Positions 1 through 64,000 of a stretch of 64,000 nucleotides of DNA are shown here, piece by piece. Source of the DNA: Thermodesulfovibrio sp. 3907-1M (lineage in GTDB: Bacteria; Nitrospirota; Thermodesulfovibrionia; Thermodesulfovibrionales; Thermodesulfovibrionaceae); assembly GCF_040450955.1 (NCBI RefSeq), contig NZ_CP144373.1, forward strand, positions 124,001 through 188,000, in the 5' to 3' direction. Both the position numbers and the translations under genes were made by a program. Below the pieces are notes generated by a model. The model saw only the letters and a program-made list of their open reading frames with translations. It was not told the origin of the DNA and made no database searches. Every line of letters starts with the position of its first letter. Position 1 is the stretch's first letter.

Positions 1-727
1 TTTTAAACACATCTTCAGGAGTATGAGCTTCAATTGTATGTAAACAATTTTCATTTTTAAATAATCTAAAAAATTTTTCAAAATCAAAGCAACCACTTCC
101 AATACAGAGATGTTCATCAAACTGTTTGTTGTTGTCATGGAGGTGAAGCTCAATTATATAATCATTCAACGAATAAAGCCATTCTTCAATGCTTTTTTTT
201 GAAAAGAGATTAAAATGCCCTGTATCAAAACATATTCCAAAATAAGGGGAGCGAATTTTTTCCATAAGCATTTGCAGATTTTCTGGGTCTTCTTCAAAAA
301 TGTTTTCTATGGCAATTTTAATCTTTAAATTTTCCCCTCTTGGTAAAATTTTTTCCCATGTTTTAAGACTTGCCTCCAGCCACACTTTTACTTTAAAGGC
401 ATACTTCCATTTTTCATAGCCTGAGTGAAAAACTATTGATTTTGGGCTTAGGATTTCAGCAATGTCAAAAACCTGATTAAATCTTTCAACTGTAATCTCT
501 CTTACCTTTGAATCAACTGCACCGGGAGATAAATCCATAAATGGTGCATGGAAAGATAAACAAGGCTCATAGGATAGAGTTTTTTTAAGTTTTTCTATAT
601 CCTTTGTAGTAATACGGTCAAGGGATTGAGAGTCAAAATATATTTCAAGGTTAAGTTTTTCTTTTTGAATGATATCAATGTAATCATAAATTTTGTTATA
701 TGGTACATGGATATGTATGTTTTCCAT
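1..727 (-). CDS. Sugar-phosphate isomerase/epimerase, TIM-barrel family (3' end off window)
   Basis: Translating the minus strand from an ATG at 727 gives an uninterrupted frame to the window edge, about 242 residues. It has the shape of the xylose-isomerase-like TIM-barrel family (AP endonuclease 2 family): an N-terminal IHIHVPY strand, LSFHAPFMDLSPG, then IAIENIF, FGICFDTGHFNLF and IELHLHDNN, whose Glu, His and Asp residues are the usual metal ligands. The start codon directly abuts the TAG stop of the FmdB gene, so the two are co-transcribed. The substrate cannot be deduced and the C-terminus is missing. Confidence 0.75.
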   Translation of the reverse strand, partial: MENIHIHVPYNKIYDYIDIIQKEKLNLEIYFDSQSLDRITTKDIEKLKKTLSYEPCLSFHAPFMDLSPGAVDSKVREITVERFNQVFDIAEILSPKSIVFHSGYEKWKYAFKVKVWLEASLKTWEKILPRGENLKIKIAIENIFEEDPENLQMLMEKIRSPYFGICFDTGHFNLFSKKSIEEWLYSLNDYIIELHLHDNNKQFDEHLCIGSGCFDFEKFFRLFKNENCLHTIEAHTPEDVFK

Positions 728-976
728 CTAAGTGGATTTTTCCTCTGATTTTTTGGAAGTTTTGTCTGAATTGGAAGAACCATTCCCTGAGTTATTTTTT
801 CTTGCATAGTCTGTCACATACCAGCCACTTCCCTTTAAAATAAAAGAAGAGTGGGATATAAGTTTTTTAAGCTCTCCTCCGCAGACAGGACAATTTTTTA
901 AAGGTTCTTCGCTGAATTTCTGAATAACTTCGTGAACTTTGTGGCATTTCATACATTCATATTCATAAATTGGCAT
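728..976 (-). CDS. FmdB-type zinc-ribbon protein
   Basis: An 82-residue protein beginning [16 protein letters not shown], the signature of FmdB/CxxC-CxxC small zinc-ribbon proteins. Two CxxC pairs (CMKC near residue 8 and CPVC near 29) should bind one zinc. After [12 protein letters not shown] comes a Ser/Lys-rich disordered tail, typical of the family. The name derives from a proposed transcriptional regulator of formamidase, but the real role is unknown. A GGAGGGG-type ribosome site lies just upstream, and the isomerase gene follows with no gap. Confidence 0.85.
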
Positions 977-1030
977 CTGACTGCACCCCTCCTTATAAAG
1001 ATATTGATAAATTTTATTTTAAAACATTCT

Positions 1031-1081
1031 TAGCCATTTTTGGTATATTTTGGTATAATTAAGTAAAATTTTTTAAGGAGG
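1031..1081 (+). promoter_or_regulatory. Putative promoter and ribosome site for the epimerase gene
   Basis: A perfect TATAAT lies at 1054-1059 in an AT-rich gap between divergent genes, and AAGGAGG at 1075-1081 sits well placed before the ATG at 1090. The -35 element is poor (around 1031-1036), so the promoter call is tentative. Confidence 0.4.
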
Positions 1082-1089
1082 CTTCAGAC

Positions 1090-2082
1090 ATGAAAGTTCT
1101 TGTAACTGGTGGAGCCGGTTTTATAGGAAGTGATTTTGTAAGATTAGCTGCAAGAAAAGGCTGTAAAGTTACTGTTGTTGATAAATTGACTTATGCTGGT
1201 GATATGGAGAGACTCAAACCAATTCAAGACAGAATAGATTTTTACAATGTAGACATCCTTAACAAAGAAGAATTAAGAAAAATATTTGAAAAACATAAAC
1301 CCAAAGTAGTATTACATTTTGCAGCTGAAACAAATATAGACAGATCAGTTATAGAGCCGAGTATTTTCATGGAAACGAACATCATAGGAACTATATATCT
1401 TCTTGAGCTTGTTAAAGAGTTTGAGGTAGAAAAGTTTATAAACATTACCTCTTATGAAGAATATGGCGATATTAAAGAGGGAGAAAGGGATGAAGACTGT
1501 CCTCTGAATCCTCGTTCTCCCTATGCTGTGAGCAAAGCATCAGCAGATATGCTTGGACAGGTTTACTGGAGAGCATTGAAAGTTCCTGTTATTACTTTAA
1601 GACTTTGCAGTATTTATGGTCCCTGGCAAAATCCTGAAAGACTTATACCAATGACCATACTTAAGGCTTTGCGAAATGATTATATCCCGGTTTATGGAAC
1701 AGGGGACATAATTCGTGAATGGCTATATCTTTGTGATTGTATAAGGGCAATTTTTGCAGTTCTGGAAAAGGGTAAACCAGGAGAAGTATATAATGTGGGA
1801 AGTGGAGAGAGGTTTCAAGTTATTGACATCGTAAAACAAATACTAAAAATTCTTGAAAAACCTGAAAGCCTGATAAAGTTCGTTCCAGATCGCCCCGGAC
1901 ATGAAAAGAGATTTGCCATATGTAGTGAAAAAATCAAAAACAGAACAGGCTGGGCTCCTGCAACAAAGTTTGAATCTGGATTAAAATCTACAATAGAGTG
2001 GAATTTAAACAACAGAACATGGCTTTTCAAAAAGCTTTTTTATTATGAAGATTTATGGAGCAGGCTATACAGGGAAGATTAA
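1090..2082 (+). CDS. NAD-dependent epimerase/dehydratase (extended SDR)
   Basis: A 330-residue extended short-chain dehydrogenase. The NAD-binding GGAGFIG is at residues 7-13 and the catalytic YxxxK at Tyr145/Lys149 (SPYAVSKAS). Overall it resembles dTDP-glucose 4,6-dehydratase (VVDKLTYAGD; IYGPWQNPERLIP; REWLY). In the catalytic loop, however, where RmlB has STDEVYG, this protein has TSYEEYG: the Asp of the dehydratase Asp-Glu pair is replaced by Tyr. It may therefore be a related sugar-nucleotide epimerase or reductase rather than true RmlB. The AAGGAGG site supports the start. The end overlaps the next gene by 28 bp. Confidence 0.8.
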   Translation: MKVLVTGGAGFIGSDFVRLAARKGCKVTVVDKLTYAGDMERLKPIQDRIDFYNVDILNKEELRKIFEKHKPKVVLHFAAETNIDRSVIEPSIFMETNIIGTIYLLELVKEFEVEKFINITSYEEYGDIKEGERDEDCPLNPRSPYAVSKASADMLGQVYWRALKVPVITLRLCSIYGPWQNPERLIPMTILKALRNDYIPVYGTGDIIREWLYLCDCIRAIFAVLEKGKPGEVYNVGSGERFQVIDIVKQILKILEKPESLIKFVPDRPGHEKRFAICSEKIKNRTGWAPATKFESGLKSTIEWNLNNRTWLFKKLFYYEDLWSRLYRED

Positions 2083-2813
2083 ACTACTATATCGGCACAT
2101 CAGGCTGGCAGTATGGACACTGGAAAGGCGTTTTTTATCCTGAAGAATTACAATATTCAAAATGGTTGTCTTATTACTGCAGGCATTTTTCAACTGTGGA
2201 AATTAATGTTACTTTTTACAGAGATGTAAGAGCATCAACATTTCAAAAATGGTATAATCTGACGCCAGAAGATTTCCTTTTCTCGGTAAAACTTTCAAGG
2301 CAAATAACGCATTTTAAAAGACTTAAAGTGAATAAAGATTCAATCACCAGCTTTATTGAAAAATATGCTACTTTAAAAGAAAAATTAGGCATTATTCTGA
2401 TTCAACTTCCACCAGGATTAAAATTTGATGCAAAAGTAGTTGATGATTTCGTTTCTTTGCTGGACAAAAAATATAAATATACTATTGAAGTCAGGAATAA
2501 AACCTTCATTGATGACGACTTTTTTAGTATTCTAAAACAGAATAACATTGCTTTCTGTATAGCAGATTCCGCTGGAAGATTTCCTTACTATGAAGCCATT
2601 ACAGCAGACTTTGTTTATGTGAGACTGCATGGATCACAAAGGCTTTATGCCTCAGAATATACAGATGAGGAATTAAGAATGTGGGCTCAAAAGCTTAAAA
2701 TATGGAATAAGCCTGCTTATATTTACTTTGACAACGACTTTCTGGGATACGCTGTGAAAAATGCATTGAGGCTTAAAGAGATTCTCACTGACATTTCTCC
2801 TTCTCAAAAATAG
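2055..2813 (+). CDS. DUF72 (YecE-like) family protein
   Basis: A 252-residue protein with the hallmark of the DUF72 TIM-barrel family near the N-terminus, YIGTSGWQYGHWKGVFYP, followed by YCRHFSTVEINVTFYR, FLFSVKLSRQITH, VRLHGSQRLY and a closing YIYFDND segment. Function in this family is unknown. The first codons overlap the epimerase gene, so translation is probably coupled, although a slightly later start is possible. Its 3' end overlaps the convergent VKOR gene by 29 bp. Confidence 0.85.
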   Translation: MEQAIQGRLNYYIGTSGWQYGHWKGVFYPEELQYSKWLSYYCRHFSTVEINVTFYRDVRASTFQKWYNLTPEDFLFSVKLSRQITHFKRLKVNKDSITSFIEKYATLKEKLGIILIQLPPGLKFDAKVVDDFVSLLDKKYKYTIEVRNKTFIDDDFFSILKQNNIAFCIADSAGRFPYYEAITADFVYVRLHGSQRLYASEYTDEELRMWAQKLKIWNKPAYIYFDNDFLGYAVKNALRLKEILTDISPSQK

Positions 2814-3609
2814 GGCATACTCCTTCCTGAGTAGTTGTTTGAGGAGCTTGGCTGAGCAGATATTCTTTAATCTCAGCCTGTCCAACAATAAATTTTTTCG
2901 TTGTGCCTTCATCACAAAAAAGAACAGGGACATGCTCTATTTTCAGAGTTCTAAGAATACCTGAAATTTCTTTTGCCTCAATAGTCTGAACTGAAATTGA
3001 ATGAGTTTTACAGAACTGTATTACCTCTTCACAATGGGGACATCCTCTGGAGTAAACAAGAACATACCTGGAAGAAGGTATCAGGTTAATCTCAGGATTT
3101 ACGAAGTAGGTTATTAAAATCAGGCAAACAAAACCAGCAAACGCATAAACCATTTCCAACCGTTTTTTAAATAGTCTTAAACAGATGCTTATAAAAAGAA
3201 TTCCAAAGACGGTAAGACAAAAGATGCATAGTTCTTTAATTATAAACAGTTGGAAACCAAGTAAATAACCTTCTACTGATAAGGCTGCAATGAGAATCCC
3301 TGAATGAATATATTCAATTAATGGTTTAATCTTCTCAGGAAATTTATAAGAAGAGAGAAAGATTAAGACTCCAAATAAGACTAAACCTGCAATAAGAAGA
3401 ATAAGGTCTCCTCCTTTAACAAAACTTTCAACAATCCGGCATCCCTCTGCCAAGCAAAGACTCTTACCATAAATATGGAAGATGGTTTCAGCTAATACAA
3501 CTACAAAACCAATTAGATAAAATACTAAAGTTAAACTTTGAAATCTGAACTTTGAATCACCGAAGGCTTTAGTGTTAAACATAGTTATAATATACCACAA
3601 TTTGCTCAC
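2785..3609 (-). CDS. VKOR-family disulfide oxidoreductase fused to a thioredoxin-like domain
   Basis: The N-terminal two thirds carry several hydrophobic helices and the bacterial VKOR cysteine layout: CLAEGC after the first helix, then the redox motif CIFC at the membrane face. A soluble C-terminal domain (about residue 180 on) has a thioredoxin/glutaredoxin active site, RGCPHCEE. Such fusions oxidise exported proteins and pass electrons to quinone. The 274-residue frame starts at 3609, but the Met at 3579 (MFNTKAFG) looks a more natural start. It is convergent with the DUF72 gene. Confidence 0.8.
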   Translation of the reverse strand: MSKLWYIITMFNTKAFGDSKFRFQSLTLVFYLIGFVVVLAETIFHIYGKSLCLAEGCRIVESFVKGGDLILLIAGLVLFGVLIFLSSYKFPEKIKPLIEYIHSGILIAALSVEGYLLGFQLFIIKELCIFCLTVFGILFISICLRLFKKRLEMVYAFAGFVCLILITYFVNPEINLIPSSRYVLVYSRGCPHCEEVIQFCKTHSISVQTIEAKEISGILRTLKIEHVPVLFCDEGTTKKFIVGQAEIKEYLLSQAPQTTTQEGVCPIFEKEKCQ

Positions 3610-3675
3610 AGGATAAACTATGCGCTGAGATTTCTAAGGTTGCCGTCAAAAAAAATTTTTACTTCTGTTGTCTGC

Positions 3676-4173
3676 TCAGCCTTCAACAATTGAGAATTCT
3701 TTCCACATGAACCAGTTACCTGTATCACTCAAAAAATTATAGGTTTCAGAAAAGATTCTGTGATGCTGTTGTTCCTCGTAAATTAGTCTTTCAAAAAGCT
3801 TCTTTTCCTTTTCAGTAGCTACCTCCTCTTTTACTTTTTTATAAAATTCTATACCTTCTTTTTCCATCTGCATCGCTATTCTGAATGCTTCAAGGTCATC
3901 AGTCTGAGCTTTTATTCTTTCCATCATCTGGTCTTTCATTTCTTCAAAGATTGTTTTAACTGTTTTAACAGGATTTGATTCTCGAACTGTAAGCTCAAGT
4001 CCTTTAAGAACTTCCTCAATCATCTTAATGTGATTTTTTTCATCCTCAGCTATAGTCAGAAACATTTTTTTGCCCACAGGATGGGAAATTTTCTCTGCTG
4101 CTTCAGTGTAAAACTTTACAGCATCTGTTTCCATTTTTAAAGCAACTTCAATGGATTTCATAAAATCCTCCAT
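3676..4173 (-). CDS. Ferritin-like (rubrerythrin-type) diiron protein
   Basis: A 165-residue helical protein with the four-helix diiron pattern: Glu in METDAVKFYTEAAE, EDEKNH in the second helix, then MEKEGIEFY and YEEQQHH in the second half. It lacks the rubredoxin domain of classical rubrerythrin, but a separate rubredoxin is encoded 2 bp upstream in the same direction. The pair probably acts as an oxygen/peroxide-detoxifying system in the cytoplasm of an anaerobe. Confidence 0.85.
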   Translation of the reverse strand: MEDFMKSIEVALKMETDAVKFYTEAAEKISHPVGKKMFLTIAEDEKNHIKMIEEVLKGLELTVRESNPVKTVKTIFEEMKDQMMERIKAQTDDLEAFRIAMQMEKEGIEFYKKVKEEVATEKEKKLFERLIYEEQQHHRIFSETYNFLSDTGNWFMWKEFSIVEG

Positions 4174-4175
4174 AA

Positions 4176-4337
4176 TTAATCTTCTGGTTCAAACATATCT
4201 TTTGTTGCACCGCAAACAGGACAACTCCATGTATCAGGCAAATTTTCAAAGGCTGTTCCTGCTGGAATACCGTTATCAGGGTCTCCCTGTGCTGGATCAT
4301 AAACATAGCCACATACACTGCATTTGTACTTTTTCAT
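4176..4337 (-). CDS. Rubredoxin
   Basis: A 53-residue rubredoxin read from an ATG at 4337. The two iron-binding cysteine pairs are plain: [10 protein letters not shown] near the N-terminus and CPVCGATKD near the C-terminus, with the usual [19 protein letters not shown] between them. It carries one FeS4 centre and transfers single electrons, here probably to the ferritin-like protein encoded immediately downstream. A GGAGGAAAC ribosome site precedes it. Confidence 0.95.
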
Positions 4338-4428
4338 AGTTTCCTCCATTTAAAAGAAAATTATTTTAGAATTACTTTAAGTTATCTCTTTTTAATATGT
4401 CAAATCTGGTGTTATAATAATAGTTGAT

Positions 4429-6636
4429 ATGAAAATCAAACTTATCCTGATTACAGTTGTTGTGCTCATTGCATTTCTTGCAGGTGCAGGATTTGCCTTA
4501 TTCAGAGATATACCCTCAATAAAAGACTTTGAAAAGGTAAAACCAACTCAGGGCACAAAAGTCTACGCAGAGGATGGAACACTAATTGGCGAGTTTAAAA
4601 TTCAAAAGGGCATATACATTCCGCTGAGTCTTATTCCAAAGCATCTTATAGATGCTGTGGTTGCTACAGAGGATAATCGCTTCTGGAAGCATAAAGGAAT
4701 TGACTATATTGGAATAGGAAGAGCATTAATCACTGATATTCTACATATGAGTCTTAAAGAAGGTGGAAGCACAATTACTCAGCAGCTTGCAAAAATAATG
4801 TTTCTTACTCCAGAGAAAACTCTTTCAAGAAAAATAAAGGAAGCCTATCTTGCAATGAAAATTGAAAAGGAATTAAGCAAAGAAAAAATACTTGAGCTTT
4901 ATCTAAATAATGTTTATTTTGGACACGGAGCCTATGGTGTGGAAATGGCTTCAAGAATATATTTTGGCAAATCAGTACAAAAGATTACCCTGCCTGAAGC
5001 AGCCTTACTGGCAGGATTAATAAGAGCACCAAATACATACTCTCCATACAATGATCTTGTTAAAGCAAAACAGCGTCAGGAGACAGTGCTTGAAAGAATG
5101 GAAAAGGAAGAGTTGATTACTCCACAGGAAAGAAAAAGAGCATCTTCACAGCCTCTTCATCTGAGTTCATTGAGAATTTCCACTGAAAACTATAACTACT
5201 TCCTTGAGTATGTAAGAAAACAGCTTGAGGAAAACTTTGATATTGAGAGAATATACAAGGGGAATTTAAGAGTTTATACAACCCTTGACCCCCATGCCCA
5301 GCGGGCAGCGCAGAGAGCTCTGCAGGAAGGACTTAGAGATGTGGATAAAAGGATTGGCTGGCGAGGTCCAATTAGTAAGGTTTCTATAAAAAATAATGAA
5401 GAAAAGGAAGAAAAAACTGCCTTTAGCCCAGCAGTTGGAGATATTGCAAAAGGTATTGTTGTTTCTGTTTCACCAAATCAGGCAGTTGTGAAAGCAAGAG
5501 GATTGAAAGGCAAACTGAATTTACAGGATGCTTTATGGGCAAGCAAAATAGTTGACCATTCGGGGAAAGTTAAAATCATAAAAAACTTTCATCTTACAGA
5601 CGTCTTACATCCAGGCGATGTAATAATGGTTAGGTTCAAATCAATTGGCAGGGAAATTCTCTTTTCCCTTGAGCAGGAACCAGAAATAGAGGGAGCTCTG
5701 GTCGCATTGGATCCGCAATCAGGATATATAAGAGCAATGGTGGGTGGATACAGTTTTCAGAGAGGAGAGTTCAATAGAGCAGTTTATGCTCGCAGACAGC
5801 CGGGAAGCAGTTTTAAACCATTTGTTTATGCCACTGCAATAGAAAAAGGATTTACACCAGAAAGCACCATTCTTGATGAGCCAATCAGTTACAGAACAGG
5901 GCTAAAAGAATGGGCACCATCCAACTATGATGGTGAATTCTGGGGGGAGATAACCCTAAGAAGAGCGCTGGCTTTCTCAAGAAATGTTCCTACAGTTAGA
6001 TTGGCAGAAATGCTCGGAGTTGATTCAATAATAAATCTTGCCAGAAGAGCAGGAATTAACTCAGAAATGCCAGCAGATCTAACTCTTGCCCTTGGTAGCC
6101 TTAGTGTTTCTCCTTTGGAGTTAACTTCAGCCTTTGCTGTATTTGCCAATGGAGGTAAAAGAATTAAGCCAATAGCAATAAAATATGTAACTGATGCCTC
6201 TGGCAAAATTTTACTTCAGAATGAGCCTCAGCTTGAGGAGGCAATCTCACCTGAAGTTGCTTACACCATTACGGACATGCTCAGGGATGTTGTCGCTTAT
6301 GGAACAGGAACAAGAGCGAACATTGGAAGACCCGTAGCAGGCAAAACAGGAACGAGTAATGATTTTAAAGATGCATGGTTTATTGGATACACACCACAAC
6401 TTGTTGCTGGAGTCTGGGTTGGCTATGATGATATGAGAAAAAGTCTTGGAGCTGGAGAAGCAGGTGGAAGGGTTTCTGCTCCAATATGGGCTCAATTCAT
6501 GAAAGAAGCTCTGGCTAATAAAGAAATACGAGATTTTACTTTGCCTGCATCTACTCAGGAATCCAGAGAAAGCTCAAAAAATCCTGAAGTCCAGAAAGAT
6601 TCTAATAATCAAACAATTAACATTATGCCAAGATAA
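4429..6636 (+). CDS. Penicillin-binding protein 1A (bifunctional)
   Basis: A 735-residue class A PBP. It has an N-terminal membrane anchor (about residues 3-25), then a GT51 glycosyltransferase domain with EDNRFWKHKG (catalytic Glu81) and GGSTITQQL (112-120). An OB-like insert follows, then the transpeptidase with SSFK (about 460), SRN and KTGTS (about 638). It polymerises and cross-links peptidoglycan outside the inner membrane. TATAAT at 4413-4418 lies only 10 bp before the ATG and no ribosome site is visible, which suggests a very short or absent leader. Confidence 0.93.
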   Translation: MKIKLILITVVVLIAFLAGAGFALFRDIPSIKDFEKVKPTQGTKVYAEDGTLIGEFKIQKGIYIPLSLIPKHLIDAVVATEDNRFWKHKGIDYIGIGRALITDILHMSLKEGGSTITQQLAKIMFLTPEKTLSRKIKEAYLAMKIEKELSKEKILELYLNNVYFGHGAYGVEMASRIYFGKSVQKITLPEAALLAGLIRAPNTYSPYNDLVKAKQRQETVLERMEKEELITPQERKRASSQPLHLSSLRISTENYNYFLEYVRKQLEENFDIERIYKGNLRVYTTLDPHAQRAAQRALQEGLRDVDKRIGWRGPISKVSIKNNEEKEEKTAFSPAVGDIAKGIVVSVSPNQAVVKARGLKGKLNLQDALWASKIVDHSGKVKIIKNFHLTDVLHPGDVIMVRFKSIGREILFSLEQEPEIEGALVALDPQSGYIRAMVGGYSFQRGEFNRAVYARRQPGSSFKPFVYATAIEKGFTPESTILDEPISYRTGLKEWAPSNYDGEFWGEITLRRALAFSRNVPTVRLAEMLGVDSIINLARRAGINSEMPADLTLALGSLSVSPLELTSAFAVFANGGKRIKPIAIKYVTDASGKILLQNEPQLEEAISPEVAYTITDMLRDVVAYGTGTRANIGRPVAGKTGTSNDFKDAWFIGYTPQLVAGVWVGYDDMRKSLGAGEAGGRVSAPIWAQFMKEALANKEIRDFTLPASTQESRESSKNPEVQKDSNNQTINIMPR

Positions 6637-6648
6637 AAGGAGTTTAAT

Positions 6649-7596
6649 ATGAAAATAGTGATTTTTGGGCTTGGAGCTTTAGGAACAGTTTTTGCTACCT
6701 GCCTTAAATCAAGGGGGCATACTGTTTTTGGACTAACAAAAGATAAGTATATCAATGAGCTCAAAGATAAAAGATTAAAAATAAAGGGACTTTTTGGAGA
6801 AAAAGAAGCTCAATTAGATGAAATCTTTACAAATATTGAACAAATTCAGGATAGAGATTTAGACCTCATCATTGTCTCAGTTAAAGCCTACGATACTCAA
6901 ACAGCAATTAATCAGATTAAACCAATAATCGGACAGAACACGCTTGTTTTACTTGCTCAAAATGGATATGGAAATTATGAAATAGCGAGCTCTATCTTAG
7001 GTAAAGAAAGAGTAATTCTTTCAAGAATAATCTTTGGTGCAAAAATTGTTGAAACAGGAATGGCTGAAGTAACTGTTTTTGCCGATGATATAGTTATTGG
7101 ACAGCCTGACAATGCGATTCCTGAAGAAAAATTAGTTGAAATTGCAAAATTTTTCAATGAGGCAGGGCTTCCTACAAGGGTATCTCAGGATGTTTATGCA
7201 ATACTGTGGGATAAAATTCTTTATAACTCTGCATTAAATCCTCTGGGCGCAATTCTTGAATGCAGTTACGGTACTCTTGCAGAGCATGAGGAAACAAGAA
7301 AGATAATGGATAAAATTGTTGAAGAGATCTTCAATGTTGCAAAAATAAAGAAAATAAAACTTAACTGGAAAGACTACAGAGAATATCTTCATCATTTTTA
7401 TGAAAAACTCGTTCCTCCTACAGCAAAGCATTATCCATCAATGTATTATGATATAAAAAATGGTAAAAAAACCGAGATAGATGCATTAAACGGAGCAGTT
7501 GTAAGAATTGCAAAGGAATGCAATATATCAGTTCCTGTGAATGAAACGATTACAAATCTTATAAAGGCAAAAGAAAATTTTGTAAAAATTGAATAA
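6649..7596 (+). CDS. panE: 2-dehydropantoate 2-reductase
   Basis: A 315-residue ketopantoate reductase. The NADP-binding FGLGALGTVFA motif is at the N-terminus, VSVKAYDT in the Rossmann domain, and the C-terminal helical domain has KILYNSALNPLGAI with the conserved Lys and Asn. It reduces 2-dehydropantoate to pantoate in coenzyme A synthesis. A ribosome site (AAGGAG) precedes the start, 12 bp after the PBP gene. Pantothenate kinase (coaX) is encoded 8 kb to the right. Confidence 0.88.
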   Translation: MKIVIFGLGALGTVFATCLKSRGHTVFGLTKDKYINELKDKRLKIKGLFGEKEAQLDEIFTNIEQIQDRDLDLIIVSVKAYDTQTAINQIKPIIGQNTLVLLAQNGYGNYEIASSILGKERVILSRIIFGAKIVETGMAEVTVFADDIVIGQPDNAIPEEKLVEIAKFFNEAGLPTRVSQDVYAILWDKILYNSALNPLGAILECSYGTLAEHEETRKIMDKIVEEIFNVAKIKKIKLNWKDYREYLHHFYEKLVPPTAKHYPSMYYDIKNGKKTEIDALNGAVVRIAKECNISVPVNETITNLIKAKENFVKIE

Positions 7597-7623
7597 AAAT
7601 TTCTTTTATTTGAACATCTTTTT

Positions 7624-9726
7624 ATGGTAAATTATCACATGATTGATTTTATTTTTAATCCAGACTCTATAGCTGTTGTGGGTGCCTCTTCTGAAGAAAA
7701 AAAAGTAGGGAATGCTGTCCTTAAAAACCTTATTAATGGATATACTGGCAAAATATATCCTGTAAACCCTTCAAGAACTGAGATACTTTCACTGCCCTGT
7801 TATCCTTCTGTATCAGCCATACAGAATAGAGTTGATCTTGCCATAATAGTAATTCCAGCTAAGGCAGTAGCAGAAGCTTTAAAAGATTGTGCCCGTGCAG
7901 GAGTCAAAGGAGTTGTTGTAATAACTGCAGGTTTTAAAGAAATTGGTGGTGATGGTGTAGCAAGAGAAAAAGAAATTGTAGAGATTGTAAGAACTTCAGG
8001 AATGAGAATGGTTGGTCCAAATTGCCTTGGTGTGATGAACACTAAAAATAAAATGAATGCTTCTTTTGCAGCTGAGCTACCCCCATCAGGAAGAGTTGCT
8101 TTCTTTTCTCAATCAGGAGCCTTAGGAGTCGCAATTATAGACTGGGCAATAGAAAATAATTTTGGTTTTTCAAAATTTGTGAGCTTTGGCAATAAAGCTG
8201 ACCTTAATGAAACTGATTTTCTTGAATACTTTGCAAAAGACCCTGATACTGATGTAATTCTTGGATATATTGAAGATGTTGTGGATGGCAAAAGATTTCT
8301 TCAGGTAGCTAAAGAAGTCACAAAAATCAAGCCTGTAATACTGATAAAATCAGGTGCCACAGAAGCAGGTGCTCGTGCTGCATCCAGTCATACAGGAGCC
8401 CTTGCTGGTTCTGATAGAGCTTTTACAGAGGCTTTCAGAAAAACAGGTATCATCAGAGCTTCAGGGATTCAGGAATTATTTGATACAGCTGAAATGTTTA
8501 TTTCAAGAAAAACTCCCAGAGGTAGAAGGCTTTTAATTATCACAAATGCTGGAGGACCTGGCATCATTGCAGCAGATGCTGCAGATAACCTCAGGATAAA
8601 ACTTGATCCAATGACCAGAGCATCAATAGATGCAATAGCTGAAAAACTGCCTCCAACTGCCTCTCTTTACAACCCTGTTGACATAATTGGAGATGCAACC
8701 TCAGAAAGATATAAAGTTGTTCTTGAACAGGCTATTAAAGATGAAGCTGTAGAAGGAATCTGCGTAATTCTTACTCCTCAGGCAATGACAGATGTTGACA
8801 ACATTGCTGATGTCGTAATTTCTTCAGCAAACAACACAGATAAACCTGTTTTTACCACATTTATTGGAGGACAGAGAGTAAGAAATGCAGTGAACAAGTT
8901 AAAACAGTCAAGAATTCCTTCTTTTAGTGACCCTGCTGTAGCTGTTAATGCTTATAGAAAACTCATTGATTTTGTAGAACTTAGAAAGAAAAAGATATCC
9001 GATGAAACTCAAATACAGATATCATCTGAAAACATTGAAAAAGCAAGACAGATTCTTCAAAATATGCAGTCTCAGGGAATTTCTGAGATTGGTGGAGAAG
9101 AGGCAATGCAAATACTCTCACTTTACGGATTTTCTTTCCCTGAGAGAGCTCTTGCAAAAACTCCTATGGAAGCAGTTGCAATTGCAGAAAGAATAGGCTA
9201 TCCAGTGGTCATGAAGGTTTCCTCACCCCATATTCTTCATAAAACAGATGTTGGCGGAGTAAAACTAAATCTCAACAATGATAGAGCTGTTTACAACGCC
9301 TTTGTAGAAATAACAACAAATGTTAAAAGAGTTATGCCAGAGGCATACATAGAGGGTGTAATGATTTATGAGATGGTTTCAGGTGGTAAAGAAGTTATTC
9401 TTGGAGTAAGCCATGATAGAACTTTCGGACACATGATTATGTTCGGACTTGGAGGAATTTATGTTGAGGTGCTCAAGGATGTTTCTTTCAGAATAGTCCC
9501 TGTTACAGAAGAGGAAGCCTTTGACATGATAAATGAAATTAAAGCAAGCAGAATACTGGATGGGGTAAGAGGTGAAAAACCCTATGATAAAAATGACATA
9601 GCAAACTGCATAAGAAAGCTTTCAAGGCTGGTTATGGATTTCCCCATGATTAAAGAAATTGACATTAATCCATACATGGTATTCAATAACGGTGGTATTG
9701 GACTTGATGCAAGAATAATAATTTAA
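7624..9726 (+). CDS. Acyl/acetyl-CoA synthetase (ADP-forming), alpha-beta fusion
   Basis: A 700-residue single-chain NDP-forming synthetase. The alpha part has a CoA-binding domain (SIAVVGASS), two succinyl-CoA-ligase-like flavodoxin domains and the phosphorylated His in SSHTGALAGSD. The beta part (about residue 480 on) is an ATP-grasp domain with YPVVMKVSSPHILHKTDVGG and MFGLGGIYVEV. It makes ATP while converting acyl-CoA to acid, or the reverse. The Met at 7642 (MIDFIFNPDS) is the more typical start. The next gene, a phosphotransacetylase-N-like protein, suits a shared role in acetate/acetyl-CoA metabolism. Confidence 0.9.
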   Translation: MVNYHMIDFIFNPDSIAVVGASSEEKKVGNAVLKNLINGYTGKIYPVNPSRTEILSLPCYPSVSAIQNRVDLAIIVIPAKAVAEALKDCARAGVKGVVVITAGFKEIGGDGVAREKEIVEIVRTSGMRMVGPNCLGVMNTKNKMNASFAAELPPSGRVAFFSQSGALGVAIIDWAIENNFGFSKFVSFGNKADLNETDFLEYFAKDPDTDVILGYIEDVVDGKRFLQVAKEVTKIKPVILIKSGATEAGARAASSHTGALAGSDRAFTEAFRKTGIIRASGIQELFDTAEMFISRKTPRGRRLLIITNAGGPGIIAADAADNLRIKLDPMTRASIDAIAEKLPPTASLYNPVDIIGDATSERYKVVLEQAIKDEAVEGICVILTPQAMTDVDNIADVVISSANNTDKPVFTTFIGGQRVRNAVNKLKQSRIPSFSDPAVAVNAYRKLIDFVELRKKKISDETQIQISSENIEKARQILQNMQSQGISEIGGEEAMQILSLYGFSFPERALAKTPMEAVAIAERIGYPVVMKVSSPHILHKTDVGGVKLNLNNDRAVYNAFVEITTNVKRVMPEAYIEGVMIYEMVSGGKEVILGVSHDRTFGHMIMFGLGGIYVEVLKDVSFRIVPVTEEEAFDMINEIKASRILDGVRGEKPYDKNDIANCIRKLSRLVMDFPMIKEIDINPYMVFNNGGIGLDARIII

Positions 9727-9755
9727 AGAGCGAAGGAGTTTAGAAGGAGGGAGAA

Positions 9756-10811
9756 ATGATACCAATTTTTATAATATCAAACAGAGCCTTCACAGGGAAA
9801 AACTTTTTTGCCTTAGGACTGGCTCTTACGCTTAAGGAACGAGGGTTTAAAGTAGGATATATAAGACCACTTGGAAGAATTCCTATTAAAAAGGGTGAAG
9901 AGATATTTGATGAAGAAGCTGTCTTCATAAAGGAACTTTTAGGGCTTGAAGAGCCTTTAAGTGTAATATCTCCTTTTGTTTTTACTTATGAAACACAGTA
10001 CAGACTTTTTGAAGGAGCGGATTTAAAAGTAAAAGAAAGAGTTATGAATTCTTTTTCAAAGCAAAACAATAAAGATTTTGTGCTTGTTGTAGGACCAAAT
10101 AACATATTTGAAGGATTTGCTCTTGGAATTGATTCTATAAGCTTATTAAAAGAAACTGATGGCAAGGTTATAGCAATTCAACACTGGGATAGTGAGCTCG
10201 CTATGGATGATATATTTGGCATAAGGCAGCTAAGTAGTGAAAAATTTATTGGTGCAGTGATAAATAAAGTTCCTCCTGAGCAGTTTCATCATGTTAAAGA
10301 AAAAGTAGCTACCTTCATGGAAGGAAAAGGCATAAAAGTTCTGGGAGTTTTTAAAAAAGATAAATTTCTTGAAGCAGTTACAGTAAGAAGACTTATGGAA
10401 GCAATAAATGGTGGTTTGGTCTGCTGCGAGAATAAACTTGATGAGTTCGTTGAAAATCTCTCAATTGGAGCAATGGATCCTGAAACAGCTCTTTCATACT
10501 TTTTAAGAATTCCTAATAAAGCAGTGATAACAGGGATTCACAGAACAGACATTCAGATTGTTGCAATGGAAACCTCTACGAAGTGCCTGATACTTACTGG
10601 TGGAATGCATGCTAATGAAACTGTAACAGGAATTGCCAGAGCTAAAGGTATTCCAATTATTGTTACCCCTCTGGATACATTCACAGCAGTTGACAGAATG
10701 GAAAAACTTATGGGTAAAGCTGTGATAAGAGAAAAGGACAAAGCAATGAAAGCAAAAGAAGTTGTCAGTACTGAATTTGACATTGAAGAATTTTTAAGAA
10801 GAACTAAATGA
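9756..10811 (+). CDS. BioD-like/DRTGG-domain protein (phosphotransacetylase N-terminal type)
   Basis: A 351-residue protein related to the non-catalytic N-terminal part of long phosphotransacetylases. Residues 1 to about 200 form a P-loop BioD/CobQ-like domain that starts IFIISNRAFTGKNFFALGLA. From about 235 there is a DRTGG domain (AVITGIHRTDIQ, CLILTGGM). No catalytic PTA domain is present. Such stand-alone proteins are thought to be regulators of acetyl-CoA metabolism, which matches the synthetase gene upstream. Its ATGA overlaps argB by 4 bp. Confidence 0.75.
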   Translation: MIPIFIISNRAFTGKNFFALGLALTLKERGFKVGYIRPLGRIPIKKGEEIFDEEAVFIKELLGLEEPLSVISPFVFTYETQYRLFEGADLKVKERVMNSFSKQNNKDFVLVVGPNNIFEGFALGIDSISLLKETDGKVIAIQHWDSELAMDDIFGIRQLSSEKFIGAVINKVPPEQFHHVKEKVATFMEGKGIKVLGVFKKDKFLEAVTVRRLMEAINGGLVCCENKLDEFVENLSIGAMDPETALSYFLRIPNKAVITGIHRTDIQIVAMETSTKCLILTGGMHANETVTGIARAKGIPIIVTPLDTFTAVDRMEKLMGKAVIREKDKAMKAKEVVSTEFDIEEFLRRTK

Positions 10812-11683
10812 TTGATATAGAACAGATTCTTCTTGAAAAAGCAAACATCCTTGTTGAAGCTCTCCCTTACATAAGAAAGTTTTATGGTAAAACCTTTGTT
10901 ATAAAATACGGAGGTGCTGCGCAGAAGGAATCTTTTTTAAAAAATGCCTTTGCTCAGGATATTGTCCTTCTCAATTTTATTGGCATAAAGCCAATTGTTG
11001 TTCATGGTGGAGGTCCTAAGATTACGGAACTCATGAAACGTCTTGGTAAAGAGCCTCAATTTATACATGGTCACAGAGTTACTGATAAAGAAACCATGGA
11101 GATTGTTGAGATGATTCTCGGAGGAATTATAAACAAAGAAATTGTTCAGCTTATTAATTCTCATGGTGGAAAGGCTGTTGGACTTACGGGTAAAGATGGA
11201 GGACTTCTTAGAGCAAAGAAAAAACTTTTGAAAATAAACAATGAAGAGGTTGATCTTGGATTTGTTGGTGAGGTAGAAAGAGTCTGTATAGAGGTACTTG
11301 AAACCTTACAAGACAAAGGCTTTATTCCTGTTGTTGCACCGATAGGCTTTGATAAATCTGGACAAAGTTATAATATAAACGCTGATACAGTAGCCTCTGC
11401 AGTTGCAGTAGCAGTAAAAGCTGAAAAGCTTATACTACTTACTGATGTAAAGGGAATAACTGATGAAAACAGTGAACTTCTTTCTACTTTGAAGATGGAA
11501 GAAGCTTTAAAACTGATACAGCAGCAGGTAATTACAGGAGGTATGATTCCCAAAGTTTATGCCTGTCTTAATGCTTTAAAAGGAGATGTTAAAAAAACTC
11601 ATATAATAGACGGAAGAATTCCTCACAGTTTACTTCTTGAGATTTTTACTCAAAGAGGTGTTGGCACTGAAGTTATTCAATGA
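10808..11683 (+). CDS. argB: Acetylglutamate kinase
   Basis: A 291-residue amino-acid kinase. KYGGAAQ near residue 34 is the phosphate-binding Lys motif and VVHGGGPKI the substrate loop. GHRVTD, NADTVASAVA and the late GGMIPK complete the ArgB pattern. It phosphorylates N-acetylglutamate in arginine synthesis. Four-base overlaps join it to the genes before and after, so it sits inside a translationally coupled operon. Confidence 0.95.
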   Translation: MIDIEQILLEKANILVEALPYIRKFYGKTFVIKYGGAAQKESFLKNAFAQDIVLLNFIGIKPIVVHGGGPKITELMKRLGKEPQFIHGHRVTDKETMEIVEMILGGIINKEIVQLINSHGGKAVGLTGKDGGLLRAKKKLLKINNEEVDLGFVGEVERVCIEVLETLQDKGFIPVVAPIGFDKSGQSYNINADTVASAVAVAVKAEKLILLTDVKGITDENSELLSTLKMEEALKLIQQQVITGGMIPKVYACLNALKGDVKKTHIIDGRIPHSLLLEIFTQRGVGTEVIQ

Positions 11684-12408
11684 GCAATCCAAGATTATGC
11701 ATTCAGTATTCTGAGATTTTCCCGGGAAAAAATATAGAGCTTTCAAGGGAAGACAGAAGATATATTTTCAACGTCTTAAGATGTCATAGAGGAGACATTA
11801 TTTCAATTTTTGATGGTAAAGGAAAAAGCTTTAAGGCAAGAATAATTGATGACATAAGCATAGAAGTTCTTGAAGAGGAAAAACTTATCACAGAAGATGC
11901 ATTTTCCCTGAGTTTATGTCAGGCACTTCTTAAAGGTGAGAAAATGGAGATGGTTATACAGAAAGCAACAGAGCTGGGAGTAAAAAAAATAATTCCCTTT
12001 GTAAGTGAAAGATGTGTAATAAAGGAAACCCGTAAAACTGAAAGATGGAGAAAAATAGCAAAAGAAGCCTCTGAGCAGGCACAAAGAAGCATTGTCCCTG
12101 AGATAAATGATGTCATATTTTTCTCTGAATTGATAAAAAAAATAAAAAATGGAATTCTTTTCTGGGAAAAAGCAGAAACTCCCTTAATTCAGATAGTATC
12201 TGACATTAATCCTCACCAGGATGTATTTTTATTAATAGGACCAGAAGGAGGCTTCACCCAAAAAGAAGTCACTCAGGCAGCGGAAAAGAACATAAAGATA
12301 GCAACGCTTGGTAAAAGAATTTTAAAAGCAGAAACAGCTTCCATTGTAGCAGTTTCGCTGGTAAGTTTTTTACTTGAATGGAAGTTTACTTGTAGAAATG
12401 TGATATAA
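11680..12408 (+). CDS. rsmE: 16S rRNA m3U1498 methyltransferase
   Basis: A 242-residue SPOUT-family methyltransferase. An N-terminal PUA-like segment (LRCHRGDIISIFDGKGK) is followed by the knot domain with KATELGVKKIIPF, LLIGPEGGFT and LGKRILKAETASI, which are the RsmE SAM-binding signatures. It methylates U1498 of 16S rRNA. It overlaps argB by 4 bp and is followed after 8 bp by rsfS. Confidence 0.93.
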   Translation: MSNPRLCIQYSEIFPGKNIELSREDRRYIFNVLRCHRGDIISIFDGKGKSFKARIIDDISIEVLEEEKLITEDAFSLSLCQALLKGEKMEMVIQKATELGVKKIIPFVSERCVIKETRKTERWRKIAKEASEQAQRSIVPEINDVIFFSELIKKIKNGILFWEKAETPLIQIVSDINPHQDVFLLIGPEGGFTQKEVTQAAEKNIKIATLGKRILKAETASIVAVSLVSFLLEWKFTCRNVI

Positions 12409-12416
12409 TTAATCAG

Positions 12417-12791
12417 ATGGATTCAAAACAAAAGGCTTTAAAAACAGCAAAATTACTTTACGATAAAAAAGCACAGGACATTACAATTCTTGAACTTAAA
12501 GATCTTACTATAATCACTGATTACTTTGTCATATGTTCTGCTGAAAGTACAACCCAGGTAAAAGCCCTTACGGAGTATTTAGAAGAAACTATGAAGGTTG
12601 AGGGATACAAACCCTATTCTGTAGAAGGATTTTCTTATGCTCACTGGGTTTTAATGGATTATGGTGATGTAATTGTTCATATATTTCTGGAAGAAACAAG
12701 AAGGTTTTATGATCTTGAAAGACTATGGCTTGATGCTCCAAGAATTCAGACAGAGTTTACCTTAGATAAAAGCCGTGCAGTGTATAGATAA
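12417..12791 (+). CDS. rsfS: Ribosomal silencing factor RsfS
   Basis: A 124-residue RsfS/YbeB/Iojap protein with ITDYFVICSAEST, GYKPYSVEGF and the closing ...DYGDVIVHIF..RRFYDLERLW pattern. It binds ribosomal protein L14 and blocks subunit joining when nutrients run out. Its end overlaps the convergent TonB-like gene by 35 bp. Confidence 0.95.
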   Translation: MDSKQKALKTAKLLYDKKAQDITILELKDLTIITDYFVICSAESTTQVKALTEYLEETMKVEGYKPYSVEGFSYAHWVLMDYGDVIVHIFLEETRRFYDLERLWLDAPRIQTEFTLDKSRAVYR

Positions 12792-13506
12792 AGTGTCCTG
12801 TTATTGTAAGGCTGTCTTTCTGCCAATCATCAGGCAGGGGCCAGAATGGTTCAGCATCTTTCAGCGCCTTTATTGCCGCATCATCAAGCATTCTGTAACC
12901 TGAAGTTCTTAGAAGTTCTATAGCCTTAAGTTTGCCTTTTTTGTCAATTGTAAATCTTATGTAAAGATCACCATATATGCCTCTCTCTGCAGCCTGAGGA
13001 GGATACTGCCAGACCCTTTCTATTTTTTCCTTTAACCTTTCAAGATATCCCCAGTCATTAAATTCCTTAGCTGAAAAACTTAATCCTCGTGATTGTTCTA
13101 ACTCCTGACTTTTTTGAGATTTTCTTGAAAGCCTGGCAATTACATCTTTATCAAAAATATCTGCAGCCCGAGATGGAGTTAACTCTTTAAACTGTTTTTC
13201 TGTCTTCAAACTTCCAAAAGAAGCTGTTTCTTTCTGTTTTTCAATACTCTCTCCCTGATTACCTTTTGGAATAGCACTTAAATATTTTGGCTGTTTTGAT
13301 TCTCTTATGGGAGGAAGCTTTTCAAGGTGTTTTGGTGGAGGAGTTTTTAAAGATGGTGAAATTTTAGGCATTTGCTGAGATAAGGGCACAATTACCACTG
13401 ATACAGGTTCTTGAGACCTGGCAGGTTTAAAATAATCCTGCAAAATCAGGATAAATATAAACAGCAAAATATGAAAAATACAGGAATAAATTAAAGCTTT
13501 CTTCAC
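12757..13506 (-). CDS. TonB-family energy-transducer protein
   Basis: A 249-residue protein with one N-terminal membrane segment, a Pro/Lys-rich periplasmic linker (PSLKTPPPKHLEKLPP), and a C-terminal TonB fold: IYGDLYIRFTIDKKGKL, TSGYRMLDDAAIKALKDAEPF. It would couple inner-membrane energy to outer-membrane transport, which implies a Gram-negative envelope. No ExbB/ExbD genes are nearby. It follows the reductase gene by 4 bp in the same direction. Confidence 0.85.
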   Translation of the reverse strand: MKKALIYSCIFHILLFIFILILQDYFKPARSQEPVSVVIVPLSQQMPKISPSLKTPPPKHLEKLPPIRESKQPKYLSAIPKGNQGESIEKQKETASFGSLKTEKQFKELTPSRAADIFDKDVIARLSRKSQKSQELEQSRGLSFSAKEFNDWGYLERLKEKIERVWQYPPQAAERGIYGDLYIRFTIDKKGKLKAIELLRTSGYRMLDDAAIKALKDAEPFWPLPDDWQKDSLTITGHFIYTLHGFYLR

Positions 13507-13510
13507 AATT

Positions 13511-14653
13511 TTATTTTATCTTAAATTGAGCAATTCTTGAAATTAAGCTTCCGAAGGCTTTTAAATAAAGCGGAATAAGTTTTTTCCCCTGCTTTTTTCT
13601 TAACCATAAAGCCATTGCAAGCTCCTGAATGGCAGGGTCTCTGTGAATATTAAGCCAGCGATCCATTCTTTCGTCATTGCCAAACATAAAATCCTGAAAC
13701 TTCTTCATCATGCTGAATTGCCTCAAAAAATTCTCATTCCAGAGTTTTTCATATAATCTTATATCCCTTTGAATGATTGCTTCTGAGGCAAACTGCGCAG
13801 ACTTCATAGAATAGTATATCCCTTCAAAGGAAACAGGCATTACACTGCCCAGAGCATCTCCACAGAAAAGAATATTATTCATAAAAAATTTTCTTTTCTT
13901 CCATCTCGGAATTTTATACGCTCTCAATTGAAAATAATCTGCCTGCAGGGCAAATCTTTTTTTAAGAAAACCTTCAATAAGACTCTTTAGCTTTTTAATA
14001 TCCTCTGAACCAGTTCCAACTGAGAAATAGTTTGTGCCTGGAAAAACCCATGAGTAAAAAAATGAAGCATGAGCATTACCAAACCAGAACTCACATGTAT
14101 CTTTTGTTTGTGAATCTGAAGGAATATGGAGGCTTACTGTCCAGTAATACTCAGGTTTTGGCAGTCCTGTAATGGCACAAACCTTTGAGTTAACCCCATC
14201 GGCAGCAATGATGTATTCAGAATAGATTTTTATAACTTTACCTGTTTTTTCTCTTGCCGTTGATTTAAATTTATTGCCAAGATTTTCTATGTTTACCAAT
14301 TCTGATTCAATAATCTTTACTCCTCTGGTTTCAGACAGTTTTCTTAAGAATGAATCAAAGCTTTGACGATTAAAAATCAGAATTTCTCCATCTGTAAGGG
14401 AGACTTCTATTGGTTCTGAAAAGGGAGGAAATATTTTTACTTTTGTTGCTCTGTTAAATTCAACCTCTTTTTGAATTTCATTTAAAATATTAAATTCTTT
14501 TAGCCCTGCAGATGGAATTCCTCCTCCACAGGGCTTATTAAAGGAAAGATTTTTTTCAATTAAGACAGTTTCTATCCCTTTTTCTGCAAGTAATCTTGAA
14601 GCAGTACTGCCAGCTGGTCCTCCACCGACAACCAAAACTTGGCATTCCATCAA
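13511..14653 (-). CDS. FAD-dependent geranylgeranyl-reductase-family oxidoreductase
   Basis: A 380-residue flavoprotein of the group 1 GR2 family. The N-terminal dinucleotide fold is VLVVGGGPAGSTASRLLAEKG, written here only for its GGGPAG core, followed by the second FAD motif FCGDALGSVMPVSFEG about 270 residues in. Family members saturate isoprenoid chains of lipids or quinones. The Met at codon 2 may be the true start. The gene appears to lead the tonB-like gene in a two-gene unit. Confidence 0.75.
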   Translation of the reverse strand: MMECQVLVVGGGPAGSTASRLLAEKGIETVLIEKNLSFNKPCGGGIPSAGLKEFNILNEIQKEVEFNRATKVKIFPPFSEPIEVSLTDGEILIFNRQSFDSFLRKLSETRGVKIIESELVNIENLGNKFKSTAREKTGKVIKIYSEYIIAADGVNSKVCAITGLPKPEYYWTVSLHIPSDSQTKDTCEFWFGNAHASFFYSWVFPGTNYFSVGTGSEDIKKLKSLIEGFLKKRFALQADYFQLRAYKIPRWKKRKFFMNNILFCGDALGSVMPVSFEGIYYSMKSAQFASEAIIQRDIRLYEKLWNENFLRQFSMMKKFQDFMFGNDERMDRWLNIHRDPAIQELAMALWLRKKQGKKLIPLYLKAFGSLISRIAQFKIK

Positions 14654-14694
14654 TACTCTTTTTTACCCTCAGTCAAACCAAAGGTCAGTGTTTT

Positions 14695-15138
14695 TTATTG
14701 CTTTTTGGTTACAACCAGCACAGGGCATGGAGCATTTCTGATAACTCTCTGTGTAGTGCTGCCTACAAAAAACCTTTCAACGCCACTTCTTGGAAGTGTT
14801 CCGATAATTATTAAATCAATGTTGTTTTCTTTTGCATATTTGATAATTTCTTCATATGGAATGCCTCTTAACACGGCAGTTTCAACATTTTTGAAGTCTT
14901 CAAGCATATCCGCTCCGAAACTATCAAGATTCTTTTTAGCATGAGCCTCAAGGTCCTTATAAAGCTCTGTTATTGATGGATGTGGGATGTGGAGATTTGA
15001 TGCTTTCTCAATATCGTAGATAACATGGAGAAGATATAACTTTGCATTAAACATTTTTGCAAGGTCTACAGCATAAGAAAGAGCATACAAGGACTCATCT
15101 GAAAAATCTGTTGGTAAAAGAATCTTCTGGAATTTCAT
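14695..15138 (-). CDS. Universal stress protein (UspA family)
   Basis: A 147-residue UspA domain: ILLPTDFSDES at the N-terminus, DLIIIGTLPRSG in the middle and the ATP-binding Gly pattern near the end (GVERFFVGSTTQRVI), then APCPVLVV. The presence of the G-x9-G-S/T motif suggests the ATP-binding subtype. The precise role is unknown. Confidence 0.92.
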   Translation of the reverse strand: MKFQKILLPTDFSDESLYALSYAVDLAKMFNAKLYLLHVIYDIEKASNLHIPHPSITELYKDLEAHAKKNLDSFGADMLEDFKNVETAVLRGIPYEEIIKYAKENNIDLIIIGTLPRSGVERFFVGSTTQRVIRNAPCPVLVVTKKQ

Positions 15139-15147
15139 AATACCCTC

Positions 15148-15957
15148 CTAGTTTTTAATGTTTTTTAAGTATATCAATCTCATACCCTCAATTACAAGAT
15201 GTTTATTCAACAAATGTTTTTTATGCATGTATTTTGAAAGTAATTGAGAGTATCCACCGGTTAAAACAATTTCAAGCTGACGGTTTATTTTTTTTTCAAT
15301 ATCCTCTACTATTCCCTCAATAGCATACACTGTTCCCAGCACTACTCCGCTAAGAATTGCTGAATGAGTATCTATTCCAGGAACATCAAAATCTTTTTCC
15401 AGGTCCACCAATGGTAAGCTGGCTGTTTTTTCTTTAAGAGAATAGTTCATCGTGCCTACTCCAGGCATTATTGCTCCTCCAAGAACTTCTCCTTCCTGAG
15501 TAACAACTGTTATTGTGGTAGCTGTTCCAGCATCTACAACTGCCACATTTTTTCTGAATAATTCATAGGCAGCCACCGTAGCAGCAAGTCTGTCAACTCC
15601 AAAAGACTCTGGATTACGAATCCTTAAAGCCAGTCCTGAAGGAGTTTTGGAGGTAATGACAATTACTTTATTGTAAACTCTTTTTAAAAAAGAAAAAATT
15701 TTCTTTGTAAGCTCGGGCACAACAGAACAAACTATGCAATCACAACTTTGATGGTTACTGAATAGATGGGAAAAATTCTCGTATTCCCAATTTAATACTT
15801 CCTCTGTATCAAAAGAAATCAGATTAAAGTCAGAACTGTAAGGCGTTCTAAAAAAAGCGAAATTCACAGTGGAATTTCCTATTTTAATCGCCACGAGTTC
15901 ACTTTGCCCTGAGTAAGGTGACATCTCCTGCACAGATTTTTTCATAAGTTCCATCAT
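15148..15957 (-). CDS. coaX: Type III pantothenate kinase (CoaX), variant motif 1
   Basis: CoaX of the ASKHA fold: ESFGVDRLAATVAAYEL, VVDAGTATTITVV and GGAIMPGVGTM match motifs 2-4. It phosphorylates pantothenate, the first step of CoA synthesis. Motif 1, normally DxGNT with a metal/ATP-binding Asp, reads IKIGNST here, with Lys for Asp. The frame extends to 15957 and overlaps birA by 59 bp; a GTG or Met nearer the IKIGN motif (Met at 15924) may be the true start. The altered motif raises doubt about activity, but the frame is intact. Confidence 0.8.
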   Translation of the reverse strand: MMELMKKSVQEMSPYSGQSELVAIKIGNSTVNFAFFRTPYSSDFNLISFDTEEVLNWEYENFSHLFSNHQSCDCIVCSVVPELTKKIFSFLKRVYNKVIVITSKTPSGLALRIRNPESFGVDRLAATVAAYELFRKNVAVVDAGTATTITVVTQEGEVLGGAIMPGVGTMNYSLKEKTASLPLVDLEKDFDVPGIDTHSAILSGVVLGTVYAIEGIVEDIEKKINRQLEIVLTGGYSQLLSKYMHKKHLLNKHLVIEGMRLIYLKNIKN

Positions 15958-16696
15958 TCAGTTTTACTATGAGTCTACCCTCTTCATCTATTGCTTCTGC
16001 TGTAGCAACGATTTCTCTATCTGCTAAAACTATTTTAACCTGTCTTCCGATGGTGCCACTGAGTTGCATCCAGCGGTCAATAATTGTTTTTCTCTGTCTT
16101 TTTTCAAGTAATTGATACCATTTATCAAACTCTTTAATTATCTCCACTGTAAGAATCTCCCTTGAAAAATCTTCTCCCCTGTATATTTTAAGAGAAGAAG
16201 CTATCTCTTTAATCTCTTCTGGTATATCTTCTTCTGTCATATTTACATTAATACCAATACCAACAATAGCGGACTTTATTTTTTCTCCTTCAATCTTCAT
16301 TTCTGTAAGAATCCCGCCAATCTTTTTATCGTCAATCAGCATGTCATTAGGCCATTTAATCATCACAGGTATGTCAGTATATCTTCTTAAGGCTGTTGTA
16401 CAAGCCACAACACTTGTTAAAGTAAGCAGTGTAGCATATTTTGGAGGGATATCAGGTTTCAGAGCAATGCTCATATAAAGATTTTTCCCTGAAGGTGAAA
16501 TCCATTTTCTGCCCAATCTTCCTTTGCCTTTTGTTTGTCTGTCTGCAACCACAACGGTTCCAGAAGGATAACCCTGTTTTAAAAGCTCATTTGCCTTAGA
16601 ATTGGTTGATTCAACCTCATTATAGATCACAATCTCTTTTCCGATTTCCAATCCAGAAGGTAATGACTTCTTTAGATCTTCAGCTGTAAATTCCAT
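15899..16696 (-). CDS. birA: Biotin-[acetyl-CoA-carboxylase] ligase, monofunctional
   Basis: A 265-residue biotin protein ligase. The catalytic loop GKGRLGRKW, MIKWPNDMLID, KIGGILTEM and GIGINVNM are all present, and a C-terminal SH3-like domain follows. There is no N-terminal HTH domain, so it should not repress biotin genes. The 3' end overlaps coaX, an arrangement common in bacteria. Confidence 0.93.
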   Translation of the reverse strand: MEFTAEDLKKSLPSGLEIGKEIVIYNEVESTNSKANELLKQGYPSGTVVVADRQTKGKGRLGRKWISPSGKNLYMSIALKPDIPPKYATLLTLTSVVACTTALRRYTDIPVMIKWPNDMLIDDKKIGGILTEMKIEGEKIKSAIVGIGINVNMTEEDIPEEIKEIASSLKIYRGEDFSREILTVEIIKEFDKWYQLLEKRQRKTIIDRWMQLSGTIGRQVKIVLADREIVATAEAIDEEGRLIVKLNDGTYEKICAGDVTLLRAK

Positions 16697-16700
16697 GCTC

Positions 16701-17321
16701 TTACTCCTCTGGTTTAAGTATTATTACTTCTATTTTCCCTTTAAGTTTTTTAGCAAACTCTTGAGCATCTTTTTCAGAACCAACAATACTTCCATAGTGC
16801 ATGGGAATTGCTATTTTAGGCTTAATATCCAGTGCAGCCTGAACAGCTTCCTCTGCAGTCATAACATAGGTTCCTGAAACTGGAAGTAAAGCAATATCAA
16901 CATCTTTAAAAGTTTTCATCTCTGGAATATAATCCGTATCTCCAGCAATATAAATTCTTTTACCCATTACTTTAAAAATATATCCAACCCATCCTTTCTC
17001 CTTTGGATGAAACTTTTTGTTTGTATTGTAAGATGGAACAGCTTCTATTTCTATACCTTCTACAGTAATTCTGTCTCCAGGTTTAACAATAACTTCCTTT
17101 GCCTTGATCTTACCTGAACAATCCTCTGGAAGAACAACAACTGTATCAGGAGTTAAAAGTTTTTTAATGTCATCAGGGCTGAAGTGATCATAATGTTCGT
17201 GAGTAACAAGAATAATGTCAGCTCTGTCAGGTTTTTTAATCTGAAACGGATCAGTGTAAATAACTTTTTCTCCTATGATTTTAAAACTATCGTGTCCAAG
17301 CCATTTAATATTCTCCAACAT
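16701..17321 (-). CDS. UPF0173 metallo-beta-lactamase-fold hydrolase
   Basis: A 206-residue MBL-fold protein with VTHEHYDHFS as the metal motif, IYIAGDTDYIPEM and a late MHYGSIVG, the pattern of the UPF0173 metal-dependent hydrolases. The substrate is unknown. It lies 4 bp upstream of birA and reads away from the tRNA gene. Confidence 0.88.
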   Translation of the reverse strand: MLENIKWLGHDSFKIIGEKVIYTDPFQIKKPDRADIILVTHEHYDHFSPDDIKKLLTPDTVVVLPEDCSGKIKAKEVIVKPGDRITVEGIEIEAVPSYNTNKKFHPKEKGWVGYIFKVMGKRIYIAGDTDYIPEMKTFKDVDIALLPVSGTYVMTAEEAVQAALDIKPKIAIPMHYGSIVGSEKDAQEFAKKLKGKIEVIILKPEE

Positions 17322-17380
17322 TTTATACCTCCTAAAAGATATTTGATATATAATACTAAATTTTGTTTGAACTTCACAAT

Positions 17381-17409
17381 TTGACTTTTTTCAATTTTTT
17401 TTATTAGAT
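17381..17409 (+). promoter_or_regulatory. Possible promoter of the tRNA-Pro gene
   Basis: TTGACT at 17381-17386 is separated by 17 bp of A/T from TTAGAT at 17404-17409, 12 bp before the tRNA. The -10 is weak, so this is a tentative call. Confidence 0.35.
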
Positions 17410-18579
17410 TAAATAGTTATCGGGGCGTAGCGCAGCTTGGATAGCGCACCTGCCTTGGGAGCAGGGGGTCGGTGGTTCAAATCCACTCGCCCCGATAGGA
17501 TTTTCAAGGGTTTTTAAATTTGCATTAACCACATCATTAACCACACGTTCACCACATATAGACTCAAGAGCTTGAATAGCGTTCTGAAGCACTGGTAAAG
17601 CCACTTTTGTATAGATCATGGTGGTTGTTATCTGTTCGTGCCCTAACAATGCCTGTATGGCTCTTATGTCTATTCCCTGTTCTAACAGGTGGGTTGCGAA
17701 GGTGTGTCTCAGTTGATGTGGCTTAATGGGTCTGTCAATGCCTGCTTTTTTAGCTATTCTCTTAATAGCCTTTCTAATATCAGTTAAAGGTTTACCCGTA
17801 ACAGGTGATGGAAATACAAGGGGATTGGCGTCGGTTTTAATGCTTTTAAGGGTAATGAGTGCCTGTTTTAGGTGACTGCTCATTGGTATAAATCTTTCCT
17901 TGTTGCCTTTGCCTTTCGTAACTTTTATCAGGTTGTATTCGAAGAAAATGTCTGCCCATCTCAGGTTGAAAGCCTCATTCTTTCTCATACCTGCGTGGTA
18001 AAGACATAAAAACAATGCATAGTAGAATGGTTCTGTTTTAGCAGCGTTGATAAAATTTACAGCGGTTTGAAAATCAAGCGGTTCAGGTAGCCTGTATCTA
18101 TGAGGAAGTCGTTTAACATTTTTAAGTGGTTCAAGGGTGTATCCATGTTCGAAAGCAAATCTTGACATTGCACATAGAGTATTCAGTTCAACGTTAACAG
18201 CCCTGTATCCTTTAATGCTTTTTTCTTTCATCTGTTTAAGTCTTTTAAGTTTGTAGGCTTCAACAAGTTTTGGGGTGATAAGTTCAAAAGAAAAATTACC
18301 AAAGAAAGGGATAAGATTTTTTATAAGTATTCTTTGTTTTTCTTTAAAAGTCTTTTCTGATTGATGGATTCTTACAAAGTCAAGATATTCAAAGGCAATG
18401 TCTGATATGGTTTTTGTGGTTTTCTGTTCTCTCTTAGAAAGATGTTTTTTAAGTTCCTGTTCGTATATAACAGCCTCATCGTAAGTTCCCTGAAATACTT
18501 CATAGTATCGTTTTTTTCTGCCAAGTCTAACGTCAATAAGCCACTTGTTCTGTTCTGGTTTGTAGGGTCTAACAGACAT
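17404..18579 (-). CDS. int: Tyrosine integrase of the element
   Basis: A 391-residue phage-type integrase. It has a short N-terminal arm-binding region, a SAM-like core-binding domain (about 70-160) and a catalytic domain with Arg in GMRKNEAFNLRW, Lys in TKGKGNKERF, HQLRHTFATHLL, LLGHEQI and the nucleophile in TTMIYTKV. Catalysis ends about 60 residues before the stop. The last 30 or so residues (IGASGFEPPTPCSQGR onward) are the antisense translation of tRNA-Pro, so the C-terminal tail would differ in the excised circle. It probably mediates integration into this tRNA. Confidence 0.92.
   Translation of the reverse strand: MSVRPYKPEQNKWLIDVRLGRKKRYYEVFQGTYDEAVIYEQELKKHLSKREQKTTKTISDIAFEYLDFVRIHQSEKTFKEKQRILIKNLIPFFGNFSFELITPKLVEAYKLKRLKQMKEKSIKGYRAVNVELNTLCAMSRFAFEHGYTLEPLKNVKRLPHRYRLPEPLDFQTAVNFINAAKTEPFYYALFLCLYHAGMRKNEAFNLRWADIFFEYNLIKVTKGKGNKERFIPMSSHLKQALITLKSIKTDANPLVFPSPVTGKPLTDIRKAIKRIAKKAGIDRPIKPHQLRHTFATHLLEQGIDIRAIQALLGHEQITTTMIYTKVALPVLQNAIQALESICGERVVNDVVNANLKTLENPIGASGFEPPTPCSQGRCAIQAALRPDNYLI
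17421..17495 (+). tRNA. tRNA-Pro (anticodon UGG)
   Basis: A full cloverleaf can be drawn. The acceptor arm CGGGGCG pairs with CGCCCCG, the D arm is GCGC...GCGC, the anticodon stem CCTGC/GCAGG encloses loop CTTGGGA with anticodon TGG, and the T arm has GGTTCAAAT. The discriminator is A and CCA is not encoded. The gene's 3' end is the junction with the mobile element, and the integrase frame runs antisense through all of it. Confidence 0.95.
17450..17495 (+). other. Presumed left attachment site (attL) in the tRNA-Pro 3' half
   Basis: A tyrosine integrase gene lies directly beside the 3' end of an intact tRNA gene, and the genes beyond are conjugative. This is the usual sign of integration into the tRNA 3' half. 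The core length cannot be set without the matching repeat (attR), which is not in this window. Confidence 0.55.
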
Positions 18580-18584
18580 ATTGG

Positions 18585-18764
18585 TTACTCTACATCAAGC
18601 TTTTGTTTAATTTCAAGTGCTTTGCGTCTTGCTCTCTCTTTCAGTTGGTACACTTTAGCATTTGAAACAGTTTGATTGGGTACGAGGTGGTTGTATATGG
18701 CTTTTACGAGTTCTTTGAGTTCGTCAACGCTTTGTTTGAGTTCTTTAAGTTCTTTGTCTGACAT
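18585..18764 (-). CDS. Small charged coiled-coil protein upstream of the integrase
   Basis: A 59-residue protein if begun at the Met at 18764 (MSDKELKELKQSVDEL); the frame stays open to 18815. The first half is a Leu/Lys/Glu heptad-like helix, the second is basic (KERARRKALEIKQK). It is not recognised. It overlaps the HD-GYP gene by about 20 bp and precedes int by 5 bp, so an accessory role to integration or excision is possible but unproven. Confidence 0.55.
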   Translation of the reverse strand: MSDKELKELKQSVDELKELVKAIYNHLVPNQTVSNAKVYQLKERARRKALEIKQKLDVE

Positions 18765-19683
18765 AGCACTCTTCAGAGAAAGTTTTAAATTTCTTTTTTT
18801 CTTTTTCCACTTCAATCAAAACTTTCACCACATCAGAATCAAACCATTGAGGAGTTTTATTCTGGATATAACTCAATGCTAAATCTTTATCGCAGGCTGT
18901 TCTGTAAGGTCTATCACACATTAAGGCTGAATAAACGTCCGTTACTGATACAATCTTACTGGCGATAGAAATATCTCTGGCTGTAAGCCCTTTTCTGTAT
19001 CCTGAACCGTCAAGTCTTTCGTGATGATTTTGAACGACGTCCAGAATAACACGGTAAAGTTCAGTATCTGACAGGGGAAAAAGATACTCTTTTACAAAAT
19101 TGACACCATGAACTGTGTGTAACGATACAAAGCGTTTTTCAAGGTCTGTAAGTCTTTTGGGTGAGTTCAAAAAACTGTGTGGCAAGTAGAATTTACCGAC
19201 GTCGTGCAATATCCCCGCTGTTCTTATGCAATATACTGAGACCTCATCGCATCCAAGTTTTCGTGCGATTAACTCTGATAGTTCTCCAACCTTGAATGCG
19301 TGAGAAAAATCCCCATTGGAATTAGGGAAAAGGTTCACTATGAAATTTACAAAATTTTTGTTGTTCTTTCCGATGATTTCTAAAAATTTGACGAGATCAC
19401 TCATAAGCCAAAAAACAGGGATACCGGAGAGAGCAAGATGCTCAACAAGGGAGAAATTTAAACTGTTTATTTGCAAATTTTCACAGAAAAGCACTCCCTT
19501 TAGCTCAATAGCTGTTCGTATAGCTTCATCGTCAAACCTTTCTGATTCAACAACGCAGAAACGATTTTTTTCGCTGTGGTTGTTTGAGCCCTGTGGGGAG
19601 ATAAAAATTATTTCAAACCCCTGTGGGAGGTTCTCCTTCCTCTTGTTGTATGTATTCTGTAAACATACCCAGTAAATTTTCAT
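18745..19683 (-). CDS. HD-GYP domain protein
   Basis: A 312-residue protein. Residues 1 to about 120 form an unrecognised alpha/beta region. From 130 it is an HD-GYP domain, with HD at 160-161 (GILHDVGKFYLP), further His ligands in LHTVHG and QNHHERLDGSGYRKG, then TDVYSALMCDRPYR. Such enzymes hydrolyse cyclic di-GMP with two or three metals. The GYP signature reads GYR here. It is in an operon with the integrase and may link second-messenger level to element behaviour, or it may be only cargo. Confidence 0.8.
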   Translation of the reverse strand: MKIYWVCLQNTYNKRKENLPQGFEIIFISPQGSNNHSEKNRFCVVESERFDDEAIRTAIELKGVLFCENLQINSLNFSLVEHLALSGIPVFWLMSDLVKFLEIIGKNNKNFVNFIVNLFPNSNGDFSHAFKVGELSELIARKLGCDEVSVYCIRTAGILHDVGKFYLPHSFLNSPKRLTDLEKRFVSLHTVHGVNFVKEYLFPLSDTELYRVILDVVQNHHERLDGSGYRKGLTARDISIASKIVSVTDVYSALMCDRPYRTACDKDLALSYIQNKTPQWFDSDVVKVLIEVEKEKKKFKTFSEECYVRQRT

Positions 19684-19692
19684 AGAAAGATA

Positions 19693-19884
19693 TTACTTCT
19701 CTGGAGTGAATGGTAAAAACAACCTTGATTTATTTTCAAAATAGATTTCCACCACTTTGTCGCAAATCTCTTTATAAGGGCAATTCAGACAGTTGATGTT
19801 ATAAACCGTGAATTCTTTGTTAAAAACTTCACCACTACCATAAACTATGCACAAAAGAATTCTATGAAACTCATCCAAAGTCAT
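19693..19884 (-). CDS. Small Cys-containing protein
   Basis: A 63-residue unrecognised protein with a Cys cluster, NCLNCPYKEICDKVVEIYFE, resembling the small cysteine knuckles of Fe-S or zinc proteins. GGGAG lies just upstream of the ATG. It is the first gene of the minus-strand unit that continues into HD-GYP and int, and a conserved palindrome sits 15 bp before its start. Confidence 0.55.
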   Translation of the reverse strand: MTLDEFHRILLCIVYGSGEVFNKEFTVYNINCLNCPYKEICDKVVEIYFENKSRLFLPFTPEK

Positions 19885-19899
19885 ACTGCTCCCTTGATG

Positions 19900-19923
19900 A
19901 AAACTATGTCATGACATAGTTTT
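19900..19923. repeat. Dispersed palindrome, copy 1
   Basis: A perfect 24-bp palindrome centred on ACTATGTCATGACATAGT with A/T flanks. It lies 15 bp upstream of the minus-strand start at 19884. Near-identical copies are at 46638-46665 and 50477-50502. It could be an operator for an element regulator or a weak bidirectional terminator. Confidence 0.8.
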
Positions 19924-19983
19924 TGTTTTATGCCCATAAAAATATTACCTGAAAAATGAGTAATCTAATAACAGATGTAAGTT

Positions 19984-20004
19984 AAGTAGGACTTACCGAA
20001 AAAT
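19984..20004 (+). promoter_or_regulatory. Recurrent promoter-like motif, copy 1
   Basis: AAGTAGGACTTACCGAAAAA, one of five similar strings in the element (others at 25363-25383, 28826-28845, 32423-32440 and 50891-50910). It lies 100 bp before the small membrane-protein gene. ATCTTAA follows at 20023. Confidence 0.45.
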
Positions 20005-20039
20005 CCATTCTAGGATACACTTATCTTAAGAATTTTTAG

Positions 20040-20065
20040 TTGCAGGCTATTTAAATAACCTGCAA
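20040..20065 (+). other. Hairpin in the leader of the small membrane protein
   Basis: TTGCAGG and CCTGCAA flank a near-palindromic CTATTTAAATAA. The stem lies between the promoter-like motif and the ribosome site of the 20104 gene. It may be a leader structure or an operator; no T tract follows. Confidence 0.5.
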
Positions 20066-20103
20066 TCTTTATAAAAATTAAAATATTAAAAAAGGAGGTA
20101 AAA

Positions 20104-20247
20104 ATGGAAATGACAGAATTATTTCAATTAATGAACACAATTGAAACAGTACTTAACATATGCACGGTTTTACTTGTAATTGCGACTCCATTTTTATTCA
20201 TATTTTGCTGTATACTTATTGCATTTTATTATATCTGTGCAAAATGA
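20104..20247 (+). CDS. 47-residue single-pass membrane protein
   Basis: AAAGGAGG precedes an ATG by a good distance. The 47-residue product begins MEMTELFQLMNTIETV, followed by one long hydrophobic helix (VLLVIATPFLFIFCCILIAF) and YYICAK. It is not recognised. A strong terminator follows after 10 bp, so it forms its own transcription unit between divergent blocks. Strong signals on such a small gene suggest it is truly expressed. Confidence 0.7.
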   Translation: MEMTELFQLMNTIETVLNICTVLLVIATPFLFIFCCILIAFYYICAK

Positions 20248-20257
20248 AAATTTAATT

Positions 20258-20287
20258 AGAGAGGGCATTGTCCCTCTCTTTTTTTTT
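20258..20287 (+). terminator. Rho-independent terminator
   Basis: AGAGAGGG pairs with CCCTCTCT across a 6-nt loop and is followed by a run of T. It ends the 47-residue protein gene. Confidence 0.9.
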
Positions 20288-20341
20288 GCATTAAAAACTG
20301 TGAATTCAATTTTTAGTTTTATCAATATAGCAAAAACAAAA

Positions 20342-20367
20342 AACCCCTGCTACGATGAGCAGGGGTT
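20342..20367 (-). terminator. Terminator of dnaN, possibly bidirectional
   Basis: AACCCCTGCT and AGCAGGGGTT form a 10-bp stem. On the minus strand the stem is followed by TTTTTTG, just after the dnaN stop. A T run on the plus side could also stop rightward transcription. Confidence 0.85.
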
Positions 20368-20373
20368 AATTTT

Positions 20374-21504
20374 TTACAACCTGATAGGCATTAAAAAGTA
20401 CTGATACTTACCATCTTCATACTTTTCTTCTAAATACAACGCTGATTCTGGAGTATCCAGTTTTAACTCAATTTCATTTTTTTCGCATCTACTGATTCCT
20501 TCTATTAGATATTTTGCATTAAAAGCTATTATAAGTTCGTCATCGTTGTACTTAATATCAAGTTTTTCTGCTGCATCTCCTATATCTGAATTAGCTTTTA
20601 TTTCAAGCTGGTCTTTAGTAAACTTTAAAATTACTGTTTTATTTATTTCATGAGACACAATGGATACTCTTTTTACAGCATTGATAAAGCTTTCTTTATC
20701 AACTACTGCAACTTTATTATTTCCCTGTATAATTTGAGCTATAATTGGTTCATAGTTAGGATAAGTTCCACTAGCAAGCCTCGTATAAAACTCATCTGTC
20801 TCTTTAAAGCAGATAGTATTTTTAAAAACAATCATCTGTAGGTGGTTTTTAAATGTAATGAATTTTTTCAACTCCAATGCAGACTTTTTAGTAATTAAAT
20901 AACTGTAAACATTTTCCTCGTCTGTTTCAAAATCATATTTAGAACTTGGCATGTATATCGTATATATTGCCAGTCTATGACCATCGCTTGCTACAAATTC
21001 TAAAGTTGTTGCCATTGGGTTATCTTTTATAAGAAGATTATCTAATGCATGATTAATGCTCCCTTGATCACTTAAAGCATACAAAACTTTATCTAGAGCT
21101 TTTATTAGTTTATCTGCTGGCATAAAAATACTGTAATCACATCCACCATCATCCATTTCAAACTTCGGGAAATACTCTTCTTTCCCTGTTAGGATTTTAA
21201 ACTTTGACTTACCCGATTGGATTAAACAATATCCATTATCAAAATCAAGTGTTACAGTATCATCAGGTAAATTTTTAATAATTTCATAAAATTTCTTTGC
21301 ATTAACACAGGTTTTAAAATCTTGACAGTTATTTTCTATAGGGAGATATGTTTTTATGAAAAGTTCCAAATTCGTTGATGCAAACCCTATTAAATCCTGT
21401 TTTACATCAATGAGGCAACTTTCTTGAGTATCTATCCAAGCTACTCCTTGTATTCCCTTTATTTTTTCATATAAATTTTTTCTATCCAATGTTATTGTTA
21501 TCAT
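20374..21504 (-). CDS. dnaN: DNA polymerase III beta subunit (sliding clamp), element copy
   Basis: A 376-residue beta clamp. The three-domain layout is visible, with LDNLLIKD and ASDGHRLAIYT in the second domain and the canonical end YFLMPIRL. It would encircle DNA and bind replication and repair proteins through their clamp motifs. It lies on the mobile element, so it is presumably additional to the host clamp. It is flanked by terminators on both sides, so it is a single-gene unit. CTCCTTCTCC (AGGAGAAGG on the coding strand) provides the ribosome site. Confidence 0.9.
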   Translation of the reverse strand: MITITLDRKNLYEKIKGIQGVAWIDTQESCLIDVKQDLIGFASTNLELFIKTYLPIENNCQDFKTCVNAKKFYEIIKNLPDDTVTLDFDNGYCLIQSGKSKFKILTGKEEYFPKFEMDDGGCDYSIFMPADKLIKALDKVLYALSDQGSINHALDNLLIKDNPMATTLEFVASDGHRLAIYTIYMPSSKYDFETDEENVYSYLITKKSALELKKFITFKNHLQMIVFKNTICFKETDEFYTRLASGTYPNYEPIIAQIIQGNNKVAVVDKESFINAVKRVSIVSHEINKTVILKFTKDQLEIKANSDIGDAAEKLDIKYNDDELIIAFNAKYLIEGISRCEKNEIELKLDTPESALYLEEKYEDGKYQYFLMPIRL

Positions 21505-21540
21505 ATTCTCCTTCTCCTTTTATTTTTTTTGATTAAAAAA

Positions 21541-21559
21541 GGGAGAGGAAACCTCTCCC
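21541..21559 (-). terminator. Terminator of the helicase module
   Basis: GGGAGAGG and CCTCTCCC form an 8-bp stem with an AAA loop. On the minus strand it is followed by a T run (CTTTTTTAATC). It sits between the helicase stop and the dnaN start. Confidence 0.85.
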
Positions 21560-21564
21560 TTAAA

Positions 21565-22938
21565 TTAAAACATGCCAAACTGAACTAAACCGTACTTTTT
21601 AACTAAATTGTCTATTTCTTCATATTTAACAGTCATTCTGGATACAGATTTTTTCTTGCCTTTAGTTGTAACAATGGATATAGTAACATTGTCTATTTTG
21701 GAGATTTTTTCTGGTTTTAGTTTTACTGCTTTATCCTGTTTTCCTGCAACTGCTGATACTGTAAAGATAGTTTCATCACTATTCAGTCCAAGACTTGATT
21801 CTATCTCCTTCTTCCTCATTTGAGCCCATGAGGTCTCGGCCCCTGAATAGGTTCTGCCTTCAACAAGTGCTTTTGCCATTTCTTCTATAATAGAACCAGA
21901 ATCAGAAAACTCTGTTGCAAGTCCCTCAGGGAGATCACCCTCAAGAAGAAGTGCCTGTTCAACTTTCTTTGCAGTTAAAACAAGGGCTGCCTCCTGCATG
22001 GTGTTTTCGTAGCAAAAATAATAAACTTTAACAGGCTGTTTCTGACCAATCCTCCAGCTTCTTCTTGCTGCCTGTCTTAATGTGAAAATGTTATATCCAA
22101 CCTCAAAGAAAACTATGGTTGGGTACTCATATAAGTCTAAACCAAGTTTCACAAGTTCAGGATTTGTTATGAGAACATCAAACTCATGGCTGTGTTTGTT
22201 TATCCATTCTTCTCTCTTTTTTGGTTCAATAGTTTCTTGCAGTATACCAACCTTAAACCCTTTTTCTTCCAAAATTTTTTTCAATCTTAGTCTAATATCT
22301 CTATTGCCTGTAAAGGTAACATAAACTAAAACTTTTCTGCCTTGACTTTTTTCTTCTTGACAGAGTTTTATAAGTTCTTGTTCTTTGGGCAGTAATGCAA
22401 TTGGTAACATAGGAGCAGTAATAACATCAATAACTTTGTATTCGCCTGTTTCCTTATTTTTTACTCTTATAACTGCTTTCTCAGGAAATACCACACAACT
22501 ATCGGGATAACACAAGAGGCTCTGTAACATCGCAGACATTGCTCTAATTTTATGAGTTTTCATTGCCTGTGCAAGTGAATCCTGAAGATTTAAATAAAAC
22601 TCTTTTTGCATATCATCCATTTTGAAAGTAATCACAATCTCATCATAAGGAGGTAAACCATCAATTACATCTGCAAGTCTAATAAAGCAACTACGATGCA
22701 ACAAATACTTTCCTACTGCTTCTGGACTTATCCCTGGTCGTTTTTTAACTATAACATTCCTTTTTTTACCTCTACCATACCTATACGATTTCCCCCCATC
22801 TTCATCAAGTTTTTGGATTGTTTCAATCACTCCATATTTTTTCAAAAAACTTTCTACTCCTTTGTAGCCAAATTCTTTAAGTTCATGTGGTGCAATCCTG
22901 TAAAGAAGATAGAAGGTATCAGTTGCATACCCCCCCAC
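21565..22938 (-). CDS. SNF2-like helicase, C-terminal fragment (frameshifted gene)
   Basis: A 457-residue frame holding the second helicase domain: KVLVYVTFTGNRDIRLRLKKIL, FDVLITNPELVKLGLDL and motif VI QAARRSWRIGQKQPVKVYYF. Its opening GGYATDTFYLLYRI continues directly from LTGTLSGG of the upstream fragment. The two are separated only by one extra G in a run of seven (22930-22937 region). With six G the whole would be one protein of about 740 residues. The internal start given here is probably not used. Confidence 0.8.
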   Translation of the reverse strand: MGGYATDTFYLLYRIAPHELKEFGYKGVESFLKKYGVIETIQKLDEDGGKSYRYGRGKKRNVIVKKRPGISPEAVGKYLLHRSCFIRLADVIDGLPPYDEIVITFKMDDMQKEFYLNLQDSLAQAMKTHKIRAMSAMLQSLLCYPDSCVVFPEKAVIRVKNKETGEYKVIDVITAPMLPIALLPKEQELIKLCQEEKSQGRKVLVYVTFTGNRDIRLRLKKILEEKGFKVGILQETIEPKKREEWINKHSHEFDVLITNPELVKLGLDLYEYPTIVFFEVGYNIFTLRQAARRSWRIGQKQPVKVYYFCYENTMQEAALVLTAKKVEQALLLEGDLPEGLATEFSDSGSIIEEMAKALVEGRTYSGAETSWAQMRKKEIESSLGLNSDETIFTVSAVAGKQDKAVKLKPEKISKIDNVTISIVTTKGKKKSVSRMTVKYEEIDNLVKKYGLVQFGMF

Positions 22939-23773
22939 TTAGCGTGCCTGTTAATCCAAGAAAATACTTTGTAGTACCAATAAGCATTCCCATCACATTC
23001 CCTTGAAGAGTATCTCCCCCTTTATAGTCGTGAATTTCATCAAGAATAAGCATATTAAATTTGTGCTTAAAATATTTTTTGATATACTCTGCAACTGAAT
23101 ATCTCCTTGGTTTTGGTATTGCCTGCCACAAAGGTTCACGACAAACGGGGCATGTGCATTTTCTGGATTCAAGCATACTTTTTGTATAAGGTCTAAATGA
23201 AATTGTATCTACCAATGCACTACCACATTTTGGACAATACAAGTAATCACTTTTAGGTTTTGTTATATATGCAGGTTTCCATGAATAACTGAGTTTTGCC
23301 CTTTCCTTGCTTATAACCCATACTTCATGTTTCTGAGGTTTTGGTGCATGTTTAAGAAAATTCAATATTGTTATTGCATCTTTTACTGCAAGGTCAACTA
23401 CAGTAACATTTGGGATTATCATTTTTGTTTCCCTTATCCATTTTTCTACAAGATGGGTCGGACAAACTACTAAAGTTCTCATTGGTTTAGGTGAACAAGC
23501 AACCACTGAAAGAGCAATGGTAGTCTTGCCTGTTCCCATCTCTCCACACACAAAAAGTTTGTTCCTGTTTTCTTTGTAGAGTGCTTTTGATAAACCTTTA
23601 ATCAATTCTTTTTGAACAGGAAAAGGTTTTCTTAAAAGAGATACAATTTCTTTTTCATATATTTTTTCGCCGGGATTCCATACAGGAGTAAGATTTTTCT
23701 CAATGGTTTCTCCAAGAATTTTACTGTTTTCTTCAATAAAACTTTTTAAAGATATAACTCTATTATTTGACAT
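22919..23773 (-). CDS. SNF2-like helicase, N-terminal fragment (frameshifted gene)
   Basis: A 284-residue fragment with Walker A (CGEMGTGKTTIALS), motif Ia TLVVCPTHLVEKW, a zinc-finger-like insert (YCPKCGSALV and CTCPVCREPLW), motif II LILDEIHDYKGGD and motif III GLTGTLSGG. It then runs into VCN-stop at the G tract. A Cys4 insert between motifs is a feature of several phage and defence helicases. It follows DUF6094 and the 179-residue gene in one minus-strand operon. The break could be a sequencing error, slippage or a true mutation. Confidence 0.8.
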   Translation of the reverse strand: MSNNRVISLKSFIEENSKILGETIEKNLTPVWNPGEKIYEKEIVSLLRKPFPVQKELIKGLSKALYKENRNKLFVCGEMGTGKTTIALSVVACSPKPMRTLVVCPTHLVEKWIRETKMIIPNVTVVDLAVKDAITILNFLKHAPKPQKHEVWVISKERAKLSYSWKPAYITKPKSDYLYCPKCGSALVDTISFRPYTKSMLESRKCTCPVCREPLWQAIPKPRRYSVAEYIKKYFKHKFNMLILDEIHDYKGGDTLQGNVMGMLIGTTKYFLGLTGTLSGGVCN

Positions 23774-23809
23774 TTATTCCCTCCTAATTTGTTATGATAG
23801 GTAGGCTAA

Positions 23810-24349
23810 TTATTGATTGCTTGCTTGCCGGTATGCTAATTTCTTGAATTTTAAATAGTTTACGATTTCATCACAAATGGAATTACTATCAAAATTAGTC
23901 TCATAGGCTTGAACATTTATTGTTGTCTTTATTGGGGTAAATATCTTTCTGCTTAAAAAGTATTGATGAAGTTCAGGTATCCATTCGTCAAGAATAGGAA
24001 TAGGTCTATTATACAAGTATCTCTTATAGCCATCTATCAGCGTTTCATCGGGAAAAACAATTAGATACCAATGAATATTCTCTATGTGAATTACACCATG
24101 GTATTTTCCATATCCTATTCTTGTTTTTTTCAATCTTATATGATTCCAATAAGTTTTGTGAGCTTCTATACCATCTATTTTTATTTTATTTCCCATCCCT
24201 AAAGTTGCAAATAAACTATTAATAGCACTTTCGGAGCCGTAACAACTTAAAAGTATAATACTTTCGCCATCTATTATTGCCATGTCTCCTTTCAAGGTTA
24301 ATCCACTAAATTCTATGTTAAAAATTTTATTATTGTTATTTAACATCAT
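23810..24349 (-). CDS. Unrecognised protein of the methyltransferase-helicase module
   Basis: A 179-residue protein without recognised domains. It is mixed alpha/beta, with an aromatic central stretch (IHIENIHWYLIVFPDETLIDGYKRYLY) and an acidic C-terminal half. It overlaps the upstream DUF6094 gene by 14 bp and precedes the helicase gene by 36 bp, so the three are probably made together. I cannot assign a function. Confidence 0.65.
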   Translation of the reverse strand: MMLNNNNKIFNIEFSGLTLKGDMAIIDGESIILLSCYGSESAINSLFATLGMGNKIKIDGIEAHKTYWNHIRLKKTRIGYGKYHGVIHIENIHWYLIVFPDETLIDGYKRYLYNRPIPILDEWIPELHQYFLSRKIFTPIKTTINVQAYETNFDSNSICDEIVNYLKFKKLAYRQASNQ

Positions 24350-25319
24350 ACCATTCCTCCTTTGTTATGTCTAAAACTCTTAATACTGTTTGATAGATAT
24401 CTTTTTCTATGATTTCCTCATCTGTTTCTATTTGAATTCTGTTTCTTACTGTAAAGGCTTTCAGAACTTTGTCTCCGACTAGAACACCATTTAAGGCACC
24501 ACTTGTTATATATGCAAGTAAATGCCCTTTTCTTAAGGGGAATATCGGAGAAAAATGTTTTTGCACATCAGGAACTTCAAGTCCTGTGAATTTTTTAATG
24601 TTTTGAATTGCTGTAGGAAAATATTTTGAAATTTCTTCATCAGACAAACCCTGAGCCTCAAATACAACTATTTTATCCGACTCAGGAAGATTATTGTATC
24701 TGAAGGGAAATTCTTTTACTTTATCAATGTATTCAAAATTCTCAGGGATTTCTGATGATTTTAGATCATTTTTATCTTTTTTGATTCCAAACAATATAAC
24801 TTGCTTAAATTGATTATAAAGTTCTCCTTCTGGGAATCTGTAACATTGAATATCCTTATAGTGAAACGATAACCATGTTCTTAAATCTTTTCTCTGCATT
24901 ATGTGTTCTGGAACGATATAAATCAATAAACCACCGACTTTGAGCCATTTGTGAGCATGTTTAAAAAAAGTTATCTCCATTCTTTTACCTTCTTTGTCAT
25001 TGTCGTATGGCGGATTAAGATACAGTATTGAAAAAGCTTCCAGAGGTCTTATTATAGCGTCAAAAATATCGCAATTTATTACTTTTCCACAGTATCCTGC
25101 CTGTCTTGCCCTATTTGTATCAAGTTCAATTCCATAGCTTTTTGTTACAAAACCATTGGTTTTGAAAAACTCTAATATTCTACCATCACCACAACAGGGA
25201 TCAAGTAAATAAATTTGTTTTTTTCTTCCTAAATCCCAATCCATTAATTTTTCAAAATATTTAAAAACTTCCCATGGTGTGGGATAATACCCACACTTTG
25301 CTTGTCCTGCTAAACGCAT
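24336..25319 (-). CDS. DUF6094-type class I SAM methyltransferase
   Basis: A 327-residue protein. MRLAGQAKCGYYPTP at the N-terminus, LLDPCCGDGRILEFF (SAM-binding motif I) and YLNPPYDND (motif IV, NPPY) are the marks of an N6-adenine DNA methyltransferase fold as found in DUF6094 proteins. No target-recognition domain or restriction partner is obvious. The family commonly travels with helicases on mobile elements. AGGAGG lies just upstream, and a promoter-like motif sits 44 bp before the start. Confidence 0.78.
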   Translation of the reverse strand: MRLAGQAKCGYYPTPWEVFKYFEKLMDWDLGRKKQIYLLDPCCGDGRILEFFKTNGFVTKSYGIELDTNRARQAGYCGKVINCDIFDAIIRPLEAFSILYLNPPYDNDKEGKRMEITFFKHAHKWLKVGGLLIYIVPEHIMQRKDLRTWLSFHYKDIQCYRFPEGELYNQFKQVILFGIKKDKNDLKSSEIPENFEYIDKVKEFPFRYNNLPESDKIVVFEAQGLSDEEISKYFPTAIQNIKKFTGLEVPDVQKHFSPIFPLRKGHLLAYITSGALNGVLVGDKVLKAFTVRNRIQIETDEEIIEKDIYQTVLRVLDITKEEWYDVK

Positions 25320-25362
25320 AAAATACCTCCTTTTAAATTTTTTGGTTTGATTTAAAGATATG

Positions 25363-25383
25363 ATTTATTCGGTGAGTCTACTT
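25363..25383 (-). promoter_or_regulatory. Recurrent promoter-like motif, copy 5
   Basis: On the minus strand: AAGTAGACTCACCGAATAAA, followed 13 bp after CCG by ATATCTTTAAA. It lies 44 bp before the DUF6094 start, almost the same arrangement as copy 2 ahead of the primase gene. Confidence 0.5.
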
Positions 25384-25444
25384 GAATATCTTTGATAAAA
25401 TATTACCTTTTTGTTGTAACTTGCTTATAGGGGGGGGGACAATC

Positions 25445-25600
25445 TCATGCATCGCTTCCTGCTTCACCGACTCCATTTGTTCGCCCTCTCTTATAGAAAA
25501 ACCTTGATGGTTCTCTCTAAAGGCATAAATTCAGGCTGGTCATCCCTACTTTAGCTATATTTAATGATGCGTTTATTATGTCTCTAATATTTGAATAAAA
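25445..25600 (-). pseudogene. Remnant of an IS200/IS605-family tnpB 3' end
   Basis: The minus strand reads RDIINASLNIAKVGMTSLN, then an in-frame TAG, then GRTNGVGEAGSDA and a stop. (D)INASLNI followed by a short tail ending in V-EAGS is typical of TnpB C-termini. Nothing of the upstream transposase remains: within a few codons the frame merges into an unrelated small ORF. A run of nine G follows at 25430-25438. The rest of 25320-25604 holds only the promoter-like motif. Confidence 0.5.
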
Positions 25601-25604
25601 TTTT

Positions 25605-25844
25605 TCAAAAACAGACTGGGTCCATTGCTAACACAGTTGTTGAAAAATAAATTGCAATAACCATTGGCGATAAAAATTTTTTCAACATATTACTCTCTAT
25701 TGGATTTTTGATTGGTTTCTCAATACCAATCGGGTTAATAATTCTAGTACTATCGTCTTCTGCAATGCTAAAAGTACTGAAAAAGATTATTGTCAGAATT
25801 ATTGTTATAGCTAAAATTGCTTTATTTTGAAAACCCTCCACCAT
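25605..25844 (-). CDS. Small exported protein, possibly truncated
   Basis: A 79-residue ORF with a clear signal peptide (AILAITIILTIIFFSTFSIA). The second half, MLKKFLSPMVIAIYFSTTVLA, itself looks like the start of another signal peptide, and the ORF ends against the tnpB remnant. It may be a gene whose end was replaced by the insertion. It directly follows the 126-residue Cys-rich gene, with no gap. Confidence 0.4.
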   Translation of the reverse strand: MVEGFQNKAILAITIILTIIFFSTFSIAEDDSTRIINPIGIEKPIKNPIESNMLKKFLSPMVIAIYFSTTVLAMDPVCF

Positions 25845-26225
25845 TTATTGACAATGGCAATTATATCTACACTTCCAACCTCTTGTGCTTCGTTTAGCAT
25901 CTCTTAAGCATTCTTCTACCGCTTGAGACTGCGATGTGTATTTCCCTGAAAATGTTCCATCAGTTATAGCATAACCCCCTGAGGAACTAATACATTCTGC
26001 CATCCAATAGCAGTTGAACAGTCTTGATTCTTCCTTCTCTGGTTTAACTCGTGGCTCGCAAACAGGCGTGCAAGTCAAACATTGACACTTGCAATTAGGA
26101 GGATTACCCCATTCTTTAAGGGTTCCATAACAATCCGTTGGTGTAGGCGGTTGCATGTATTGAGCTTCTGATAAAGAAAACGACACAACTGTGATGAATA
26201 AAATAAATATTGCTTTTTTAAACAT
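25845..26225 (-). CDS. Secreted Cys-rich protein, paralogue A
   Basis: A 126-residue protein with a signal peptide (FKKAIFILFITVVSFSLSEA). The mature N-terminus has PTPTDCYGTLKEWGNPPNC, then CQCLTCTPVC. A second Cys-containing segment follows (FNCYWMAECISSSGG, CLRDAKRSTRGWKCRYNCHC). The first part is shared with the next gene. It resembles no family I know. Its location near exported proteins of a conjugative element fits a cell-surface role. Confidence 0.6.
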   Translation of the reverse strand: MFKKAIFILFITVVSFSLSEAQYMQPPTPTDCYGTLKEWGNPPNCKCQCLTCTPVCEPRVKPEKEESRLFNCYWMAECISSSGGYAITDGTFSGKYTSQSQAVEECLRDAKRSTRGWKCRYNCHCQ

Positions 26226-26226
26226 A

Positions 26227-26457
26227 TTACTGCTTCTCCTGTTCTTTGTCTGACTGCTGAGGCTGCGGTTGTTGTGGTTGCTGACATACAGGATGACATG
26301 TATCGCAGGGACAGTAACAGTTCGGTGGATTACCCCATGCCTTAAGGGTAGCTTTACAGTCTACTACAGGTGTTGGTGTTGGGATGTATTCAGAGTAGGC
26401 AAGAGTAGAAAAAGCCAAAATGGTTACTAAAATAATACAAACGACTGATTTAAGCAT
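26227..26457 (-). CDS. Secreted Cys-rich protein, paralogue B
   Basis: A 76-residue protein with a signal peptide (VVCIILVTILAFSTLAYS) and the same mature motif as its neighbour: PTPVVDCKATLKAWGNPPNC, then CPCDTCHPVC. It ends in a Gln/Pro-rich, charged tail. Only 1 bp separates it from paralogue A, so it looks like a tandem duplication that has diverged. AGGAGG lies upstream. Confidence 0.6.
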   Translation of the reverse strand: MLKSVVCIILVTILAFSTLAYSEYIPTPTPVVDCKATLKAWGNPPNCYCPCDTCHPVCQQPQQPQPQQSDKEQEKQ

Positions 26458-26481
26458 AGTTTATACCTCCTTCTGTGCTTT

Positions 26482-26913
26482 TTAATACACTTTTTCCTGC
26501 TTTTCAGACTCACAGACTTCTTTTACTACATTTTTTATAAGAATGCCATCTTCCCATACTTTTTCGTTAACTTTTTTGCATTTCGTATGAGGTACTACAT
26601 AATAATTACCAGTCAGAGGCTCTGCTCTGTAGTAGCCTTTACCGTCTTCGGTTCTGTATTCAACTACCTCTCCACTCTAATATGCTTCTTTTAAACCACG
26701 CTGAGATATGTCTGCTAAAGTTGCACCAAATACTGCACCCAAAGTAGCACCAATAACTCCACCACGCCATGAGTTTTTCTTATCAAGCAACGCTCCTGCA
26801 ACCCCACCAACGGCTGCACCTATACCTGCTCCTTCATAGTGAGACTGTTGCAACTGTCCACAGGCAGTGATAAAAAATGTGAATAGGATTAAAACCGATA
26901 AAAGTTTCTTCAT
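26482..26913 (-). pseudogene. Glycine-zipper surface protein interrupted by an in-frame TAG
   Basis: The first part (26677-26913, 78 residues) has a lipoprotein-like start (LFTFFITACGQLQQ) and a glycine zipper, GAGIGAAVGGVAGALLDKK and GGVIGATLGAVFGATLA. It stops at TAG after GLKEAY. Reading on in the same frame gives about 64 more residues, SGEVVEYRTEDGKGYYRAEP to a TAA at 26482, a plausible C-terminal domain of the same protein. One C-to-T change (CAG to TAG) would explain it. Readthrough is possible. A truncated but functional lipoprotein is the alternative. Confidence 0.6.
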
Positions 26914-26969
26914 AAGAGTTTCTCCTTTAGATGTTTCTTTAGATGTTTTTAGGTATTTTCTAATATTTT

Positions 26970-27013
26970 TTAAATAACATAGTTCTTACAGTTAAATAAC
27001 ATAGTTCTTACAG
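26970..27013. repeat. Tandem 22-bp repeat, two copies
   Basis: Two identical adjacent 22-bp units, each ending ACATAGTTCTTACAG. They lie between the repeat-protein gene and the glycine-zipper gene. A shorter duplication (TTTCTTTAGATG) is at about 26928-26950. They could be operator half-sites or slippage products. Confidence 0.75.
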
Positions 27014-27039
27014 TTTGTTGATTCATTCAATAAAACTTT

Positions 27040-27717
27040 TTATAGTTTCATTTTTATTTTTGGTCTTTTGGGCAATGTTTGTTCAATATTTTCTACGATT
27101 TTTTTACACATTTTTTCTTTTATATGTAATTCGTAAGCTTTCATAAATAAATGTTCTTCTTTTGTTTTGTCTGTTTTATTTTTTATTTGTTTATACAATT
27201 TATCTATTGACTTGCCTTTGTTTTCTACTAAAAAATTTTTTATTTGCTCCATCTGTTTATGGTTAAAATCAAATTTTGCATATAATTTTACTTGTTCCAT
27301 AGATAATTTATATTTAAATCCCGATCTTATTTCTACCATTTGATTACTATCAAATTCAGGTTTTGTGTACAGTAACACCTGTTCCATGGTCAATCCATCT
27401 TCAAATCCTTTTCTTATTTGTTCCATTTGATCCAAGGTAAAATTTGGTTCTGCAAAGATTTTTACTTGTTCTATGGACAAACTATTTCTAAAACCAAGTT
27501 TTATTTGGTGCATCTGCCAGGCATTAAATTCTGGTTTTGCATAGAATAAAACCTGTTCCATGGATAATCCATTTTGAAATCCCAACCTGATCTGTTCCAT
27601 TTGAAGTATATCAAATTCTGGCTTTGCGTAAATTTTTACTTGTTCTACTGATAAACCGTATTCAAATCCTAATCTGATCTGTTTCATTTGATCTTTATCA
27701 AAATCTGATTTAGTCAA
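27040..27717 (-). CDS. 29-residue-repeat protein (QMxQIRxGF...LSxEQVxxYAxPxF)
   Basis: A 225-residue protein made of five tandem 29-residue repeats plus a sixth half-repeat. Each contains QMxQIRxGF, GLSMEQV and YAKPEF. A basic, helical tail follows (about residue 150 on). Similar repeats occur in uncharacterised proteins of bacterial mobile elements and phages. The likely fold is a helical solenoid for binding a partner. The start is TTG with GAGGAGGT at ideal distance, and it overlaps the preceding ORF by 8 bp. Confidence 0.7.
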   Translation of the reverse strand: MTKSDFDKDQMKQIRLGFEYGLSVEQVKIYAKPEFDILQMEQIRLGFQNGLSMEQVLFYAKPEFNAWQMHQIKLGFRNSLSIEQVKIFAEPNFTLDQMEQIRKGFEDGLTMEQVLLYTKPEFDSNQMVEIRSGFKYKLSMEQVKLYAKFDFNHKQMEQIKNFLVENKGKSIDKLYKQIKNKTDKTKEEHLFMKAYELHIKEKMCKKIVENIEQTLPKRPKIKMKL

Positions 27718-28021
27718 TATTTACCTCCTCTTTTAAAACAAATTCCAGGGTGGAAATGTCAAAATTTCCATGTTTGTTCTGGCTTTCTTTTCTATAAACT
27801 ATTTTGAATACAAAGTTTTCGTTTGTATTGTGATAGCGTGATAAGTCAAATATAACCTCAACTGAAAGTTTTCCCATTTGATTAAGAAAACATTCTATTT
27901 CTGTAAAAAGTTCGTAAAGGCAATCCCACGGATAATCTTTCTCGTTTGATACAACCAGAATTCTATCTTTCTTTTGAGATATATAAAAGAATAAACCGTC
28001 TTTTGTTTCTATTTTTTTTAT
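27710..28021 (-). CDS. Unrecognised ORF lacking a normal start codon
   Basis: An open frame encodes about 103 residues (KKIETKDGLFFYISQKKD ... VVSNEKDYPWDC ... IFDLSRYHN ...), ending in TAA inside the start of the repeat gene. It looks coding and sits in a run of minus-strand genes. No ATG, GTG or TTG lies in frame: the ATG at 28028, right after AGGAG, is one base out of frame, separated by a run of eight A. Either an A was gained, polymerase or ribosome slippage corrects it, or an ATA at 28021 is used (8 nt from AGGAG). Confidence 0.5.
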   Translation of the reverse strand: MKKIETKDGLFFYISQKKDRILVVSNEKDYPWDCLYELFTEIECFLNQMGKLSVEVIFDLSRYHNTNENFVFKIVYRKESQNKHGNFDISTLEFVLKEEVNID

Positions 28022-28043
28022 TTTGCATTCTCCTTTTAATTAT

Positions 28044-28667
28044 TTATAGCAAACCTTTTGTTTTTAACATTTCCTGAATTTCAATATTGCTGTATCTTAA
28101 ATACATAGCAGTGGTATTTAGTGATGCATGCCCAAGTAATTGCTGGACCGCAGTTACAGGAATTCCTGCACGGAGAAGTTCTATTGCACGGGTGTGCCTT
28201 AAAACATGTGGGTGTGCAATTTCGTCAGGAATACCTGCTTTTTTACAGAGTTGCCTGAACACTACGAAAAAATTGTTTCTTTTGAGTTTAAAAACCTTAC
28301 CCTCCATTTTAGGATGCAGTTTCGTAAAACGCAGGTATTCAGAAATAACCCGATCGGGCACGGGAACGATTCTGTATTGATTCTTTTTCTTCTCACTTCT
28401 TTTAAGTGTAATAAGTCTTACTGTTGAGTTTCTAAAATCTAAGTCTCTCGTTTCGTCAATATTTAAAACCTCAGACACTCTTGCCCCTGTGTAGCGTAAG
28501 AATAAAAATACCAGCCAGTATCTACCTCTTACGATACTTCTTTTTTCTTCAAACCACTTCTGAAACTCAAAGGTGAGCCTGTTAAGTTCATCTTCTGTAA
28601 GATGATATATTTCCTCTTGAATAGAAACACTTTGTAAAGGGTTAAAATTATTTTTTTGCACAAGCAT
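28044..28667 (-). CDS. XerD-like tyrosine recombinase (second recombinase)
   Basis: A 207-residue recombinase with all catalytic residues: Arg in YTGARVSEVLN, Lys in LKRSEKKKNQYRIVP, HVLRHTRAIELL, LLGHASLNTT and Tyr in AMYLRYSN. At 207 residues it lacks a full N-terminal core-binding domain, like the short archaeal Xer proteins and some plasmid resolvases. A perfect palindrome resembling a recombination site lies about 80 bp upstream. It could resolve multimers or invert or excise a segment. Confidence 0.85.
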   Translation of the reverse strand: MLVQKNNFNPLQSVSIQEEIYHLTEDELNRLTFEFQKWFEEKRSIVRGRYWLVFLFLRYTGARVSEVLNIDETRDLDFRNSTVRLITLKRSEKKKNQYRIVPVPDRVISEYLRFTKLHPKMEGKVFKLKRNNFFVVFRQLCKKAGIPDEIAHPHVLRHTRAIELLRAGIPVTAVQQLLGHASLNTTAMYLRYSNIEIQEMLKTKGLL

Positions 28668-28686
28668 AACATTATGCTAAAGGAAA

Positions 28687-28702
28687 TGTTATAGATAAGT
28701 CA
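28687..28702 (+). repeat. 16-bp direct repeat, copy 1
   Basis: TGTTATAGATAAGTCA, identical to 28771-28786, 84 bp apart. The second copy forms the right arm of the palindrome at 28748-28781, so this one may be an accessory recombinase-binding site. Confidence 0.85.
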
Positions 28703-28747
28703 ACAAAAAATAAAAAATCAAAATGTAAAGTGATACAAAACAGATGC

Positions 28748-28781
28748 TATCTATAACAAAACTGAACTTTTGTTATAGATA
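28748..28781. other. Perfect 14-6-14 palindrome, candidate recombination core site
   Basis: TATCTATAACAAAA, spacer CTGAAC, TTTTGTTATAGATA. Two 14-bp inverted arms around a 6-bp centre is the architecture of a tyrosine-recombinase crossover site (dif-like sites have a 6-bp centre). It lies in the gap between the recombinase gene and the divergent primase gene, so an operator function is also possible. Confidence 0.6.
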
Positions 28782-28825
28782 AGTCATTGCTTCACCAAAA
28801 AGTAATATATCTTTAAGAAAAAGTT

Positions 28826-28845
28826 CAGTAGAACCTACCGAAAAT
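28826..28845 (+). promoter_or_regulatory. Recurrent promoter-like motif, copy 2
   Basis: CAGTAGAACCTACCGAAAAT, followed 14 bp after CCG by ATCTTAAAA. It lies 47 bp before the primase-like gene and its AAAGGAGG site. GTAG-AAC-CTAC is itself a small inverted repeat. Upstream, CACCAAAAAGT...ATCTTTAAG may be a degenerate second copy. Confidence 0.5.
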
Positions 28846-28892
28846 TTTCTCATCTTAAAAAAAACACAATACCAAAAGAAAGGAGGTAACTT

Positions 28893-29870
28893 ATGTTTTT
28901 TGACGAAATAAAAGACAAAATTAAACAAATTTCAATCAAAGATTATCTTGAAACAGTATACGGATGTGAATTTAAAAGAGTTGGTAACTCATGGTTTTGT
29001 TTAAGCCCTCTGAGGGCTGAAAACAATCCATCATTCTCTGTGAAAATGCCAGAAGAAAACTTCTGGTATGATTTTGGCATTGGAGAAGGTGGAGATATAT
29101 TCAAACTGGTACAGAAACTTGAAAACTGCACATTCATGGAAGCTTACGAAAGATTAAAAAATTTTCTTGGAATAGTCCCTGAAATGAAAAATCGGAAAGT
29201 TGAGAAAATTTTAAAGAAAAACAATCTTGATAAAGCTCAACATGCTCAAAGTTTTTACAGAACAATCGTTAAAACTTCAAATGAAATACTCATAAGAAGA
29301 TACTTTAAAACATTCGGTTTACCTTTTTACACAGAATTCGGAGTAGCAGAATACACAAGCATTAAAGGGGAACAATTCGTAGTATTTCCATGTCCTGATA
29401 AAACTAACATTATCAGTCTTGAATGTAGAGCAATTAAAACGATTAATGGTTATATTGAAGAAGTAAGAGACGAATATGGAAAGAAAATCAAACGCACCAT
29501 TGGCAACAAGTACCCTTGGGTTTTTTACAGAACGTCAGAAGCTATTGTAACTGAATCAATCTTTGACTGTCTTGCAGGAGAATTAATCTATGGAAATCAC
29601 TTAACGCTTGTAGCTCTTAACGGTGTGGGCAACGTAAAACTTCTCCCTGACGTCATTCACAAATATAATCTTACAACTGTTCATCTTGCATTAGATAACG
29701 ATGAACCCGGGAAAATTGCCACACAAAAAGCAATAGAACTAATACCCAATGAGATAGACACTTTTATAAAAAAAGACCATGTAAGAGCAGGAGTAAAAGA
29801 TTTATATCAACTAATAAAAATTAAAGCAGAAAAGGAGGAGTTATGCTGGCAGAAATTATCGAAAAAATAG
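28893..29870 (+). CDS. DnaG-type primase-like protein with Toprim domain
   Basis: A 325-residue protein. The N-terminus resembles the primase zinc-binding (CHC2) domain: WFCLSPLRAENNPSFSV, FWYDFGIGEGGDIFKLV. However, the His and later Cys ligands are missing (SPLR in place of the usual PFH), so zinc is probably not bound. A Toprim domain follows at about 210-300, with AIVTESIFDCLAG (Glu) and LALDNDEPG (DxD). It probably primes element DNA or processes nucleic acid. Good AGGAGG site; first gene of a plus-strand operon. Confidence 0.82.
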   Translation: MFFDEIKDKIKQISIKDYLETVYGCEFKRVGNSWFCLSPLRAENNPSFSVKMPEENFWYDFGIGEGGDIFKLVQKLENCTFMEAYERLKNFLGIVPEMKNRKVEKILKKNNLDKAQHAQSFYRTIVKTSNEILIRRYFKTFGLPFYTEFGVAEYTSIKGEQFVVFPCPDKTNIISLECRAIKTINGYIEEVRDEYGKKIKRTIGNKYPWVFYRTSEAIVTESIFDCLAGELIYGNHLTLVALNGVGNVKLLPDVIHKYNLTTVHLALDNDEPGKIATQKAIELIPNEIDTFIKKDHVRAGVKDLYQLIKIKAEKEELCWQKLSKK

Positions 29871-30895
29871 CAGGTTTTGAAGCAAAGGGAAGTCAATACT
29901 ATCCAAGACCATCCCTTGCAGGACCAGAACGCTGCTTGAGACAGCTTGTTTATATGGCCAAAGGAATACCTGGGAAAAAGAAAGAAGACAGATTCCACCT
30001 GATTCTTGATGACTCCAGCTGGCACGAAGAATTGACATTAGATTGGTTGAGAAAATCCGCATTTAAAGTACATTCCGAACAATTAGAAATTGAATGTGGT
30101 ACAGTAAAATGGAAAGGTAGAGACTTCCCTCTAAAAGGACACATTGATGGAATAATTACAGACGTACAGGGAAAAGATTACCTGCTGGAACACAAGGCAA
30201 TAAATCATTTCAGTTTTCAAAGATATTTAGAAAAAGACTATCCGTTAGACTACCTTACCCAATGCTGTCTTTACATTGTAGGGTTACAAAAACTGAATCC
30301 TGAAATTAACGAAGGGATTCTACTGATCAAAAACAAAAATACATCGCAGTACTTAGAGTTTAGACTTCATTACGATTCAAAGAACGACATCCTCTACGTA
30401 CCTGAAGTGTGTGGCTCAAATGGATACAGAAGAGAAGGAACGATTTTTAAAAATCTCTATAACTCTGCGATTGAAAGACTGAATCAGATTGAGCATTATT
30501 GTAATGTTAACGATCTCCCACCAAGACAGTACACTTTAAACGATTGGCAATGTAATTACTGTCCATACAATGAAATCTGCTATGAAAATTATCAGGAAGA
30601 ATTCAATCAACTGGAGGCGATTCAGCTGTCTGAAGACTATCAGAGTTTACTTGAGGAGTATGAGGTTTTAAATGAACAAAAGAAAATAGCTGAACAGAGA
30701 TTAGAAGAAATAAAGGAAGAATTAAAAAAAATCCTTTTGAATGCAAATGCAAAAGCAGGAAAAATCGGAGCTTTTACGATTACGAGAAATATACAGTTGA
30801 GAAAGCAAATAAACAAAGACAAAATTCCACCAGAACTTATCCCTGTAATTTATGAGGAAAAATTGTTTGAAACTTTAACTATTAAAAAACAATAA
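29843..30895 (+). CDS. Cas4-like PD-(D/E)XK nuclease with Fe-S cluster cysteines
   Basis: A 350-residue nuclease. Catalytic Asp in GHIDGIITD (about 97) and Glu-x-Lys in LLEHKAIN (about 111) form the PD-(D/E)XK site. One Cys near residue 30 (PERCLRQLVY) and three in CNYCPYNEIC (about 234-245) match the four ligands of the Cas4/AddB 4Fe-4S cluster. The C-terminal part is a coiled coil and a basic tail. It probably resects DNA ends. It overlaps the primase gene by 28 bp, with its own GGAGGAG site. Confidence 0.8.
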   Translation: MLAEIIEKIAGFEAKGSQYYPRPSLAGPERCLRQLVYMAKGIPGKKKEDRFHLILDDSSWHEELTLDWLRKSAFKVHSEQLEIECGTVKWKGRDFPLKGHIDGIITDVQGKDYLLEHKAINHFSFQRYLEKDYPLDYLTQCCLYIVGLQKLNPEINEGILLIKNKNTSQYLEFRLHYDSKNDILYVPEVCGSNGYRREGTIFKNLYNSAIERLNQIEHYCNVNDLPPRQYTLNDWQCNYCPYNEICYENYQEEFNQLEAIQLSEDYQSLLEEYEVLNEQKKIAEQRLEEIKEELKKILLNANAKAGKIGAFTITRNIQLRKQINKDKIPPELIPVIYEEKLFETLTIKKQ

Positions 30896-30936
30896 AAACT
30901 CAAAATAAAAAACTAAATAAAAAGGAGGTATAAACT

Positions 30937-32031
30937 ATGATAGTAACACAAAAAATAACAAAAGTTGCAGGAATTTCAGAGAAAAGAAGACTCCCAAGAT
31001 TAGGAAAGATTCGTCTTGGAGTCAAAGCAATTAATCCAAAAACAGGGAACGAATATCCTAAGGAAGTTGATTACTTTGTTGTTCCACCGGAAGTTGCAAA
31101 GGTTTACGGTGAAAAACCAAAAGAGCTTGATATTATGTTCCCAATCAATAACATTGAAGTAATATTTCCTCAAGCTTACAAGTGGTACGGAGACACCAAG
31201 GGACTGAAGTGTATAGGCAATGGACAGATTGCATATAGACTTGATGAAAAAACAGGGGAAATGATTGAGAGGGAATGTCCATGCGAAATTTTAAGTAACA
31301 ATGGCGGATGCATGTTAAGAGGTCATTTGTTAGTAATTCTTCCCAGAGTAAACATGGGTGGGGTTTATCAGATAGATGTCGGGTCTTACAACTCGATTAT
31401 AAATATCAACAGTGCTTTAGAGTACATAGAGGCTCTTATTGGTAGATTCGCAATGGTTCCCTTAAAATTGAGAAGAGTTCCAAAAGAAATCCCTTATGAG
31501 GGGAAATTAAGAACGCATTATCCCCTTCAAATATTTTTTGAGGGAGATATAAATCTCATCAATGCCCTCAGGGAAGATAATAAAAGAATCATCATGGCAA
31601 CTGAAAATCTTGCATTACCTGCACCTGAGGATATTAACCCGAAACATGATCCTGAAGCGGTAGTGGTGGTTGAAAATGGTGAAAACGAAGATGAATCAGT
31701 AAATGAAAATTCTCAAACAACAACTGTTACCCCTGTCCCTGCAAAAAAAGTTGCAACAGCACCAAAATCTCCTGTACAGAAACCTGCACCAGAGGTAAAA
31801 CCACCAACAGATGTACAACTCAATGCGATAAGAAATATCGCATTAAGAAATGGTTATGATGAAGGGATAATAGAAACTTTCTTATCTCAGGTTGCATCAA
31901 TAAAAGATGCAAGTAACATCATAACCACTTTTGGCAAAGGTGATTTCACCTTACTTGATAAATTCATCGCAGAACTCGATGTTGAAGAAGTGGAAGTGCC
32001 TGAGGAAGTAACTACTCAGGAACCTTTTTAA
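30937..32031 (+). CDS. Gp3-like recombination-directionality-factor-family protein
   Basis: A 364-residue protein. Residues 1 to about 210 match the family often annotated as Gp3-like recombination directionality factor or hydrolase/metal-binding protein: DYFVVPPEVAKVYGEKPKEL, MFPINN, FPQAYKWYG and CECPCEILSNNGGCMLRG-type Cys pattern (ECPCEIL, GGCMLRG). A Pro/Lys-rich linker (about 265-295) leads to a small helical domain and acidic tail. The family is linked to control of phage integrases, but the evidence is thin for most members; here it could instead act in recombination with the neighbouring nuclease. Confidence 0.65.
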   Translation: MIVTQKITKVAGISEKRRLPRLGKIRLGVKAINPKTGNEYPKEVDYFVVPPEVAKVYGEKPKELDIMFPINNIEVIFPQAYKWYGDTKGLKCIGNGQIAYRLDEKTGEMIERECPCEILSNNGGCMLRGHLLVILPRVNMGGVYQIDVGSYNSIININSALEYIEALIGRFAMVPLKLRRVPKEIPYEGKLRTHYPLQIFFEGDINLINALREDNKRIIMATENLALPAPEDINPKHDPEAVVVVENGENEDESVNENSQTTTVTPVPAKKVATAPKSPVQKPAPEVKPPTDVQLNAIRNIALRNGYDEGIIETFLSQVASIKDASNIITTFGKGDFTLLDKFIAELDVEEVEVPEEVTTQEPF

Positions 32032-32038
32032 AAAATTT

Positions 32039-32067
32039 AAAGCCACCCCTTGTGGGTGGCTTTTTTT
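32039..32067 (+). terminator. Rho-independent terminator
   Basis: AAAGCCACCC pairs with GGGTGGCTTT across 5 nt, followed by T. It lies 8 bp after the Gp3-like gene and before the ribosome site of the next gene. Confidence 0.92.
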
Positions 32068-32082
32068 AACATAGGAGGTTTT

Positions 32083-32418
32083 ATGATTGTAAAATTTCTT
32101 AAATCAATTAACATAAAAATAAAAGACAAAACCCGTTTTTATCAACAAGGGCAAATAGTAAACCTTCCAGATACAACGGCAGAATTTTTAACTAAAAATG
32201 GATTTACAATAATGTACCCCAAAAATACAGAACAATGTATACATCCTTTTGTCTGTGAAATAATGAATGAAAAAGAGGGATGTGCTTTTATACAGTCTGA
32301 CATGAAAAATGCCTGTTGCGGTCCTTACAAGAAAACACAAGATGGAGGAATTATAAGCCATCTTGGACTCCCTGCTGTTTCAAATTCAGATTTGCAAAGT
32401 AATATAAATATAAAGTGA
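32083..32418 (+). CDS. Unrecognised small protein with five cysteines
   Basis: AGGAGG sits well before the ATG at 32083, giving 111 residues; the frame is open earlier but runs through a terminator. The N-terminus (MIVKFLKSINIKIKDKTRFYQQGQIVNLPDTTAEFLTKNG in outline) has a small beta-barrel pattern. The middle has CIHPFVC, GCAFIQ and ACCGPYKK, possibly a metal site. No family recognised. Confidence 0.65.
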   Translation: MIVKFLKSINIKIKDKTRFYQQGQIVNLPDTTAEFLTKNGFTIMYPKNTEQCIHPFVCEIMNEKEGCAFIQSDMKNACCGPYKKTQDGGIISHLGLPAVSNSDLQSNINIK

Positions 32419-32422
32419 TCCC

Positions 32423-32440
32423 TCAGTAGAATTACGAAAA
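32423..32440 (+). promoter_or_regulatory. Recurrent promoter-like motif, copy 3 (weak)
   Basis: TCAGTAGAATTACGAAAA resembles the other copies but lacks the ACC and runs straight into the terminator at 32437, so it may be coincidental. Confidence 0.25.
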
Positions 32441-32471
32441 AAAGGGAGAGTTTTTTACTCTCCCTTTTTTT
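32437..32471 (+). terminator. Rho-independent terminator
   Basis: AAAAAAAGGGAGAG pairs with CTCTCCCTTTTTTT across 7 nt. It closes the 111-residue gene; a new ribosome site for the next gene follows. Confidence 0.9.
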
Positions 32472-32509
32472 ATTTCTTTTTAAAAAAATATTCAACAAAA
32501 GGAGGTAAC

Positions 32510-32683
32510 ATGAAAATCATCAAACCAAGAATTCCTGTAGAAGTTGTACTTTTTATGCGTAAAGCACACAAAGTTGTAGGTAACAAAAAAAGGCAGTTAA
32601 GTAAAGAAGAATGCAGAAAATTTAAAAACAAAAAAAATTCAATAATTAAAAACTACACAAAGGAGGTTCAGTATGACTTTTAA
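32510..32683 (+). CDS. 57-residue basic protein
   Basis: AAAGGAGG lies just before the ATG. The product begins MKIIKPRIPVEVVLFMRKAH and is very rich in Lys and Arg (GNKKRQLSKEEC, KFKNKKN), so it is probably nucleic-acid-binding. It overlaps the start of the MazG-like gene by 11 bp. Not recognised. Confidence 0.6.
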   Translation: MKIIKPRIPVEVVLFMRKAHKVVGNKKRQLSKEECRKFKNKKNSIIKNYTKEVQYDF

Positions 32684-32987
32684 TGAGTATCAAGAAAAAG
32701 CGAGACGAACTGCTATTTATCCTGAGGGCTGGGTTTATCCTGCTTTAGGACTTTGTGGGGAAGCAGGGGAGGTGGCGGAAAAATTAAAAAAATACATTCG
32801 TGATGGAAAAACTTGTTCTGAAGTAAGAGAAGAACTTATTAAAGAATTAGGAGATGTTTTATGGTATATTGCAAATCTTGCTTATGAATTTGAAATTTCA
32901 TTAGAAGAAATAGCAGAAAAAAATATTGAAAAACTTTTATCAAGAAAAGAGAGAAACAAATTACATGGTAATGGAGATGATAGATAA
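32673..32987 (+). CDS. MazG-like nucleotide pyrophosphohydrolase
   Basis: A 104-residue all-helical NTP-PPase. Metal ligands are seen in LGLCGEAGEVAEKLKK (EAGE..E) and KELGDVLWYIANLA (ExxD). These enzymes hydrolyse NTPs or dNTPs to monophosphates and often occur on phages and elements. It precedes NrdD by 14 bp, so both act on the nucleotide pool. Confidence 0.88.
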   Translation: MTFNEYQEKARRTAIYPEGWVYPALGLCGEAGEVAEKLKKYIRDGKTCSEVREELIKELGDVLWYIANLAYEFEISLEEIAEKNIEKLLSRKERNKLHGNGDDR

Positions 32988-33001
32988 AGGAGGTGTTATA
33001 A

Positions 33002-35089
33002 ATGTTTAAAAACATAATAAAGCGTGATGGTCGTATAGTTCCTTTTGACCCTGAAAAAATTACAATAGCCATATCAAAAGCTGGTACAGCAACAGGGGAG
33101 TTTGACTATGAAACTGCAAGAAGGCTAACTATTAAAGTTTTACTTCTTGCTGAGGAATTAATACAGAATCGTGATCCTCATGTAGAGGAAATACAGGACA
33201 TTGTAGAAGAAATTCTTTTAAGTAGCCCTTATAGAAAAACTGCAAAAGCATATATCATTTATCGTGATCAGCATGCAAAAATGCGTGAAATAGCATCACA
33301 GAATAGTATTGAACTTATTGATAGTTATCTCAGTAAAGTAGATTGGCGGGTTAATGAGAATGCTAATGTGCATTATTCTCTACAGGGACTTAATAACTAT
33401 ATATCAAGTGAAATAAGCAAAACCTATTGGCTAAACAAGATTTATCCACCAGAAGTAAGAGATGCATATAAGAATGGAGATATACATATCCATGATCTTG
33501 GGTTAATTAGTGCTTACTGTGTAGGTTGGGATTTGCAAGATTTATTGAGAGTAGGTTTTAGAGGTTTAAAAGGCAGAGTGGAGTCAAAACCACCAAAGCA
33601 TTTCAGAGTAGCACTTATGCAGGCAGTCAATTTCTTATATACATTACAGAACGAGACCGCAGGAGCATCCGCTTTTAGCAACTTTGATACATTATTAGCT
33701 CCTTTTATTTACTATGATAATCTCAACTATAAACAGGTTAAACAATGTATTCAAGAATTTTTATTTAATATCAATGTTCCTACAAGAACTGCGGGGCAGG
33801 TACCATTTACAAATATAACTTTAGATTTAACAGTACCACCGCACTTAAGGGATCAAGCTGTAATAATTGGGGGCGAATATCAGGATAAAACTTATGGAGA
33901 GTTTCAAGAGTATTTAAATATGTTTAACGAAGCATTATTTGAAGTAATGGAAGAAGGGGATGCGTCTGGTAGAGTTTTTTCATTTCCTATTCCGACAATC
34001 AATATAACAAAAGATTTTGATTGGGAAAATCCTGTTGTTCAGAAAATGCTTAAATTAACTGCAAAATATGGAACATTCTATTTTGCAAACTTCGTAAACT
34101 CAGACATGAACCCCGAGGATACATATAGTATGTGTTGCAGGCTTCGTTTAAATAAAAAGGAATTACTTAAAAAAGGAGGGGGTCTGTTTGGTGCAAATGC
34201 TTTAACAGGAAGTATAGGCGTTGTTACCATAAATCTCCCAAGAATTGGATATTTAAGTAGTTCTGAAGAAGACTTCTTTGAAAGACTTGAAAAAATGATG
34301 AATATTGCTAAAACATCTCTTGAAATTAAACGCAAAGTAATTGAAAGACTTACAGAAAATGGATTATATCCTTATGCCAAATTTTATTTAAGAAGTGTAA
34401 AAGAAAAAACAGGCAAATATTGGGCAAATCACTTTTCAACGATAGGTATAATTGGGATGAATGAATCCATAGCAAACGCAAAATGGTTAAATTCAAAAGG
34501 AATATGGACAGAGGGAGGGAAAGCATTTGCATTGAAGGTAATGGATTTCATGCGTGAAATGTTAGTAAAATTTCAAGAAGAAACAGGTAACCTTTACAAT
34601 CTTGAAGCAACACCGGCGGAAGGAACAAGTTACAGGCTTGCAAAAATTGATAAACAGAAGTATCCTGATATAATTACACAGGGCAGGGAAAATCCCTATT
34701 ACACAAACTCAACATGGTTACCTGTAAACTTTACAGAGTCAATAACTTATATTCTTGATCATCAGGATGAACTTCAGAGTAAATATACAGGTGGAACAGT
34801 TATTCATCTATTTTTAGGGGAACAACCAGACCCTGAAAGGCTGAAAAACTTTATAAAGGCAGTTTTTGAAAGATATAAACTTCCTTATATAAGCATTACT
34901 CCCACATTTAGTATTTGCCCTGAATGTGGATATATAGAAGGAGAACATCAAAGTTGTCCAAAATGTGGAAATGAATGTGAAGTTTATTCTCGTGTAGTAG
35001 GTTATTTGCGACCTGTGAGTAGTTGGAATCAAGGAAAAAAAGAAGAGTTTAAAGACAGAAAATATTTGGAATTAAAACTTGTAGCGTAA
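33002..35089 (+). CDS. nrdD: Anaerobic ribonucleoside-triphosphate reductase, element copy
   Basis: A 695-residue class III reductase. It has an ATP-cone at residues 1-90 (KRDGRIVPFDPEKITIAISKA), a ten-stranded barrel core, a C-terminal zinc ribbon (CPECGY, CPKCGNEC) and the glycyl-radical loop RVVGYLRPVSSWNQGK. It makes dNTPs without oxygen. The activating enzyme NrdG is not in this window, so it must come from the host or from the unseen part of the element. The gene ends in a strong hairpin. Confidence 0.95.
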   Translation: MFKNIIKRDGRIVPFDPEKITIAISKAGTATGEFDYETARRLTIKVLLLAEELIQNRDPHVEEIQDIVEEILLSSPYRKTAKAYIIYRDQHAKMREIASQNSIELIDSYLSKVDWRVNENANVHYSLQGLNNYISSEISKTYWLNKIYPPEVRDAYKNGDIHIHDLGLISAYCVGWDLQDLLRVGFRGLKGRVESKPPKHFRVALMQAVNFLYTLQNETAGASAFSNFDTLLAPFIYYDNLNYKQVKQCIQEFLFNINVPTRTAGQVPFTNITLDLTVPPHLRDQAVIIGGEYQDKTYGEFQEYLNMFNEALFEVMEEGDASGRVFSFPIPTINITKDFDWENPVVQKMLKLTAKYGTFYFANFVNSDMNPEDTYSMCCRLRLNKKELLKKGGGLFGANALTGSIGVVTINLPRIGYLSSSEEDFFERLEKMMNIAKTSLEIKRKVIERLTENGLYPYAKFYLRSVKEKTGKYWANHFSTIGIIGMNESIANAKWLNSKGIWTEGGKAFALKVMDFMREMLVKFQEETGNLYNLEATPAEGTSYRLAKIDKQKYPDIITQGRENPYYTNSTWLPVNFTESITYILDHQDELQSKYTGGTVIHLFLGEQPDPERLKNFIKAVFERYKLPYISITPTFSICPECGYIEGEHQSCPKCGNECEVYSRVVGYLRPVSSWNQGKKEEFKDRKYLELKLVA

Positions 35090-35097
35090 TAACACAC

Positions 35098-35133
35098 TTA
35101 AACAGAGGGCTGGAGAATCAGTCCTCTGTTTAA
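35098..35133 (+). terminator. Terminator hairpin with GAGGGCTG stem
   Basis: TTAAACAGAGGGCTG pairs with CAGTCCTCTGTTTAA (one G-U) around a 6-nt loop. It lies just after nrdD. Two further hairpins with the same stem core follow at 35561 and 35710. Confidence 0.85.
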
Positions 35134-35165
35134 AAATAAGAAACAAGCAAAAAAAGGAGGGAAAA

Positions 35166-35537
35166 ATGAGAATACTTATTAATCATACCAATCATCCATC
35201 TCAGAAATGGGATGAAAAACAAAAAGAATATTGGAGTGAGATAATAGACTTACCATTTCCAAGTATAGATCCAAAGGCAACAACAGAAGAAGTGGATACA
35301 ATTGCTATGATTAATTTTTTAGAAATTGACAAAATAGCTAAAGAAATAACAGACAAAAATTCAAATGCATCTATATTTATTATGTTACAAGGAGAATTTA
35401 CATATTGTTATTTACTTTATCAGAAAATTAGAAATAAATTCCCAATAGCTATACCGACTACCGAAAGAAAAGTTATAGAAAAAGAAAATGGTGAAAAAAT
35501 TAGCATTTTCGAGTTTGTAAGGTGGCGTTTTTTATAA
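35166..35537 (+). CDS. Small conserved-looking protein with NHTNHPS and TTER motifs
   Basis: A 123-residue alpha/beta protein: ILINHTNHPSQKW at the start, DLPFPSIDPKATTEE, IFIMLQGEFTYCYLLYQK and IPTTERKVIEKENGEKIS, ending FEFVRWRFL. I recall a family of this shape in many genomes, sometimes listed near CRISPR accessory genes, but I cannot name it and no cas genes are present. AAAGGAGG precedes the ATG. Hairpins bracket the gene on both sides. Confidence 0.65.
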   Translation: MRILINHTNHPSQKWDEKQKEYWSEIIDLPFPSIDPKATTEEVDTIAMINFLEIDKIAKEITDKNSNASIFIMLQGEFTYCYLLYQKIRNKFPIAIPTTERKVIEKENGEKISIFEFVRWRFL

Positions 35538-35560
35538 ATTTTATAAAGCTCAAAAAATTC

Positions 35561-35596
35561 AAAAGGGGCTGGAAAATCCAGTCCCCCTTTTTTATG
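35561..35596 (+). terminator. Terminator hairpin with GGGGCTGG stem
   Basis: AAAAGGGGCTGG pairs with CCAGTCCCCCTTTT with one bulge, followed by T. It ends the 123-residue gene. Confidence 0.88.
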
Positions 35597-35709
35597 GTTT
35601 TAACTTAATATTTTTTTATGAAAAAGTCTTTTTTTATTCCAAATTATAACCTTTACAATAACTATGTTGAAGAAAAGAATTTTTTTAAAATTTGTAGCTT
35701 AAAACTTTA

Positions 35710-35740
35710 AAGCAGAGGGCTGGCTACCAGCTCTCTGCTT
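35710..35740 (+). terminator. Third hairpin with AGGGCTGG stem
   Basis: AAGCAGAGGGCTGG pairs with CCAGCTCTCTGCTT (one G-U) around a 3-nt loop. The 35600-35705 stretch before it holds no ORF I can support, so this hairpin is either left from a lost gene or a second block to readthrough. Confidence 0.75.
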
Positions 35741-35787
35741 AACAATAAAAACAAAAAAAAACAATAAACAATAAAGGAGGGGATACG

Positions 35788-36015
35788 ATGAAAACACAAG
35801 TAACAAGAATTAGCAGCCTTTTTGCTGCTTTATTTGTATCAACTTTATTTGGAATTGGTCAGGGTTCAAACTCTTATACAGACGCTCACGCTGAGGTCAA
35901 TTACAGACAGTTTGTTATCAACCTTATTAACTTAACCTTCTTAACCATTTATTTTCTATCATTTTTCCCTTTTTATTCTTTATGCTTCACCTGTTCGTTG
36001 AATATAAGAGGATAA
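35788..36015 (+). CDS. Small membrane protein with signal-like N-terminus
   Basis: A 75-residue protein with AAAGGAGGGG just upstream. A signal-like segment (SSLFAALFVSTLFGIGQG) is followed by a polar loop and a second hydrophobic stretch (LINLTFLTIYFLSFFPFYSL). Not recognised. A GC-rich hairpin directly follows the stop, so it is its own unit. Confidence 0.55.
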   Translation: MKTQVTRISSLFAALFVSTLFGIGQGSNSYTDAHAEVNYRQFVINLINLTFLTIYFLSFFPFYSLCFTCSLNIRG

Positions 36016-36052
36016 ACCCCCGCCTAACCCGAAAAAAGGGGATGGCGGGGGT
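36016..36052 (+). terminator. GC-rich hairpin at convergent gene ends
   Basis: ACCCCCGCC and GGCGGGGGT form the outer stem, CCC/GGG an inner one. It lies between the plus-strand small membrane gene and the minus-strand block, and probably serves as a terminator, although no long T run follows. Confidence 0.7.
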
Positions 36053-36071
36053 GGAGGATTTTCACTCTTTG

Positions 36072-36314
36072 TTACCAATCCATTTTGCTGCGAATCTTTT
36101 TATATTCATCCCACAAAATTTGAAATTCTTTAATAACAGAAGATAAGATTTCCTGGGGATCACCACTCAATGGTTTCAAGGCTATCATTGGTCCTAGAAT
36201 TATAGGTTCCCCATATTGCTGAACAATTTGACTAAGAAGTTTCATTTCCAATCCAATTGTTTCTTTGTCAATATAGAAAAATAAAAAATTGTCTCTCACA
36301 AAACCTTCAACCAT
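36072..36314 (-). CDS. Unrecognised 80-residue protein
   Basis: A small mixed protein: MVEGFVRDNFLFFYIDKETI, then EPIILGPMIALKPLSGDPQ and a helical C-terminus (ILSSVIKEFQILWDEYKKIR). AAGGAGGG lies just upstream. It is the last gene of the minus-strand transfer block, 17 bp after the DUF5710-like gene. No function assigned. Confidence 0.55.
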   Translation of the reverse strand: MVEGFVRDNFLFFYIDKETIGLEMKLLSQIVQQYGEPIILGPMIALKPLSGDPQEILSSVIKEFQILWDEYKKIRSKMDW

Positions 36315-36331
36315 AATAAAATCCCTCCTTT

Positions 36332-36832
36332 CTATCTAATTATATGCTTCACTTGCTTTCTATGAGTGTAAACAATCCATGCTGCCTGCACAAGGTCTTT
36401 TTTATCCCATTTTGTTTTGCGTGCAAGTTCCCATCCCGTTTTCTTATCTACTGTACTAAAACCATGCCTATCTTTCATCTGAGCAAAATCACATTTTTCT
36501 TTTAAGTAAAATATTGCCTTTCGTATAACTCTTACATTTTTCCAGAGATTTTCTTTCCAAAAGTTGAAAAAATTCGATAACTGTTTTGATATTTTTATCT
36601 CTGGTTCATTACTGAAAACCTGATATGCTTTCTTGTAATCCCATGTCATCCATACTTTTAAATCAGGGAAATACTTAAATCCTGCTTTTTTAGCTATCTC
36701 TTTACTTTCATAAGGAAGATTAAGCGTAAAACCTTTACTCAAAAAAAATTTCAATGATTGTTTTTCTTGTTTTAAATTTTCTTTGTTATTTTTCTTTGAT
36801 TTTTTTCTCTTACTACCCATTGTTTTTGACAT
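36332..36832 (-). CDS. DUF5710-like domain protein
   Basis: A 166-residue basic protein. After a Lys-rich head, residues 36-65 read TLNLPYESKEIAKKAGFKYF and LKVWMTWD, the pattern of the DUF5710 domain seen in plasmid primases and transfer proteins. The rest is helical and basic (WKNVRVIRKAIFYLKEK, RKTKWDKKDLVQAAW). It starts 3 bp after the HD-domain gene ends, so it is in the same operon and may assist DNA processing in transfer. Confidence 0.6.
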   Translation of the reverse strand: MSKTMGSKRKKSKKNNKENLKQEKQSLKFFLSKGFTLNLPYESKEIAKKAGFKYFPDLKVWMTWDYKKAYQVFSNEPEIKISKQLSNFFNFWKENLWKNVRVIRKAIFYLKEKCDFAQMKDRHGFSTVDKKTGWELARKTKWDKKDLVQAAWIVYTHRKQVKHIIR

Positions 36833-36835
36833 TTT

Positions 36836-38185
36836 TCATACAGGTACAACTGTTTCAATTAATTCAAGTGCAGTTCCTGATTTTCTTCTCTCTATTTCGT
36901 CAATTCTATCAAGGAAAGGTTCAGCTTTTATTGCCGTAAGTACCATCTGTTGCTTTTTTATTTGCATCTTTGATTTTATCTCAAACTTTCTTGAAACATA
37001 CCCCTGTGCAATGAAATCAGGGATAAGATTTTTCTCTCTCATTTTATCAACTATTTTCTTTAACACACTCTCTTTTTCTGATTCATAAAGCATAGTAACG
37101 TCAAGTATTTTTTCGTTAAACATGTACTCCTTGCTTAATTCGTAAAGCAAATCAGGTTTAACATAGATAATTCCTTTATGAGTAAAAGCATCCCATTTCC
37201 CTTTTGCTGTCAAATTGATTTTGGGCAACAAAAGTTCAAGCAACTTATCCACATCTAACCAGTTATCAATGCTTTCTATCCTGTAGTTTTTGCTGAACTG
37301 TACAAGCTCCATCTGTCTTGCCTGTTTATCTGCATCCCTGAGCATTTGAGTTAATGGATCTCTGCTTTTAAAGTGATGGTCTCTTACTGCCATTATTGCC
37401 TGCTTCATCCAGAAAACATCTTTTCCTGTAAACTGTTCCGCAAGCCAGTTGCTACTCACTATTGCGTGGTCATAAGAGTTGTAAACTCCACTCAACCTGA
37501 GTTCAGGAATTTTTCCTATATCATGAGCAAGTGCTATTATCACTCCCTGAGGGACAAAGTTTTCAGGTTCTGAATAATTCTGCTTGATTAAATCAATCAT
37601 AACTCTTGTAACTGTTAAAGTATGTTCTTTTAAACTTACTTGAGCAAGATTCTCTCTAACTGAAATCAAATCAACTGATTCGTTGTCCTTTACGTCTATC
37701 ACGACACTTGGAGTATTGCCGTGTTTTTCAAGCATTTTTAAAACATTTATCAAAATATCATAAACGTTCTGCTGTTTAAAAATTTCCTCATAAGGCTTTA
37801 TAACTTCATTGTAAAAAGAACCAATGGTATCAATCTGAGCAAATTCATTCACCATATGAAGTTTAGCAGTTGTAATTTCGTTTTCTTCAACCTTGACGTC
37901 ATTTTCTGTATTTTCTGTTTGTTTTTCTGACGTAACGCTTGAAGTAGAACTATTGATAAGCAAATCTACAGTATAATTATCCGATTCATCTTTAAACTCT
38001 TTGTTATACTTAAGCCATAATGGAGAGAGAGATTCAAGAGGAACTGTCAATGCAGGACATTGTTGTTTGGCCGTAAAAGTTTTTTTTAATTTATCTACCA
38101 AAATGTCTTTTAGCAGGTATATGATTGTTACCAGAACTAAAAAAGCGATTATAAAATAAAAATAATGCATCTCCATTATTCCCAC
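36836..38185 (-). CDS. Membrane-anchored HD-domain protein, candidate MOBH-type relaxase
   Basis: A 449-residue protein. One membrane helix is at about residues 6-26, then a variable linker, and from about 180 an HD domain: KEHTLTVTRV (His), ALAHDIGKIPEL (HD), NSYDHAIVSSNW, AVRDHHFKSRD and MLRDADKQAR. MOBH relaxases (TraI_2 domain) carry such an HD-type metal site, and the gene sits in one operon with a TraD-type ATPase, as in MOBH elements. No other relaxase is visible in the window. A plain HD phosphohydrolase remains possible. Confidence 0.55.
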   Translation of the reverse strand: MGIMEMHYFYFIIAFLVLVTIIYLLKDILVDKLKKTFTAKQQCPALTVPLESLSPLWLKYNKEFKDESDNYTVDLLINSSTSSVTSEKQTENTENDVKVEENEITTAKLHMVNEFAQIDTIGSFYNEVIKPYEEIFKQQNVYDILINVLKMLEKHGNTPSVVIDVKDNESVDLISVRENLAQVSLKEHTLTVTRVMIDLIKQNYSEPENFVPQGVIIALAHDIGKIPELRLSGVYNSYDHAIVSSNWLAEQFTGKDVFWMKQAIMAVRDHHFKSRDPLTQMLRDADKQARQMELVQFSKNYRIESIDNWLDVDKLLELLLPKINLTAKGKWDAFTHKGIIYVKPDLLYELSKEYMFNEKILDVTMLYESEKESVLKKIVDKMREKNLIPDFIAQGYVSRKFEIKSKMQIKKQQMVLTAIKAEPFLDRIDEIERRKSGTALELIETVVPV

Positions 38186-38901
38186 TCCCGTCTTAACCTG
38201 GCTAATTTCTTAGCATTGTATTTTGCCCTTAAAAAGGAACAATAAAGCACAACTGCAACTCCAACGTGCAATGCAACAGAAAATTTAATCGCTTTAGGGA
38301 TAATTTCTCTAAATTCTAATAACCAATCAACAAATTTATAAACTAACAGTTTTGTTTCAGGGGAAATAAATCTACTTTTTACAAGTTTTATACACTCCTC
38401 TATGAAAAACTTTTCCATAAGTTGTCTTTCGTAAATCAACATAAACGTCATTGCTAAAATCAGAGTAACAGTTAGTTTCACAACTATATAAGAGAGCAAA
38501 AAATGAGTAACTATATTCTCTGTGGTTTTGCCAAGATAAGTTCTTGTGGTCAAAATAAACATGATAAGCATTGTTAAAGCAAGAGTTGGAGCTGCTGATA
38601 GCAAATAGGAAAAAATCTTATCCGTAATATTAGGGTTATAACTACCAAATACAGGGAGTATTTTATCAAAAACTGCAAAACTAAATGGTGCCGTAACAAA
38701 CGTATAAAAAGTTGAAACAAAAGCCTCTTTACCTGCAAGACTCCAGAATGACATTCTTGGCTGGATAGGAACAACTCCCTCTGGCAGGCTGGTTCTGTAT
38801 TCAACAGCAGAAAACTGTTGAATCTCACTTAACGCATGAAGCAAACCCTTTGCCCTTATATCGGAAGGTTGGGCTATTACTACAGAGCTATCTTTTCCCA
38901 T
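38176..38901 (-). CDS. Multi-spanning membrane protein of the transfer block
   Basis: A 241-residue protein with four or so hydrophobic helices (VSTFYTFVTAPFSFAVF, LLSAAPTLALTMLIMFIL, LSYIVVKLTVTLILAMTF, and VALHVGVAVVLYCSF near the C-terminus), ending in a basic tail (RAKYNAKKLARLRREW). Not recognised. It overlaps the HD-domain gene by 10 bp and lies beside the coupling ATPase, so it may form part of the inner-membrane transfer complex. Confidence 0.6.
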   Translation of the reverse strand: MGKDSSVVIAQPSDIRAKGLLHALSEIQQFSAVEYRTSLPEGVVPIQPRMSFWSLAGKEAFVSTFYTFVTAPFSFAVFDKILPVFGSYNPNITDKIFSYLLSAAPTLALTMLIMFILTTRTYLGKTTENIVTHFLLSYIVVKLTVTLILAMTFMLIYERQLMEKFFIEECIKLVKSRFISPETKLLVYKFVDWLLEFREIIPKAIKFSVALHVGVAVVLYCSFLRAKYNAKKLARLRREWE

Positions 38902-38922
38902 TGCATTCTCCCCTTAAAATTA

Positions 38923-39207
38923 TTAATACATGTTTTTAAAAATAAATCTTCCGATGTAGGCAAAGAAAAACGCAATAGAAAACAAAAATATAGCAGTTGA
39001 TACCGCAAATCTTCTGCTTGCTATTCCATAAAGCCCTAATAAAAGAGAAATCCATGCTATAATACGGGGGAACAATTTATTTGACTCAATGTAAAGCCAG
39101 AATTCATGCGGGTTGGAGATGAGCTTGTAAAATAAAAATGCTGCTCCAATAATAACAGGTAAAAATATAATTTTAACCAGCAGATTCCATGTTTTCAAGG
39201 CTTTCAC
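38923..39207 (-). CDS. Small three-helix membrane protein overlapping the coupling ATPase gene
   Basis: A 94-residue protein with three hydrophobic segments (LVKIIFLPVIIGAAFLFYKL, LFPRIIAWISLLLGLYGIA, STAIFLFSIAFFFAYIGRF). Its start lies inside the 3' end of the TraD-type gene (35 bp overlap), so translation is coupled. As the ATPase lacks its own membrane segments, this protein is a good candidate for its anchor. Confidence 0.6.
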   Translation of the reverse strand: MKALKTWNLLVKIIFLPVIIGAAFLFYKLISNPHEFWLYIESNKLFPRIIAWISLLLGLYGIASRRFAVSTAIFLFSIAFFFAYIGRFIFKNMY

Positions 39208-40609
39208 TTGACACAGCCCTCACATCTGGTAATTGAATTTTTATAAATGGTTCAGACATAAAAGGAACAATCCCTTTATAAAATTCTCCTTCGTATCTGA
39301 GATAATAATAACGTGGCTTAAGTTTTTTAACCCTCTCTGCAAGAACCACTCGTTCTTCCTCTTCCCTCAATGAAAAACTTGCTTTCGCATCACCAACACT
39401 TGGAATTACTTTCCAGATAATTCTATAAGGCGAACTTTCCTCTATATATTGAGCTGTGGCATTATCATTAACTCTCATGTAAACCCACGTTGAAATATTA
39501 TCTATAATTGACCTTGCTTTTTGTTCTCCAATTGCATCTATCATCTGAGAAAAACTCTGCGTGAAGAAATGTATCCAGAGGTTAGCACCACCACCTTTGT
39601 TAAACAAAGACTCAATCCCCCAGTAAAGAATTGTGTCTCCCTCATCAAAATAAAGAGCAAGAGGGGGATTAAGTTTTTTCCCACTCAAAAGGATTCTACC
39701 AACCGCTGATTGTATTGATGAAACAAATATCCTTGCAATAGAATGTGCAGTAAATCGGGTTACCTGATCACCCGTGCAGACATAAAAAATAACAGGTTGA
39801 TTGGTTTCAAGCTTTTTAATTATTTCATTTGTTTTTGCCTTTCCAATTATTCTTCCTGTAACCGATGAAGTTAATGATGTAAGTACCGTTCTTAAAGAAC
39901 CTGCAACTTCGCTGAAATACTGCGTTCCTGACCTTAATGCCTCTTCGGCGTGTATTATGACCTCTTCGGCAAGGTCTCTCACTTCAGGGTTGGAATGGTT
40001 TTTATAAAATTTCACGTTTTCAACTATCTGCTGTAAGGCTTCGTAATCTGTTTTTTGTTTTATGTCAAAAAAGTTTATAGAGGCTTTCTTTTCACCTTTT
40101 GCAAGTGCCTGTAAAACGTAATAACTAACGATAACGGTCGTAATTTCTCTTGCAACGTCAAAAAAGAACTTTTCCTTTGTCTGTATGCCTGCTATAACGT
40201 GATAAATAAGCTCATCCATTATGTAGTAGTAATGCAATGGGTTAATTTTTAAAGAAAAATCAGGATGTATCGGCGATATAAAAATAAACTCCTCAAGTCT
40301 TCCTGCCTGAACACACGCTGAAATAATGTAACTTAAAAGTTCTTCATCCCCCTTTGGATCAAATATTCCAACGCTGAAACCAGAAAGAATATCCTGACAT
40401 GCCATGTGAGATATAAGTTTTGACTTTCCAATACGGGTGGTTCCTATGCATCCAAAATGCTGGTTTCTTTTGCTGTGAGGAATAGAAATTTTTCTTATTT
40501 TAAAGTCTTCAAAATTGTCGCTGTTTAAACTTACTCCCTCTCCAAGATAAATTTCAGAGGTTTTTCTTATTTTGCCTTGCTTGTTAAGTTCAAGAATTTT
40601 ATCAAGCAT
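39173..40609 (-). CDS. TraD/VirD4-type coupling ATPase without membrane segments
   Basis: A 478-residue FtsK/HerA-fold ATPase. Walker A is GCIGTTRIGKSKLISHM (about 55-70), then GIFDPKGDEELLSYI, typical of TraD coupling proteins; Walker B is LALYFDEGDTILYWG, followed by LWIHFFTQSFSQMIDAIG. It would hand the relaxase-DNA complex to the secretion channel. No N-terminal membrane helices are present, unlike most TraD proteins. It is the first gene of the minus-strand transfer operon. Confidence 0.85.
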   Translation of the reverse strand: MLDKILELNKQGKIRKTSEIYLGEGVSLNSDNFEDFKIRKISIPHSKRNQHFGCIGTTRIGKSKLISHMACQDILSGFSVGIFDPKGDEELLSYIISACVQAGRLEEFIFISPIHPDFSLKINPLHYYYIMDELIYHVIAGIQTKEKFFFDVAREITTVIVSYYVLQALAKGEKKASINFFDIKQKTDYEALQQIVENVKFYKNHSNPEVRDLAEEVIIHAEEALRSGTQYFSEVAGSLRTVLTSLTSSVTGRIIGKAKTNEIIKKLETNQPVIFYVCTGDQVTRFTAHSIARIFVSSIQSAVGRILLSGKKLNPPLALYFDEGDTILYWGIESLFNKGGGANLWIHFFTQSFSQMIDAIGEQKARSIIDNISTWVYMRVNDNATAQYIEESSPYRIIWKVIPSVGDAKASFSLREEEERVVLAERVKKLKPRYYYLRYEGEFYKGIVPFMSEPFIKIQLPDVRAVSSESLENMESAG

Positions 40610-40643
40610 GTATTGATATTACTTCTTAATATTGCATTGAAAC

Positions 40644-40680
40644 AAAAAAAAGGAGAAGCCCTTTAAAAAGCTTCCCCCTT
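40644..40680 (-). terminator. Terminator of the TraT/lipoprotein unit
   Basis: AAAAGGAGAAGC and GCTTCCCCCTTTT form a stem with one bulge; on the minus strand it is followed by TTTTTTTGTT. It separates the lipoprotein gene from the coupling-ATPase operon. Confidence 0.75.
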
Positions 40681-40689
40681 TTAATTCAC

Positions 40690-41229
40690 CTACATAGAAG
40701 ATTTTCTTTTTTCTATCAACTCTGCTATTTTTTGTCCCGCTTCCTCACATGCTTTTTCCATTGCCGTCCTAAATAAAGGAGCATTACCACTTGCGGAAAT
40801 CTCTTCAACTTTATCACCATTCTTAACTTCAAGTTTCATTTTTGCTATATAACCGGTATGACTGAAATTCTTTTTAAAAATTAATTCCTTAACACTTATA
40901 TCCACTACTTTAGCATTAGGGTTAACATTGTTAATTTCACTATCATTTATAATTGCATAGCCCGGTAAAATTCCCTTTAAGCCCACAATCAAACATGTTG
41001 AAGCTTCTCCTTCAATTTTTATATCATCAAACGGTAACTTATAACCAAATTCATGTCTTAAATACTCTGAAAAATTATGTGTATGCACAACCACCACTTT
41101 GTCTGCAAATTGAAGATTGACTACCTTGCCTGTTTCCCACGTGCCAACCTGATGAGTTGCACGAATACCACAACCATAAAGCAAAAACACGCTAAAAAGA
41201 AATAATACAAATATCTTATTTATTCTCAT
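40690..41229 (-). CDS. Lipoprotein of unknown function
   Basis: A 179-residue protein with a lipoprotein signal (FVLFLFSVFLLYGCG, lipobox Cys about residue 20). The mature part is mixed alpha/beta, with KVVVVHTHNFSEYLRHEFGY and a C-terminal helix of AMEKACEEAGQKIAELIEKR. This resembles small outer-membrane lipoproteins that bind a neighbour. It follows TraT in the same direction, so a role in surface exclusion or the envelope is plausible. Not recognised. Confidence 0.65.
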   Translation of the reverse strand: MRINKIFVLFLFSVFLLYGCGIRATHQVGTWETGKVVNLQFADKVVVVHTHNFSEYLRHEFGYKLPFDDIKIEGEASTCLIVGLKGILPGYAIINDSEINNVNPNAKVVDISVKELIFKKNFSHTGYIAKMKLEVKNGDKVEEISASGNAPLFRTAMEKACEEAGQKIAELIEKRKSSM

Positions 41230-41260
41230 TTTTTCTCCCCTTTTTTTGATGAAAATTTAA

Positions 41261-41287
41261 AAAAAGGGAGGGACTCCCCTCCCTTTA
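41261..41287 (-). terminator. Terminator after traT
   Basis: GGGAGGG and CCCTCCC with an ACTC loop, followed on the minus strand by a T run (CCCTTTTTTTAAAT). The stem lies just past the traT stop. Confidence 0.85.
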
Positions 41288-41289
41288 CA

Positions 41290-42039
41290 TTAGAACATTC
41301 CACCAATCTGGTTAGCAATGCGTTCTAATATTGCCCTTGCGGCTTCGTTTTTATCAATATTGGTTTGTTGCGCTGTACAAGCAATCTTAGTTCTATAAAT
41401 CTGATAATTTGAACTAATTTCTTGCTTTGTCTGTATTGTTGTAGATGATCCCTGCTGTGCGTTCGTTACGATCTGTCCTACTACAGGTTTGTCCGTTTTT
41501 TCCTGTATCTGAACGTCAACCACGCCTGCATAGGTTTCAACCTTGAGTGCTTTGCCAAGTAATGCTCCTCCAACACCACCGACAAGGCCACCAATAAGTC
41601 CTAATGCTATGGACGTGTCTCTGCTCTGCCCTATCAGTGCTCCAGAGCCTGCACCAACCAGTGCTCCCTCTACTGCTCCTTCCCTGGTTCCAGTCTCTCT
41701 GTAATAATCCATATAAAGAACATTTGCCTGAATGATGTACCCTGCCTGAGATGGATCACTTACTACCTGATAACCTTTTGCCGTGAGCCTGCTTGCAATC
41801 AGGTTCTGTAGCATCCCCGTATCAACTTCCTGCATGTCTGATGTGTTGTTAACTGCCACATATACAGTTCTGTTTTTTGCTTTTACGACAGGGTCAAGAA
41901 AAATGGTATCTGACATTTTCAGTTTTACCTGCATGTCTGAATGCTCAATAGCGTTAATCATCTGTCCGCAACCTGTAAGAGAAACCATAAAAACAAACAG
42001 AACCAGAACTGATAAAACTTTGAATAGTGGTTTTTGCAT
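41290..42039 (-). CDS. traT: TraT complement-resistance/surface-exclusion lipoprotein
   Basis: A 249-residue TraT protein. Lipoprotein signal with lipobox LTGC (about 22), VKLKMSDTIFLDPV, RTVYVAVNNTSDM and a glycine-rich hydrophobic pair of segments (EGALVGAGSGALIGQ, ALGLIGGLVGGVGGALLG), then NYQIYRTKIACTAQQTN. TraT sits in the outer membrane and blocks redundant transfer into donor cells. Its presence supports F-type conjugation. AAGGAGG lies upstream. Confidence 0.9.
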   Translation of the reverse strand: MQKPLFKVLSVLVLFVFMVSLTGCGQMINAIEHSDMQVKLKMSDTIFLDPVVKAKNRTVYVAVNNTSDMQEVDTGMLQNLIASRLTAKGYQVVSDPSQAGYIIQANVLYMDYYRETGTREGAVEGALVGAGSGALIGQSRDTSIALGLIGGLVGGVGGALLGKALKVETYAGVVDVQIQEKTDKPVVGQIVTNAQQGSSTTIQTKQEISSNYQIYRTKIACTAQQTNIDKNEAARAILERIANQIGGMF

Positions 42040-42082
42040 ACAAATACCTCCTTCTGGATTTTATTAAATTAAATTTTTTATT

Positions 42083-43270
42083 TTAATTATTCTGTTTTGC
42101 AATTTCAACTGTATCAACAGGTTCACCGTTCTTAATCGTTTCTTCAATTACCTTAAGAAGTTCTGTAATCTCGCTAACTTCCTTGACGATTTTCTTTCTC
42201 TCTTCCTCAGGTATTGCATCATATATCCTAACAACGATTTCCAGAGCAGAATTTATCATGTTTTTGGACGCATTAAGTTGCAGAATAATTGATTCGGGTC
42301 TTGATATGGATTTTAAGAAATCTTCCTGCTGTTTAATTTTATTTTGCAAGTTCTTAATCTCAATTTTCTTCAGGTACTCAATTTCGCTTCTGTACTTCAT
42401 CGCAAAATCTTCTGCGATTTTTTCTTTTTCCTGTATCTTTCTCTTTTCCTCTTCAAAAGCCTCTTTTTCTTTTTTGAGTTGATCAATTATTTTTGTTGTT
42501 TCAATTAGATTTCTGTTCAACTCCGCAATATCACTTTTGTATGACTCAATGATTTCTTTCAGTCTTTCAATCTCTTCTTCGTAAGCAATTCTCTCCTGTT
42601 CAGATTCAGAAGCAAGTTGTTTTTTGATTTTTTGTTCAAGTTCTTTTTCTTTTTCTGCAAGTTTTTCCTGAACCATCCTCTGTAATTTCTCTATATCAAC
42701 AGTCTTATTTTCCAGTTCTTTTATTTTTCTTTCCTTTTCATCTCTTTGAGAAATCAAGCTGTTTATTTCGTTTTCATATTTTTTCCTGTATATCTTTTCA
42801 ACCGCATTCCAGAAAATCTCTGTTTCTTTTTCTGAAAGCCTGAAAATAACTTTAAGCTCATCTTCTTCTAAATCAATACTGTCTGACTGTAAATCAATTT
42901 TTTCTGCAATCTTTTCTTTAAGTGCATTCAGTTTTTCCTGAATTTTCGCTTTCTTTTGAAGTTTGTAGTATCTGATTCTTTCATCTGGAAGGTGTCTTCT
43001 GAGTAGATTCAAATCATACGCCAGAGCAATTGCTTTTATGTTATCACTTATAATTATGCAATTTGCCCTATCATATCCCAGTTCTTTTAAAACTTTATAT
43101 CTCCCGTAACCATCTCTCAAATAGTATTCCCCATTTTCTTCTTCCACTACAAGGTTATAAACCATTCCTGCATCCTGAATGCTTTTTTTAAGAGCTTCCA
43201 GGTCTATATTTTCTTCAAATACCTGCCTGTCAACCTTAATTTCATCAAGTTTTAATTCCATGATTTTCAT
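42083..43270 (-). CDS. ParB/Srx-domain protein with long coiled coil
   Basis: A 395-residue protein. The N-terminal about 110 residues are a ParB-like domain: LKLDEIKVDRQVFEENIDLE, DGYGRYKVLKELGYD, and ALAYDLNLLRRHLPDERIRY. Then comes a long coiled coil (about 130-330, runs of Glu/Lys/Leu) and a helical end. It lacks a clear ParB DNA-binding HTH. It may act in partition or in regulation of the element. It overlaps the upstream gene by 26 bp. Confidence 0.75.
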   Translation of the reverse strand: MKIMELKLDEIKVDRQVFEENIDLEALKKSIQDAGMVYNLVVEEENGEYYLRDGYGRYKVLKELGYDRANCIIISDNIKAIALAYDLNLLRRHLPDERIRYYKLQKKAKIQEKLNALKEKIAEKIDLQSDSIDLEEDELKVIFRLSEKETEIFWNAVEKIYRKKYENEINSLISQRDEKERKIKELENKTVDIEKLQRMVQEKLAEKEKELEQKIKKQLASESEQERIAYEEEIERLKEIIESYKSDIAELNRNLIETTKIIDQLKKEKEAFEEEKRKIQEKEKIAEDFAMKYRSEIEYLKKIEIKNLQNKIKQQEDFLKSISRPESIILQLNASKNMINSALEIVVRIYDAIPEEERKKIVKEVSEITELLKVIEETIKNGEPVDTVEIAKQNN

Positions 43271-43823
43271 TTTTTACTCCTCCTTTTTTTTCTTGATTTT
43301 CTTTATCGTAAATAAAATTTTCATATTCCAGTATATCGGCAAAACACATTAAAAAAAAGAAAATAAAGAAAAAGTTTCTCTTTATATATTTGCCATCTAT
43401 TTTAAATGTCTTTACCATTTTCATTGTTTTTTCTATTTCTTTTATTTTTTCTTCCAGCTCAATTGTTTTCATTATTTGCTCTTTATTAAATCTCAAAGTC
43501 ATCTTATTAGTATCTTTACAATTTCTTTCAATTATAGATTCCAATGTCTTTAATGCTACGTCTATTACATTACATTTTTTTATATGTCCAATTAGAGCAA
43601 GTTTCTTATAGAGAATTTCAGAAACGCAAAAAGAAAAATTCCGATTTCTTTTTTCTTTAATTTCTTCAATATTTTTAATATTAGTATCATTATCAGTGAT
43701 TATATATCTTTTTTTACCTTTCTTTACCGTTTTAAGAGCTCCAAGTTTTATCAGTGAATATACGTCAGCTCTGGTTTTGACCATACCATTATTTTTTATA
43801 AATTCATCAATAGTTAGCATCAA
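43245..43823 (-). CDS. Putative DNA-binding protein (HTH plus RHH-like)
   Basis: A 192-residue protein. The first 45 residues (TRADVYSLIKLGALKTVKKGKKRYI) look like an excisionase-type winged HTH. Residues 62-98 (NFSFCVSEILYKKLALIGH ... VIDVALKTLESIIERN) resemble a ribbon-helix-helix. An odd hydrophobic stretch FFFIFFFLMCFA sits near the C-terminus. Overlaps on both sides (16 bp upstream, 26 bp downstream) place it in a three-gene operon with the sigma-like and ParB-like genes. Confidence 0.5.
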   Translation of the reverse strand: MMLTIDEFIKNNGMVKTRADVYSLIKLGALKTVKKGKKRYIITDNDTNIKNIEEIKEKRNRNFSFCVSEILYKKLALIGHIKKCNVIDVALKTLESIIERNCKDTNKMTLRFNKEQIMKTIELEEKIKEIEKTMKMVKTFKIDGKYIKRNFFFIFFFLMCFADILEYENFIYDKENQEKKGGVKNENHGIKT

Positions 43824-44406
43824 ATTCCTCCTTTCTGTTGTTTTTTATGTTAATAAAATCATCATAATTTATGGGTTCATATTTTCTTTCTTCCTCACCT
43901 CCATTTAAGCAAGATAACTCTGAAAAACTATAAACTTTCTGCACCGATCTTGCATTTCCATTGTACTTTTTGCGATTTTTATGATACTCTTCAGCAGTTA
44001 TCATTGTTTTTTCTCCGTTTTCGTTCTCAACAACAAACTCAACGTCTCCCATATCAGCAAGCCTGTAAAGTCTCTTCTGGAGATACCAGTAAGCAAACGT
44101 CTCAAATTTCATGGTGGGATTATTTTGAAGTAATTGAAAAATCTCAAAATCTTCCTGTTCGTCAAATTCTACTGAAAATTTTCTGAACTTATTATATTTT
44201 ATTACTCCCGTATGAATCGCAATATATGCCTCTTCCCAGTAATCCTCCTCTTCACACACCCTGTTGTATCTCTTTATCTGGTTTATTATTTTGTTTATTA
44301 TGAACTTCATCTCTTTAAAATACTTCAGGGCAATTTCTCCTGCCTCTTCCAGCAATTCCTCTATTCTTCCATCACTTTTGTTAATTTCAATAATCATCTG
44401 ATCCAT
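43807..44406 (-). CDS. Sigma-70 region-2-like protein
   Basis: A 199-residue protein. Residues 50-125 carry a pattern like sigma region 2: EEEDYWEEAYIAIHTGVIKYN (compare DLIQEGxIGLxxAxxKYD) and MKFETFAYWYLQKRLYRLAD (compare FxTYAxWWIRQAIxR). The C-terminal part is charged and shows no clear region 4. It might steer host RNA polymerase to element promoters, or be a structural relative only. First gene of its operon, with AGGAGG upstream. Confidence 0.5.
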   Translation of the reverse strand: MDQMIIEINKSDGRIEELLEEAGEIALKYFKEMKFIINKIINQIKRYNRVCEEEDYWEEAYIAIHTGVIKYNKFRKFSVEFDEQEDFEIFQLLQNNPTMKFETFAYWYLQKRLYRLADMGDVEFVVENENGEKTMITAEEYHKNRKKYNGNARSVQKVYSFSELSCLNGGEEERKYEPINYDDFINIKNNRKEEFDANY

Positions 44407-44509
44407 CCTTTACCTCCTTTTTAAAACTTTTTTGTTTTAATATGTTTAAAGAGATATTAACATAATATTTATATTTATGTCAATAATTTTTTACAACAAA
44501 ATTTTTATA

Positions 44510-44538
44510 TTTACAATTAAGCAAAAAAAAATTATAAT
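44510..44538 (+). promoter_or_regulatory. Promoter of the XRE regulator, probably leaderless
   Basis: TTTACA at 44510-44515, 17-bp spacer, perfect TATAAT at 44533-44538. The ATG at 44547 starts where transcription should begin, and there is no ribosome site, so the mRNA is probably leaderless, as for lambda cI from PRM. Confidence 0.75.
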
Positions 44539-44546
44539 TAACCTAT

Positions 44547-45263
44547 ATGAAAAATTTGCTGGAATTTAAAAATCTGGTTAAAGAGTTAAGACTTAAGAAG
44601 GGTTTAACCCAGAGACAGCTTGCAAAGCTTGTTGGCGTCTCTGATATGTATATCTACGCCATTGAACATCCCGAAAAACCTCAAATACCAAGCGATGATA
44701 TAATCAGAAAACTTGCAAGGGCTCTCGCTTCAAATGCTGAAGAGGAAAGTGAAATACTGAAAAAACTTCTCACTTACAGGACACTGATAAAAATTCCACC
44801 GGAAGCGAGGGATTTACTTCTTCAGATGGACAAAGTTGAAAAATACATCTCAGATGAAAGTATGCCTGCTGCTTTTGTGGAAAGATTAAAAAAAGATATT
44901 CAAAACGTCAAACTAAACGATATAATCAAAAAAACAGGAATTGAAGAAAAATCTCTTAATGCTATACTGAATTACAGGGGAATTCTCTCAAGAAAGGAAG
45001 TTATATCTCTGGCTCAGGCTCTCGGGCAATCTGTTTACGAATACCTGCTACTTGCCAATTACATCCCTGATAACATAAAAAAACTACTTGAAAATAATAA
45101 GATTGAATTACTGCTCAGAAATCTGGAAGACCTTTCGGATGAAAATCTTGATGAACTCATGGATGGTATAATAAACATAATTCAGGCTTACAAAAAGAAA
45201 ACTTCCGAACATGACAGAAGAAAGCATAAGAGCTCTGGCAAGAAAATTTCTGAAGAAGAATGA
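44547..45263 (+). CDS. XRE-family transcriptional regulator
   Basis: A 238-residue repressor-type protein. The N-terminal HTH reads ELRLKKGLTQRQLAKLVGVSD (helices 2-3), and a second possible HTH lies at about 130-170 (LNDIIKKTGIEEKSLNAIL, LSRKEVISLAQALGQ). A charged C-terminal tail overlaps the next gene. Paired with an ImmA/IrrE peptidase it fits the ImmR-ImmA type switch that controls ICEs such as ICEBs1. It is divergent from the sigma-like operon, so the intergenic region may hold its operators. Confidence 0.8.
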   Translation: MKNLLEFKNLVKELRLKKGLTQRQLAKLVGVSDMYIYAIEHPEKPQIPSDDIIRKLARALASNAEEESEILKKLLTYRTLIKIPPEARDLLLQMDKVEKYISDESMPAAFVERLKKDIQNVKLNDIIKKTGIEEKSLNAILNYRGILSRKEVISLAQALGQSVYEYLLLANYIPDNIKKLLENNKIELLLRNLEDLSDENLDELMDGIINIIQAYKKKTSEHDRRKHKSSGKKISEEE

Positions 45264-45714
45264 TCTTAACTCTTTCCCCGTGGATGTAAAGAAAGCAGCA
45301 GAAATTGTAGGTGCCATGGTCATTTTCCAGAAACTTCCAAAAATTTCAGGGGTTTTACTGAGGGGAGATCATAAGGATTTTCCATATATAATTGGTGTTA
45401 ATGTTGAAAAATCATTTTACCATAGAAGATTCACAATAGCCCATGAAATCGGGCATATACTTTTAAATCATTTCAAAAAATTCAAAATTCTATACGATAG
45501 TGATGATTTTATTCTGAACAGCTCTCAACTTGAAAGAGAAGCCAATATTTTTGCCTCAGAGCTGCTTGTACCTAAAGATAAATTGAAATCGGTATTGAAA
45601 TTAAACCCATCAATGAAAGGTCTTTGCAATTTTTTTCAAGTGTCTGAACAGGTAATGCAGTACAGACTGAAAGAAATTTTGATTATTAATTCTTTTGTCA
45701 AATTTTCTCAATAA
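45211..45714 (+). CDS. ImmA/IrrE-family metallopeptidase
   Basis: A 167-residue zinc peptidase. FTIAHEIGHILLNHF contains the HExxH active site, followed by ANIFASELLVPKD with the third ligand Glu. In related elements this enzyme cleaves the partner XRE repressor in response to DNA damage and triggers excision. The gene overlaps the XRE gene by 53 bp. The 3' end overlaps the convergent gene at 45698. Confidence 0.88.
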   Translation: MTEESIRALARKFLKKNDLNSFPVDVKKAAEIVGAMVIFQKLPKISGVLLRGDHKDFPYIIGVNVEKSFYHRRFTIAHEIGHILLNHFKKFKILYDSDDFILNSSQLEREANIFASELLVPKDKLKSVLKLNPSMKGLCNFFQVSEQVMQYRLKEILIINSFVKFSQ

Positions 45715-46408
45715 TTTTTTCAATTTTCTCTTTTATGACAAAAAGAATTTTTCTTACTCTCTCATCATAATTTTCAGGCTCTATCTCACTTAAAATGTCT
45801 ATTGCCTTTTCAAGCCTTTTTAAAGCTTCTTCAAGTTTATCAGAGGAATTTAAATTGACCTTTATTGCATTACCCCTGGAAACTCTCATAACAAAACTTT
45901 CAAAAGCCTCTTTTGCCTTCGGTGGCATTTTTTCAATAATTTCATCTTTTTTTTCTATGGTTTCTTCAACTTCACTTATTGCAGTCTCCCACTCCGTCAT
46001 CTGTTTTTCCCAGTATGCCTCTGCCTCAAGCACTTTCTCAGGATCAGGTAAAGGAGTGCAATTTCTGACAAGAAATCTCCAGCTTATCTGTATTCCTCTT
46101 AACTGTAATTCCTTTTCAAGTTGCCATACTCTCTGTAAATTCCCCTTAAATGTTCTATAAACTCTTGCACATTCCCACAGAAAAACGGGAGTTACCTGAT
46201 AACCTTTAACTTTCGTAAGGTCTTCTGCAAGTTTAACTACCGAACCATCTCCATATTGAGCATTGTCCTGAATTTGTGATACGAGCCCACCAAGTTCAAA
46301 GTTGGCTACGATTAAATCTTTCCTTGCCTTTTCAGAGCGACTTATCAGAGATAATGCTTTCTGAAAAATTTCCTGATATGTTATTTCTGAAACCTGTTCT
46401 ACATTCAT
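45698..46408 (-). CDS. DUF1016 N-terminal-like helical protein
   Basis: A 236-residue protein. Residues 20-125 (ISRSEKARKDLIVANFELGG ... YGDGSVVKLAEDLTKVKGYQV ... LWECARVYRTF) resemble the N-terminal helical domain of YhcG/DUF1016 proteins. The nuclease half of that family is missing; a coiled coil (EETIEKKDEIIEKM) and helical tail stand in its place. Role unknown; it may be a DNA-binding regulator or defence accessory. Start overlaps the preceding gene end by 4 bp. Confidence 0.5.
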   Translation of the reverse strand: MNVEQVSEITYQEIFQKALSLISRSEKARKDLIVANFELGGLVSQIQDNAQYGDGSVVKLAEDLTKVKGYQVTPVFLWECARVYRTFKGNLQRVWQLEKELQLRGIQISWRFLVRNCTPLPDPEKVLEAEAYWEKQMTEWETAISEVEETIEKKDEIIEKMPPKAKEAFESFVMRVSRGNAIKVNLNSSDKLEEALKRLEKAIDILSEIEPENYDERVRKILFVIKEKIEKIIEKI

Positions 46409-46620
46409 AACTCCCCTTTTTTAACTTTTTCTATTTGTTTTCTTATGTGATCGCCATCAATTATTCTGTCCCATTGAATTTCCTCTTCATTATAGTTTTC
46501 ACGACTGTTACTGTGAATAGTACTCTGATGATGATTTGGAAAATTATCTATCCTGTATTTGTGAAAATTTCTACTACCTGAATAAAAATTGTGCTTAAAT
46601 TTTGAATTAAACTTTTGCAT
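46405..46620 (-). CDS. Short Asn/His-rich ORF, doubtful
   Basis: A 71-residue low-complexity product (FKHNFYSGSRNFHKYRIDNF, HHQSTIHSNSREN) with a more protein-like end (DRIIDGDHIRKQIEKVKK). It overlaps the following gene by 4 bp, which is the best argument that it is real. The palindrome copy 2 lies 17 bp before its ATG. No recognisable domain. Confidence 0.4.
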   Translation of the reverse strand: MQKFNSKFKHNFYSGSRNFHKYRIDNFPNHHQSTIHSNSRENYNEEEIQWDRIIDGDHIRKQIEKVKKGEL

Positions 46621-46635
46621 ATCTTTTTATTACCC

Positions 46636-48384
46636 TTAAAAAACTATGTCATGACATAGTTTTTTTTCTAAACTGAGATAGTTTTTTAACTTTTGCAAAG
46701 TATTGACATCTTCACATATTACGTAGGTTCTTACTTTTGAACGGGTTAAAGCAACTTTTATTAAATCATCAGTCAAAAATTCTCCATTTACACCATAAGG
46801 GATATAACAGATTACATAATCATACTCAGAACCTGTTGCTTTATGGATGGTTATCGCATAAGAAAGGTCAATTTCTTCAGGTAAACAGTTAACGAGTTTA
46901 TCGCCAAATTTAACGACGTAATATCCGTCATCCCTGCCAGCAACAGTACCAACCTGCCCATTGCTGACTATAAACTCTCCATCAACTCTGAGATTTTTTA
47001 AAAACATTACCCTGTCTCCAACCTTAAAAATACTATCATCACCATTCCCTCTGAATTTATGTTGAAGTCTTAAGTTGATGTCATAAGCTGTCCTTTTAAG
47101 TGGTGTAATTATTTGCCAGTTGTAATTTTTTCTTTCCATGTAAGAAGACAAACTCACTATTTTCTGGATAGCACTGTACTTATTCAATTTCATAAGCACT
47201 CTTTCATTTCTCTGCGTTCTGTAAACCACATTAAGCTTTTTAACAGAGCCTTCAGGCATTGCATTAATTAACTCCTGAAAAACTGCTGAACCCTGTACAG
47301 GGGAAGTCTGTTCAGGATCACCAACAAAAATTATATGCCCGTCAATCTTTGTTAATGCATGATAAAGAATCTGCCATGTAAGCATGCTTGCTTCATCTAT
47401 AACCACAACGTCTGCGTTAATTCTGTCTTTCCTGAATCCTTTAGGCCCAAATCCAAGCAAATCATGTATCGTGGTAGCTGACTCATCTATTCTTTTCGCT
47501 GCCTTTCCTGTTGTGGCTGTAAAAATTACTTTTAATTTGCTGTCTTTTAATTGTCTTACAAGTGTTGTTTTTCCCGTTCCTGCTGTTCCCGTTAAAACGC
47601 TGTATTTCCATGAAAGAATTCCACTCAATTGCTCGGGTAAACCTGATAAAGAGAGAGAAGGAGAGTTTTTCTTTGATACAATTTCAAGACACTTCTGTTT
47701 AAGATAATAAACACGATTTAAAAACACTTTATCGTCAACAAGAACCATCTTCCTCCCTGATGATATGATTTTTATGAATTCATCTAAAGAAATTTTTTCT
47801 CTCAACCTTTTATTTACAGCACTGTAAAGTTCCTCAACTTTTATGTTTTCTTTACCATTTTTATAGGCATGTTCAAGCAAAAAGAAAGCAAGAGGATATA
47901 TTTTCTGTTTTTCATCAATCATTAAAGCCTGTGCTATAACGTCTGTTGAAGGATAATCAAGATGTCCGTTAAGATAAAATTCGTAGGGATACTTACAATA
48001 ATGCAAGATTTTTTCCGATTTCCACTTTGCGATTTTCTTCATCAGAGTAAGTTTTCCAATTACAAATAAATAAACCAGAAAATTCAGAATGATCTGAATT
48101 TTCAACAGCGATTTGTTTTTAAAATTTATTTTCTCTAAATATTGCACTAATTTTGGTATTACTTTTTGAATATCAAAATATTCAGGGATAGAATATTCTC
48201 TAGCATAAATAAAAGGTTTACATCCTTTTCGTTGTTTTCTTTCTCCGCAAAAATTTCCTTTAGCCCCTAAAAGGGAATCACTTATCACATCAGGAATATA
48301 AACCCAGGTTCTGCTTTTAAGCTGAACCCATGTTCCTGATTTGGTTGTTATCTGGTTTATAATTATTCCAGTTATAGTTGGCAT
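46636..48384 (-). CDS. RecD2/TraA-type superfamily 1B helicase
   Basis: A 582-residue helicase. An unrecognised N-terminal region of about 240 residues precedes Walker A (VLTGTAGTGKTTLVRQL), VVIDEASMLTWQIL (motif II), FVGDPEQTSPVQG (motif III) and the SH3-like segment with YAITIHKATGSEYDYVICY near the end, the RecD2 signature. It would move 5' to 3' on DNA. The 39-bp repeat array begins 20 bp upstream of its start, in the expected promoter position. The TraA-type relaxase domain is absent. Confidence 0.85.
   Translation of the reverse strand: MPTITGIIINQITTKSGTWVQLKSRTWVYIPDVISDSLLGAKGNFCGERKQRKGCKPFIYAREYSIPEYFDIQKVIPKLVQYLEKINFKNKSLLKIQIILNFLVYLFVIGKLTLMKKIAKWKSEKILHYCKYPYEFYLNGHLDYPSTDVIAQALMIDEKQKIYPLAFFLLEHAYKNGKENIKVEELYSAVNKRLREKISLDEFIKIISSGRKMVLVDDKVFLNRVYYLKQKCLEIVSKKNSPSLSLSGLPEQLSGILSWKYSVLTGTAGTGKTTLVRQLKDSKLKVIFTATTGKAAKRIDESATTIHDLLGFGPKGFRKDRINADVVVIDEASMLTWQILYHALTKIDGHIIFVGDPEQTSPVQGSAVFQELINAMPEGSVKKLNVVYRTQRNERVLMKLNKYSAIQKIVSLSSYMERKNYNWQIITPLKRTAYDINLRLQHKFRGNGDDSIFKVGDRVMFLKNLRVDGEFIVSNGQVGTVAGRDDGYYVVKFGDKLVNCLPEEIDLSYAITIHKATGSEYDYVICYIPYGVNGEFLTDDLIKVALTRSKVRTYVICEDVNTLQKLKNYLSLEKKLCHDIVF
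46638..46665. repeat. Dispersed palindrome, copy 2
   Basis: A 28-bp perfect palindrome centred on ACTATGTCATGACATAGT with six A / T flanks. It encodes the last residues of the RecD-like helicase (KKLCHDIVF) and lies 17 bp before the next minus-strand start. Confidence 0.8.
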
Positions 48385-48404
48385 ATAAATATATATTCCT
48401 CGGG

Positions 48405-48755
48405 CAGATTACATTGACTAAAATGGTCAATTTAATTTGAAAACAGATTACATTGACTAAAATGGTCAATTTAATTTGAAAACAGATTACATTGACTAAA
48501 ATGGTCAATTTAATTTGAAAACAGATTACATTGACTAAAATGGTCAATTTAATTTGAAAACAGATTACATTGACTAAAATGGTCAATTTAATTTGAAAAC
48601 AGATTACATTGACTAAAATGGTCAATTTAATTTGAAAACAGATTACATTGACTAAAATGGTCAATTTAATTTGAAAACAGATTACATTGACTAAAATGGT
48701 CAATTTAATTTGAAAACAGATTACATTGACTAAAATGGTCAATTTAATTTGAAAT
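48405..48755. repeat. Nine tandem 39-bp iterons
   Basis: Nine copies of a 39-bp unit, virtually identical; only the last few bases of copy 9 differ. Each holds the inverted repeat TTGAC-TAAAATG-GTCAA. The unit is 13 codons long, which creates a false repeat ORF on the minus strand. Such directly repeated palindrome-bearing arrays are typical of plasmid origins, centromeres (parS) or regulator-binding arrays. It sits between the RecD-like helicase gene and a 470-bp non-coding region. Confidence 0.92.
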
Positions 48756-49227
48756 GTAAATGCTCCTCCCTTACGGATACGGGAAAGTACTTCCCGGCAG
48801 AGGGGTTAAAATTAGCTTAATTTGCCCTTGTTTGCCAAAATCCTTTTTTTAATTTTTGTAAATTATTGAAAAATAAAAACTTTTTTGCGATTAACCGGTG
48901 TAAGGAATATAATACATATTAATAGCTCATTATAAAGCGTACGATTATAGATCCAACTAAAGAGAGTATGTATTATTAGATTCTTATTGTTGGTTTGGTA
49001 TTAGATATTGAATACTATATACAAAACCTACAATAAAGAAAAAAACTTTCAATAACTACTTCGTAGTTATTGAAACAGGAAACGCAAAAAAACTTTGCAA
49101 AAATTACAAAGCCTGTTTTTCTTTCCTCAAAAGAAAACCATGACCTGTTTAAGTGAATTCCAGGGCATTATGGATCACGTTAATCACATGCTTTCTTATT
49201 GAGAAAAACCAGAAGTAATAAATATAC
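48756..49227. other. Non-coding region with hairpins, possible origin
   Basis: No ORF can be supported here. It begins with a GC-rich patch containing CGGGAA-AGTAC-TTCCCG (48780-48796). Then an AT-rich stretch (48840-48960) follows, and a perfect 13-bp hairpin with 3-nt loop at 49047-49075 (TTTCAATAACTAC / GTAGTTATTGAAA), followed by a second folded segment ACAGG...CCTGTTTTT (49075-49120). Iterons plus AT-rich DNA plus hairpins would suit oriV or oriT. Confidence 0.55.
49047..49075. repeat. Perfect 13-bp inverted repeat with TTC loop
   Basis: TTTCAATAACTAC pairs with GTAGTTATTGAAA. There is no T tract directly after it, so it is not an ordinary terminator; the neighbouring ACAGG/CCTGTTTTT structure could act as one. 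Confidence 0.8.
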
Positions 49228-49392
49228 ATGCTGGTAAATATTGAAAAAGCAGCTTACATGTTAAGTTTAAAACCAGAACAGTTAAAGAGAGCCTTAAAAA
49301 AAGAAAAAATTCCTCATATAAGGCTCACGGGAAGAAACTACCTTTTCAATGTGGAGGATTTAAAAAAATGGGTAGAGAAGAGAAAAAATTAG
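49228..49392 (+). CDS. Excisionase/MerR-type HTH protein 1
   Basis: A 54-residue protein read from the ATG at 49228. It has the short winged-HTH layout of excisionases: NIEKAAYMLSLKPEQLKRALKKEKI, then an IRLTGRNYLFNVEDLKKWVEK wing and helix. It overlaps the next gene by 25 bp. Three such genes in a row suggest a set of small regulators of excision or transcription. Confidence 0.65.
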   Translation: MLVNIEKAAYMLSLKPEQLKRALKKEKIPHIRLTGRNYLFNVEDLKKWVEKRKN

Positions 49393-49574
49393 AAAAAATC
49401 CTCATTACAACCAAAGAAGCAATGGAACTGCTTGGCATAAAAAGCAGAACTCTTCTTAACTGGTACATGGAAAAACACAACCTTCCATACATAAAGATAG
49501 GGCATTTTTTGAGATTTCCACTTGAAGAACTAAAAAAATGGAAGGAGAAAAAATTTGAAAAAATTGCTGCTTAA
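49368..49574 (+). CDS. Excisionase/MerR-type HTH protein 2
   Basis: A 68-residue protein with the Xis-type HTH: ILITTKEAMELLGIKSRTLLN, LPYIKIGHFLRFPLEELKKW. The recognition-helix and wing pattern is clear. It overlaps genes on both sides (25 bp and 20 bp), so the three are translated together. Confidence 0.75.
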   Translation: MGREEKKLEKILITTKEAMELLGIKSRTLLNWYMEKHNLPYIKIGHFLRFPLEELKKWKEKKFEKIAA

Positions 49575-49962
49575 CGAAACGGAAGTTTGCAGAATTCTCA
49601 ATATTAAACCAAACGTTTTGGTTTATGCCGAGAGAGCAGGGATTGTTCTGCAAAAGGTTAAAATTGGCAGATACTATCTCTATGACGTTGAAGACATCAT
49701 CAATTGGATAAAAAATTCCCTGAAATTTGACGCCACAATCCCGGAGGAACTTTCAACATTTGAAGATGATGAAGCCATAGAAGGTATAGACGCTCTTGCT
49801 TTAGCACTTTCCTTGCCTTACAGATACACGTTCTATAAGGTCAAAAACAAAGTTATCCCTGCTGAAAAAGTGAATGGTAAATACAGATTCAAAGTAAAAG
49901 ACATAAAAGCATGGATTCATTCCTTAAAAAAAAGGAGGGGCAATGAAGTGGATAAATCATAA
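49555..49962 (+). CDS. Double excisionase-type HTH protein
   Basis: A 135-residue protein that appears to hold two winged HTH domains: LLNETEVCRILNIKPNVLVYA with VKIGRYYLYDVEDIINWI, and, after an acidic linker, DALALALSLPYRYTFYKVKN with VNGKYRFKVKDIKAWIHSL. It overlaps the previous gene by 20 bp and the DUF457 gene by 20 bp. It may bind DNA as a bridging factor. Confidence 0.65.
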   Translation: MKKLLLNETEVCRILNIKPNVLVYAERAGIVLQKVKIGRYYLYDVEDIINWIKNSLKFDATIPEELSTFEDDEAIEGIDALALALSLPYRYTFYKVKNKVIPAEKVNGKYRFKVKDIKAWIHSLKKRRGNEVDKS

Positions 49963-50443
49963 AATTTCGACTTTTGCAATTACCATGCTTTTAACAGGGA
50001 ATTTTGCAGGTAGCGTTATTGCGGCAGCTGGCAGCATAATCCCTGATGCAGTTGAAGGACACGATTACGAAAGTGAAAGGTGGAGAAAAAATCATAGAAG
50101 ACTCAGTCATTGGCTTGCTGGATACATCGGAGTGGCAATTTTTTTATGGAGCTATCTGAAATTCAAATTAAAAATTAATGCGTTGGTTTTCCCTGTCGGC
50201 AAATATATATCCCTTTTTTCTGTGTTTAATTCAGAAACATTGATTTATCTCCTTTTTTATGGAGGATTTTTTCTCTCTATTGGGTGCATTTTGCATGTGC
50301 TTGAGGATGCTCTAAGTTCAACCGTTCCTGTACTGCATCCAACAAAAAGAGTTTTCACTCTAGGCTTAATGAGAACAGGCTCACCAGCAGAATATCTGCT
50401 TAGTTTTTCCCTCCTGGCTGGTATGCTATTTTTTTTGAAATAA
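49943..50443 (+). CDS. YdjM/DUF457-type membrane metal-dependent hydrolase
   Basis: A 166-residue membrane protein of the LexA-regulated YdjM family: INHKISTFAITMLLTGNFAG, GSIIPDAVEGHDYE (Asp/Glu/His cluster), WRKNHRRLSHWLAG, and HVLEDALSSTVPVLHPTKR. Family members have a phospholipase-like metal site within membrane helices. AAGGAGGGG precedes the start. The function on the element is unknown. Confidence 0.78.
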   Translation: MKWINHKISTFAITMLLTGNFAGSVIAAAGSIIPDAVEGHDYESERWRKNHRRLSHWLAGYIGVAIFLWSYLKFKLKINALVFPVGKYISLFSVFNSETLIYLLFYGGFFLSIGCILHVLEDALSSTVPVLHPTKRVFTLGLMRTGSPAEYLLSFSLLAGMLFFLK

Positions 50444-50476
50444 AAAAATTTTTTCTCTCGTTGGAAGCTCCCGAAC

Positions 50477-50502
50477 AAAAACTATGTCGTGACATAGTTT
50501 TT
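50477..50502. repeat. Dispersed palindrome, copy 3
   Basis: ACTATGTC-GT-GACATAGT with A/T flanks, differing from copies 1 and 2 only at the central base. It lies 34 bp after the DUF457 stop and just beyond a terminator of the opposite strand. Confidence 0.8.
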
Positions 50503-50513
50503 AAAAACAAAAA

Positions 50514-50534
50514 AAGGCGGGATAACCCCGCCTT
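50514..50534 (-). terminator. Terminator of the 63-residue gene
   Basis: AAGGCGGG and CCCGCCTT form an 8-bp stem with loop ATAAC; on the minus strand it is followed by TTTTTTG. It overlaps the stop codon of the minus-strand gene. Confidence 0.9.
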
Positions 50535-50724
50535 AATTCCATACATGACAAATGAAAATAATCTCGTTGTTTTCTTTTGTTCTGTAAATAATTTTAAACC
50601 TTTTTTCTTTGATTCTAAAGGTGTCTCCAATCATGAACACTTCTTCAATTGCTTCTTTTTTTAATCCTGTCACCTTTGACAGGAAATCTGAATTGATTTT
50701 CTCCACTACTTGATATTTCATCAT
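50533..50724 (-). CDS. Small protein with beta-rich C-terminus
   Basis: A 63-residue protein. The first half, KYQVVEKINSDFLSKVTGLK, is helical; the second, MIGDTFRIKEKRFKIIYRTK to FICHVW, looks like a small beta sheet. AGGGAGGAG lies upstream and a clean terminator follows, so the gene is probably real. No family recognised. Confidence 0.6.
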   Translation of the reverse strand: MMKYQVVEKINSDFLSKVTGLKKEAIEEVFMIGDTFRIKEKRFKIIYRTKENNEIIFICHVWN

Positions 50725-50971
50725 TTTTCTCCTCCCTAAAGGTTTTCTGAATCCCTACAATGTAGGGCAACTTAAAATTTCTGAAAAAAAGGGGAAAAAA
50801 GATAAAAAAACTAAAAAAATAAAAAACTAAAAAAATAAAAGCCCTACATTGAGGGGGAAACAGAAAAAAGGGGGGAGAAGAAAATTCTTAAATTTTTTCG
50901 GAATCTACTTAATTTAAATCTATTTATATATTACTTTTTTTGCAAAAAAATTTTAAACCATTTTTTAGGTT
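50725..50971. other. Intergenic region with inverted repeats before the NusA-like gene
   Basis: No gene seen. CCCTACA-A-TGTAGGG occurs at about 50754-50768, and its half GCCCTACATTG recurs at about 50840-50850. On the minus strand 50910-50891 reads AAGTAGATTCCGAAAAAATT, the fourth copy of the promoter-like motif. The region probably contains divergent promoters for the flanking genes. Confidence 0.55.
50891..50910 (-). promoter_or_regulatory. Recurrent promoter-like motif, copy 4
   Basis: AAGTAGATTCCGAAAAAATT on the minus strand, 167 bp before the 63-residue gene. It is shorter than copies 1, 2 and 5 between GTAG and CCGAA. Confidence 0.35.
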
Positions 50972-51661
50972 TTGAGAGTAATAAAAAAATACATGCAATT
51001 TTTAATAAAAATTGGCTACCTTATTCCTTTTATCGTTGTAAGAAAAGACCCCGATAAAAACGCTTATCTTGTTCACATTTCAGGAACAGACCTTTTTGCA
51101 CTTTTGCCAAAGACTCATGCAGCACAGGACTACAAAATCGGCGATTCAGGATGGGCGGCAGTTTTTCAGGTTAAAGGGGCAACAATTTTCCTTAGCCAGA
51201 AAAGCCCTCAATACATCAGAAAAATTCTTGAGTATTTTTTCAGGGATATTTTAACCAATTACGGATTACAGATAAAAAAGGTTGCTATTTTTCAAAATCT
51301 TTTCAAAATTCTAATAAAAACTGACAGGCAATACACTAACAAAGAGCTCAATGAAATTTTTCACGCTTACATAAAAAACTCTGATGAAATCAAAAAATAT
51401 TTCCCTGAAGGCAAATTTGTTTTTGTTCGTTACAAACCGGACATTGAAGACCTTATAGCAAGCCTGCTTGTTTTTGAAGAAAAAATCAGCAGGGTTATTT
51501 ACTTTCGCTCTCTTGGGCAGGCAACCGTATATACGGAAAATGGTTCTGTGGGGATTCTCGTAGGAGAAAAAGGGAAGAATCTTATCACGGCAAAAAAGAT
51601 ATTACAAAGCCTTGTAGGTAATATTGATATTGAAATTAAATCATCTCAAGGAGGTACTTAA
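50972..51661 (+). CDS. NusA-like S1-KH-KH protein
   Basis: A 229-residue protein resembling bacterial NusA without its N-terminal RNA-polymerase-binding domain. An S1-like barrel (GTDLFALLPKTHAAQDYKIGD, VKGATIFLSQKSPQYIRKIL) is followed by KH1 (NYGLQIKKVAIFQNLFKILI) and a KH2 with YTENGSVGILVGEKGKNLITA, where GEKG is the KH loop, ending NIDIEIKSS as in NusA's WKIDI end. It would bind RNA and perhaps alter termination. The start is TTG at 50972 or ATG at 50993; no clear ribosome site. First gene of the right-hand operon. Confidence 0.65.
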   Translation: MRVIKKYMQFLIKIGYLIPFIVVRKDPDKNAYLVHISGTDLFALLPKTHAAQDYKIGDSGWAAVFQVKGATIFLSQKSPQYIRKILEYFFRDILTNYGLQIKKVAIFQNLFKILIKTDRQYTNKELNEIFHAYIKNSDEIKKYFPEGKFVFVRYKPDIEDLIASLLVFEEKISRVIYFRSLGQATVYTENGSVGILVGEKGKNLITAKKILQSLVGNIDIEIKSSQGGT

Positions 51662-51662
51662 A

Positions 51663-52250
51663 ATGACAGAAACAACGGAGACCCAGACAAAAAGCAAAAA
51701 GGAAATTATCATTGAAAAGAAGAAGAGATTGGTTCAAAATCCAAGAAGCATCGTTATCAGGGTAAGCAACGCATCCATCCCTGCAAACATTGTTCGTTCA
51801 ATATTTGACCTTGACAAGGTAGTGAACAACATCATGAAAAACACGGGATTTACTGTTTCTTTGCAGGATGCAAAAAAAGCAATTGAAGAAGTTAAAAAGC
51901 TGAGCAGTTCTCTCTGGGAAGAAATTAAAAAGGTCGTTCCATCCCTTTATGCTTACAATCACGAAAATTGGCAGGAGTTGAATGACAGAGACGAAGTGAA
52001 AGAAACTCTTGCAAGGGCAAGAAATGCAATGGTTTTTATCCCACGCTCAAACGAATGTGCCCAGATAGCAATTGGTTTCAAAGTACTTGGCAGGGTAAGA
52101 CTTGAGTACTCCAATACAGGCAACCTTGAAGGGGTAAATAAAATTGCAAAAATAATAACTGATTACGCTGAAAAAATTAACTCTCTAAACTTAACTTTAA
52201 GTAAAAACATACAAAAATCAGGAGAAAATAATGGCAACAATGATAATTGA
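51663..52250 (+). CDS. Unrecognised 195-residue protein
   Basis: AAGGAGG precedes the ATG at 51663, so I prefer it to the longer frame from 51624. The N-terminal tail is Thr/Lys-rich, then a mostly helical body (VRSIFDLDKVVNNIMKNTG, LQDAKKAIEEVKKLSSSLW) and a charged Asn-rich end. It overlaps the next gene by 20 bp. I see no family resemblance. It starts 2 bp after the NusA-like gene. Confidence 0.6.
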   Translation: MTETTETQTKSKKEIIIEKKKRLVQNPRSIVIRVSNASIPANIVRSIFDLDKVVNNIMKNTGFTVSLQDAKKAIEEVKKLSSSLWEEIKKVVPSLYAYNHENWQELNDRDEVKETLARARNAMVFIPRSNECAQIAIGFKVLGRVRLEYSNTGNLEGVNKIAKIITDYAEKINSLNLTLSKNIQKSGENNGNNDN

Positions 52251-52422
52251 GATGAAAGATGACAAATTTTTAATATCAATTACCCCTTATCTGGAAAATA
52301 CTTTCGTGATTGAGGAAATCAAAATATCAGAGGAAGCATTTAATGCTATTAATAAGAAGCAAAACAACAAAAGCCCTGTTAAAGAGTTTGTTGAACAATG
52401 GGGAAAAATTTTTAGAGAATAA
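52231..52422 (+). CDS. Small unrecognised protein
   Basis: A 63-residue protein with a beta-rich first half (MIIEMKDDKFLISITPYLEN) and a helical second half (VKEFVEQWGKIFRE). AGGAG precedes the ATG. It overlaps the previous gene by 20 bp and the VRR-NUC frame downstream. It is in operon position, so it is probably real. Confidence 0.5.
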   Translation: MATMIIEMKDDKFLISITPYLENTFVIEEIKISEEAFNAINKKQNNKSPVKEFVEQWGKIFRE

Positions 52423-52774
52423 TCACCCCACAGGGCAAACAAGAAAAAACTCAAAAAAAGAGTCTGCTTTAGTGAGGGCTTGTATGGATTATCTTTCTCT
52501 CAATGGTTACATCGTTTTAAGAAATAATTCAGGATTTATTTTTCTTGAAAGTAAAAACGGGAAAAGAGCGATAAAAATGGGTAAGGCAGGAGCATCAGAC
52601 ATTATTGCTTGCAGTCCTGAGGGCAAATTTGTGGCAATTGAGTGCAAGGTTAACAGTAAGCTTACAGAAAAACAAAAACAGTTTCTTGATGATGTTGCAT
52701 CAAGGGGCGGAATTGCTCTGGTGGTTAAAAGTCTTGATGATTTAATAACTTTTATTAAACAAACAAAAAATTAA
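52310..52774 (+). CDS. VRR-NUC-type nuclease
   Basis: The conserved part starts at KKESALVRACMDYLSLNGYI and has KMGKAGASDIIACSPEG (Asp) and FVAIECKVNSKLTEKQKQFL (Glu-x-Lys), the VRR-NUC form of the PD-(D/E)XK fold, found in Holliday-junction or replication-repair nucleases of phages. The frame opens at 52310 but overlaps the preceding gene by 113 bp; a GTG near 52470 or a site near 52425 is a likelier start, though no good ribosome site is visible. Confidence 0.75.
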   Translation: MRKSKYQRKHLMLLIRSKTTKALLKSLLNNGEKFLENNHPTGQTRKNSKKESALVRACMDYLSLNGYIVLRNNSGFIFLESKNGKRAIKMGKAGASDIIACSPEGKFVAIECKVNSKLTEKQKQFLDDVASRGGIALVVKSLDDLITFIKQTKN

Positions 52775-52790
52775 AGAAAGGGGTGAAAAA

Positions 52791-53150
52791 ATGTTTTATT
52801 ACGCAGATCAAGACTATAATAATCCAAAATTAACCTATTTAAAACGCTTGTTTGCCGAATTGGTTCATCTTTACTATAAAGATTTGTGCAACTACATTAA
52901 AAATCCACAGAAAACCGAAAAGTTTTTAAAAAAGTACAATGACTCCCCTGAAGAAGTGATAAAGTTCTGGGAAAAAAATGCTTACGGGCTTCTCTGTTTT
53001 ATTGTAGGTGCTGCAAAAGCTCAAAAAGTGATGCAAAAAGTGGAACCAGAAGTTAAAAAAGCAAAAAAAATTCTGAATGCAAGAAAACAAACATCAAGTC
53101 GTCATTTCTGTGAAAACAAATGCAGCAAGGAGACCATGCATGTTTGTTAA
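52791..53150 (+). CDS. Unrecognised 119-residue helical protein
   Basis: A helical, basic protein: KLTYLKRLFAELVHLYYKDL, NAYGLLCFIVGAAKAQKVMQ, with a C-terminal CENKCSKETMHVC Cys tail. GAAAGGGG lies upstream. Its last 11 bases overlap the lytic transglycosylase start. Function unknown. Confidence 0.55.
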   Translation: MFYYADQDYNNPKLTYLKRLFAELVHLYYKDLCNYIKNPQKTEKFLKKYNDSPEEVIKFWEKNAYGLLCFIVGAAKAQKVMQKVEPEVKKAKKILNARKQTSSRHFCENKCSKETMHVC

Positions 53151-53631
53151 GAGTTTATTGGTCATTTGCGTGGTTTTTATGACTCTTTTTGCATTCGCAC
53201 AAACTTCTTATGAAAATGAAAAAAAATTTACTTTTAATGCTGAAAGTTTAAATCAATGTTTTATTCAAGCGGGAGAATATTATCAGATACACCCACACTT
53301 ACTCTGGGGAATTGCCAAAGTAGAAAGTAATTTTAATCCTTACGCTCTCAATAAAAATAAAAATGGCACTTACGATATTGGCTTGATGCAAATTAATTCG
53401 TCATGGATACCTGTTTTAAAGAATTATGGACTTAAAAATGTTAGCTGGCTCTGGGACCCTTGTTACAACATTTACGTAGGAGCATGGATATTAAGTCAAT
53501 GCATACAGAAACTTGGCTACACCTGGGAGGCTGTTGGTTGTTACAATGCAACAAGCAGTTACAAAAGAGTCAAGTATAGCAAAAAAATCTATGAAGTTAT
53601 AAAGCCTTATACTTACACCAGAGCAGAATAG
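53140..53631 (+). CDS. Lytic transglycosylase (VirB1/TrbN type)
   Basis: The ATG at 53140 with AAGGAG upstream gives 163 residues: signal peptide (LLVICVVFMTLFAFA), then an SLT domain with catalytic Glu in IAKVESNFNPYAL, YDIGLMQINSSW and AVGCYNATSS. It opens peptidoglycan for assembly of the transfer apparatus. It leads the secretion genes downstream. The frame also opens earlier, at 53077, but that start is less likely. Confidence 0.88.
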   Translation: MFVKSLLVICVVFMTLFAFAQTSYENEKKFTFNAESLNQCFIQAGEYYQIHPHLLWGIAKVESNFNPYALNKNKNGTYDIGLMQINSSWIPVLKNYGLKNVSWLWDPCYNIYVGAWILSQCIQKLGYTWEAVGCYNATSSYKRVKYSKKIYEVIKPYTYTRAE

Positions 53632-53679
53632 TCAAGCAGTAATAATAAAAAGTAAAAACTAAAAAAAAAGGAGGATAAC

Positions 53680-54426
53680 GTGAAAAAAACAACAATGTTA
53701 GTATCAATGGTGGCTTTTCTTCTTTTTGTTGCTGTAACAGGAATTCTCTATGCTGAAAGCACGAACTCCTTAGATGAAATCGCTAAAAGATTAAAATCAA
53801 CTTTCCCGAATTTTGATGTAGAGTCCGTTCAAGAAACGCCAGTTAAAGGGATATACGAAGTTGTTGGAACAGGGGGGCAAATCATTTATTATCATCCTGA
53901 CGGGTACGTCTTTTTTGGTGAACTGTGGACAACTACAGGCAAATCTATTACCGGTGAACGCAGACAGGAATTAATGGCTAAAAAGATTGAATCTCTACCT
54001 CTTGATAAAGCTGTTAAAGTAGGCACAGGAAAGAATAAAGTTATCACTTTTACTGACCCTGAATGTCCTTTCTGTCAGAAAGTATATCAATTTATGAGCA
54101 AAAGAAAGGACGTAACGGAATACCTGTTCTTCCTGCCATTTCATAACGGTTCTCAGGAGAAAATAAGCTACCTGCTGTGCAGTAAAAACAAAGAGAAGGC
54201 TTATCACGAAATAATGTCTACACCGGGGAAAAATTTTAAGGTAAGCCCTGAATGTCTGGAATCAGCAAAAAGCACCATAAACTTTTATACTGAAACTGCA
54301 AACAAGCTTGGAGTGAGAGGAACTCCTTTTCTGGTCGTGAATGGTCAACCAGTATACGGGGCCAATATTCCTTTAATTGAATCTTTACTTAACAAAAGCA
54401 ATACTGACGCAAAGGAGAAAAAATGA
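53680..54426 (+). CDS. DsbC-like thiol:disulfide isomerase
   Basis: A 248-residue periplasmic DsbC/DsbG-type protein. Signal peptide at the start (VAFLLFVAVTGILYA), an N-terminal dimerisation region, FTDPECPFCQKVY as the CxxC active site and VRGTPFLVVNG with the cis-Pro. In F-type systems DsbC helps fold Cys-rich Tra proteins, and TraN and the 669-residue protein downstream are very Cys-rich. The following gene overlaps by 4 bp. Confidence 0.9.
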   Translation: MKKTTMLVSMVAFLLFVAVTGILYAESTNSLDEIAKRLKSTFPNFDVESVQETPVKGIYEVVGTGGQIIYYHPDGYVFFGELWTTTGKSITGERRQELMAKKIESLPLDKAVKVGTGKNKVITFTDPECPFCQKVYQFMSKRKDVTEYLFFLPFHNGSQEKISYLLCSKNKEKAYHEIMSTPGKNFKVSPECLESAKSTINFYTETANKLGVRGTPFLVVNGQPVYGANIPLIESLLNKSNTDAKEKK

Positions 54427-54749
54427 GACTAAAACAAATACTTGTAACGGTTTTAATTTCTCTCGTAGTTTCGTCAGGAGTGGTGTTCGTTTACGATCAG
54501 TTTTTCAGCCAGAAGATAGTTACATTTGACCTTAAGGGGTATGTAGCAACGCTTAGAGACCTTTACGTTACAGGACAGATTGATGATAAAGAACTGCAAC
54601 GCAGGATTGACGTCGTAGAAGCAATAGTTAATTCAACTCCAAAAAGAAATGTAATTATAACTTCAGATGTAATTTTGGGAGGTGATCGTGTTAAAAACCT
54701 TACACCAAAAATTGAAACAAGAACAAAAACTTCTGATGGGAAAAATTAA
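54423..54749 (+). CDS. trbI: TrbI-type F-transfer membrane protein
   Basis: A 108-residue protein with an N-terminal membrane helix (ILVTVLISLVVSSGVVFVYD) and IVTFDLKGYVATLRDL, matching the short TrbI proteins of F-type systems. It is involved in pilus retraction and works at the inner membrane. The 4-bp overlap with dsbC and long overlap with the next gene show tight coupling. Confidence 0.7.
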   Translation: MRLKQILVTVLISLVVSSGVVFVYDQFFSQKIVTFDLKGYVATLRDLYVTGQIDDKELQRRIDVVEAIVNSTPKRNVIITSDVILGGDRVKNLTPKIETRTKTSDGKN

Positions 54750-55296
54750 TTTGTTTAAAGAAAACAAAGGAAGGGCTCTATTTGTTATTGTGATTTTAGT
54801 TGTTTCTGCATTGTTTGGGTGGGGCATTGCCAATTCGTTGGTTATATCAACAGGAGAAAGTCTTAATAAAACTTTGTTCATTAAAAGTTTTTCAAAAGAG
54901 ATAAGAGAAGGCGATTATGTTATTATAATGTCCGATCCTGATGACCCTATTGCAAAAGGTCGTTATCTTACTAAAAAAGTTTTTTGTGCTCCTGGTAGTG
55001 TTCTAAAAATAAAAGGCGATGATTACTACTGTAATGACTCTTTTATAGGGGCTGCAAAGCATAAAACAAAAACAGGAGAACCTGTAACTCCATTTAATCC
55101 CTGTATGTTCCCTTCTCAAGATAAATTAAATCTCGCTGCAAAAAAAGTTGATAATGAAGGGAACTCTTATTGTGAAATCAGAATACCAGATGGTTATTAC
55201 TTTGTTGCAGGAACTCACAAGGACAGTTATGACTCCAGATACTTTGGGTTAGTACCTTTTAGCAAAATACTTTGCAAAACAATTCCAATAATATGA
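54688..55296 (+). CDS. TraF/TrhF-type S26 signal peptidase
   Basis: A peptidase of the S26 conjugative type. A membrane helix (FVIVILVVSALFGWGIA) is followed by ISTGESLNKTLF with the likely catalytic Ser region, YLTKKVFCAPGSVLKI with the Lys, and HKDSYDSRYFGLVP, typical of the family. I favour the GTG at 54688, which follows GGGAGG; the frame opens at 54682. The enzyme is thought to mature the pilin or other Tra proteins. Its last bases overlap the TraF gene (ATGA). Confidence 0.82.
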   Translation: MLKTLHQKLKQEQKLLMGKINLFKENKGRALFVIVILVVSALFGWGIANSLVISTGESLNKTLFIKSFSKEIREGDYVIIMSDPDDPIAKGRYLTKKVFCAPGSVLKIKGDDYYCNDSFIGAAKHKTKTGEPVTPFNPCMFPSQDKLNLAAKKVDNEGNSYCEIRIPDGYYFVAGTHKDSYDSRYFGLVPFSKILCKTIPII

Positions 55297-56234
55297 CGAG
55301 AAAAATAGTAAGCATAATAATTTTTTTGGCTGTTATTCTGGTTACATATTCTGGATACGCTCAAACTGAACCTAAAAAAGCAGAAGATAACCAGAAAAAC
55401 ACTCCTTTTTACTATTCTCCGACAAAGGAAGGCTGGTGGTGGTATAAGAATTATGTAAAACCTGCTCCTAAAAAAGAGGAAAAAGAAAACAAGGAAGTAG
55501 CAACACAGGATAAAGACTCTAAAGAGCAACAATGGAAACCAAAACTTCTTAAAGAGTACTCTTATGAGGAACTTCTCTACATGCATCCTGATGAGTTTAA
55601 AAAAATTTACGATTATTACCTTAAGCTTGCTGTTCAGAGACCAACAGAGGAAAATGTTTATGAATTTTACAATTTACAGGATGTAGCAAGAAAAAAGGCA
55701 TTGTTATTTACTCACTATTCAGGGTATGTATGGCAAAAATATCCTGAACTCAGCACGGAAAGAGATATACCAATTGTGGGTCCGGGACTATTTGAAAAAG
55801 CTGAGCTAACTCAAAGTGAACTAAGACAGTTTGCAAGAAAAAACGCACAAGAGTATGGTTACATTGTGTTCGTACAACCTCATTGCCCCTATTGTGAAAG
55901 CCAATTAAAGATTTTAAAATACGCGGAAGCTGATGGTATTCCTATAAAAGTGGTTGATATAACCAAAAATCCATCTGCTCAAAGAACTTTCGCTATTGAA
56001 GTTACTCCAACGATAATACTTGTAAGCAAAAAAACAGGGCAATATATGCCTATAAGTGCGGGGGTAATATCTCTTGATGAGATATATATAAGAACGGCAA
56101 GAGCTATAAGAATGCTGGAGGGGGAAGTGCCAGAGAGATATGGAATTTATGAGTTTCAAAAAGGAACAAGCCTTGATCCAACAGAACCTTCTCCTTTATG
56201 GAAAAAAAATAATAAAGATAAAGAGGTGAAGTAA
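55293..56234 (+). CDS. traF: TraF-type thioredoxin-fold pilus assembly protein
   Basis: A 313-residue exported protein begun at the ATG at 55293 (overlapping the previous stop). Signal peptide, then FYYSPTKEGWWWYKNYV, YEELLYMHPDEFKKIYDYYL and PTEENVYEFYNLQDVARKKA, the TraF/TrbB-family markers, and a thioredoxin domain with CPYCESQLKI and EVTPTIILVS. Unlike F plasmid TraF, it keeps a CxxC motif, so it may itself be redox-active. It works in the periplasm on F-type pilus assembly. Confidence 0.88.
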   Translation: MTRKIVSIIIFLAVILVTYSGYAQTEPKKAEDNQKNTPFYYSPTKEGWWWYKNYVKPAPKKEEKENKEVATQDKDSKEQQWKPKLLKEYSYEELLYMHPDEFKKIYDYYLKLAVQRPTEENVYEFYNLQDVARKKALLFTHYSGYVWQKYPELSTERDIPIVGPGLFEKAELTQSELRQFARKNAQEYGYIVFVQPHCPYCESQLKILKYAEADGIPIKVVDITKNPSAQRTFAIEVTPTIILVSKKTGQYMPISAGVISLDEIYIRTARAIRMLEGEVPERYGIYEFQKGTSLDPTEPSPLWKKNNKDKEVK

Positions 56235-56235
56235 G

Positions 56236-58761
56236 ATGTTATTAAAACTTTTAGGCTTAGAAAAAGAAGAACCTGAATTAACCTCTTTGGAAAGAGCAGA
56301 ATTATATAACAATTTAAGAAGGGACAAATTAAGTAAATACCTATCTCCTGTTGCTTTTGATGAAACAAGAAAGATTTTCTACAATCAGGATGACACTTAT
56401 GGAATAATGTTTGAATGTTGCCCTGTTCTTGCACTTGGTTATCAAGCTTTGAAAGTTCTTGAAGGACTATTCCGTATCGGCTATCCTGTTGGTAGTGTTC
56501 TCCAGTTTATATTATATGCTGACCCAGATGTTTCAGTATATCTTGACCATTACGAAAAATCAAAAGTGTATGCCCCTGATTATATCAAAAAAAGCTATCA
56601 GTCTTTAAGAAAACACTATGAAAGCAAGAAATATGGTAATCCTCCTGTAAGAAATTATCGTTTATTTTTTACTATAAAAATGCCAGCAAAAAATGTAAGT
56701 GAAACTCAGTTAAAAGAAATTATAACTTCCACAAAAGAAACTTTACATGCAGCAAACTTATTACCTGAGCATGTAGGGGTTGAGACATATATTTCTTTTT
56801 TAAGAAAAGTGTTAAATTTGAGAAATTTTGAAAATCCTGAATTATGGTATCCATACAGCCCGATTAATAAGCAAGTTATTCTCTCTGAAACTGAAATCAA
56901 TGTAAGAGAAAATACGATAGAGATTACAGGGAGTATGCCAGATGGGAAAAAAGCAAAAAGATTTTTCAGATGTGTAACAGTAAAGAACTTACCTGCAGAA
57001 ATAGATGCATTCTGGGCTAACAGGGTTACAGGTAGTTATGATGGGGTATCAGGAGATATTCTGCAAATAAATACACCCTTCTGGTTTACCCTGAACATAC
57101 TGGTTGAAGATATGAAGACTAAACTGCATGGTAAAGCCAATCTTGTATTCGGGCAACAGGCAGTTGGTTCTCTCATACCTTCTCTTATGAGAAAAAAGGA
57201 AGAATTTTTCTGGGCGATTGACAGAATAGACAAGGGAGAAAAATTTTTCAGAATTATTCCTATAGTTTGGGTTTATTCGGAAGATGAGGAACAGACAAGA
57301 ACAGCAACGTATAAAGTGATAAGGCTTTGGGAATCAACAGGTGCAGTAATGCAGGAAGACAAAACTATACTTACTCCGCTGTTTATTTACAGTTTACCTT
57401 TTGGATTCATAATTGACCATAAAACAATAACTTTACTAGATAGAGATTTTATAGTGCCAAATGAGACATTGGTTGCATTATGCCCTTTACAGACAGATTA
57501 TTGTGGGACTGGAGAACCTGTACTGATGTTTTTGGGCAGAAAAGGACAAATTATAGGGATAAATTTATTTAGTAAAGGTGCGTCAAACTATAACTTTTAC
57601 ATTGCAGCACCTTCAGGTAAAGGAAAATCTTTTTTAACAAACTTTATTGTTACAAATTACTATGGAGCGGGAGCAAAAATAAGAATTGTAGATATTGGTG
57701 GTAGCTATAAAAAATTGGTAAAAATGTTTAATGGCAAGTACCTTGAATTTTCTCCTGAAAGTGATATATGCATAAATCCATTCTCTAACATAAAAGACCC
57801 TGTAAACGATATTCCAGTTATTGCGAATATCATTTTACAAATGTCTATTTCCTCAACGGGAGTATTACCACAAGGAGTGAACCATGAAAGTGTTGTTAAC
57901 CTTATAGGCGCAGCGGTTAGATGGGCAATAAACAGATTTGATGAAGATGCCTGTATAGACTACGTTCAACAGTATTTAGCAAGATTTCCTGAATACTATG
58001 ATGAAAAAGAAATTCTATGTGAAGGCAAAGAAGCCTGCGTTGAAGATTTCAGATTAATAGCTACTCATCTTGCATTTAATTTAAGCAAGTTCACTTCCAG
58101 TGGTGTATATGGAAGGTGGTTTAATGGGAAATCTAATTTCAACATAGAACATGATGATTTTGTAGTGCTTGAACTTGAGCATTTAAAAGCATTGGAAGAC
58201 CTTTTTAAGGTCGTGGTGTTACAGGTTATAAACATGACAACGATGGATTTGTATTTAAGTGATAGACAAAACCCTCGTATGGTTATTTTTGATGAGGCAT
58301 GGCAGTTTTTACAGGATACAGAAGTTTTTAAAAAGGTTATTGAAGAAGGTTATCGTAGAGCAAGAAAGTATGGAGGTAGTTTCGGGATAATCACTCAAAG
58401 CATACTTGATTTAAAACATTTTGGTAGAGTTGGAGATGTTATCAACTCATCAAGTGAATTCAGATTTTTCCTTGAAAGTAGCGATTTTGAAAGAGCAAAG
58501 GATTTAAAATTAATCACTTTTGATGATTTTACTATGAATTTACTTAAATCGGTAAAGTACAATGCTCCAAAATATTCGGAAATTTTCATACATAGTGATA
58601 CTTTTGGAATTGGTATAGTACGGTTAGAAGTTGACCCTTATTCTTACTACGTTTACACGTCCAACCCTAAAGAAATTGCAGAAATTGAGCAGATGGTTTC
58701 TCAGGGGATGAGTTACGAACAGGCAATAGAGGAGATGATAAGGAAGTATAGGAATGGTTAA
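56236..58761 (+). CDS. traC: TraC (VirB4-type) secretion ATPase
   Basis: An 841-residue ATPase of the F-type TraC group. The N-terminal domain begins with conserved YNNLRRDKLSKYLSPVAFDE. Walker A is IAAPSGKGKSFLTNFIV, then GGSYKKLVKMFNGKYLEF; Walker B is RMVIFDEAWQFLQD. It powers assembly of the pilus and channel at the inner membrane. It is 1 bp after TraF. It overlaps TraN by 8 bp. Confidence 0.95.
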   Translation: MLLKLLGLEKEEPELTSLERAELYNNLRRDKLSKYLSPVAFDETRKIFYNQDDTYGIMFECCPVLALGYQALKVLEGLFRIGYPVGSVLQFILYADPDVSVYLDHYEKSKVYAPDYIKKSYQSLRKHYESKKYGNPPVRNYRLFFTIKMPAKNVSETQLKEIITSTKETLHAANLLPEHVGVETYISFLRKVLNLRNFENPELWYPYSPINKQVILSETEINVRENTIEITGSMPDGKKAKRFFRCVTVKNLPAEIDAFWANRVTGSYDGVSGDILQINTPFWFTLNILVEDMKTKLHGKANLVFGQQAVGSLIPSLMRKKEEFFWAIDRIDKGEKFFRIIPIVWVYSEDEEQTRTATYKVIRLWESTGAVMQEDKTILTPLFIYSLPFGFIIDHKTITLLDRDFIVPNETLVALCPLQTDYCGTGEPVLMFLGRKGQIIGINLFSKGASNYNFYIAAPSGKGKSFLTNFIVTNYYGAGAKIRIVDIGGSYKKLVKMFNGKYLEFSPESDICINPFSNIKDPVNDIPVIANIILQMSISSTGVLPQGVNHESVVNLIGAAVRWAINRFDEDACIDYVQQYLARFPEYYDEKEILCEGKEACVEDFRLIATHLAFNLSKFTSSGVYGRWFNGKSNFNIEHDDFVVLELEHLKALEDLFKVVVLQVINMTTMDLYLSDRQNPRMVIFDEAWQFLQDTEVFKKVIEEGYRRARKYGGSFGIITQSILDLKHFGRVGDVINSSSEFRFFLESSDFERAKDLKLITFDDFTMNLLKSVKYNAPKYSEIFIHSDTFGIGIVRLEVDPYSYYVYTSNPKEIAEIEQMVSQGMSYEQAIEEMIRKYRNG

Positions 58762-61444
58762 AACTGTAACTTCCATATTAATAGCTTTAATATTTTTTTT
58801 TGAAACTCTGGTTTTTGATTTTCTGTATCTTTCGCACTTACCTTTACCAAAACAGTTGTTTAAAATGCAGATTGTCTATGCAGATACCACAACGCCTATT
58901 TGTACTCCTGCAGATGGGGGCTATCCTACATCGTTCAATGGCACTATCGGTTTCTGCACGACAGCACCTTTGGATGTTTACGGAAAATGCCCGTCTCCCT
59001 ACATATATTCAACAGAAAATAAAGTTTGTGTTTCAAACCCTATTTGCCCAGGTGCATACGTCTGGAATGCTCAAACAAAACAATGTGAATCAGTTAATGT
59101 TAGTGGAGGCAGTGAATCACCGGGTTATACAATGCCTGACAATTCCTGTGCAGTTGACTTGAATGGTAATGGCGATGTTGAAAAAAATGAAATCTTTGCA
59201 TGCACACAGACACCGCAGGGATACATTTGTTCTCAGGGATTAACTCCATGTAATCCTCAGTATCAGCAACCAAGTTGTCCTTCAGGGTATACATATAACT
59301 CTCAGACTCAAAAGTGTGAAGCAACTGTTACTCAGGGAGTGTGTTCGTCTCGGCAGGTACCTGTAACTGATTATCAATGCCCTACAAATGGGCAGATTTA
59401 TAGTGATTTAACTACCTGTAATAATAATTGTTTGCAGACTGCACAATGTTTTCCTCAGTACCAACAGCCGTCCTGTCCTTCAGAATATACATATAATTCT
59501 CAAACTCAGAAATGTGAATCAACTGTTTTTGAAGCCGGGAATTGTGCCCCTGCAACTGGATATACTGCACATTGTTGGCGGTGGTGTGAGCGGTGTCAGT
59601 ATTATTGTACTAGTCCCTTACCAATTAGACTTCCTTATGCCCGAAATGGTGATGTTGTTGCTGGTGGGGGGAGGTATCATTCGTGGAATAATTGCGATAT
59701 GATGGCCAGATTTGTGTGCAGTAACGGAAGTTGGGTAAAAATAGAAGATATAAATCTTTGTTATGCGTCAAGTTGTTGGAATCCTGCTATAAATTATATT
59801 TCATACGCTCCTCTTCCACCACAGTATAGTTTTCTTAATAACTATAAATATTATTGTTATGAAAACTGGAACAGTAGTTATTGGTCATATACAATGGGGG
59901 GGTATAACTATAACATCACACCACTTTGTGTGTCAGGTGGAACATATAATTCTTCAACAGGAAAATGTGAACTAAATCCAACATGTAGTACAGGAACTTT
60001 GCAGCCTCAGGGTTGTTTTACAGGGTATAGTTGCCCGCTAGGGTCTTATTCTTGTTCAGGTAACCCTCCTACCTGTACAAAAGGGCAAACATGTGTAACA
60101 CATAGTTCTACAGTTACAAAGTGGCAATGTTCTCTGAATGGAGTTCAATACGATACTCAGAACCAATGTACCACATCCTGTCATACTGCCTGTCCAGCAG
60201 GTGGAACATATAACCCATCTACGGGCAAATGTGAAGCAACTGCAACCTGTAGCACCGGAACCTTACAACCTCAGGGGTGTTTTACAGGGTATGGCTGTCC
60301 ACTTGGGAATTATCAATGCCAGCAGGTAAACAATCAATGGATGTGTTCTTCGTATCAGTGTATCACACAAAACCAACTACAAGATGAAGGGGATGTTATA
60401 CCCAGTGGATATGAAGATGACGGACCACGAGACGAACAGGGCAATTGTCTTGGAACGATATATATTTTTAACGGCAAAGGCATGAGATGCAGAAAATCAG
60501 GAGTAGATACTGGTTTTCATAACTGTTGTAACGAATCCAGAGGTAAACTTTACGATTCTACTGGGTCTATTGGAGGAGGAGTAGGGAATTTAGGAAAAGT
60601 AGCAGAAACAATAGCTGGTGTATATCAGGCTATAAATGTCGGAACTTTTACAGTTAAAAGTTTATCTGCTAATTACGCAATAATAACATTTAACAATGGC
60701 GTAGTAGATAAAGTTGTTCACCCTGTAGCAGGTACTTTAACAGGAACTCAAGCACAAGCATGGGTAGATGGGATGATAAAACAAGGGGCGTTAACCTACG
60801 GTAACCCTGTCTCAGGTGGAATGACTGTACGCATTGATACAAGTATCTCGGCAGATACACTAACTGCAAGTACGATGTCGGAATATTTAAAACAATCAGG
60901 GCTTGCAAACTCTGTTGTTGGGTTAGCTACATCTATGATAATAAAAGACCCTGTTCTTTCTTCCGCGGTAAATGTGGCTGCACAGTCTATATTAGTAGCT
61001 CTTGAATATGGAAGTGTGTTAAATATAGCAACGGCAGTCGTAGGTTTAGCAATGGCTTTATTTATGAAAAAATGTGATCAACAGGATATTATGACGTCTA
61101 CTTTCAACGATTCTGGATACTGCCATGAGGTTGGTGAATACTGTATTAAGAAATGGAAATTCGTTGGCTGTGTGCAAAAAGCCAAAGGTTTCTGTTGTTT
61201 CAACAGTAAACTTGCAAGAATAATACACGAACAGGGAAGACCTCAACTTAAAGGATTTCAACCTAATGGTGCATGGGGCGATCCAAAATCTCCAAATTGC
61301 AGAGGTTTTCTACCTGAAGAGTTTCAAGCACTTGATTTTAACAAAATTGACCTCAGCGAGTATATTGAAGACATACAGCGTAATATAAGACAAAATCTTG
61401 AACCTCAACTTAAACAACAGGTTCAGCAGAACTGGGGGAGATAA
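58754..61444 (+). CDS. traN: TraN-type mating-pair stabilisation protein with Cys-rich repeats
   Basis: An 896-residue Cys-rich protein. Signal-like N-terminus; a repeated region containing CPSGYTYNSQTQKCEATV-type units (also CPSEYTYNSQTQKCEST) and a duplicated CSTGTLQPQGCFTGY segment; then the typical TraN end: VGEYCIKKWKFVGCVQKAKG, CCFNSKLARIIHEQGRPQL, CRGFLPEEFQALDFNKIDLS. TraN binds the recipient outer membrane. The repeat part is probably the recipient-binding, variable part. Confidence 0.9.
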   Translation: MVKTVTSILIALIFFFETLVFDFLYLSHLPLPKQLFKMQIVYADTTTPICTPADGGYPTSFNGTIGFCTTAPLDVYGKCPSPYIYSTENKVCVSNPICPGAYVWNAQTKQCESVNVSGGSESPGYTMPDNSCAVDLNGNGDVEKNEIFACTQTPQGYICSQGLTPCNPQYQQPSCPSGYTYNSQTQKCEATVTQGVCSSRQVPVTDYQCPTNGQIYSDLTTCNNNCLQTAQCFPQYQQPSCPSEYTYNSQTQKCESTVFEAGNCAPATGYTAHCWRWCERCQYYCTSPLPIRLPYARNGDVVAGGGRYHSWNNCDMMARFVCSNGSWVKIEDINLCYASSCWNPAINYISYAPLPPQYSFLNNYKYYCYENWNSSYWSYTMGGYNYNITPLCVSGGTYNSSTGKCELNPTCSTGTLQPQGCFTGYSCPLGSYSCSGNPPTCTKGQTCVTHSSTVTKWQCSLNGVQYDTQNQCTTSCHTACPAGGTYNPSTGKCEATATCSTGTLQPQGCFTGYGCPLGNYQCQQVNNQWMCSSYQCITQNQLQDEGDVIPSGYEDDGPRDEQGNCLGTIYIFNGKGMRCRKSGVDTGFHNCCNESRGKLYDSTGSIGGGVGNLGKVAETIAGVYQAINVGTFTVKSLSANYAIITFNNGVVDKVVHPVAGTLTGTQAQAWVDGMIKQGALTYGNPVSGGMTVRIDTSISADTLTASTMSEYLKQSGLANSVVGLATSMIIKDPVLSSAVNVAAQSILVALEYGSVLNIATAVVGLAMALFMKKCDQQDIMTSTFNDSGYCHEVGEYCIKKWKFVGCVQKAKGFCCFNSKLARIIHEQGRPQLKGFQPNGAWGDPKSPNCRGFLPEEFQALDFNKIDLSEYIEDIQRNIRQNLEPQLKQQVQQNWGR

Positions 61445-63454
61445 ATGCGGAGTAATGTATTTATAGGGTTACTGACTTTGGTTATATTTATTTGTTTTTG
61501 CATAAATTCATTAACTGCTGGAGACTCTGACCCTAAAACTGCTGCTCAATCAAGTAGAGACCTTTTAAAACAAAGAGCAGGTTCAGAAGAGAGTTTACGA
61601 AAAAACTTAATGAATCCATTACTTGGTAGTGATTTACTTAAAACTCTTGACCAGTCGCTAAGTGGGCAGGTGCAATTGGTATGCCCAAGTAGCAAGGAGT
61701 TTTTAACTGTATTAATTAAGCCTAAAGGAACAGGAGATTTTGATGCTGATGTGTATTGGGATAGTGATTTAGACGGAAAAATGGATAAAGCCGCTGCGTT
61801 TTATAACATATCAGGTATATGCACAAATGGATTTATTACTTGTGATCCCGGAACGTGGATGAATTGCAGACCTCAATTGTTTATATACAATGAAGAAACA
61901 AAACAATTAACAACAGAGTTGGTAGGATTGACTGATTTAAGCGGTTGTTTTTGTATTAACAGTTCCTGTGGTAGCAATTTAGTATGGACAAACATAGGTT
62001 ATGTTTTAAAAATTTTTGGTGGTGCAGTAGCGGGGGCATTTCAACAGGCAAATCCTCGGTATGCTGTTTCTGATGCCAGACTTGATGGTGCAGTTATATA
62101 CTTTTATGGACAAAAAACAAAAGATTGTACAATAGCAGAAGGAGGTTCTGGAGCATTATCTCCAGAGGTTTATTATAAGTCTCCAATGTCTATTGGTAAT
62201 GCGGTTGAATCTCTTGTTATATCTCAACAGAGTCAACCTGATAGTTACTACAACCTTATAGTAGCAGCTAATCAACAGACTCAATTTGTTCTTAATTCAT
62301 GTGCTGTTACAAGAAACACCAATGAACTTCGTTTAGGGCTTTATGACATCATATCCCCTGTTAGTGGCAATGGGGGACAGGTTCGTGCCTGTGGGGAGAA
62401 ATGTATTCAAGTCGTTTTAGGGTGGGAGGGAGATGACTACTGGTGTGGTTGTTGTGATATTCACCAATTGTATTACGATTTATTAATTAAAAAACCAGAT
62501 AAGATAAAAAGTGCAAGAATAGTTTATGCAGCATGGGATGATTGGATTCAGTTTTGGCTTAATGATACTCTTGCATGGAACGGTCCTTATGGAAACTGGA
62601 CATCTCCTACGGGTGGTCCTCCTGGCGCATGCGAACTTAGTACAAGCTGGAGATGGGAGCTTAATGTAGACGTAACTCCTTACTTTAATGCGGTTGCTCC
62701 TAACAGTATTTTAAGAACAAAAACAAAAGTTGCAGTGTGCGGATGTGGTGAAGGATACGGACTTGTGAATGTGGAAGTGCAGGATTATTGTGAAAAACAG
62801 GAAAGTATTAGTGATACATGTAGCACATTTGAACAAGACCCTACCTGCGTTTTAAAAGACGAAATAATTGACGGTGTCTATACTGTCAAAAATGGAATAA
62901 GAACAGGGTTAAGACCTTTGCCTCAATGTAGAGTTTTCTGTGGGCAACAATACTGCCCTGACTACTGGAGGATTGAAAGAATCTACACTTGCATATCTCA
63001 AGGAGTTGATTTATCAAAAGCAAAACAGAGGCTTGCTACAATAGTACCATCAACTCAATACAACGAATCTCAAGGACAAATCACTTTTAACGACATAAGA
63101 TACGAAAATAATCAATGGAAAAGTTATCCTAATCAAATTTTTTTGGTAGGGACAGAAACTAAGTCTGATGCATGTGAACAAGCATGTAGGGTAAGAGTAG
63201 CAATGAAAGATACGCAAGTAGGTATAGCAGGAAATGTAAATGCCAGACAGGCAGGGCAAACAGGACAGTATGTTTATTATTACAGAACCTGCGAAAAAGG
63301 AGTTTGCCCTGTACAAGCAGGGGAGGAAATGGATATTCCCTGTAGATGCATGAATGATTTTGGTGCCGCTTCCACATTATTACAAACATTGAGACTTGCC
63401 GGGCAGGATATGATATGTACTTCAGGAAATGTAAAAACACTACCGGGGTATTAA
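61445..63454 (+). CDS. TraN-like Cys-rich exported protein, second gene
   Basis: A 669-residue exported protein with more than 40 Cys. N-terminal signal (FIGLLTLVIFICFCINSLTA), LVCPSSKEFLTVLIKP, CTNGFITCDPGTW and, at the end, CRCMNDFGAASTLLQTLRLA then GQDMICTSG. The last motif resembles TraN-type proteins of other F-type elements. It starts directly after traN. Whether it is a partner of TraN or a split-off part cannot be decided without comparison. Confidence 0.65.
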   Translation: MRSNVFIGLLTLVIFICFCINSLTAGDSDPKTAAQSSRDLLKQRAGSEESLRKNLMNPLLGSDLLKTLDQSLSGQVQLVCPSSKEFLTVLIKPKGTGDFDADVYWDSDLDGKMDKAAAFYNISGICTNGFITCDPGTWMNCRPQLFIYNEETKQLTTELVGLTDLSGCFCINSSCGSNLVWTNIGYVLKIFGGAVAGAFQQANPRYAVSDARLDGAVIYFYGQKTKDCTIAEGGSGALSPEVYYKSPMSIGNAVESLVISQQSQPDSYYNLIVAANQQTQFVLNSCAVTRNTNELRLGLYDIISPVSGNGGQVRACGEKCIQVVLGWEGDDYWCGCCDIHQLYYDLLIKKPDKIKSARIVYAAWDDWIQFWLNDTLAWNGPYGNWTSPTGGPPGACELSTSWRWELNVDVTPYFNAVAPNSILRTKTKVAVCGCGEGYGLVNVEVQDYCEKQESISDTCSTFEQDPTCVLKDEIIDGVYTVKNGIRTGLRPLPQCRVFCGQQYCPDYWRIERIYTCISQGVDLSKAKQRLATIVPSTQYNESQGQITFNDIRYENNQWKSYPNQIFLVGTETKSDACEQACRVRVAMKDTQVGIAGNVNARQAGQTGQYVYYYRTCEKGVCPVQAGEEMDIPCRCMNDFGAASTLLQTLRLAGQDMICTSGNVKTLPGY

Positions 63455-63455
63455 G

Positions 63456-64000
63456 GTGAAAATTCAAAGTTTTATTTTAGCATTAATAATTTTTGTGATC
63501 TTTTGCTTTGATATAAAAGCAGAGGTGATAGGTACCAACGGTGCAACCTATCCAATTGCAGAACCAGATGCTTACGAAGAACTCATGAGTAAAGTAAAAA
63601 GTATAAACTGGCAAGCAGTTATGAACAAGTATAAGCAATCTTTACCAAAGGTAACTAAAGTTTCCTTAAATCTTGGCAAGGCAAGGCAGGATAGAATGTT
63701 TAGCGTTGATCCTACCTATACACTTCCCTATGACATCGTTGATGAGAATGGGAAAGTGATATATCCAAAAGGTTTCAGTTTCAATCCACTTGATTACATG
63801 AATTTTCCTTACACACTTGTATTTTTCAATGCAAACTCAGTTGAAGAAATAACATGGTTACAAAAACAGGATTGGTTAAAAAACTGGAATGTTATGCTTT
63901 TTGCAACCCAGGGAGATGTTTTAAAGGCAGAGAAAATGCTTAAGAAAACAGTTTATATGGCTACTCTTGAGATGGTAAAAAAGTTTCACGTAAGTAAAAC
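63456..64000 (+). CDS. traW: TraW F-type pilus assembly protein (3' end off window)
   Basis: From a GTG at 63456 the frame runs to the window edge. Signal peptide (FILALIIFVIFCFDIKA), then AEVIGTNGATYPIAEPDAYE, RMFSVDPTYTLPYDIVDENG, YPKGFSFNPLDYMNFPYTL and VFFNANSVEEITW, which is the TraW pattern. TraW acts in the periplasm, with TrbC and TraU, in pilus assembly. The stop codon is outside the window, so about the last part of the protein is missing. Confidence 0.9.
   Translation, partial: MKIQSFILALIIFVIFCFDIKAEVIGTNGATYPIAEPDAYEELMSKVKSINWQAVMNKYKQSLPKVTKVSLNLGKARQDRMFSVDPTYTLPYDIVDENGKVIYPKGFSFNPLDYMNFPYTLVFFNANSVEEITWLQKQDWLKNWNVMLFATQGDVLKAEKMLKKTVYMATLEMVKKFHVSK

Follow-up and report, generated by a model that had tools for sequence, protein, structure and literature searches.

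What does an array of nine identical 39-bp repeats do directly in front of a helicase gene? The array lies at positions 48405-48755 of a 64,000-nucleotide stretch of DNA from Thermodesulfovibrio sp. 3907-1M (contig NZ_CP144373.1, positions 124,001 to 188,000; hereafter, the window). A preliminary description, drawn from the letters and a list of open reading frames, had offered three candidate roles for it: an origin, an oriT or a partition site.

Structure and uniqueness of the array

The array consists of 9.0 copies of a 39-bp unit, CAGATTACATTGACTAAAATGGTCAATTTAATTTGAAAA, which follow one another head-to-tail and contiguously; TRF placed it at 48405-48754 and reported a period of 39, a match of 100%, no indels and a score of 700, and direct reading of the sequence agreed. 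Thus, the nine 39-bp repeats of the preliminary description are present, but they are fully identical rather than near-identical. Each unit is an imperfect dyad with TTGAC-N7-GTCAA at its centre. The inverted pair TTGAC/GTCAA, correctly seen earlier in every unit, forms the middle of longer imperfect dyads of ~35 bp with an AAAA linker between them. The dyad scores 13 of 17 pairs, a value that 0.66% of composition shuffles attain, which is modest evidence that the unit may serve as a protein site. Hairpins formed by a single unit are weak (~-5 kcal/mol with DNA folding parameters).

The core of the unit, ATTGACTAAAATGGTCAAT, occurs nine times in the window, where shuffles gave an expectation of 0.06, and has no further occurrence outside the array in the 1.94-Mb genome. 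The array itself was found in none of 60 related genomes. A scan for tandem repeats over 924 kb of the genome returned no other array made of five or more perfectly matching units that are 20 bp or longer; judging from their consensus units, the remaining tandem arrays in those 924 kb resemble a CRISPR locus, repeats of the dispersed TCATTCCGAGGG type or coding repeats. From the core count, the uniqueness in the genome, the absence from the 60 relatives and the 924-kb scan, we conclude that the array reflects neither chance nor a background habit of this genome. No degenerate copies flank it.

A CRISPR array was rejected, since the units are directly contiguous, identical across the full 39 bp and devoid of unique spacers. 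One of the six reading frames is open throughout the array, and a minus-strand ORF of 141 aa, composed of 13-aa repeats, runs through it. We judged this ORF to be non-coding, as it has a TTG start, lacks a ribosome-binding site at the usual spacing and overlaps the start of the helicase gene; a coding role of the array is unlikely. Rfam gave no credible match for the array region.

The divergent region and its flanking genes

The array stands in an 843-bp gap (48385-49227) that separates the leftward helicase/TraD genes from the rightward HTH genes leading to the tra genes. It begins 20 bp upstream of the helicase ATG at 48384, with only a GAGGAA ribosome-binding site (48396-48401) in between, and the helicase gene (46636-48384, minus strand) reads away from it. 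The 582-aa product is a RecD2-like SF1B helicase by its matches to Pfam AAA_30, AAA_19 and UvrD_C_2, to PDB 3e1s and to the RecD2 model TIGR01448 (E 1e-46, under the curated cut-off), which bears out the earlier assignment of this neighbour as RecD-like. Within the order, the sequences that match the helicase do so mainly over its SF1 core. Close homologues were found neither for the helicase in viral and genome contigs nor for one of the HTH proteins in viral contigs, and none of eight other plasmid RecD-like helicases had a comparable array just upstream.

On the opposite side of the gap, three small overlapping genes on the plus strand encode HTH_17 proteins, and PHROG excisionase families match them. 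The first (49228-49392) specifies an excisionase-type winged-HTH protein of 54 aa (Pfam HTH_17, E 4e-8; PHROG excisionase, E 4e-5). The second (49368-49574), which overlaps the first, specifies a 68-aa protein (HTH_17, E 8e-11) with a weak match to RdfS (PDB 8dgl, E 0.09). The third (49555-49962) encodes 135 aa with HTH_17-type domains in two stretches (E 6e-11); AlphaFold, used without an alignment, gave a low-confidence model (pLDDT 53) with two winged-HTH-like units.

Beyond the array, the remainder of the gap (48756-49227) contains a GC-rich patch and two hairpins, one within 48763-48796 of the patch, at 48780-48796, and the other at 49047-49075 with perfect 13-bp arms. The hairpins had been noted before and are confirmed; the GC-rich patch is present but only mild (~40% GC across 48745-48825), and the AT-rich stretch is not distinctive, as most of the gap, including the array, is 72-78% AT. 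The AT content is flat, with no distinct DNA-unwinding region in the gap, and no DnaA box was matched in 48301-49300. Promoter-like matches in the region are no commoner than in shuffles; a weak minus-strand site of this kind lies at 48936-48909. The sequence CTCCTCCCTTAC beside the array was considered as a nick site and dropped, because in 101 genomes it was no commoner than its reversed control. It is common to the array locus and a sister element only, where its spacing to ACGG differs, and matches elsewhere look unrelated.

The array lies within an integrative and conjugative element

The array lies inside an integrative and conjugative element (ICE) of ~75.8 kb. On the left, the element is bounded by attL (17454-17510), a 57-bp repeat in the 3′ end of tRNA-Pro, and on the right by an identical copy, attR, at 93213-93269 in window coordinates (L023). 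The gene for its tyrosine integrase (17404-18579, minus strand; Pfam Phage_integrase, E 1e-38) overlaps tRNA-Pro, so that att direct repeats with an adjacent integrase mark the element as chromosomally integrated. Its conjugative nature is indicated by F-type T4SS genes (TraC, TraF, TraN, TraU, TraE, TraK, TraB/TrbI, TraV, TraH, TraG and TrbC) and an SXT-TraD-like coupling protein. An HD-domain protein (36836-38185) adjoins TraD; its matches are to HD domains only and lie below the cut-off, and it falls outside the MOBH-like family model, but by sequence and position it may be a candidate for a MOBH-like relaxase.

The element also encodes TraT, a CHC2/Toprim primase, a second integrase, an XRE and ImmA/IrrE regulator pair and an actin-like (ALP/ParM-type) segregation-type ATPase (83598-84530 in window coordinates). 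It has its own DNA polymerase III beta clamp (DnaN; 20374-21504), the host copy being at G000:C1:1563267-1563626. Beside the primase and nuclease genes lie an anaerobic ribonucleotide reductase (NRDD, 33002-35089) and MazG (32673-32987), nucleotide-supply genes such as large phages have. A KOW-domain, NusG/Spt5-like protein is encoded next to the actin-like gene (83169-83582 in window coordinates; L022:19169-19582), and a protein ahead of the T4SS genes (50972-51661) has a weak KH/NusA resemblance; the two are possible element-encoded transcription elongation factors. An IS605 OrfB/TnpB-like gene with a Cas12f1-like TNB domain (L022:7630-9009) sits between traV and traH as an insertion. A further att-like sequence, nearly identical to the other two, lies 4.4 kb past attR (97597-97655, L023) and would represent a second small element or a remnant in tandem with the ICE.

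Relatives of the element and of the array

No relative shows conservation of the array site. The genus contains a sister ICE (G001) whose TraC is ~60% identical to that of the present element; the two share T4SS, XRE/ImmA, VRR-NUC, SLT and RDF-like genes, but the helicase, the HTH set and the array are all absent from the sister. The sister element carries two related 12/24-bp repeat arrays of the TGCTGACAGCAT family (L039, G001:C15; 11599-11675 and 15156-15290), one of them non-coding and the other within a gene that adjoins SSB and weakly matches Lin1244_N (E 0.012). The arrangement resembles an initiator gene with internal iterons, of which another set lies 3.5 kb off. Among the named relatives found for the transfer genes, the closest are those on F-type conjugative plasmids from Desulfosarcina sp. 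BuS5, Geobacter anodireducens (pSD) and Pelobacter propionicus (pPRO1), with TraC identities of 41-44%; these plasmids, unlike the ICE, are autonomous, and the parts scanned hold no comparable array.

The DNA of the region matched no plasmid or phage record. Searches for tandem TTGAC-N7-GTCAA motifs matched 4 viral and 12 genome contigs, in some of which the arrays look coding. None of these contigs has the helicase, HTH or T4SS genes of the array locus; apart from the repeat ORF, the cross-matches were limited to two genes in L061 that are unrelated and of housekeeping type. This last contig, of Bacteroidetes origin, carries a ATTACATTGACC-N5-GGTCAAT array, which was rejected as a relative, its likeness being taken as convergence.

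Possible roles of the array

We suggest, with a probability of roughly 0.4, that the array serves as an iteron-like platform for proteins at a DNA-processing origin of the ICE, for replication or transfer, and that it also controls the flanking promoters. An ICE-encoded DNA-binding protein, most plausibly at least one of the three HTH_17 proteins, whose genes lie 470 bp from the array, would bind the nine dyad units cooperatively. After excision, the resulting nucleoprotein complex would mark the origin and help to open the DNA, and the RecD-like helicase from the adjoining gene would extend the opening; by occupying the divergent gap, the same complex could regulate both the helicase gene and the HTH-to-tra genes. 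In support of this reading, the array sits where the helicase, coupling-protein and HD genes diverge from the HTH and T4SS genes, its nine identical units are dyads and unique in the genome, and the element has its own clamp, primase and helicase; the sister ICE also carries iteron-like repeats, though different ones.

As in an iteron origin, there are multiple non-coding direct repeats, here nine identical intergenic units. The adjacent Rep initiator gene of such an origin has no counterpart among the neighbours that was recognised as a Rep family, and an unrecognised initiator near the array is possible; the DnaA box and the distinct AT-rich unwinding region are likewise missing from the gap. 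Further points against an origin are the unit length, as 39 bp exceeds that of usual iterons and does not correspond to an integral number of helical turns, the lack of a comparable array at the eight other plasmid helicases, the absence of helicase, HTH set and array from the sister ICE, and the want of conservation of the site in relatives. The earlier suggestion of an origin or oriT thus fits a divergent control region inside an ICE, but nothing here discriminates between the two. The element-encoded clamp and primase slightly favour a vegetative origin over an oriT. One site could also serve both replication and transfer, as the replication that maintains the SXT/R391 circle depends on oriT and the relaxase (PMC4489591). 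It seems to us distinctly unlikely that the array represents an ICE origin of a new type, where excisionase-type winged-HTH proteins assembled on the nine dyads would, with an element-encoded RecD-like helicase and no classical Rep or DnaA box, both start DNA processing and gate the conjugation genes.

The repeats start 20 nt before the helicase ATG with divergent genes on either side, three HTH_17 genes adjoin them and the ICE has XRE and ImmA-like regulators, all of which would also suit a purely regulatory operator array, bound by an HTH or XRE protein that controls the helicase and HTH-to-tra genes and has no part in an origin. Nine equal units over 351 bp are long for an operator, however, and the region shows no excess of promoter-like matches over shuffles, so that we consider this role possible but doubtful. 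The perfect identity of the nine units points to recent expansion or homogenisation, and together with the absence of the array from all relatives examined and of degenerate flanking copies it would be expected of a functionless minisatellite, produced in intergenic mobile-element DNA by recent slipped or rolled-out tandem expansion. The identity had earlier been ascribed to recent amplification or strong selection; recent amplification explains it equally well, and strong selection is not established. Against such a neutral origin are the lack of any similar array in the 924 kb, the above-chance dyad of the unit and the position in a control region, which make it rather unlikely.

A centromere-like partition site, for the ParB-like protein encoded at 42083-43270 or for the actin-like ATPase, appears improbable and is disfavoured in the form first proposed, with the ParB-like protein as its partner. 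Arrays of direct repeats ahead of genes are typical of centromeres, the ParB-like protein weakly matches a ParB N-terminal region (PDB 4umk, E 0.003) and the ICE encodes an ALP-type actin-like protein. On the other hand, such a site would adjoin the par genes, as centromeres of the actin-like type normally do (srpC, SXT/R391; PMC4489591), whereas the actin-like gene is 35 kb off and the ParB-like gene 5 kb from the array. Moreover, the scanned ICE proteins included no visible ParA, and the ParB-like protein has neither a recognised DNA-binding HTH domain nor a Pfam match above the cut-off. Least probable of all is an element acting at the RNA level, in which the leader of the helicase transcript would include the array, and the array would function there in antitermination or translation control. 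The 20-nt distance to the helicase ATG, the weak minus-strand promoter-like site and the KOW-domain and weakly KH/NusA-like proteins would agree with it; the weakness of the unit hairpins and the lack of a credible Rfam match argue against it.

Comparison with known systems

In SGI1, the iterons of oriV lie between rep and xis (PMC7433901), and the present array resembles them in being a set of intergenic direct repeats near xis-type genes in a chromosomal mobile element. While the SGI1 system comprises four GC-rich iterons of 17 bp along with a DnaA box and a rep gene (PMC7433901), the ICE has nine 39-bp AT-rich dyads with no Rep or DnaA box recognised. The oriT of IncA/C coincides with an AT-rich region of divergent promoters, in which direct as well as inverted repeats occur (PMC5587640), and the AT-rich divergent gap, the repeats, the F-type T4SS and the SXT-TraD-like coupling protein of the ICE recall such MOBH-type systems (IncA/C, SXT/R391; PMC5587640, PMC4489591). 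The IncA/C repeats, however, are 14 bp long and partly overlapping (PMC5587640), and in the ICE neither a MobI-like protein nor a nic site was identified, the putative relaxase being the HD protein. A third likeness is to the winged-HTH filaments of the RdfS, BldC and lambda Xis type, as excisionase-type genes here head conjugation-bound genes beside repeated DNA: rdfS leads a conjugation operon close to oriT (PMC11963761), and BldC multimerises on direct repeats (PMC5859096). No clear consensus is shared by RdfS sites (PMC11963761), and the repeats bound by BldC follow each other at about one turn (PMC5859096), whereas the ICE units are exact 39-bp repeats and putative binding sites.

The array is thus real, unique and well placed; its kind, iteron-like repeats in an ICE, is ordinary, and its sequence is without a match elsewhere in what was searched. 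To our knowledge, ICE transfer and replication origins are known from only a few model families. A compact and unique array in a well-bounded ICE offers a precise 351-bp target for an origin outside these families and, if it is an origin, a useful start for genetic tools in this host group; it would be of little importance if merely an operator or a minisatellite.

An ICE-specific palindrome

The palindrome AACTATGTCATGACATAGTT, set in near-perfect palindromes of 24-28 bp, has three copies in the 1.94-Mb genome, all of them in the ICE; the general form is AAAACTATGTC(A/G)TGACATAGTTTT. No copy was present in 20 related genomes, nor was there a match to the reversed control pattern. One copy is at 19900-19923. 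The other two, a perfect palindrome at 46638-46665 and a copy with one central change at 50477-50502, bracket the helicase-array-HTH-YdjM module on its left and right. The palindrome is a good candidate for a site at which an ICE protein acts, be it an operator or parS-like, and is in some respects a cleaner lead than the 39-bp array.
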